This document shows, piece by piece, positions 1-26,292 of a stretch of DNA of 26,292 nucleotides. Source of the DNA: a virus. Where the stretch lies: IMG/VR virus record IMGVR_UViG_3300032087_001066, positions 1 to 26,292 of that record; one strand, given 5' to 3'. The position numbers and the translations under genes were made by a program. Each line of letters starts with the position of its first letter. Position 1 is the stretch's first letter. The notes beneath the pieces were generated by a model. It saw only the letters and a list, made by a program, of their open reading frames with translations. It was not told the DNA's origin and ran no database searches.

Positions 1-1
1 A

Positions 2-103
2 TCTGAGTACCAAATCGAACGTCAAGGTACGCTTTTTGTTGCAAAGTATGCTATGGGTCACGGAGTTCTCCGTCCTGAGTGTGCTATCGAACTTCAGAAG
101 TAA
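2..103 (+). CDS. gp10: Major capsid protein, C-terminal end only (T7 gp10A-like)
   Basis: The window opens inside this gene, and only the last 33 codons and a TAA stop are present. The reading frame begins at base 2. The tail contains FVAKYAMGHGVLRPECAIEL, which closely resembles the C-terminus of T7-type capsid proteins (AKYAMGHGGLRPE in T7). The protein forms the icosahedral shell. Its position just before a hairpin and the tail tubular genes is the T7 gene order. T7 makes a longer minor form (10B) by frameshifting near the end of gene 10; I see no convincing slippery site in these 100 bases, so I do not claim a second form. Identity is secure for so short a fragment because both the motif and the context agree. 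Confidence 0.88.
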   Translation, partial: SEYQIERQGTLFVAKYAMGHGVLRPECAIELQK

Positions 104-112
104 CCACTCTCT

Positions 113-164
113 CTCGGTGTTGGGAGGTCTGCGATTCGTTCCGCTCCCTTCTACCGAGTATTTT
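113..164 (+). terminator. Hairpin after capsid gene, candidate Tphi-like terminator
   Basis: CTCGGT (113-118) pairs with ACCGAG (153-158), and inside it GGGAG (122-126) pairs with CTCCC (144-148). A short T run (161-164) follows. T7 has its main late terminator Tphi at exactly this place, between genes 10 and 11, which lets capsid be made in excess of tail proteins. The U tract is short and the stem has an internal bulge, so efficiency cannot be judged. It could also be a processing or stability hairpin. Confidence 0.55.
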
Positions 165-172
165 ATATAGTC

Positions 173-751
173 ATGGCTCTTACAACTAAACTCGAAGCGG
201 TAAACACAATGATTGCCGTTATAGGCGAAGCACCCGTTAACACCTTAGGAGGAACGGCAGTACCGATAACGGTTGTACAAGCGGAGAATGTTTTGGACGA
301 GACGAGCAGAGCCATACAATCAGAAGGTTGGCATTACAACACGGAACACGAATACACTTTCACACCTGATGCCACCACAAGTAAGATAACCCTGCCAAGC
401 AATGTCTTACAGATCGACCTGAACACTGAGAACTATACGGACGTCGATCCCGTACAACGTGGTAATAAGCTATACGACAGAAAGAATCACACGGAAGTCT
501 GGTCAAAAGAGATAAAAGCTTCTGTTGTCTTTCAGTTGGACTTCACGGAATTACCCGAACAATTTAGAAACTACATCACCATCAAGGCTGCCCGTATCTT
601 CAGTAATCGTTTTCTGGGTAGTCGTGAGATAGAAGGCTTTGCCATTCGTGACGAGATAGAGGCTAAAGCCCGTGCAATTGAAAGCGACTCCGAGAACGCT
701 GACAGAACCATTTTCGATAACTACAGCGTCTTGCGGGTACTTGACAGGTAA
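173..751 (+). CDS. gp11: Tail tubular protein A (adaptor/gatekeeper, T7 gp11-like)
   Basis: The 192-residue product matches the length of T7 gp11 (196 aa). It begins MALTTKLEAVNTMIAVIGEA, the typical opening of this family, in which an N-terminal helix precedes an (A/I)IGEAPVNTL-type motif. Further on it has the usual SEGWHYNTE segment and a C-terminal helical region (FRNYITIKAARIFSNRFLGS). In T7 it forms the dodecameric ring joining the portal to the tail nozzle. Its stop overlaps the start of the next gene (TAATG), so translation is probably coupled. The start has no Shine-Dalgarno sequence: the leader reads TATATAGTC directly before ATG, as at several other unit-leading genes here. Alternative starts would lose the conserved N-terminus. 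Confidence 0.9.
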   Translation: MALTTKLEAVNTMIAVIGEAPVNTLGGTAVPITVVQAENVLDETSRAIQSEGWHYNTEHEYTFTPDATTSKITLPSNVLQIDLNTENYTDVDPVQRGNKLYDRKNHTEVWSKEIKASVVFQLDFTELPEQFRNYITIKAARIFSNRFLGSREIEGFAIRDEIEAKARAIESDSENADRTIFDNYSVLRVLDR

Positions 752-3700
752 TGCCGTTATTAGTAAACAGCGTACCCAACCTTGCACAAGGTGTATCACA
801 ACAACCTGACAATTTAAGATACCCCGGTCAGTGCGACGAACAGATTAACGCTTGGGCTACTGTTGTTGAGGGACTGAAGAAACGTCCGAATACGCAGTAC
901 GTAAAGAATATAGACAGTACCAGTACGGAGAGTAATCTCTTCACACACTTTGTCAAAAGGGACGAAAACAACCAATACGTACTGACGGTGTCGTTGGGTG
1001 GTGTTGGTGTTACTGATCTGGCAGACGGTACTAAGATGTCAGTGTATGTTACCTCTATTGCTAACACTTATCTAGGACTGTCTATAGCAGCGTCGTTAGG
1101 AGGAATTACTAATCCACTTGCAGACCTAAGAGCTTTAACAGTAGCTGACTATACGTTTGTTGTTAATAAGAATAAGAAGGTACTTAAGGATACTCGAATT
1201 AGCTCTGAAGCTCCTGCTAAAAAAGCTTTAATCGTAGTTAAGTTAGGCGATTACGAGAAATCATATACTATAAAAATTAACGATAATATAGTACAAGGGT
1301 TGCCTCATAGTGATCCTAGCACTCCTTACACTAACGCTCATCACGATCCTAGTACGATTACTGATTTACAAGATGCTACTTATTTTAGTGGTCCGAGTAC
1401 AGGAGGCTCCCACGCAGGTAAACACGCAGATACAGAATACATCGCCAAAGACTTAGCTGCTGTTTTAGAATCCACTTATGGTTCTGGGGGTTCAGGAGAA
1501 ACAGGAATATCAAGCCTTACATTAGGAACAGGAGCAGGAGACGGAGGTTCTGGTTGGTTGGTAGCTGATCCTACTATTGATGTTTTTAAATATCCTAAAA
1601 AGTTAGAGTTTCAAGTAGACCAAGCATCCAACACCAATGCTAATTTTAAACCAGCTAGAGGATTTGCGGAAGTAGAGGACGGTGTCATTCAATCGTTTAA
1701 TATAACAAACAGAGGTGAGGGCTATAACGCAACTCCTGATCCTACGCTGTCTTTTACGAGTAAATTCTATTCACATCAAAAAAGATGGCATACATTCACA
1801 GAACCTGTAACACCTGTTAATCCTACTTATACAGTGACAGTAGGTACTTTATCGGAATACACGATAACAAGAGAAGGAGCTGTTATACTAATAGAAAGTA
1901 GAAACATAGCCGACGACAGTGAAGATTTTGATGTAAAAACAGAAGACGGTCTAGCTAATCAAGGTTTGGGCGTTGTTTACAAAGAAGTGGACAGCATTAC
2001 TGATTTACCTAAAAGATGTTTTAATCAGTTTGCTGTGAAGATTTTAGGCGACGCAGATATAGACCAAGACGACTACTATGTAAGGTTTAAAACAAAAGAC
2101 GGTACAAACTTTGGTGAAGGTTCTTGGGTTGAAACGGTTGGTTGGGAACAAGATGAGTCAGGCACTGCAATATTTAGCGGTATAGGGACTCATTTAAATG
2201 AAAATACGATGCCAATTACTCTTGTACCTGACTTAGACAACTTAGGTAATGTACAATCATTTAGGCTTCAAACACCGCAAGAAAACAAAACATTTGAAGC
2301 ACCTGCTGAAATAGGGTGGAGAAGTAGACAGGCTGGAGATAACTTTACCAATCCATTTCCTTCCTTTACTGACAACAAGATCAACGACGTATTTTTCTTT
2401 AAGAACCGTTTGGGATTCCTGACGGAGAGTGCTGTCGTGTTCAGTGAAGCAGACGAATACTTTAACTTTTTCAGGACTACCACTCAACAACTGTTGGACA
2501 GTGCTCCGATAGACGTCGGACTGAGTCACACTAAGGTGGCAATACTACAACACGCTATACCGTTCCAAGAGAAGCTGATGCTGTTCAGTAAGCAGTCACA
2601 GTTCGTATTGCGTGGTGCTGATGTGTTAAGTCCTAAGACGGTAGCTATATCTCCTGTCACTGAGTTCGATATATCAGACAGTGTAGAACCCGTAGCACTA
2701 GGTAACTACATATACTTTACATTTAAACGTAACGACTTCGAGGGAATGTATGAGTACTATGTTGATAACAACACAGAAGTGTTTGATGCTGAGGAAGTTA
2801 CACAACAAGTACCCAAGTACATACCGAAAGACGTACGTAAGATAGCAGGTAGCCAAGCAGAGAATACGTTAGTTGTTAGCACTACAGACGACCTGAAGAC
2901 ATTGTACGTATATAAGTACTTCTGGAGCAACAAGGAGAAGATACAGAGTGCTTGGATGAAGTTTACTTTTGATCGGGACGTTGTTGGTTTTGATTTTATA
3001 GACAGTCAGTTGTACATGATAACCAAGGATACTGAAGGGTTACACCTAGAGTTCTTGACGCTTGAAGACGGACTGAAGGACACGGGACTGGACTACGCTT
3101 TGTTATTGGACAGCAGAGTGGACGGTTCTTTCTTTGATGGGACTACTTATCTATCACCTACTTATAACACAACTACTAAGAAGACTACATTAAGTGGAAT
3201 ACCTTACGATCCTACAGGTATGGAGTTGTACACTAAAGTAGGAACACAAAGAGAAGTTACTGTTGTCAATGCTACGCTTACAGAGAAACTAACCAACGGA
3301 GACTTCTCAGCGGTTACTGGTACAAACTTTGATAACTGGACAAAGATAACAGGAGCTTACGATTTAACTAAACAAGCAGCTGGTATATTAAAACGCAGTG
3401 CTGGTACTTATACGGTTGTAAGACAGGATGTAAGCCTTGCTGCGAATACACGTTATAAACTTGTGTTTGACTGGTCTACTACTGGAAACACAGCATCAGG
3501 TAGTGGTTCTGTTAACTTTGGGGAGGATACGACTTGGGAACTCACAGGCACAACAGCAGTCAGTCATTCGGTTAAGAAAGATGATGGAGATGTGTTTTAC
3601 TTTACAACAGGCGACACACCTCCTACTCGTATGGATATGTCTATTATCAACGACGACTACGAGTGGAATAGCATTAGTTTATTACAAGAGCGTAGTGTTG

Positions 3701-4272
3701 AGGTTACAGGTACATTAGCCAGCTATGCAAGTTACAGTGGTAGTATTTACAAGTGTATAGAAACACACACATCCACAGCTTCAGAGACACCCGATACAAG
3801 TGCTAAGTGGACAGTATCAACAGACGTGACATCAGCTACTGCGTGGTCTAGTGGTAAATTGTACAACGACGATACGTACTTTGTTATAGGTAAGCCGTAC
3901 AATATGTTGTACAGGTTCTCCGATCAGTCGTTAAAACAACCAACAGAACGAGGAGGTCGTAGTGCTTCTGATTACACGTTCCAAACGATTCGTAGTGGTA
4001 GTATCAATTATGCGGACACTGGACACTTTACTGTTGAAGTAACTCCTGAGTACCGTGACACCTACAAGTATGTGTTTAATCCTGACATTGTGGGTGCTGA
4101 TCTGTCGTTGAATGAGTTTGAACCACAAGACGGACACTTTAGATTTGCCGTACAAGCACAACCTGGTGAGGTGAAGATAGAGGTAAAGAGTGATAGTGCG
4201 TTGCCTTGTAAGTTGTTGGCTGCTGAGTTTGAATCTATGTTTGTATCGAGGAGCAGAAGATATGGGTCTTAG
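751..4272 (+). CDS. gp12: Tail tubular protein B (nozzle, T7 gp12-like) with inserted modules
   Basis: The 1173-residue protein follows gp11 and opens MPLLVNSVPNLAQGVSQQPD, the hallmark start of T7-type tail nozzle proteins. Other family segments are FFFKNRLGFLTESAVVFSEA (about residues 549-568) and the following region on binding and folding of the nozzle beta-propeller. It is far longer than T7 gp12 (794 aa). The extra length sits mainly in two places. One is a Gly/Ser/Thr-rich region at about residues 180-460, including a GVIQSFNITNRGEGYNATPD motif. The other, at about residues 845-1035, looks like a carbohydrate-binding module (LTNGDFS...FDNWTKITGAYDL) followed by a chitin-binding-like segment (YSGSIYKCIETHTS...P...KW). 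In T7 this protein forms the hexameric nozzle that contacts the cell and carries the fibres. The gp13-like gene overlaps its end by 11 nt. Confidence 0.9.
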   Translation: MPLLVNSVPNLAQGVSQQPDNLRYPGQCDEQINAWATVVEGLKKRPNTQYVKNIDSTSTESNLFTHFVKRDENNQYVLTVSLGGVGVTDLADGTKMSVYVTSIANTYLGLSIAASLGGITNPLADLRALTVADYTFVVNKNKKVLKDTRISSEAPAKKALIVVKLGDYEKSYTIKINDNIVQGLPHSDPSTPYTNAHHDPSTITDLQDATYFSGPSTGGSHAGKHADTEYIAKDLAAVLESTYGSGGSGETGISSLTLGTGAGDGGSGWLVADPTIDVFKYPKKLEFQVDQASNTNANFKPARGFAEVEDGVIQSFNITNRGEGYNATPDPTLSFTSKFYSHQKRWHTFTEPVTPVNPTYTVTVGTLSEYTITREGAVILIESRNIADDSEDFDVKTEDGLANQGLGVVYKEVDSITDLPKRCFNQFAVKILGDADIDQDDYYVRFKTKDGTNFGEGSWVETVGWEQDESGTAIFSGIGTHLNENTMPITLVPDLDNLGNVQSFRLQTPQENKTFEAPAEIGWRSRQAGDNFTNPFPSFTDNKINDVFFFKNRLGFLTESAVVFSEADEYFNFFRTTTQQLLDSAPIDVGLSHTKVAILQHAIPFQEKLMLFSKQSQFVLRGADVLSPKTVAISPVTEFDISDSVEPVALGNYIYFTFKRNDFEGMYEYYVDNNTEVFDAEEVTQQVPKYIPKDVRKIAGSQAENTLVVSTTDDLKTLYVYKYFWSNKEKIQSAWMKFTFDRDVVGFDFIDSQLYMITKDTEGLHLEFLTLEDGLKDTGLDYALLLDSRVDGSFFDGTTYLSPTYNTTTKKTTLSGIPYDPTGMELYTKVGTQREVTVVNATLTEKLTNGDFSAVTGTNFDNWTKITGAYDLTKQAAGILKRSAGTYTVVRQDVSLAANTRYKLVFDWSTTGNTASGSGSVNFGEDTTWELTGTTAVSHSVKKDDGDVFYFTTGDTPPTRMDMSIINDDYEWNSISLLQERSVEVTGTLASYASYSGSIYKCIETHTSTASETPDTSAKWTVSTDVTSATAWSSGKLYNDDTYFVIGKPYNMLYRFSDQSLKQPTERGGRSASDYTFQTIRSGSINYADTGHFTVEVTPEYRDTYKYVFNPDIVGADLSLNEFEPQDGHFRFAVQAQPGEVKIEVKSDSALPCKLLAAEFESMFVSRSRRYGS

Positions 4273-4699
4273 GGTGGAAGAGGCACAACCTGATATGGAT
4301 GCGTTTGAGTTGTACGACGACTTGCGGGAAGAGGACATGATGGAGTGTATCGGACTAATGCACCACCCAAAGGACGCTGTTAATCTGTCTTTTCAAACGA
4401 GCAGTAAGTGTTATTCCCTGAGAGACAACGACGGTTTGTATTGCAGCTTTGGTGTTAGTCCTAATGAGAACATCGGTGTTGTGTGGTTGTTAGGAACACG
4501 ACGACTGGCTACTGCTAAGAAGTACTTTCTAAAACATTCCAAGCAGTGGGTAGATGAATTGATGATGGGTTTTGACTTTCTAACAAACGTGGTAATGAAG
4601 ACTAATACGTTGAGCTACAGGTGGTTGAAGTGGTTGGGTGCAGAGTTTAGCGATTGCCAGTACGACGGGTATATGTCATTTATATTAGAGAGGAAGTAA
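4262..4699 (+). CDS. Internal virion protein A-like (T7 gp13-like)
   Basis: Product of 145 residues, against 138 for T7 gp13, in the gp13 position between nozzle and gp14-like genes. The best start is the ATG at 4262, which has GAGGAG at 4248-4253 with 8-nt spacing. An upstream in-frame ATG at 4190 lies deep inside gp12 and was rejected. The sequence resembles a GNAT-like fold of phage gp13 proteins: an acidic N-terminus, then VWLLGTRRLATAKKYFLKHS and, near the end, LSYRWLKWLGAEFSDCQYDG, which corresponds to HIRFLKTIGAVF in T7. T7 gp13 is needed for particle assembly but is not a major component of the mature core. No catalytic acetyltransferase activity is implied. Confidence 0.72.
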   Translation: MGLRVEEAQPDMDAFELYDDLREEDMMECIGLMHHPKDAVNLSFQTSSKCYSLRDNDGLYCSFGVSPNENIGVVWLLGTRRLATAKKYFLKHSKQWVDELMMGFDFLTNVVMKTNTLSYRWLKWLGAEFSDCQYDGYMSFILERK

Positions 4700-4704
4700 A
4701 AGAT

Positions 4705-5355
4705 ATGTGTTTTCCAGCAATAGGTGCAGCAATGTTAGGTTTCGGGTCAGCGTCAGCAGCGACAGCAGCGACGGGAATAACAGCTACGGGGCTTGGTATA
4801 ATGGGTGCCACTACTGCATTGGGTATAGCTTCTCCGATTGTTAGTGCAGCAGGACAGCGTCAGCAAGCTAAAGCACAGATGGCGTTTCAAGCACAACAAC
4901 AACGTGCAGCACAAAAGAAACTAGGTTACCAACAAACAGCCGCTCTATTAGAACAAGACCAACAACAGGAAGCATTAGACCAACAACGACGTTTGATCGC
5001 TCTTAAAAGTCAAGAGTTGAAAGATAGGGCAAATGTTATAATGGCTGAAAGAGGAGCTGGTGGAAAAGTTCGTGAAGCTGTTTTAGGAGAATACGAGCGT
5101 GAGCTTGGCGACCATCAATCGAAGTTAAATCGTCAACAAGAGTTGTATGCGATGCAATATGGTTTAGGTCTTCAACAATTAGGATTACAACACCAACAGG
5201 AAATGTTATCTTTAAGTCAACCTATTGATACCGAAAGTCCATTGGTTACAGGCGTAAAAGCTTTAGGTGGCGGTTTTAGGGGCTTAGGTACAGGATTAAC
5301 TTTATCACAAGCAGGTAGACGACGCTTTTCTCAAACACAAACTACTACAGGGTAA
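4705..5355 (+). CDS. Internal virion protein B-like (T7 gp14-like)
   Basis: Product of 217 residues, close to T7 gp14 (196 aa), in the same gene order. The start at 4705 has the sequence AGAGAGGAAG at 4687-4696 as ribosome-binding site; an upstream in-frame ATG at 4654 overlaps the gp13-like gene and lacks support. Like T7 gp14 it begins Met-Cys. It has an Ala/Gly-rich hydrophobic N-terminus (residues about 3-46), followed by a long Gln-rich amphipathic helix region (about 47-170) and a Gly-rich C-terminal part. In T7, gp14 is ejected first and makes the outer-membrane pore for DNA entry. The hydrophobic N-terminus fits that job. The stop overlaps the next start (TAATG). Confidence 0.75.
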   Translation: MCFPAIGAAMLGFGSASAATAATGITATGLGIMGATTALGIASPIVSAAGQRQQAKAQMAFQAQQQRAAQKKLGYQQTAALLEQDQQQEALDQQRRLIALKSQELKDRANVIMAERGAGGKVREAVLGEYERELGDHQSKLNRQQELYAMQYGLGLQQLGLQHQQEMLSLSQPIDTESPLVTGVKALGGGFRGLGTGLTLSQAGRRRFSQTQTTTG

Positions 5356-7082
5356 TGGCACAACTACAAAGATTAGGTCCAGCTTCTCCAATACAACCTG
5401 TTGCACTACCGAGTTTTCAGTACGGTTTAGCTAATGTAAGAGTAGGTAGAAGTAAGTTGACCGATCTAGCTGACGCTCTTGCAGGAGTAAATCCTGCTTT
5501 GGAACAGTTTGGTAGAATAAGTTTAGCAAAACAGAAGCTAGAAGAAGAACAACGAGAATTACAATTACAAAGAGGTAGGGAAGCGTTTGCTTTAGACCCT
5601 ACAGGGATGTCAGAAAAACTAAAAGCGGTTGCCCGTAAAGGAGCCGAGACAGGTACAATACCAGAAGCACAGAATATACCTTTCCTAATTGGAGGTTCTC
5701 AAGCTTTAGGAGAAGTATTAGTACGCAGAGATTATCGTGCGATGCTTAGAGATTTAGTATCCGACACTGTAGATATAGAACCTACTATAATCCAAAACAG
5801 ACAAGCGTTTTTACAACGTGAAGAGTTTTCTAATCCTCTTGTTAAATCTTTTATAGTGGAGGCTCTTAAAGATGTAGAAGACGAGTTCCGTAAGAATGTA
5901 CAAGGTAGATTAGATGACGTACAAATAGAAAAGAACAAAAGAAACTGGCTTGAACTAGGTAGAGATTCGATGGGTCAAGCTATAGCAGGTGTTGTTGATA
6001 TTAACGATCCCAGTATTAGGCGTTGGATAAATCATCCTGTTGGTATTTTCAAAGGTTCTCGGAAGTTTGCTTGGGATAATTTAATAAAAGAAGATTTAAA
6101 GGAAGGACTGCTTATTGGTACGTATTCACCATCACAAGTTACAAGTTTCCTTGATAAACTAAGTGAATGGGATATAGGTGGTGGCGTTAAATTTGCAGAC
6201 GCAGAAACAGGAAATGCAATATCTGATTTTCGTGGTTATGTCGAAGGACAACGAGCCGTACTGGAAAACAAAGCTAAAGAGAAAATAAACATAGAATACG
6301 ACCAAGCACTTACTGATGCCTCTTTAGCTTTTTTTGCTGAATATAAAGAGACGGGTGCGGTGTCGGAAGATACATTTAAAACTCAAACTGATTTGGCTTT
6401 AGAAAAAGTTCCTTATCATAAACGAGAAGCTTTGCTGGCTGATATTATGCGAAGTTATTCTAGTCAGGATAAACTTAAAGATGAAGCTTCTGTTGTTGTT
6501 TTTGATAATTTTACCACTTTAATCGAAGAAGGTGTGGACTTGGATTTTGTTAAGGACGAACTGCGTACCGCAGTAAATTCAGGCAGTATAACAGAAGAGC
6601 AGTTCGATAAATTAAACTCACGGCTGGAAAGCTCTAGAGACTTTAATACGCAAGTGTTAAAAAGCCCTAGCTATATAGAATTAAAATCTAGCTACACTGA
6701 ATTGATAACAGGTTTTAAGCGTGTTAAGGGAATGCTTGATTATGGTGATCCGAGTACATTAGGTTATTTTCAAACAATTAACGTAGCTAAAGAACCAAAA
6801 AAACCAGACGATCCTGAATTTCCTTCTATATATGAACAAATAAAAAAGACACAAGGAGAACCAAAGGCTCAGATGTTTGTTAACAGACAGCACAGAGCTT
6901 TTGACTTCAGCTTACGAGGTGCTCTTGAGAATGAATATAATAAGCATATTGCGAATGGAAACAGTATTGAGCAAGCACGTCAATTAGTGGAAGAAAGGCA
7001 GGACGACATAGCAGAAAGAGTATTTAACACTTGGGTGGATGATTCTATCAATGTAGCAAAAACTACGTACGGATTAAGATAA
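5355..7082 (+). CDS. Internal virion / ejection core protein (T7 gp15-like by position)
   Basis: The 575-residue, mostly helical, charged protein lies between the gp14-like and gp16-like genes, coupled to both by TAATG overlaps. T7 gp15 is 747 aa and forms the inner core and periplasmic tunnel with gp16. I assign it by position, size class and character (soluble, Lys/Glu/Gln-rich, repeated helical segments such as LAKQKLEEEQRELQLQRG). No motif is distinctive enough to recognise by eye. No signal peptide or membrane segment is visible. The N-terminus (about residues 1-45) is Pro/Ala/Val-rich and less charged. The shorter length compared with T7 is worth noting, since the next gene is longer than T7 gp16; sequence may have shifted between the two core proteins. 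Confidence 0.7.
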   Translation: MAQLQRLGPASPIQPVALPSFQYGLANVRVGRSKLTDLADALAGVNPALEQFGRISLAKQKLEEEQRELQLQRGREAFALDPTGMSEKLKAVARKGAETGTIPEAQNIPFLIGGSQALGEVLVRRDYRAMLRDLVSDTVDIEPTIIQNRQAFLQREEFSNPLVKSFIVEALKDVEDEFRKNVQGRLDDVQIEKNKRNWLELGRDSMGQAIAGVVDINDPSIRRWINHPVGIFKGSRKFAWDNLIKEDLKEGLLIGTYSPSQVTSFLDKLSEWDIGGGVKFADAETGNAISDFRGYVEGQRAVLENKAKEKINIEYDQALTDASLAFFAEYKETGAVSEDTFKTQTDLALEKVPYHKREALLADIMRSYSSQDKLKDEASVVVFDNFTTLIEEGVDLDFVKDELRTAVNSGSITEEQFDKLNSRLESSRDFNTQVLKSPSYIELKSSYTELITGFKRVKGMLDYGDPSTLGYFQTINVAKEPKKPDDPEFPSIYEQIKKTQGEPKAQMFVNRQHRAFDFSLRGALENEYNKHIANGNSIEQARQLVEERQDDIAERVFNTWVDDSINVAKTTYGLR

Positions 7083-10000
7083 TGGCTGAAAAAGATAACT
7101 TCAACGGATTGTCAGAGAAACAACTTGACGAAATTCTAAACCAGAATCCACAGATAGGGCTTTCTCAAGAACAAAAGAGGAGACTTGTTGAGAGGTTCAA
7201 GGCAGAAGAGGTGGAACCAGTCCTCAAAGAAGCGGAACAACGGATGACCGAAGCCATTCGTACTCGTAAACCACTTGAACCGCTTACCAGACAAGAGCAA
7301 ATTGAGGCGACCCCCGAAGGACAAATGCCACAAAGATTACGTCCGGGTGCTCCGACTTCTGATCGAATCGAACTGCCTACAACTTTACCGAAGCACGGTG
7401 TAAGAGCGTTGTACAGCGACGCTGAAAGGATTCTTGAAAGAGCTTCCCAAATCACAAATTTACCGCCTGAAAGTCCGTTTACTCATTCTGTTGCACACCG
7501 CTTGGCAAAGGGTGATCCGTTTTCGCCTCAGGCTATACAAGAGATTAAAGCGGAAAGAATGCAACTTATTCAAGCTGGCTTGCTTCCATCCGAAGGATTT
7601 ACGAGCAGGGTAATACAAGCGTATGAGATGTTTGCTCCGTTGGTTGTGGAAGTAGGATTGCCTTTGATGCAAGGTATAGTTACTTCTCCCTTGTTGGTAT
7701 CTCCTGTGCCCGGTTCTAGAGTAGCTTATTTTAGCGGATTAGGAGCTACTTCGGGTGTTGCAAATATTTTCGCACAACAGATGCGTATAGGATATGGACA
7801 TCAGGATGAAACGTCATACCAAGAAGCATTTGCGGCAGCGGGATGGGGAATGATTCCGGGCGTTAAGACTGGTAAAGATATGTCCAAGGCTGCTACTGTG
7901 GTACTGCGTGGGATGGAAGGAGCTGTAATGGCAGCAGGAGAAAACGCAACGCACCAAGGACTTGAAATATTGTACGGTAAGAAAGGTGAGTTTAGCACGG
8001 GAGAGCTGGGACTAACAGCAGCAGGTGGTTTTACTATCGGTGGAGTATTGGGACGTTTAGAATCTGCTCTTGTTAAATACGATCCAAAAGAAAAAGCAGC
8101 ACCTCTTCTACGTAAAGCTATTAAAGACGAAATACGAGGAGTAAAGAAAGAAGTAGCACGTCTGAAGAAAGCTGGACAACGTCGTGGTTTAAAACCATAC
8201 GAAGCAAAAATAGCCGAACTAGAAAAGAAATTTAACGCTTTAAGAGAGCCTGAAGATAAGATACTACAACGAGCTATAGACGAACTTGAAGAGTTTGAAC
8301 AACAACAAGTAGAAGCTATAGAGTTGTATGCTAAAGAGTTTCAACAAAGCGAAGCAGCTAGAGTACTGAAGGAAAGTGATGTTAAGGCTGAAGCACCTAA
8401 AGTAGAAGTAGATGAAGACATACCACTAGGAACTAAGCGTTCTCCGTTTGTTGATCCTAACTTGACTACATTAGACGACGATGCTTTTGATGCAGTTGAA
8501 ATAAAAGCTAGAAAAGATTTAGAAAAACTAGAAGAGCAATTTGACGCATTTCCAATGAAGCGTACTGATGCGGGTTTTGAAGTGGATGCTCCCTTAGATT
8601 TTAAAAGACAAATGGCTGCTGCTCAGGATGCTTTTTCTGCTGTTGAGTTGGAGAAGTTTAGAAGGCAAATAGAAGGAGAAGAACCTTGGTTTATAGCTTC
8701 TGAATTTAGAACATTAGCTGATGCTACTCAAGATTCGGAGAATATGTTTAAACTAGCTTTGCTTGGTGAGACAGTAAAAAAGAGGGGTATTCAGAAGGAG
8801 GTATTAGCTGAACTAGAAGCTAAAATAGGTAAAGACGAAAACGCTAAAGAAGTCTTTGAAGGTCAACTAAAGAAAGCTCAAGAGGCTATGGAATCTTTTA
8901 AGAAACCTAAGCCTACTAAAGAAGTTAAACAAATAGAAGTTGAAGCACCTGCTCCAAAACCTGAAGGAGAAGTAAAACAACAAGCTAGAGAGGCATTGGA
9001 TGACTTTATGGCTGGGGGAGGCACTCGTAATGTTGATCCTGAGACGGGTAAGATACTTGATACTGAAGACGAAGTAAAAGCACGTTTGTTAACTTCTGAT
9101 GTTGAAAAACAACGACTAATAAACTCAGTACAGGATGCTATTAAGGAAGACCTGAAGAACGTAAAGGGTGGTCGTGAAGGACAAGTTGAATACTTAGCTA
9201 AAGTACAGCGTGAGTTAGATAGAAGACTGGGAACTGACACAGGTGAGGAGTTTGCATTGGTGTTAAAAGCTTCTCAGTTAAGCGATAATATAGAAGTAGC
9301 AGATGCCATCAATCAGCTATCTATTCAGATGTCTGCTAATGGGGCTGTCATGGTAAAAGCTTTTGATGACGTGTTGAAGCTGACTCGTGAAAAGAATTTT
9401 AACAACACTGAAGACTTAAATGACGCTTATACAGCTACGCTTAAAACTATTCCATTGATGTTAGGGTGGAAGAAAACAGGTAGTGCTGCGGGTCGTTTAT
9501 TGCAATCAAGAAAATATACTAAGGATCAACTAGAAGTAAAGGTTGAAGAATTAGAAGCCCAAATGGAAGAAAACTTAGTAAGCGACCTGAAAGCTTCTAA
9601 GGACATGACTCCTGAAGAACTGGATAAGCAGATAAAAACTTTCGGAGATATAGAAGCTGTTAAACGTTTATTAAAAGCCGTACAACAAGCAGACGACGTT
9701 AGTGAAGTAAAGAAAATTTTGATAGACCAACAACAGGCGTTTCAGAATAAGAGCACATTAAAGAAAAACTTTGAACAAGGTGCTAACTTATACACCAAAG
9801 TTAGAGATGTAGGTCAGGACTTGTTGTATTCAAGTATGCTGTCATCTCCTACCACCCTCATAAAAGTAGGGTTAGGTAATGCCATTATGTCTCGATACAA
9901 CTCATGGATGGGTATGGTAGGGGCTAAGTATATGGCTACGGCTCCTTGGGCACGTCGTGGTATGACTCAGAAACAATTTGAAGAAGCTTATGACTTTTGG

Positions 10001-12100
10001 GCTAAGGTAAGCATGACATACGGTGAGTTTAATGATATTGCATTACAAGAAGCTAGAAAGGCTTTTAAGTCGGGAATATCTGATCTACGTAGTCATTTTG
10101 AAAGAGTAGGAGAATCGGCTTTGTCAATGGAGCGTACTGGCATAGGAGGAGCTTTAGGTCAATCACTGGAAAATGTCGGTCAATTTTTAGATGTGCCCGG
10201 TAAGGCTATGTCTGCTATAGACGCTCGATCCCGAATGAGAGTAGCACACGCTATGACTAGAGCTAAAGCAGCTTACGATTATCGCATAGCAAAAGCAAAT
10301 GGTGAAGAAGTGCCTGACAATTTTGACGCTTACTACAACAACTTTCGCAATAAAGTATTTACGGAGGACGGAACACGGTTAATGACCGAAGACCAAGTGA
10401 GAAGACAAGCTATTCTTAATGCTGAACAAGAAGGGGTAAAGCCTGAGAATTTGGCTGCTTATGTTGATAATTTCGTTAAAAATAATTGGGATACAAGCAC
10501 AAGTAACTTTGTTGATTACGTACAACGCAACGTAAAGGAAATTACTTTCACTGAAGAATTGGGGGAGTTTACGGAAATTAACCAATTGGAAAAAATAACT
10601 AAAGGAATTGAGGATAAGTTTTTAAACAGCCTACCCCTCCTGAAAACAATTATAAGTCCGTTTCAAAGAACAGGCAGAAACATAATACGAGAGGGTTTAA
10701 GTACGACATCCGCATTGGCTGATGTACCGGGTATAAGAAGGTTTTCAGATAAAATATGGGCAAAAACCACACAGGATTTAAATAGTGGTGATCCAATTAT
10801 AGCAGCTAGAGCTAAGGGAAGGCAGATAATTGGAGCTGGTATCATAGCAACTGCTTGGGGTATGGCTGAAATGGGTTTGTACGAGGGTATGATAGGACAA
10901 AACTGGAAAAAGAAAGAAAACGTACAAACGGGAACAGGACTGAGTGATTACGAATTGAGATTACCAGACGGTCAAGGAGGCGTGATAGGAATAGACATCA
11001 ACGCTCTTGAACCATTTGCGACGGTGTTAAATATAGTGGCAGATTGTCATACACTCAGTAAGGGGACAATGGCACAGCGTAAAGAAGCGATGAACGCTCT
11101 AAATATTTTGCAACTTGTAGTGGCTAATAATATAGGTAATAAATCCTACTTTAAAAATCTTGGAGATGCTATTGAACTTATTACACTGACGAGCGAATCT
11201 GAAGAAGCAATTGATGCAAAAAGAAGCAGACTTATAAAAGGTATGTTTGGGTCTGCCGTTCCGTCTGCTATGAATACCATGTCGATAGCTACTGATGAAT
11301 TTAGAAGACGCAGTGATGATATGTTGCAGCTTATTGGAAAGCGTATTGGAGGGTTAGCTAGGGAAGTACCGGCTTATCGTGATATGTTTGGCGACCCACA
11401 ACCTTTACATAAGACAGATCGGCTAAGGGCTTTCAGTTTGTTTAATCCTTTTAAGGTAAGTAAGCAGATAATGGACGTTGAAGATTATGTTGTTACTGAT
11501 AAGGATGGTCTTAGAAGCTTCAATCAAAAGAAGTTTAAAAGTATTGATTTAAAAGACGAAGAAGCTGTGCGTAATGCTGCTTGGGCTGTTGCGATTGAAT
11601 TGGATGGTGAATATAACTTTAACGGAGGGACAACGGTAAAAGACGGTGTGGACTTACAAGAAATAGTACACCCTGAAACTCGTATTGATGCTTTTGAAGC
11701 ATGGCAAAAAGAATACCAAACAATTAAACTTGACGGTCTGAATGTTAAGCAAGCTACTGTCTTACTCGGAAAAAGTCTTACCACTCCGAGTAAATTAAAC
11801 CCAAATAAAGCACCTGAAGGATTCAAACAAAAAGATGTTAGATTGGAAAAACTTAATCAAATGTTAGGTAAGTTCAGAAAAGCTGCTTATATGAAAGTAC
11901 AAATGCAATATCCTGTTTTGATGGAGCAAGAAAGAGAAAACAAAGTACGAAACATTTTATTAACTACTACACCTAATGCAAAGCAGTTAGAACGCATAAC
12001 ATCAGAAATGCCCGTCGAGGAATATAAGAAGAAGCAACCCGATACGAGACTTAAAGAATTACTCGGTAAGACTCCTTATAAAGCTGTAACCTTAGACTAA
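7082..12100 (+). CDS. Large ejection protein (T7 gp16-like by position)
   Basis: At 1672 residues it is the largest gene in the window, longer than T7 gp16 (1318 aa). Its position before the tail fibre and coupling to the gp15-like gene support the assignment. About residues 175-250 are hydrophobic and Gly-rich (VEVGLPLMQGIVTSPLLVSP). Residues about 330-690 are very rich in Lys, Glu and Ala and probably form long coiled coils. Residues about 913-960 contain LLYSSMLSSPTTLIKVGLGN, typical of large phage ejection proteins with a membrane-active or polymerase-like core part, and about 1255-1290 has another hydrophobic stretch (GAGIIATAWGMAEMGLYEGM). I do not see the lytic transglycosylase domain (ExSR...GLMQ-type motif) that T7 gp16 carries at its N-terminus. 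The protein should be packaged in the capsid and ejected into the cell. Confidence 0.72.
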   Translation: MAEKDNFNGLSEKQLDEILNQNPQIGLSQEQKRRLVERFKAEEVEPVLKEAEQRMTEAIRTRKPLEPLTRQEQIEATPEGQMPQRLRPGAPTSDRIELPTTLPKHGVRALYSDAERILERASQITNLPPESPFTHSVAHRLAKGDPFSPQAIQEIKAERMQLIQAGLLPSEGFTSRVIQAYEMFAPLVVEVGLPLMQGIVTSPLLVSPVPGSRVAYFSGLGATSGVANIFAQQMRIGYGHQDETSYQEAFAAAGWGMIPGVKTGKDMSKAATVVLRGMEGAVMAAGENATHQGLEILYGKKGEFSTGELGLTAAGGFTIGGVLGRLESALVKYDPKEKAAPLLRKAIKDEIRGVKKEVARLKKAGQRRGLKPYEAKIAELEKKFNALREPEDKILQRAIDELEEFEQQQVEAIELYAKEFQQSEAARVLKESDVKAEAPKVEVDEDIPLGTKRSPFVDPNLTTLDDDAFDAVEIKARKDLEKLEEQFDAFPMKRTDAGFEVDAPLDFKRQMAAAQDAFSAVELEKFRRQIEGEEPWFIASEFRTLADATQDSENMFKLALLGETVKKRGIQKEVLAELEAKIGKDENAKEVFEGQLKKAQEAMESFKKPKPTKEVKQIEVEAPAPKPEGEVKQQAREALDDFMAGGGTRNVDPETGKILDTEDEVKARLLTSDVEKQRLINSVQDAIKEDLKNVKGGREGQVEYLAKVQRELDRRLGTDTGEEFALVLKASQLSDNIEVADAINQLSIQMSANGAVMVKAFDDVLKLTREKNFNNTEDLNDAYTATLKTIPLMLGWKKTGSAAGRLLQSRKYTKDQLEVKVEELEAQMEENLVSDLKASKDMTPEELDKQIKTFGDIEAVKRLLKAVQQADDVSEVKKILIDQQQAFQNKSTLKKNFEQGANLYTKVRDVGQDLLYSSMLSSPTTLIKVGLGNAIMSRYNSWMGMVGAKYMATAPWARRGMTQKQFEEAYDFWAKVSMTYGEFNDIALQEARKAFKSGISDLRSHFERVGESALSMERTGIGGALGQSLENVGQFLDVPGKAMSAIDARSRMRVAHAMTRAKAAYDYRIAKANGEEVPDNFDAYYNNFRNKVFTEDGTRLMTEDQVRRQAILNAEQEGVKPENLAAYVDNFVKNNWDTSTSNFVDYVQRNVKEITFTEELGEFTEINQLEKITKGIEDKFLNSLPLLKTIISPFQRTGRNIIREGLSTTSALADVPGIRRFSDKIWAKTTQDLNSGDPIIAARAKGRQIIGAGIIATAWGMAEMGLYEGMIGQNWKKKENVQTGTGLSDYELRLPDGQGGVIGIDINALEPFATVLNIVADCHTLSKGTMAQRKEAMNALNILQLVVANNIGNKSYFKNLGDAIELITLTSESEEAIDAKRSRLIKGMFGSAVPSAMNTMSIATDEFRRRSDDMLQLIGKRIGGLAREVPAYRDMFGDPQPLHKTDRLRAFSLFNPFKVSKQIMDVEDYVVTDKDGLRSFNQKKFKSIDLKDEEAVRNAAWAVAIELDGEYNFNGGTTVKDGVDLQEIVHPETRIDAFEAWQKEYQTIKLDGLNVKQATVLLGKSLTTPSKLNPNKAPEGFKQKDVRLEKLNQMLGKFRKAAYMKVQMQYPVLMEQERENKVRNILLTTTPNAKQLERITSEMPVEEYKKKQPDTRLKELLGKTPYKAVTLD

Positions 12101-12140
12101 GTGCTTGAACTCCTCGCTCAATAAGTAATAATATAACATC

Positions 12141-13838
12141 ATGGCTAATACCTACGTAGACTACACGGCAACAGCAGCACAGACTGACTTTGCTTTCACC
12201 TTTCCCTATTTAGAAGATGCACACGTTGTAGTCGAAATAGATGGTGTACAGAAAACACTCACCACTGACTACACTATCTCAACGTCTCCGTCCACTAAGA
12301 TTGTTCTTACTTCAGGAGCGACGGCAGGACAAATCGTCAGAGTACGCAGAAAGAGCCAACCTGACACAGACCTTGTTGATTTCGTAAATGGTTCAGTATT
12401 AACGGAAACCGAATTGGACAGAGCGTATCTGCACAACCGATACCTCAACGAAGAGATTCAAGAACTCAATGACATTTCCCTACAAAAAGAAGTGGGAGGG
12501 ACAGACTGGGACGCTGGCAATGCCAAGATAAAAAACGTTGGCACTCCTACCCTTACGGCAGACGCTACCACCAAACAATACGTAGACGATAAGGTAAACC
12601 AAGTATCCAGTGGTGCGTCGTCTCCTCCAACTAAGTGGGTGTTTACGGGCACTGCTGGTGCAGGAACTACTTACAGCGTAACGGATGCGGAGGTAAGTGG
12701 AGATACGGCATACGACGTAAGCATTGATGGTGCCGTCCAAGAACCTACCACCGATTACACGGTAGACCCAGACACCGATACCTTAACTATTGTAGGAACT
12801 CTTGCAGGTGGTGAGGACATCGTGGTCATTGAGCGTGGGTTCGGTGTTGCAATTACAGGAACAATCGGAGCGTCACAGTTACAAAGTAATGCCGTTACCA
12901 CCGCTAAAATAGCCGCTGATGCCGTTACTACTGACAAGATAGCTGATGATTCTATTTCTTTAGCTAAGATGAAAGCTAACTCTGTTGATAGCGATCAGTA
13001 TGTAGATGGTAGTATTGACACGGTACACATAGCAGATAATCAAGTAACTGCCGTAAAGATTAGTAATACTGATTCTAAATTTAACGTACAGACTGACGGT
13101 AAGATTGGTATAGGTACTGGTAGCCCAGCGACCGCTGTTAATATAGCTGCAACACAAAACGCCAGCTCTGAATACAATGTTCTACGTTTTACTGATTTAG
13201 ATACGGCAGTAGTTAAGGATCAGTTAATCGGGCGTGTGGAATTTGCCACCGATGATACAAGTAACCCCGGAGCGAACGCTCAAATAAATGCTATTTATCA
13301 AGGCAGCGGAGGAGGTGCTGATATACAATTTAAAGCAGGTGTCGCTGGTTCTTTAAACGAAGTCCTGCGGATAAGTGCAGATAGGAATGTTACAATTGGG
13401 GGAGAGGAAATAGGGGCAGACTCTGTTAATGTCATAGGAATCCACAATGGAACACCACCAAGTATCAGTCGTTCCGACATGGTTCACCTATACGCAGAGG
13501 ATGTAGCTAGTCTTTCCGAATTAAGAGTAAGAGATGAAGCGGGAAATGTGACCACATTATCACCACACGCAAAAGATGCTCCTGACAGTTTATACGACAG
13601 AGGAAAGGGAGTTGATGAAATGCACCGTGTAGCCAATCATTTTCTGGGTACTATAACTTTTACGAACGTGGATAGAAGGAATAACCTGTTGCAGAAACAA
13701 CTGAATGGGGAAGCATTACCTGATAATAAAACTTTTACAATTACGGAAACATTTCAAGAATACAACGATCGTACAGGTGCTAATCTAGTTGTCGAGGATT
13801 GGGACTCTAGTAAACCTAAACCTGATTGGTTACAATAA
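12141..13838 (+). CDS. gp17: Tail fibre protein with T7-type N-terminal attachment domain
   Basis: The 565-residue protein begins MANTYVDYTATAAQTDFAFT and continues with FPYLEDAHVVVEIDG and GSVLTETELDRAYLHNRYLN, the conserved N-terminal domain (about residues 1-125) that attaches T7 gp17 to the tail. A linker (about 125-250) leads to short repeats at about 250-310, then a beta-rich part with a NIAATQ...EYNVLRFTD segment and a C-terminal tip (about 440-565) that presumably binds the receptor. No chaperone or peptidase motif is visible. The start lacks a Shine-Dalgarno sequence; the leader is AATAATATAACATC before ATG. A 40-nt gap separates it from the ejection gene. The tip is not recognisable, so the receptor cannot be predicted. 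Confidence 0.9.
   Translation: MANTYVDYTATAAQTDFAFTFPYLEDAHVVVEIDGVQKTLTTDYTISTSPSTKIVLTSGATAGQIVRVRRKSQPDTDLVDFVNGSVLTETELDRAYLHNRYLNEEIQELNDISLQKEVGGTDWDAGNAKIKNVGTPTLTADATTKQYVDDKVNQVSSGASSPPTKWVFTGTAGAGTTYSVTDAEVSGDTAYDVSIDGAVQEPTTDYTVDPDTDTLTIVGTLAGGEDIVVIERGFGVAITGTIGASQLQSNAVTTAKIAADAVTTDKIADDSISLAKMKANSVDSDQYVDGSIDTVHIADNQVTAVKISNTDSKFNVQTDGKIGIGTGSPATAVNIAATQNASSEYNVLRFTDLDTAVVKDQLIGRVEFATDDTSNPGANAQINAIYQGSGGGADIQFKAGVAGSLNEVLRISADRNVTIGGEEIGADSVNVIGIHNGTPPSISRSDMVHLYAEDVASLSELRVRDEAGNVTTLSPHAKDAPDSLYDRGKGVDEMHRVANHFLGTITFTNVDRRNNLLQKQLNGEALPDNKTFTITETFQEYNDRTGANLVVEDWDSSKPKPDWLQ
12888..13074 (+). repeat. Short degenerate peptide repeats in the tail fibre
   Basis: About residues 250-311 of the fibre contain repeats of the form AVTTAKIAADAVTTDKIADD, followed by more divergent copies (SISLAKMKA, SVDSDQYVDG, SIDTVHIADN, QVTAVKISN). 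The unit is about 10 residues with a hydrophobic at the Ile/Val positions and Asp or Asn before the next unit. Such repeats are common in trimeric phage fibre shafts and probably form a beta-helical or coiled stalk. The first two DNA units are similar as well (GCCGTTAC...GATGCCGTTAC), which could allow length change by slippage. Confidence 0.7.
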
Positions 13839-13841
13839 ACG

Positions 13842-14093
13842 ATGACTGAATCTCTTTCACACTTTCTGGACACAGCTCTTGCCGTCATTCTTGGCGTTAT
13901 CGGGTGGATGATTAAAAAGCTCACCGATAGGTTGGATAACGACGAGAAGCGTCTGACCAGCATAGAGGTGGAACTAGCCACTCAAAGGGAACGGGACACT
14001 GCTGTAGAGAACCGTATGAGCGGATTGGAAACAACAGTTAAGGAGATAAACAATAAACTGGATCGCATGATGGAGATGTTGATGAGAAAATGA
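13842..14093 (+). CDS. Membrane anchor plus coiled-coil protein, holin candidate
   Basis: The 83-residue product has one hydrophobic segment near the N-terminus (LDTALAVILGVIGWMIKKL, about residues 9-27), followed by about 55 residues of charged heptad-like helix (TDRLDNDEKRLTSIEVELAT onward). T7 places its class II holin (gp17.5, 67 aa) directly after the fibre gene, so a holin role fits position, size and the single membrane segment. The long coiled coil also resembles small phage hemolysin-XhlA-like proteins, though those usually carry the membrane segment at the C-terminus. It follows the fibre by 3 nt and overlaps the next small ORF by ATGA. No endolysin or spanin pair is present next to it. 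Confidence 0.6.
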   Translation: MTESLSHFLDTALAVILGVIGWMIKKLTDRLDNDEKRLTSIEVELATQRERDTAVENRMSGLETTVKEINNKLDRMMEMLMRK

Positions 14094-14209
14094 GCTTATA
14101 TAAAAGCATAAATAGAAGACGTAAACTAGGCATTAGCCGTAGTAAAAAGAAGTCAACAATAACACCTAAAGCTTACGCTAATATGAAGCGTGGTTTTCCG
14201 AAGAAGTAA
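14090..14209 (+). CDS. Tiny basic protein, 39 aa
   Basis: The ORF starts in the ATGA overlap with the holin candidate and encodes a 39-residue protein in which about a third of residues are Lys or Arg (INRRRKLGISRSKKKS) with a C-terminal AYANMKRGFPKK. I have an impression of similar small basic proteins with a KKSTI..KAYANMK..FPK pattern in marine phage genomes, but cannot verify that here. Tight packing between neighbours and the absence of any competing frame support translation. The function is unknown; binding to DNA or to the packaged genome is one inference from the charge. Confidence 0.6.
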   Translation: MSLYKSINRRRKLGISRSKKKSTITPKAYANMKRGFPKK

Positions 14210-14211
14210 CA

Positions 14212-14340
14212 ATGCCCTACTCACAATACAGTATTAAACAAAAACGACTAGCTGCTATGGCTGGAGATCGTAAGGAGATAACTAAAGCTGATATAATCGC
14301 TGTTGCTAAACGCAAGAAGCTTGCGATAAAGAAGAAGTAA
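14212..14340 (+). CDS. Tiny basic protein, 42 aa
   Basis: It starts 2 nt after the preceding stop and ends in a TAATG overlap with the next gene. The 42 residues include 13 Lys/Arg, with a basic tail (AKRKKLAIKKK) and the segment KQKRLAAMAGDRKEITKADI. The product appears to be two short helices joined at a Gly-Asp turn. I do not recognise a named family. The exact tiling between two other small ORFs, with stop and start sharing bases, is the main reason to believe it is expressed. A role with the neighbouring terminase or virion genes is possible but unproven. Confidence 0.58.
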   Translation: MPYSQYSIKQKRLAAMAGDRKEITKADIIAVAKRKKLAIKKK

Positions 14341-14618
14341 TGGCTGAGAAAAAGAAAGCAATGACGGGGTGTAAGCGTCGTGGTTTAGCTATTAACAAAC
14401 CTAGACGCATACGAAAAGGCGAACCCGGCTACGGTAAGAAGAAGTTTGTGGTCTGTGCTAAAGAAGGAACAAAACATCGTATAATACGCTTTGGGGATGC
14501 CAACATGACCATTAAGAAAAACAACCCAGCACGTCGTCGTTCCTTCAGAGCTAGGCATAAATGCGATCAAAAGAAATCAAAACTATCCGCAGGATATTGG
14601 TCGTGTAAGAAGTGGTAG
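14340..14618 (+). CDS. Basic Cys-containing conserved-type protein, 92 aa
   Basis: Product of 92 residues, very basic, with CKRRGLAINKPRR near the start, a central VVCAKEGTKHRIIRFGDANM, and a C-terminal half with RRRSFRARHKCDQKK and ending AGYWSCKKW. Four Cys residues (about positions 11, 44, 75 and 89) could bind a metal, though the spacing is not a standard zinc finger. I recall the pattern RFGD..M.IKK...RR.SFRARH.C......YWSCKKW as a recurrent uncharacterised protein of aquatic phages, which is memory rather than a search. It is coupled to the previous ORF by TAATG. Its place among late genes suggests a structural or packaging accessory; no function can be assigned. Confidence 0.75.
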   Translation: MAEKKKAMTGCKRRGLAINKPRRIRKGEPGYGKKKFVVCAKEGTKHRIIRFGDANMTIKKNNPARRRSFRARHKCDQKKSKLSAGYWSCKKW

Positions 14619-14621
14619 AGA

Positions 14622-14798
14622 ATGGCTAAACCTTTTAGAAGACCCAAACCAAAGCTAAGTCCGTTATTCTTTCAAAACAGGACGCTTTCAGCAAGTGGTG
14701 GTAATTCTGACGTTTCAGACGTACAAGTGTCCATCGCAACCTTAAAAACAAGATTAGTTGCATTGGAGTCGATAAAAGCTTTAGAGTTTGAGGAGTAA
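14622..14798 (+). CDS. Small protein with basic Pro-rich head and helical tail, 58 aa
   Basis: The ORF begins 3 nt after the preceding stop and is preceded by GGTAGAGA, a possible weak ribosome-binding site. The 58 residues start MAKPFRRPKPKLSPLFFQNR, pass through a Gly/Ser/Asp-rich linker, and end in a helix of coiled-coil character (VSIATLKTRLVALESIKALE) with an acidic tip. That arrangement, a basic head on an oligomerising helix, is common in small virion-associated proteins, but no family is recognised. Its 3' end supplies the AGGAG ribosome-binding site (14791-14795) of the small terminase gene. Confidence 0.6.
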   Translation: MAKPFRRPKPKLSPLFFQNRTLSASGGNSDVSDVQVSIATLKTRLVALESIKALEFEE

Positions 14799-14804
14799 CA
14801 ACTT

Positions 14805-15062
14805 ATGAAAGATCACGTAGAAGGAGCTAAACTGGCAGACAGTTACACAAAGGTGTGCATGAATGCCGTTGAGTACATGAATGCTATGGAAGAGTACAAC
14901 CCAGCACTTATGAATGCTGTGGGTAAATGGTTGAAAGACAACAACATAACGGTTGACAATCGTACTGGTACTCCTGTTAATGACCTAGCAAAAGAATTTG
15001 CAGCTTTACCTTTCACAACCGAGGACGATGAAAACGAACAACACCGAGCAGCTCACACTTAA
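14805..15062 (+). CDS. terS: Terminase small subunit (T7 gp18-like)
   Basis: The 85-residue product is close in size to T7 gp18 (89 aa). The segment YMNAMEEYNPALMNAVGKWL matches the T7 gp18 pattern DLSDHERRSPQLYNAINKLL, including the Asn-Ala-(V/I)-x-K-x-L helix, and is followed by a short Thr/Asp-rich tail and an acidic stretch. TerS rings bind the concatemer and help TerL start DNA packaging. AGGAG at 14791-14795 lies 9 nt before the ATG. In T7, terL follows closely after the spanin genes; here an HNH nuclease gene starts within the last codons of terS instead, and no spanins are present. Confidence 0.8.
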   Translation: MKDHVEGAKLADSYTKVCMNAVEYMNAMEEYNPALMNAVGKWLKDNNITVDNRTGTPVNDLAKEFAALPFTTEDDENEQHRAAHT

Positions 15063-15753
15063 TTTTGATAACGTAGATAATTACCGCAAAGGTAAACATT
15101 TAAATCAGAAGGCACTACAAACAGGAGCACCTAAAGGTACTTTTAGTCTTGGTGATCCTCATCCTGATGTAGAAGGTGTGTTCTTTGGTGAATGGAGGGG
15201 AACTTGGAATGTTAAGGAAAGATGGGTTGATTCGGAAAACAGACGACAACGTAATAGTATAGACCAAACAAAGTTACAAACTAAACAACCCAAAGGTACA
15301 TTTAGACAAGGCGACCCGCACCCTACAGTAGCTGGTTTCTTTTATATGTCATGGCGTAAAGATAGTTTATCACCTGAACGTTGGGCAGATAGAAGGAAGC
15401 TAGAAAGAAAAAACTTTACAATTAAACTATACCAAAAGACTGAAAAACGTATTGCTTATAATAAGCAGTGGAAAAAAGAAAAAGTTGGATGGCACGCTTA
15501 TTATGCAAACAAATATAGAGCACAATCAAAAAATGCTGAAGTGCCTTTGACTAAAGAACAAGAGAGTGAGATAAAACAAATTTACGCACACGCTGCTAGA
15601 GTTTCTAAAAAGTTACAAATGCGTTTTGAGGTTGATCATATAATACCCTTTGCTAAAGGAGGTAAACATCATCCTCTGAATCTACAAGTAGTACCGGGTC
15701 GTTGGAATCGTCGTAAGCATAATAGGCACTCCGAGGCATGGCAAGGGCTGTAA
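15028..15753 (+). CDS. HNH endonuclease with two N-terminal repeat modules, between terS and terL
   Basis: The chosen start at 15028 overlaps the end of terS by 35 nt; an earlier in-frame ATG at 14998 would overlap more. The 241-residue product has a C-terminal HNH domain: EVDHIIPFAKGGKHHPLNLQ with Asp203-His204, Asn218 in HPLNLQ, and the KHN motif at about 230-232. Upstream are two related 35-residue modules (about 34-68 and 87-121) that share PKGTF, GDPHP, a Trp and ERW...D, with 19 identical positions of 35. Between these and the nuclease is a basic helical linker. The modules look like DNA-recognition units of a homing-type nuclease, which is an inference. HNH proteins beside terminases aid packaging in cos phages, but T7-type phages normally have none here. 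Its end overlaps terL by 16 nt. Confidence 0.82.
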   Translation: MKTNNTEQLTLNFDNVDNYRKGKHLNQKALQTGAPKGTFSLGDPHPDVEGVFFGEWRGTWNVKERWVDSENRRQRNSIDQTKLQTKQPKGTFRQGDPHPTVAGFFYMSWRKDSLSPERWADRRKLERKNFTIKLYQKTEKRIAYNKQWKKEKVGWHAYYANKYRAQSKNAEVPLTKEQESEIKQIYAHAARVSKKLQMRFEVDHIIPFAKGGKHHPLNLQVVPGRWNRRKHNRHSEAWQGL

Positions 15754-17438
15754 AAAGCAAAGAAGTCTCAGTACCACCACAGTTAAAGAACTTTAAGAAC
15801 TTTGTCTGTTTGGTATGGAGGCACTTAAACCTGCCTGATCCTACACCCCTACAGTACGCTATATGTGACCACCTGCAATACGGTCCGAAGCGTAGTATTG
15901 TCATGGCGTTTCGTGGTTGTGGTAAGTCTTGGATAACAAGTGCTTATGTAGTTTGGGAACTGCTGATGGACCCGTCCAAGAACATACTTGTTGTATCCGC
16001 TAGTAAGGTTCGTGCCGATGAGTTCAGTACGTTCTGTCAACGCCTTATCAACGACATACCAATACTTCACCAACTAAAACCAACGGAAGACCAACGATTC
16101 AGTAAAGTATCCTTTGATGTTGGTCCAGCTCCTGCGTCACACGCACCGTCCGTTAAGTCACTTGGTATAACGTCACAGTTAACGGGTAGTCGTGCTGATC
16201 TGATAGTGTTGGACGATATAGAAGTCGTTAACAACTCCGCTACACAAGGCATGAGAGACAAGCTGTCGGAAGCCGTAAAGGAAACAGATGCTATCATTAA
16301 ACCACTGGACACCTCCAAGATCGTATTCCTTGGTACTCCTCAAACAGAAGAGAGTATCTATCAGAAGCTCCAAGAACGGGGGTACAAGGCGTTTATCATG
16401 CCGTCGGAATACCCAGACCCCTCTACGGTGGTAAACATCTATGGAGACGCTCTAGCACCCTTTATATCGGATAACACCACTGAGGATAACATAGGTAAGA
16501 CGACGGAACCACTACGGTTCACTGATATGGACCTAGAGGAACGTAAGCTAAGTTATGGTCGTAGTGGTTATTCCCTACAGTTCCTTCTTAACCCACGACT
16601 ATCTGACCAAGACAGATTCCCACTGAAGATTAACGATCTGGTACTTTACGACGTGGACGTTGATACCGCTCCTGAAAAGATACTGTGGTCAAGTGACCCT
16701 GAGAAAGCTGACAGATCGCTTCCCAACGTAGGCTTTAACGGTGACCGATACAAACGTCCAAGTAACGTCATTGGTGAAAACATACCGTACAGTGGTAGTG
16801 TGTTGTCCATTGACCCGTCTGGTCGTGGTGTTGATGAAACGGGATACGCTGTGGTTAAGATGCTTAACGGGTATTTGTACGTTCCTGAAGCGGGTGGTCT
16901 GAAGGGTGGATACGGGGAACAAACGTTAAAGGAACTCGTTGACATAGCCAAACGGAACAAGGTAAACAAAGTCGTAGTAGAGAGTAACTTTGGTGACGGT
17001 ATCTTTTCCGAGCTGATTAAACCTTTGTTTAGAACAACGTACCCAGTAACCCTTGAGGAAGTACGACACAGCAAACAAAAAGAACTACGTATCATTGATA
17101 CCCTTGAACCTGTACTTAACTCTCATAAGCTTATCATAGACCCTAGGGTTATCACTAACGACTACAACTCAGCCATGGCGTATCCAACTGAGAAACAAGC
17201 TTCCTATCAAATGATGTATCAACTGTCACGAATAACACGAGAACGTGGTAGTCTGTTAAAGGATGATAGACTGGATGCTTTGGCTATTGCTGTCGCCTAT
17301 TGGACTGAACAGATGGCTGCTGATGCTGATAGAAACATATCCGATAGGAAACAAGAACTACTACAGCAGGAGTTAACAAAGTTTACTGATAGCTTCTATA
17401 AACGTAGTGGTTCTAACAAAGCTCTTCTATGGAGTTAA
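15738..17438 (+). CDS. terL: Terminase large subunit, packaging ATPase-nuclease (T7 gp19-like)
   Basis: At 566 residues it matches T7 gp19 (586 aa) along its length. The ATPase half has Walker A AFRGCGKSW (about residues 57-65) and Walker B LIVLDDIE (about 154-161), with GITSQLTGSRAD just before and FLGTPQTE as the coupling motif. The nuclease half has SIDPSGRGVDETGYAVV (about 356-372), VVESNFGDGIF (about 414-424) and DDRLDALAIAVAYW (about 509-522), which supply the metal-binding acidic residues. It pumps DNA into the prohead and cuts concatemers. It is the last gene of the late module. The start at 15738 is preceded by GAGG at short spacing and overlaps the HNH gene. No defect is visible. 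Confidence 0.97.
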   Translation: MARAVKSKEVSVPPQLKNFKNFVCLVWRHLNLPDPTPLQYAICDHLQYGPKRSIVMAFRGCGKSWITSAYVVWELLMDPSKNILVVSASKVRADEFSTFCQRLINDIPILHQLKPTEDQRFSKVSFDVGPAPASHAPSVKSLGITSQLTGSRADLIVLDDIEVVNNSATQGMRDKLSEAVKETDAIIKPLDTSKIVFLGTPQTEESIYQKLQERGYKAFIMPSEYPDPSTVVNIYGDALAPFISDNTTEDNIGKTTEPLRFTDMDLEERKLSYGRSGYSLQFLLNPRLSDQDRFPLKINDLVLYDVDVDTAPEKILWSSDPEKADRSLPNVGFNGDRYKRPSNVIGENIPYSGSVLSIDPSGRGVDETGYAVVKMLNGYLYVPEAGGLKGGYGEQTLKELVDIAKRNKVNKVVVESNFGDGIFSELIKPLFRTTYPVTLEEVRHSKQKELRIIDTLEPVLNSHKLIIDPRVITNDYNSAMAYPTEKQASYQMMYQLSRITRERGSLLKDDRLDALAIAVAYWTEQMAADADRNISDRKQELLQQELTKFTDSFYKRSGSNKALLWS

Positions 17439-17657
17439 CAAATCTTCTTTATAGATTATATATACATTGTGATAGCGTAGTTAGTGTAAGTATGTATTTA
17501 TTACTTCTATATAGGATTATTTATAATCACACCTATCCTTAAAAAGTTAAGAAAGAAGACGACGATAAATCTAGCTGGTGTGTTAAAGTGTTTAAAGTAT
17601 TTTATTGGTTTAACTCTTGTTTATTTACCAGTTAATAACGACGACGATTATAACGTC

Positions 17658-17676
17658 CGTAGTTCTCGTAGTTCTC
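17658..17676 (+). repeat. Two tandem copies of CGTAGTTCT
   Basis: CGTAGTTCT occurs twice back to back (17658-17666 and 17667-17675), followed by a shared C. It lies in non-coding DNA between terL and the next ORF. A 9-nt direct repeat pair may be a protein-binding site or simple slippage; nothing further can be said. Confidence 0.5.
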
Positions 17677-17707
17677 TTTAATGCTTATCTATTAGTAATA
17701 GCTTTAT

Positions 17708-17896
17708 ATGATTCGTTTAAAACGACACTCTCTTTCCGAGCCAAGAGGGGCTAGTATATCAAGTTACAACCGTTACAGGTTGGGTGTCAATAGTAGAGTT
17801 GTAAGTTGTTGTTTATCAATGAATAAAAATACGGGTAATAATGACACACTAAGATTTAAAGGAATAGTGTTTACTAATAATCGTAGTATTGTGTAG
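17708..17896 (+). CDS. Doubtful small ORF, 62 aa
   Basis: An open frame of 62 codons with a basic N-terminal half (MIRLKRHSLSEPRGASISSY) and a Ser/Asn-rich rest. It has no ribosome-binding site, no recognisable motif, and covers the same bases as the possible folded RNA. It sits in an otherwise non-coding interval and its composition (several Cys, Ser, Asn, Arg runs without hydrophobic core) is not persuasive. I list it because it is the only + strand ORF of notable length between terL and the 73-aa gene, but the RNA interpretation or plain non-coding DNA is at least as likely. Confidence 0.22.
   Translation: MIRLKRHSLSEPRGASISSYNRYRLGVNSRVVSCCLSMNKNTGNNDTLRFKGIVFTNNRSIV
17724..17788 (+). 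ncRNA. Possible structured RNA (three-way fold with pseudoknot), unidentified
   Basis: GACACTC (17724-17730) can pair with GGGTGTC (17782-17788) over seven positions with one G-U. Inside, CAACC (17767-17771) pairs with GGTTG (17778-17782), sharing one base with the outer stem. CTCTT (17730-17734) pairs with AAGAG (17743-17747), while AGCC (17739-17742) in its loop pairs with GGCT (17749-17752), giving an H-type pseudoknot. A 7-bp closing stem recalls a tRNA acceptor, but there is no T-loop, D-loop or anticodon arm, so it is not a tRNA. I do not recognise a known riboswitch or ribozyme. Chance pairing cannot be excluded. Confidence 0.25.
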
Positions 17897-17908
17897 ACTA
17901 TAAACACC

Positions 17909-18130
17909 ATGATGAATAACGATCACCAAACAGACTCCTTTATGTTCGACCTAGATAACCTCATACGACGGTACAAACATGAGTTCGATCTGAATGACCA
18001 GTCAATAGTCGGTTGTTTGGAGTTTATGAAACTGACCGTTATGACCGATGCGGAAGTGCTGTTCGATCCAGAGGATATAGACGAAGACGACAACAACACC
18101 AAAGGCAACGATATAAGCCCGCATTTTTAA
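17909..18130 (+). CDS. Small acidic hypothetical protein, 73 aa
   Basis: The product has two ATG codons at its start (17909 and 17912) and reads as a compact soluble protein: FMFDLDNLIRRYKHEFDLND, then QSIVGCLEFMKLTVMTDAEV and a very acidic tail (FDPEDIDEDDNN). The middle resembles short phage proteins with a helix-turn-helix of the form F-(D/E)-L-(N/T)...I(V/I)G.LE..KL, whose function is unknown. The leader TATAAACACC before ATG lacks a Shine-Dalgarno sequence, like other unit-leading genes here. It stands alone between two non-coding blocks, so it could be the last late gene or the first early gene. Codon use looks like that of the neighbours. Confidence 0.62.
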   Translation: MMNNDHQTDSFMFDLDNLIRRYKHEFDLNDQSIVGCLEFMKLTVMTDAEVLFDPEDIDEDDNNTKGNDISPHF

Positions 18131-18218
18131 GGCAGTGTTAGGTTCGCGGATTAAGCTAGCGTTGTAAAATTGGTTAAAAAAATCTGAGCGGCTTATATAC
18201 GCTATGTATCCGTTCGTT

Positions 18219-18240
18219 TACCCCTTGGGTACCCGCTTGT
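18219..18240 (+). terminator. Weak hairpin with downstream T run
   Basis: TACCC (18219-18223) and GGGTA (18227-18231) form a five-pair hairpin with a three-base loop. The 8-nt palindrome GGGTACCC (18227-18234) overlaps it. A T-rich stretch (TTGTTTTTA) starts a few bases later. It could end transcription coming from the late module or the 73-aa gene. The stem is short and the T run is not adjacent, so confidence is low. Confidence 0.25.
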
Positions 18241-18314
18241 TTTTATAGTGCCAGCAGTGCCTTAGTTTATACAATTAGACATAATACATATTATGCGAAA
18301 TGGCTTTTGTTGAT

Positions 18315-18327
18315 TATCAACGATTTA
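18315..18327 (-). repeat. Inverted copy of TAAATCGTTGATA
   Basis: The minus strand here reads TAAATCGTTGATA, identical over 13 nt to the plus-strand copy at 18588-18600. The two copies flank the iteron array. A third partial copy, GTTGTAAATCGTT, is at 18685-18697. The core hexamer ATCGTT is the complement of the iteron core AACGAT, so one protein may bind all of them. Confidence 0.6.
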
Positions 18328-18490
18328 CGCAATTCCTTATGTGATTTATGACAAAGCTCGCTTTATTGCAACTGACTTGCATTAAGAAACACAACGCAAA
18401 AGACCAGAATAGGCGGTAAGATTGCGTCGGCTCTTATCGTTTTATCATGATGTGTTGATTCGTATTTTTTTTCGCTTTAGACGTCACCAA

Positions 18491-18530
18491 AACGATCATA
18501 AACGATCAGAAACGATCAAAAGCAATCATC
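18491..18530 (+). repeat. Iteron array, 10-nt period, core AACGATCA
   Basis: Three exact copies of AACGATCA begin at 18491, 18501 and 18511, each followed by two variable bases. A fourth degenerate unit (AGCAATCA) begins at 18521. The 10-nt spacing equals about one helical turn, so proteins bound to each unit would lie on the same face of the DNA. This is typical of replication iterons or of multimeric operators. It is too short in period and lacks spacers, so it is not a CRISPR array. Confidence 0.75.
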
Positions 18531-18587
18531 CAGCCTTTTCAGCTTGTAGACCGCATAAACACTGAACTTTTAAGTTTCCTTGTGTTG

Positions 18588-18600
18588 TAAATCGTTGATA
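18588..18600 (+). repeat. Plus-strand copy of TAAATCGTTGATA
   Basis: Exact 13-nt inverted partner of the site at 18315-18327. The preceding bases extend the match to the third site: GTTGTAAATCGTT occurs at 18584-18596 and again at 18685-18697, about 101 nt apart. The sites surround the iteron array and the DnaA-box-like site. Confidence 0.6.
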
Positions 18601-18661
18601 TTGTTACTACTTACAGAAAAAGTTGTCGCTTTAAATCTTATTTTTGGGTGTTTTTTGGCGT

Positions 18662-18670
18662 TGTGAATAA
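18662..18670 (-). promoter_or_regulatory. DnaA-box-like site
   Basis: The minus strand reads TTATTCACA, which fits the relaxed bacterial DnaA box TTWTNCACA. It lies next to T- and A-rich sequence and downstream of the iterons. Another match, TTTTCCACA, occurs at 19352-19360 inside a coding region. A single 9-mer can occur by chance; the neighbouring repeats and a DnaA-like protein encoded about 1.8 kb downstream make it worth noting. Confidence 0.35.
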
Positions 18671-18781
18671 CTTTTTTAAAAATAGTTGTAAATCGTTTGT
18701 ATTCAATACACTTACAAAATAAATTAAAGAGAAAAAGTTGAACAGTTGCACAATCTTATTGCACTATCCTTTAAAACGGAC

Positions 18782-18805
18782 TTGACACATAAATTACTAT
18801 AAAGG
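18782..18805 (+). promoter_or_regulatory. Candidate early promoter before the first small early gene
   Basis: TTGACA (18782-18787) is a perfect sigma-70-type -35 hexamer, but no good -10 lies 16-18 nt downstream. CTATAAAGG (18797-18805) instead resembles the core of T7/T3-class promoters (CTATAGGG, CTAAAGGG) and differs by one base from CTATATAGG at 17507-17515. Either element could start transcription about 40-60 nt before the ATG at 18844. The host enzyme must read the first genes, so a host-type promoter has to exist near here or further upstream. Confidence 0.3.
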
Positions 18806-18843
18806 CTCACATTATTATAAACTTATTAAAACCTATTAACATT

Positions 18844-19047
18844 ATGAAAAACTTCGTAGATTTAGAACATGATCAACTCGAAAAACAATGGAATTCAATC
18901 CATGAAAAGGAAAAGGCTATTGAGGAAAAGCTAAAAGAGATTGATCAACTAACGCCAACATGGGGCGATCATCAAACATGGCAAGAATCTGACGGGCCTT
19001 ACTACTTAGCCAAAGCGAAAAAAGAATTGGAAGAATTAAAACGGTAA
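18844..19047 (+). CDS. Small coiled-coil protein, 67 aa (first early gene)
   Basis: Product of 67 residues, almost entirely charged helix: LEHDQLEKQWNSIHEKEKAI followed by EEKLKEIDQL, a short loop with PTWGDHQTWQES, and a second helix AKAKKELEELKR. This looks like a helical hairpin that could dimerise. No catalytic or nucleic-acid motif is visible. It is the first ORF after the long non-coding block, with a Shine-Dalgarno-less leader ending TTAACATT before ATG. First-expressed genes of lytic phages often encode small inhibitors of host enzymes or defences, which is only a positional hint. Function unknown. Confidence 0.65.
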   Translation: MKNFVDLEHDQLEKQWNSIHEKEKAIEEKLKEIDQLTPTWGDHQTWQESDGPYYLAKAKKELEELKR

Positions 19048-19071
19048 TTAACACCAAGCATTATTATTATC

Positions 19072-19530
19072 ATGAACAAACACTTGATTAAACTATCAGA
19101 AGAACTTGCAACAAAAGACTTGAGCAATCATCTAGACTTTTATCGTCGACGGTTGCCAGATATGTATAAAAGAGAATCGAGCGAGGAAAACAAACAACGC
19201 TATTTCAAGGACTCGCAAGGCTATTATTTAAACCAGTTCAAGCAAATCTTGAAAGCCATGAAAACTGGACGATTTTATGCTGGCGTGGAAAGCGTAAGCC
19301 GTTCGGGTATGAGTCGGAAAATCAAGCTAGGTTATATAATAAGAAACAAGCTTTTCCACATTAGGAACCCTTTTATATTAAAACTGGCTGGAGTAGATAA
19401 AAACGGACGGATAAACGGTTGCGGTATGGATATGTTGTTTCATGCTCAGTATAATTTGTTTCACGCTTTGCATAAAAGCTACAAGCAAGCAAAGTATCAA
19501 ACCAGAATGAAAACTTACAACGCACTTTAA
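19072..19530 (+). CDS. Conserved-type early protein with SRSGMSR and GCGMDM motifs, 152 aa
   Basis: The 152-residue product has a helical, charged N-terminal part (about 1-70), then GVESVSRSGMSRKIKLGYII (about 71-90), and later GRINGCGMDMLFHAQYNLFH (about 111-130) before a basic tail. I recall the pairing of a VSRSGMSR motif with a GCGMDM.FH..Y motif as a recurrent uncharacterised protein of phages and mobile elements; its function is not known to me. The conserved Ser, Arg, Cys, Asp and His residues suggest an active or metal-binding site, an inference only. The leader ATTATTATC precedes ATG without a Shine-Dalgarno sequence. The gene contains a second DnaA-box-like 9-mer. Confidence 0.75.
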   Translation: MNKHLIKLSEELATKDLSNHLDFYRRRLPDMYKRESSEENKQRYFKDSQGYYLNQFKQILKAMKTGRFYAGVESVSRSGMSRKIKLGYIIRNKLFHIRNPFILKLAGVDKNGRINGCGMDMLFHAQYNLFHALHKSYKQAKYQTRMKTYNAL

Positions 19531-19534
19531 TATC

Positions 19535-19687
19535 ATGACAAAAGAAAATCAAACCGTTGATCATTCAACCAGTGACTTCATGCCAAAAGCCAACAAGACC
19601 AAGTTCTTTGTTGTGTGTTTGCTCAGTCCCTTAATAGCCTTGACTGCATGGTTCTGGCTGATCTGGCTATGTTGTAAAGAATCCTAA
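19535..19687 (+). CDS. Small single-pass membrane protein, 50 aa
   Basis: A 50-residue ORF that starts 4 nt after the preceding stop. The first 23 residues are polar (MTKENQTVDHSTSDFMPKAN). Residues about 24-46 are strongly hydrophobic (FFVVCLLSPLIALTAWFWLI then WLCC), and it ends with a short KES tail. This gives one transmembrane helix with several Trp and Cys residues near its end. Such small early membrane proteins can block superinfection or alter host membrane proteins; nothing in the sequence shows which. The leader reads TTTAATATC before ATG. Confidence 0.6.
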   Translation: MTKENQTVDHSTSDFMPKANKTKFFVVCLLSPLIALTAWFWLIWLCCKES

Positions 19688-19694
19688 TGAACCG

Positions 19695-19707
19695 ATAGAA
19701 AGAAAAA
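19695..19707 (+). promoter_or_regulatory. Repeated leader ATAGAAAGAAAAA, first copy
   Basis: ATAGAAAGAAAAA occurs here, 8 nt before the ATG at 19716, and again at 19904-19916, 5 nt before the ATG at 19922. The AGAAAGA core may act as a weak ribosome-binding site. The two leaders also share CC or CCGA after the A run. Confidence 0.4.
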
Positions 19708-19715
19708 ACCTACTT

Positions 19716-19904
19716 ATGAAAAACATAATCTCAATACAATGTCCATATAATGATTCCAAGCTTGTACAATTCAAGCAATCATCTTGTTATCACTTTTATC
19801 AACGGCAATTAATAGACGGCAACGCTATTACAAAATGGCAAAGACTGCCTAAAAGTTTTGTGATGGCAACCATGCAACGCTTTAACAAGTCAACGCTTAT
19901 CTAA
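19716..19904 (+). CDS. Small hypothetical protein, 62 aa
   Basis: Product of 62 residues with no family I recognise. It contains an N-terminal IISIQCPYNDSKLVQFKQSS segment, then aromatic and Gln-rich sequence (CYHFYQRQLIDGNAITKWQR) and an LPKSFVMATMQRFN helix. It is basic overall with two Cys. The start is supported by the purine-rich leader copy immediately upstream and by its place in a run of small co-directional ORFs. No membrane segment or signal peptide is visible. Function unknown; expression is plausible rather than certain. Confidence 0.5.
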   Translation: MKNIISIQCPYNDSKLVQFKQSSCYHFYQRQLIDGNAITKWQRLPKSFVMATMQRFNKSTLI

Positions 19905-19916
19905 TAGAAAGAAAAA
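19904..19916 (+). promoter_or_regulatory. Repeated leader ATAGAAAGAAAAA, second copy
   Basis: Second exact copy of the 13-nt purine-rich leader, beginning in the stop codon of the 62-aa ORF and ending 5 nt before the next ATG. The repeat suggests duplicated translation signals for these two small genes. Confidence 0.4.
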
Positions 19917-19921
19917 CCGAT

Positions 19922-20113
19922 ATGAAAATAAAACCCAAAGAAAACTATTCAATAAATGGCTACGGCAAACTTAATAAAGCTAAAATTTACAAAGCCGTAA
20001 TTGCAACCAACCAACCAGACTATAAAGAAAAGGGTAAGATATTTGTTGAACCCAATGAAGATTTACGAATTGAATTACTGCTTACTCGAAACGAATACGA
20101 AATAGTAAACTAA
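19922..20113 (+). CDS. Small hypothetical protein, 63 aa
   Basis: The 63-residue product reads as a small beta-rich domain: YGKLNKAKIYKAVIATNQPD, then KGKIFVEPNEDLRIELLLTR and NEYEIVN. The spacing of strands with conserved Gly/Pro turns resembles SH3-like or other small barrel folds, as often seen in phage proteins that set a default value for a bound ligand, but I cannot name a family. It is preceded by the ATAGAAAGAAAAA leader. The following lipoprotein gene starts 4 nt after its stop. Function unknown. Confidence 0.58.
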   Translation: MKIKPKENYSINGYGKLNKAKIYKAVIATNQPDYKEKGKIFVEPNEDLRIELLLTRNEYEIVN

Positions 20114-20117
20114 TACC

Positions 20118-20255
20118 ATGAAACCAATACTCATAACATTACTACTCACCTTTACCGTTGCCAGTTGTTCAACCGTATGCAAACGCAAGACTTGTTGTCC
20201 TGAACCATTGCACGGTCCTTGCCCAGTTTGTAACTATCCGAATGAAGGAAAGTAA
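20118..20255 (+). CDS. Tiny Cys-rich lipoprotein, 45 aa
   Basis: The ORF encodes a classic lipoprotein signal peptide: MKP, then a hydrophobic stretch ILITLLLTFT, then VASC with the lipid-modified Cys at residue 17. The mature part would be only 29 residues and contains five more Cys (positions 21, 26, 27, 35 and 38) in STVCKRKTCCPEPLHGPCPV and CNYPNEGK. Signal peptidase II processing and export to the cell envelope are expected. The Cys pairs could form disulfides or bind metal. Candidates for its role are superinfection exclusion or an outer-membrane spanin subunit, but it is in the early region and lacks the Pro-rich character of Rz1, so exclusion is the better guess. The leader is ACTAATACC before ATG. 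Confidence 0.68.
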   Translation: MKPILITLLLTFTVASCSTVCKRKTCCPEPLHGPCPVCNYPNEGK

Positions 20256-20454
20256 GCTTTGCAAACAATGCGGTTTAGAACTGTACGGAATGGAAAGAGA
20301 AGGCGACATTTGTTTACGTTGTCTTCAGTCTATCCGATACCACGAAAACACTTATTCAACCATAGAAGGCTGTATTAGACAGTCCACTAATAACCCACTA
20401 AAAGAAACCGATGAGAAAGATACCAATGAGAAAGATCAAGGAAGCAGTTTGTAA
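20242..20454 (+). CDS. Zinc-ribbon protein, 70 aa
   Basis: The start at 20242 overlaps the lipoprotein gene by 14 nt; a longer frame from 20158 would run through the lipoprotein gene and its N-terminus looks unlike protein. The product begins MKESKLCKQCGLELYGMERE and continues GDICLRCLQS, giving a CxxC...CxxC pair (Cys 7, 10, 24, 27) with 13 residues between pairs, typical of a zinc ribbon. The remainder is polar, and the C-terminus is acidic and Lys/Glu/Asp-rich. Such ribbons bind nucleic acid or protein partners, for instance host RNA polymerase. The DnaA-like gene begins inside its 3' end, in another frame. Confidence 0.66.
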   Translation: MKESKLCKQCGLELYGMEREGDICLRCLQSIRYHENTYSTIEGCIRQSTNNPLKETDEKDTNEKDQGSSL

Positions 20455-20695
20455 AGTCTTTGATACTACTGAAAGAGACATTCACTCAAGAAACCGACAA
20501 GCACACCACGCACTGGCTCGACAGTTATGTTATTACTACGCCATGCCGGGCAGATCGTACGTGTCCGTAGCAGATTACTTCGATAGGCACCACGGTGCCG
20601 TTATGCACGGTGTCCGTAAGATCGAAGGACTAAGGAACGACGACTGGCTTATTAAGTCTTACGTGGTCGCAATCGACGAGGAACTGGAGAGATGA
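20411..20695 (+). CDS. Stand-alone DnaA domain IV-like DNA-binding protein, 94 aa
   Basis: The whole 94-residue protein corresponds to the C-terminal DNA-binding domain of bacterial DnaA. IKEAVCKVFDTTERDI begins the domain, ARQLCYYYAMPGRSYVSVAD follows where DnaA has ALAKELTNHSLPEIGD, and FDRHHGAVMHGVRKIEGLRN matches DnaA [20 protein letters not shown]. The AAA+ ATPase domain and domains I-II are absent. In the signature loop, Asp-His-Thr-Thr of E. coli is replaced by His-His-Gly-Ala (about residues 60-63), so base recognition probably differs. Two in-frame ATGs are possible (20411 and 20426). The protein may bind the phage's own repeats or mask host DnaA boxes. It overlaps the zinc-ribbon gene by 44 nt. 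Confidence 0.85.
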   Translation: MRKIPMRKIKEAVCKVFDTTERDIHSRNRQAHHALARQLCYYYAMPGRSYVSVADYFDRHHGAVMHGVRKIEGLRNDDWLIKSYVVAIDEELER

Positions 20696-20697
20696 CC

Positions 20698-20769
20698 ATG
20701 AGTATGATAGACCTACTAAGTTTAACGTTAATCGTAATAATCTTTACAGCATTCTTATACCAAGACTAA
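20698..20769 (+). CDS. Very small membrane peptide, 23 aa
   Basis: An ORF of 23 codons, MSMIDLLSLTLIVIIFTAFL then YQD, forming a single transmembrane helix. GGAG at 20686-20689 lies 8 nt before the ATG at 20698. An alternative in-frame ATG at 20692 overlaps the preceding stop. Its size makes proof by sequence alone impossible, but the hydrophobic composition, the ribosome-binding site and the exact fit between flanking genes support translation. Function unknown. Confidence 0.42.
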   Translation: MSMIDLLSLTLIVIIFTAFLYQD

Positions 20770-20771
20770 CT

Positions 20772-20969
20772 ATGACAACAATGTACCCAAGAGAGATGAT
20801 TGAAGAGTTAATGTTTTACATCATGCAGCAGGAGATGAACGGAAAGCTTGACCCGGACCATCCATTTATGGAACTTTACATCAATCTACAGAAGCTTCTT
20901 GAAAAGCTTGACCGTGACCGTAGAGATATGTACGTGTCCGTGATAAACGATGAAACCAAAGAAAGATAA
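20772..20969 (+). CDS. Small acidic helical protein, 65 aa (paralogue of the 54-aa ORF at 21763)
   Basis: Product of 65 residues with two helices: MIEELMFYIMQQEMNGKLDP, then DHPFMELYINLQKLLEKLDR and a charged tail. The segment around (E/N)EM(N/D)G(K/E)(L/I)D...(F)(M/E)ELY..L..L.EKL recurs in the 54-aa protein encoded at 21763-21927, so the two are probably paralogues. No catalytic motif is present. It begins 2 nt after the membrane-peptide ORF and overlaps the following ORF. The function is unknown; a small inhibitor or adaptor is possible. Confidence 0.62.
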   Translation: MTTMYPREMIEELMFYIMQQEMNGKLDPDHPFMELYINLQKLLEKLDRDRRDMYVSVINDETKER

Positions 20970-21192
20970 AACCGAGATGAAAATAACCGAATTGCAAAAC
21001 GAATACACAGACTGGCTCGTTGAAAATTTACCTAGAGATTATGTGGAAAACGAAGATTGTTCTGCTGAAAGTATTCTTTATGAGTCATTGGAAGGTGGTT
21101 CTTTAAAACTTAACGAGTCACAAAGGACATGGTTGCACGAGTTTTGCGTCCGTTGGGATAAAGTTGAACCTTCAAATGTACATTACCTATGA
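20950..21192 (+). CDS. Small acidic hypothetical protein, up to 80 aa
   Basis: The frame opens at 20950, overlapping the preceding gene by 20 nt, but the ATG at 20977 (MKITELQNEYTDWLVENLPR) is also plausible, giving 71 residues; neither has a good ribosome-binding site. The body is acidic and helical, including ENEDCSAESILYESLEGGSL and a C-terminal LNESQRTWLHEFCVRWDKVE with several Trp and two Cys. No family recognised. It is translationally coupled to the methyltransferase-like gene through an ATGA overlap, suggesting they are made together. Confidence 0.6.
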   Translation: MKPKKDKTEMKITELQNEYTDWLVENLPRDYVENEDCSAESILYESLEGGSLKLNESQRTWLHEFCVRWDKVEPSNVHYL

Positions 21193-21788
21193 ATAAGAAG
21201 TACACAGCTTTATTTTGTCGCACCGATAGTGCTTACAAGAAGCGTGAAGCGTGGGATGTTTACGACATTGATAGGGATGCTACTAAGTACAACGGAAACT
21301 CACCTGTCGTTTGTCATCCACCTTGTCGTGCTTGGGGTAGATTATCACACATGGCATCACCTCGTGAGGGAGAAAAAGAACTAGCTATTTGGTCACTAGA
21401 AGAACTTAACCGAGTCGGTGGTATCGTTGAACATCCGAGTGGTTCTAAGTTGTGGGATATTTACCGATTCATTGTACCTGATTTTAATGGTGGATTTCTT
21501 ATTGAGATAGATCAGTATGATTTCGGTCATGTAGCACACAAGAAAACCAAGTTGTACATTTGTGGTATTAGTCGTGATGAATTACCTGACCTTCCACCCA
21601 AAGACGAAACGATTCACGTGTGTGAGAAAGGAAAGAGAAGAAGCATCTGTGGTAATGTAAAAGGCACGACAAGATGTACACAATACCAGCGAGAGTACAC
21701 ACCTGAAGCATTGATTGATTGGTTTGAGCTTGTACTTGATAAAATAACTATTAAAAAAACAAATGAGAGAAACGATAGCACACATTAA
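21189..21788 (+). CDS. Phage protein resembling a minimal cytosine-C5 methyltransferase fold, 199 aa
   Basis: The 199-residue protein has three blocks that recall C5-methyltransferase motifs. VVCHPPCRAWGRLSHMA (about 41-56) is like motif IV Pro-Cys, EHPSGSKLW (about 81-89) is like the ENV-type motif VI region, and QYDFGHVAHKKTKLYICG (about 109-126) is like the QxRxR motif VIII. It is much shorter than real C5 methyltransferases and lacks an obvious N-terminal AdoMet FxGxG loop and a target-recognition domain. Similar short proteins with PPCRAWG...EHP...W.FGH...K.T.LY are, as I recall, common unannotated genes in phages. It may modify a nucleotide or base, or may be a degenerate relative. Start 21189 overlaps the previous stop. 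Confidence 0.72.
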   Translation: MNKKYTALFCRTDSAYKKREAWDVYDIDRDATKYNGNSPVVCHPPCRAWGRLSHMASPREGEKELAIWSLEELNRVGGIVEHPSGSKLWDIYRFIVPDFNGGFLIEIDQYDFGHVAHKKTKLYICGISRDELPDLPPKDETIHVCEKGKRRSICGNVKGTTRCTQYQREYTPEALIDWFELVLDKITIKKTNERNDSTH

Positions 21789-21927
21789 CCGAGTACTAGA
21801 TCATATTTTACACAACGAAATGGATGGTGAGATTGACGACGAAAATGAACACTTTGAGTTGTACGCCATGCTTACAAACCTAAGAGAAAAATTAAGGGAG
21901 GAAGAAACCTATGAATGGAATAACTGA
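21763..21927 (+). CDS. Small acidic helical protein, 54 aa (paralogue of the 65-aa ORF at 20772)
   Basis: This ORF starts inside the end of the methyltransferase-like gene (26-nt overlap) and ends inside the next ORF. The product, MRETIAHINRVLDHILHNEM then DGEIDDENEHFELYAMLTNL and REKLREEETYEWNN, aligns with the 65-aa protein at 20772 around NEMDGEID...FELY..L..LREKL. The similarity at matching positions of a non-repetitive sequence supports both being real. Its 3' end supplies the GGGAGG ribosome-binding site (21896-21901) of the following gene. Function unknown. Confidence 0.6.
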   Translation: MRETIAHINRVLDHILHNEMDGEIDDENEHFELYAMLTNLREKLREEETYEWNN

Positions 21928-22168
21928 CTATAAAATTAGAGGAGGAGAACAAGGTGTGTTGTACGCCATGTTTGAGGAAGACACTAGAATCTTAAAGACT
22001 TACCAACCTAATCTTTTCTGTATTGAGACAGCTATGGGTTTAAGAGCTGAAGACTTGATCAAGGGCGTGCCTTTACATCGTGGATTTGGCGATAACGCTA
22101 CTGTATCCACTCAACGCTTGGTAAAGATCAAGATAGAATCTGTTGAATATTTGGAGGAAGAAAAGTGA
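21911..22168 (+). CDS. Small hypothetical protein, 85 aa
   Basis: A strong ribosome-binding site, GGGAGG (21896-21901), stands 9 nt before the ATG. The 85-residue product begins MNGITDYKIRGGEQGVLYAM and contains TYQPNLFCIETAMGLRAEDL and KGVPLHRGFGDNATVSTQRL, ending in an acidic EYLEEEK. It looks like a small mixed alpha/beta domain with a Gly-rich loop. No family is recognised. The start overlaps the 54-aa ORF and the end overlaps the next GTG-start ORF, so it belongs to a chain of coupled genes leading to the RNA polymerase. Confidence 0.65.
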   Translation: MNGITDYKIRGGEQGVLYAMFEEDTRILKTYQPNLFCIETAMGLRAEDLIKGVPLHRGFGDNATVSTQRLVKIKIESVEYLEEEK

Positions 22169-22320
22169 GAGGAGTAAACTACGATAACTGGCTTACGTCT
22201 TTCCTTGATTACGAGGACTACGATGACATGACTGAAGAGGAGATCGAACAACTGGAAAAGGAGAAGCGTGACTGGTTCGAAGAACGTGACCTTTGGGAAC
22301 TGTATGACGGAAATCTCTGA
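22165..22320 (+). CDS. Acidic 51-aa protein with a GTG start
   Basis: No ATG-started frame covers this stretch, but GTG at 22165 is preceded by GGAGGAAG (22152-22159) at 5 nt, the best ribosome-binding site of the region. The 51-residue product is very acidic: VNYDNWLTSFLDYEDYDDMT, then EEEIEQLEKEKRDWFEERDL and WELYDGNL. It overlaps the previous stop by 4 nt (GTGA) and the next ORF by 17 nt. The composition recalls DNA-mimic or enzyme-inhibitor proteins of phages, such as T7 Ocr in charge only, but there is no sequence evidence for that role. Confidence 0.58.
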   Translation: MRGVNYDNWLTSFLDYEDYDDMTEEEIEQLEKEKRDWFEERDLWELYDGNL

Positions 22321-22504
22321 AGACGAAGCTTATTCGCTTCACGAACTGGTTAACTTGGGGTATGACTGGTTCTGGAATCAAAACGAACTGACTGTCAACA
22401 GAAAGGGTGAGGTCGTCCGATCCGACACACCCAGAGTTCGTCCCAAGACGTGGTTTAATTACATTAACGAGGAAGGAGAAAGACTTACGGATAAATGTCC
22501 ATAG
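22304..22504 (+). CDS. Small hypothetical protein, 66 aa
   Basis: The ATG at 22304 gives a 66-residue product; a GTG at 22268 with AAGGAG upstream would add 12 residues and cannot be excluded. The protein begins MTEISEDEAYSLHELVNLGY and continues DWFWNQNELTVNRKGEVVRS, ending with a PKTWFNYINEEGERLTDKCP segment. It is rich in Trp, Tyr and acidic residues and may be a small beta-rich fold. No family recognised. Its stop overlaps the RNA polymerase start by 10 nt, so it is likely made with the polymerase. Confidence 0.58.
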   Translation: MTEISEDEAYSLHELVNLGYDWFWNQNELTVNRKGEVVRSDTPRVRPKTWFNYINEEGERLTDKCP

Positions 22505-24804
22505 AAAGTGAAATGAAAGCGTGGGGTAAAGCAACCTACCGCAAGTTCCAACAGTATTACCGACAAAACGAACGTGGTAGTGAGACGGCAAGCAGTAAAA
22601 GAATACTTGACCGAATGGCTCCGAAGCTTGCCCAACCTGTTGAAGACTTCTTCAATCGTTTTGTTCAGGACGACAGTCCGTCGATGCCAATATGGTTGAC
22701 GTTCATTTGTGATTTGCATCCACAGGTTGTCGCACACCTTGGATTGAAGGCAATGCTTAACTATGTTGTCAGTTGTAATAACTTTAATCGCTTGGCTTTT
22801 ATGGTAGGTCGGGAGTACGAGTCCATATGCCGTCGTCAGGTAGCGGAGGAAACGGTATCGAAGAATCAGATGTACGACGTCAAGCTGCAACGTGACCGTA
22901 ACCAACGAATAAGAAAGTTCTATAACGTAACCAAGAACCACAAGCGTTTCGAATGCTGGCAGAAAAGACACAAGATAGCTTTGGGAGCGTGGTTGTTGGG
23001 GGAGATCAGACGGCACACTGGACTTATTGAGATACGGACCGAAAGGATAGGGAAGAAACAACGACGGGTCGTAAACCTGACTGCTGAGTTCAGTGATTGG
23101 GTACGTCGTTTTGATGCTTGGCGAGAGGTTGCTGATCCGATACGCATGGCATTACCTCACCGTCCGAGAGAATGGGTGGACTATAATACTGGAGGATACG
23201 AAAGCTTCAAGGACACGTTTGTCAATAACCGTCCGAACGTAGACGACTACAAGTTCTTGGGTATGCAAAGAATGTACACGTCCGTAAACAACGTTCAACG
23301 AGTAGCTTGGCAGATAAACACGCAAGTGTTGGAAGTTGCACAACGGTTATGGGACAACGGACGACTGCCCAACTACGCAGAAGTACCCTTGCAACCGTAC
23401 CTAGAGAACGGACACGAACGACCAGAAGAGTTACGTGCGTGGAAGTTTAAGCAAGACAAGATACGACGCATTAACGAAGCGAACAGATCAAAGCGTCTGG
23501 TTCACATTAAATTACTGCATCTAGCCAAGAAGTACAGTGAGTGGGATAAGATTCATTTTCCGTGCAGTATAGATTATCGTGGTCGTTTGTACTATATGCC
23601 CAGTCATCTGCACCCACAAGGTAATGACCTGTCTAGAGCTTTGTTGTTGTTTAAGAGGGGAGAACAGATCATGGACGACAACGATCTTGAACGCTTACTT
23701 GTTCACGGTGCCAATTGTTGGGGCTTGAAGGGGAGCGTTGATGAGCGTATCGAATGGGTGAGGCAGCACGAAGGATGGATACTTGAAACAGCAGAAGACC
23801 CATACACTAACGAGTGGTGGACGGACGCGAGCGAACCGTTTGGATTTCTTGCGTTTTGTTTTGAGTATCAACGATTTACAAAAGAAGGATACGGTTACGT
23901 GTCACACTTTCCAGTGCGTATGGATTGTACAAACAATGGTATGCAGATACTACACTTGTTGTTACGTGACAAGGAACTCGCCCATCACTGCAACCTAGTA
24001 CCTGACCAACCACCGGGGGATATGTACCAGTACGTTGCTGACCTTGTGTACGAAAGACTAAAGGATCAATCAAAGGAGAACTACATAGCGTCCCAGTGGT
24101 TCAAGCACGGTGTCAGTCGTAAGTTGGCAAAGCTGGCTATCATGAACAAACCATACGGACAGTCGTACTTCCATGTCTTGCAGGGTTTTCTTTATGCGAT
24201 CGGAGACAATCATCCGTTTGAAGAGGGTGAACAGATTGACGCTATCAATTACCTAGCCAAACAGTTCAACGACATAGCACGTGAGGTCTTGGTGTCTCTC
24301 GGACGTGTTCACCAATTCCTTCGTGGGTGTGCTCATGCAATAGGGAACAAGGAAATGAAGTGGACAACACCCATCGGATTCAAGGTCATACAGAACATGA
24401 CGAAGACCAAGCTTGTACGTGTACAAAGTGTGGTTGAGGACGTAAAACTTGAGTTGTCGTACAACATTGATCTTGACGAAGTCGATCCAAGACAACAGAA
24501 GAAGTGTATCACTGCTAACTTCATACACGGTTTGGATGCCAGCGTCGTTCATCGAGTCGCACATTCCATGACATTTGACATGGGATTCGTACACGATTGT
24601 TTCATATCCCACGCTTCGAACGCACGAAAGGTTCATCAAAACGTACGAGAAACATACAAGGAATTTTTTGGTTCCATTGACTTGCTTAAAGAGTTCAGAT
24701 GCGAGTTACAGAACCACCACCCGACAGTAGAACTGCCCGAACTGCCTGAACTTGGTGACCTAGACGTTACCGCAATAGATCGAGCCATGTATCTGCTGTC
24801 TTAA
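22495..24804 (+). CDS. gp1: Phage single-subunit DNA-dependent RNA polymerase (T7 gp1-like)
   Basis: The 769-residue enzyme has all core features of T7 RNA polymerase (883 aa). IDYRGRLYYMPSHLHPQGND (about 358-377) contains the GR motif before the palm. Motif A RMDCTNNGMQ carries the catalytic Asp at about 477. Motif B has Arg-xxx-Lys with Lys at about 546 and Tyr at about 554 (KLAIMNKPYG), matching T7 Lys631 and Tyr639. Motif C FVHDCFISH carries the second catalytic Asp at about 701 after His. The shorter length is mainly a reduced N-terminal domain, as in several marine relatives. The enzyme should transcribe the later genes from phage promoters. The start at 22495 lacks a close ribosome-binding site and overlaps the previous ORF; ATG 22513 is an alternative. 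Confidence 0.97.
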   Translation: MSIESEMKAWGKATYRKFQQYYRQNERGSETASSKRILDRMAPKLAQPVEDFFNRFVQDDSPSMPIWLTFICDLHPQVVAHLGLKAMLNYVVSCNNFNRLAFMVGREYESICRRQVAEETVSKNQMYDVKLQRDRNQRIRKFYNVTKNHKRFECWQKRHKIALGAWLLGEIRRHTGLIEIRTERIGKKQRRVVNLTAEFSDWVRRFDAWREVADPIRMALPHRPREWVDYNTGGYESFKDTFVNNRPNVDDYKFLGMQRMYTSVNNVQRVAWQINTQVLEVAQRLWDNGRLPNYAEVPLQPYLENGHERPEELRAWKFKQDKIRRINEANRSKRLVHIKLLHLAKKYSEWDKIHFPCSIDYRGRLYYMPSHLHPQGNDLSRALLLFKRGEQIMDDNDLERLLVHGANCWGLKGSVDERIEWVRQHEGWILETAEDPYTNEWWTDASEPFGFLAFCFEYQRFTKEGYGYVSHFPVRMDCTNNGMQILHLLLRDKELAHHCNLVPDQPPGDMYQYVADLVYERLKDQSKENYIASQWFKHGVSRKLAKLAIMNKPYGQSYFHVLQGFLYAIGDNHPFEEGEQIDAINYLAKQFNDIAREVLVSLGRVHQFLRGCAHAIGNKEMKWTTPIGFKVIQNMTKTKLVRVQSVVEDVKLELSYNIDLDEVDPRQQKKCITANFIHGLDASVVHRVAHSMTFDMGFVHDCFISHASNARKVHQNVRETYKEFFGSIDLLKEFRCELQNHHPTVELPELPELGDLDVTAIDRAMYLLS

Positions 24805-24824
24805 CAATACCAAATAAACTAATA

Positions 24825-25460
24825 ATGAGTATAAAATCACGAAAGAAACACGACATAATAAAAGTCAAGGGAGTCACCAGATACTGCCATCTCAACGCAC
24901 CGAACAAGAAGTTTGAACCAGAGTACGGAGCTTACACTTGTGACCTTGTTGTTGATAAGGATCAAGCGGAGATGATTAAGAACACGTTGCGTCCGTTGTA
25001 CGAGGAGGAACTTAAGACTGTCAAAGAGGAGAACCCAAACAAGAAGAAGATCATGCAGCGGGACTTTCCGATTGAAGAGAGTGAGGATGGGATCGTCGTT
25101 AAGTCAAAGTTAAAAGCTGGTGGTCGTCGTAAGGATGGCAGTGAATATAAACTGTCTATCGCTTTGTACGATGCCCAAGGTAAACCACTACCCGAAGACG
25201 TACAGGTGTGGGGTGGTAGTAAGGTAAACCTTGCGTTCCGTCCGAAGTTCTACTACGTGCCATCGCTTGGCTTTGGTGTGTCATTTGAACTACAAGCTGT
25301 GCAAGTGCTTGAGCTGAAGAATGGTGGTGTCAATGGACCCAGTGCAGAAGCCTTTGGTTTTACCAGTGAAGAAGGTTACGTAGCTAATGGCGGTGAAACT
25401 CTTGATCAAGCATTCGATGCGGAAGAAGACAACTCGGAAGAAATCACAGCGAACTTCTAA
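24825..25460 (+). CDS. gp2.5: Single-stranded DNA-binding protein (T7 gp2.5-like)
   Basis: The 211-residue product, against 232 in T7, lies between RNA polymerase and endonuclease I, the gp2.5 position. It begins with a basic KSRKKHDIIKVKGVTRYCHL, has a beta-rich OB-fold-type core with YGAYTCDLVVDKDQAEMI and QVWGGSKVNLAFRPKFYYVP, and ends in an acidic tail whose last residue is Phe (AEEDNSEEITANF). A terminal aromatic after an acidic tail is the feature by which T7 gp2.5 contacts polymerase and helicase. It coats ssDNA during replication and recombination. The leader ACTAATA before ATG lacks a Shine-Dalgarno sequence. The next gene starts 44 nt before its end. Confidence 0.85.
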   Translation: MSIKSRKKHDIIKVKGVTRYCHLNAPNKKFEPEYGAYTCDLVVDKDQAEMIKNTLRPLYEEELKTVKEENPNKKKIMQRDFPIEESEDGIVVKSKLKAGGRRKDGSEYKLSIALYDAQGKPLPEDVQVWGGSKVNLAFRPKFYYVPSLGFGVSFELQAVQVLELKNGGVNGPSAEAFGFTSEEGYVANGGETLDQAFDAEEDNSEEITANF

Positions 25461-25929
25461 CAATAGATACAGGAGCGGTTTCGAAAGTAAATTAGCACAC
25501 CAGCTTAAACGTAGTGGCGTTGACTTTGAGTACGAGACATTAACTATTGAATATCAACGACTTAGCGCATACACTCCCGACTTCATACTTCCCAACGGCA
25601 TCATCATAGAAGCCAAGGGAGTATGGACGGTGGAGGACCGTGCTAAACACTTGCTTGTACGTGAGCAACACCCACATCTAGATATACGGATGGTGTTCAT
25701 GCAAGCAAGTAACAAGATAAACAAACGAAGCAAGACTACGTACGCTATGTGGTGTGAGAAGAAGGGAATTAAATATGCAGATAAAGTTATACCTAAGTCA
25801 TGGCTTTCACAGAAACGCACCAACCGTGTAGTGTCTGCGGGTCGAGTGACGCTAGATCAGTCAACGATGACGGAAGCTCCTATTGTTTCAGTTGTCACAG
25901 TTATAGTGGAGGACGAGGAAGAGGAATGA
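25417..25929 (+). CDS. gp3: Endonuclease I, Holliday-junction resolvase (T7 gp3-like)
   Basis: From the ATG at 25417 the product is 170 residues (T7 gp3 149). It has the PD-(D/E)XK-type site of T7 endonuclease I: Glu23 in RSGFESKL, then Asp55, Glu65 and Lys67 in YTPDFILPNGIIIEAKG, three of them at the same numbers as in T7. KHLLVREQHPHLDIRMVF and EKKGIKYADKVIPKSWL also match T7. The enzyme resolves branched DNA and breaks host DNA. An earlier in-frame ATG at 25387 lies inside the ssb gene and adds sequence with no match. The last 43 codons are unlike T7 gp3; they lie over the primase zinc-binding domain read in another frame, which explains the odd Val-rich, Glu-ended tail. Confidence 0.93.
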   Translation: MRKKTTRKKSQRTSNNRYRSGFESKLAHQLKRSGVDFEYETLTIEYQRLSAYTPDFILPNGIIIEAKGVWTVEDRAKHLLVREQHPHLDIRMVFMQASNKINKRSKTTYAMWCEKKGIKYADKVIPKSWLSQKRTNRVVSAGRVTLDQSTMTEAPIVSVVTVIVEDEEEE

Positions 25930-26292
25930 GTGAACCAACACCGAGAGAGTTCCTTACTGGAGAGCCTAAAGCGATAGCCAGACGCAACCTGACGGAAGAC
26001 ACGTGTCGGAAGTGGGGATACTGGGTTGGTCGTGTGAATGGTGAGGACGTACAGATAGCTAACTATAAGACACGAGACGGCAAGCCCGTTGCACAGAAGA
26101 TCAGATACGCTAATAAATCGTTCAGTGTTCGTGGTGAGTTGATAGGACTGTACGGTCAGCACCTGTGGAAAGAGAAGGGTCGTCGTGTTGTTGTCACCGA
26201 GGGAGAGATAGATGCGTTGTCAGTATCTCAAGCAATGGACAACAGATACCCAGTCGTCAGTGTACCGAACGGAGCAAGTGCTGCAAAGAAAC
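25800..26292 (+). CDS. gp4: Primase-helicase, N-terminal part (T7 gp4-like), runs off the window
   Basis: The frame opens at the ATG at 25800, six bases after an in-frame stop, and stays open to the window end (164 codons). It begins with a Cys4 zinc-binding domain: CSVCGSSD (Cys10, Cys13) and YCFSC (Cys29, Cys32), with the same 15-residue gap between the pairs as T7 gp4. After a Gly-Arg linker come LTEDTCRKWGYWVGRVNGED and the TOPRIM start VVVTEGEIDALSV (Glu134, Asp138), then GASAAKK as in T7. An internal ATG at 25926 (residue 43) has GGAAGAGGA just upstream and would make a form without the zinc domain, as T7 makes gp4B beside gp4A. The first 130 nt overlap endonuclease I. The helicase half is outside the window. 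Confidence 0.9.
   Translation, partial: MAFTETHQPCSVCGSSDARSVNDDGSSYCFSCHSYSGGRGRGMSEPTPREFLTGEPKAIARRNLTEDTCRKWGYWVGRVNGEDVQIANYKTRDGKPVAQKIRYANKSFSVRGELIGLYGQHLWKEKGRRVVVTEGEIDALSVSQAMDNRYPVVSVPNGASAAKK
25914..25928 (+). promoter_or_regulatory. Ribosome-binding site for an internal primase-helicase start
   Basis: The purine-rich run CGAGGAAGAGGA sits immediately before the ATG at 25926, which also overlaps the endonuclease stop (ATGA). The upstream ATG at 25800 has no such signal. The short form is therefore expected to be translated well, and the same bases encode the acidic tail of endonuclease I and the Gly-Arg linker of the primase. Confidence 0.6.

Follow-up and report, generated by a model that had tools for sequence, protein, structure and literature searches.

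A 10-bp repeat array just inside the predicted left terminal repeat of a T7-like phage clade resembles bacterial DeoR-type operators

Short repeats beside the ends of the phage T7 genome have been known since that genome was sequenced, and we know of no established or agreed function for its SRL repeats. In the open-access literature no paper was found on SRL function, nor on AACGATCA in phages. In T7 the sequence CCTAAAG recurs at a 13-bp pitch in the same place as the array described here, and phages ICP3 and HTVC019P carry phased arrays of 12-13 bp pitch at this place as well. In phages T3 and T7, packaging specificity depends on gp19 and on DNA close to the termini (PMC3276506). DeoR-type repressors act in bacterial sugar metabolism. 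Among bacterial operators, the motifs of the DeoR-family regulator RhaR, which are rhamnose operators, consist of two imperfect direct repeats with a periodicity of 10-11 bp (PMC3870299).

The stretch of DNA analysed here (the window, 26,292 nucleotides in full) is a 26-kb piece of a T7-like autographivirus from a marine phage family. Its genes that matter for what follows are:

14805-15062, plus strand: terminase small subunit TerS (phrog_891, E 3e-9)
15738-17438, plus strand: terminase large subunit TerL, T7 type
17909-18130, plus strand: conserved 73-aa ORF that follows terL and precedes the terminal repeat, placed like T7 gene 19.5
20411-20695, plus strand: protein consisting only of DnaA domain IV (Bac_DnaA_C PF08299, E 3.4e-14)
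22495-24804, plus strand: single-subunit RNA polymerase (RNAP), T7-type (PF00940)

A T7-type SSB and an endonuclease I are also encoded in the window. Because the fragment is permuted, the block that separates TerL from the early genes is the concatemer junction. A blastn search of the phage collection returned no isolated phage that shares this block. An HNH endonuclease ORF at 14998-15753 overlaps the end of the TerS gene and the start of the TerL gene; it was not seen at the TerS/TerL junction in the relatives searched and is a possible homing element.

The position of the genome ends was deduced from relatives. The contig ends of one linear relative, G019 (38,247 bases), are a 316-bp direct repeat whose copies are 97% identical, the left copy beginning ACGCTATATACGCGG and the right copy ending GTTGATATGTATTTTT. 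The contig of a second relative, L025, starts one base further in than the left end of G019. The two come from sibling samples and the G019 copies differ at eight bases, so the G019 ends could represent an assembly overlap. Carried over to the window, these ends predict the following:

18177-18194, plus strand: conserved left-end motif AAAATCTGARCGGCTT, immediately before the predicted left terminus
about 18195-18470, edges good to within a few bases: predicted direct terminal repeat, one copy in the permuted contig, placed by homology to the G019 repeat and the L025 start
18473-18489, plus strand: conserved spacer CGCTTT..CGTCACC, from the repeat edge to the cassette

The resulting order of TerL, 73-aa ORF, predicted terminal repeat, array and early genes is that of T7, T3 and gh-1, and when the G019 repeat is mapped onto the window the array begins about 20 bp inside the left unique DNA. 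The motif AAAATCTGARCGGCTT, which also served as an anchor in the analysis, is nearly invariant among 38 block sequences from relatives. The longer sequence AAAAATCTGARCGGCTTACGCTATATACGCG (18177-18215 in the window) extends across the predicted left terminus and varies hardly at all within the clade; the terminase probably cuts here. In most relatives another sequence, TTTACACGAGTAAAG, occurs a single time in each copy of the terminal repeat and is absent from the rest of the genome (position 26793 in G010, 5624 in G025, and 133 and 38064 in G019); as a candidate promoter for the phage polymerase it was rejected, since it is single in each genome (per repeat copy) and missing from the window.

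The first-pass annotation had reported seven AACGAT hexamers, counted on both strands, clustered between 18319 and 18697, and the position and strand of each are exact. Across the whole block (18131-18843) seven copies compare with 0.59 expected, and none of 500 shuffles that preserve dinucleotide content reaches seven, so the claim of clustering above chance stands. As the hexamer was chosen post hoc, a fairer test admits every hexamer containing all four letters, and at least one of these reaches seven in 5 of the 500 shuffles. Equal density elsewhere had been named as grounds for discarding the cluster; counted over the entire window, AACGAT is mildly enriched (27 copies against 15.1 expected) and outside the block a 380-nt stretch holds three at most. 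The block is also AT-rich (34% GC against 41.5%). The seven sites are, however, not equivalent, and the cluster is a mixture rather than one array. The elements in which they lie are:

18319-18324, plus strand: AACGAT within the variable TTGATTATCAA element of the terminal repeat
18436-18441, minus strand: inverted half-site ATCGTT, lying before the predicted edge, within the terminal repeat (ATCGTTTCATATCGTTTTATCATGAT in relatives)
18490-18529, plus strand: core array AAACGATCAT AAACGATCAG AAACGATCAA plus degenerate AAGCAATCAT, 10-bp pitch
18584-18624, plus strand: 41-nt repeat copy 1, promoter-like TTGTAA-N17-TACTTA, containing AACGAT 18591
18685-18725, plus strand: 41-nt repeat copy 2, promoter-like TTGTAA-N17-CACTTA, containing AACGAT 18692

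The core consists of three exact AAACGATCAN units at 10-bp pitch (18490-18519), directly followed by the degenerate fourth unit, and the hexamers at 18491, 18501 and 18511 are members of this tandem array. The hexamers at 18591 and 18692 sit in the spacers of the duplicated element TTGTAA-N17-(T/C)ACTTA. In relatives the tandem 10-bp array is kept, and 18591 and 18692 are not kept as AACGAT. The inverted half-site at 18436 recurs in many relatives, across the predicted repeat edge from the array. In the place of a right-hand (SRR) set, across the predicted terminal repeat from the array, only single AACGAT sites were seen, at 17918 and 18107. A TTGACA near 18785 was considered as an ordinary sigma-70 promoter and rejected, since no correctly spaced -10 was found by eye and a scan gave no promoter excess.

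An exact scan for the two-unit sequence AAACGATCANAAACGATCA over 2.9 million IMG/VR viral contigs found the array in 29 of them, and all 29 encode relatives of the window's TerL, RNAP or 73-aa ORF, some as distant as 39-45% RNAP identity. The array has 2-5 units per phage in this clade, with four perfect units in the complete circular genome G025; degenerate units hold the 10-bp phase. An anchor sequence, TATTTTT..CGCTT...CGTC, precedes the cassette at a distance that is fixed in most members, and the distance from the array to the early genes varies among relatives. In G019 a 41-nt insertion (GTTGTTCGCTCCGCTCTCATCGTCATTGCATGACTCATCA, at about 333-372) separates the repeat edge from the array, and L076 has a similar one. 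For the most part the array lies about 60-270 bp away from the promoter-like elements and does not overlap them. One further relative, G016 (41,772 b), carries TerL and the 73-aa ORF twice, once at each end and in differing sequence, and its RNAP and SSB frames are broken; it is a chimeric or error-rich assembly.

The array thus resembles the T7 SRL/SRR repeats in being made of short direct repeats of constant pitch that begin shortly after the left repeat, ahead of the early promoters. It differs from T7 SRL in pitch (10 bp, or about 20 bp in an alternative cassette, versus 12-13 bp) and in number of units (2-5 versus about 12). It differs further in that its sequence is that of bacterial DeoR-type operators, which the phased arrays of T7, ICP3 and HTVC019P do not resemble, and in that cassettes are exchanged within the clade. 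Since phased arrays occur in T7-like phages without any likeness to DeoR operators, position alone could reflect a role in packaging.

The alternative cassette occupies the same anchor in other members of the clade, in which CCAAATATGGAA (or CCATATTTGG) is present twice, about 20 bp apart, without an AACGAT array; its repeated unit is TTCCAWATWTGGAA, recurring about every 20 bp. CArG-like palindromes CCAAATATGG or CCATATTTGG, spaced about 20 bp apart, lie inside the terminal repeat edge of L021, L023, L037, L066, L247 and others. Mapped onto protein trees, cassette type changes 6 times on the TerL tree (7.0 for shuffled labels), 4 times on that of TerS (5.4), 7 on that of RNAP (8.2) and 9 on that of the 73-aa ORF (9.5). 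No phage gene among those tested co-segregates with cassette type, and the early genes include none that is confined to a single cassette class. Because the number of tree changes is much like that of shuffled labels and there is no class-specific early gene, the cassettes appear to have been swapped by recombination and to be tied to none of the phage proteins tested. A bacterial regulator for the TTCCAWATWTGGAA cassette was also sought, in genome sets of 188 and 395 (no match in either) and 398 (one uninformative match), and that candidate was dropped.

These comparisons bear on the main rival to a host repressor as the reader of the array, namely recognition by the terminase. Here the array would serve as a landmark of the concatemer junction, as SRL may do in T7, and the terminase or proteins associated with it would use it to position the cut at the repeat edge some 18 bp off. 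The position of the array matches that of the phased arrays beside the terminal repeats of T7, ICP3 and HTVC019P, its distance to the repeat edge is constant in most members, inverted half-sites lie across that edge, and the involvement of gp19 and near-terminus DNA in T3/T7 packaging specificity (PMC3276506) fits as well. Against this, L231 and L236 have almost identical TerS proteins and yet carry different cassettes, and cassette type follows neither TerS nor TerL, which disfavours either protein as the cassette reader; the identity with DeoR operators would, moreover, be a coincidence. On balance a role in terminus processing seems rather doubtful.

The protein encoded downstream that resembles DnaA had been the obvious candidate for binding the hexamers, and the profile match confirms that it is a DnaA domain IV protein. 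The block has features in common with the DnaA-box arrays of bacterial origins, that is, phased short sites in AT-rich DNA with one true DnaA box nearby:

18662-18670, minus strand: DnaA box consensus TTATNCACA (TTATTCACA)

Unlike in such origins, however, the array unit is not a DnaA box (it is unlike TTATNCACA), and the array is independent of the gene. Among 27 relatives with enough sequence, 8 of the 15 with the array and 4 of the 12 with the palindromes encode the DnaA-like protein (Fisher p 0.44), so that protein without array and array without protein both occur. The latter is the case in the complete circular genome G025 and in G030, L019, L029, L082 and L088. In L082 and L088, TerL is 94-97% identical to that of the window and the array is present, but the gene for the DnaA-like protein is missing; the array phages without this gene show that the array does not require the protein. 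DnaA boxes (TTATNCACA in either orientation) are commoner in the block of phages that carry the protein (6 of 12) than in those that do not (1 of 15). This association, inseparable from relatedness, is weak once relatedness is considered: it has a consistent direction in independent pairs, which are too few for significance. Should the DnaA-like protein have a target in the block, the TTATTCACA box would be a better candidate than the AACGAT array. A DnaA reading of the array is thus largely refuted, and it is very improbable that the array is a replication origin or an operator for the phage's own DnaA domain IV protein. What the first-pass annotation had suggested, an origin or a multi-site operator recognized by one protein, survives in part. 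The origin has no support of its own and the DnaA-like protein as reader is contradicted, whereas the operator retains a 10-bp array that is conserved in the clade and matches a bacterial operator class.

It was a search across many bacteria that pointed to this class, not a prediction made from the phage. With each of 84,980 bacterial and archaeal species represented by a single genome (GTDB contigs), a scan for the two-unit motif found it in 81 stretches, about ten times the number estimated for uniform composition. The bacterial flanks carry the same 10-bp units, often as two opposed arrays, and extra units lie at 10-bp offsets in the phage and bacterial sets alike. From this flank pattern adjacency to a DeoR gene was predicted and then tested. 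Pfam HTH_DeoR plus DeoRC was found in six neighbours among the first ten proteins scanned. With a profile built from these six Pfam-confirmed neighbours, a DeoR-family ORF lies within 500 bp of the motif in 37 of the 81 bacterial loci (six of the 81 having supplied the profile); when positions in these loci are drawn at random, the mean is 11.6 and the maximum 22. The phage array has direct half-sites at the 10-11 bp periodicity of DeoR operators, and its half-site sequence is the one found at the bacterial loci beside DeoR-family ORFs. Like DeoR-family operators (for example those of RhaR in Rhizobiales) it contains the 9-mer AAACGATCA at a direct 10-bp pitch, and the two are also alike in having degenerate units (CAATCA, CGATCA) and, often, opposed arrays. 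The array differs from them in lying on a lytic phage genome and not beside a sugar operon or a DeoR gene, and its opposed half-sites diverge around the terminal-repeat edge where those of DeoR operators face each other.

A search of 12 clade records gave no match to HTH_DeoR at E<=1, so a candidate reader of this type would be encoded by the host. Together, the DeoR adjacency in bacteria, the repeat periodicity of RhaR motifs and the absence of HTH_DeoR from these phage records make a host-encoded DeoR-family repressor the best candidate reader. A phage protein too divergent for the searches, with a recognition specificity that shifts without visible change in its family tree, could read the array instead, given that the tests covered presence or absence and the trees of better conserved early proteins only. 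Such a reader seems unlikely, as none of the early genes is confined to phages with one kind of cassette and the 12 phage records yielded no DeoR-type HTH.

With the host repressor as the preferred reader, the element in the SRL position may be built as a host-type DeoR operator; we hold this tentatively, at a little under an even chance. The array is short and helically phased, and it sits ahead of the early genes, close to the inner edge of the predicted left terminal repeat; from the resemblance we infer that a host DeoR-type repressor would bind it on the left end of the phage DNA as this enters the cell. The bound repressor might then modulate the first transcription by host RNA polymerase, or it might be titrated as phage copies multiply, and in this way the outcome of infection would come to depend on host sugar metabolism. 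The pattern suggests that the phage DNA that enters first is read by a host protein. That this whole clade of lytic T7-like phages keeps an exchangeable operator for a host metabolic repressor in its first-entering DNA, with recombination replacing one cassette by another to match the regulators that different hosts possess, is a doubtful but not negligible extension; if it were true, the infection programme would sense or disarm host sugar regulation.

The end repeats of this clade can be matched to a known bacterial operator class and are naturally swapped between close relatives. This combination makes it testable whether the ends of T7-like genomes are read by regulators of the host, and whether lysis is thereby tied to host metabolism. 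The obvious guess, binding of the array by the DnaA-like phage protein, is corrected as well.

A hint of a host group comes from Opitutia, although as the host it was rejected, since arrays occur in only 4 of 41 genomes of the family and 1 of 188 of a class sample. Four related marine Opitutia genomes (G041-G044) each have 2-3 exact two-unit AAACGATCA arrays, including ones beside a DeoR gene and an H+-pyrophosphatase gene.
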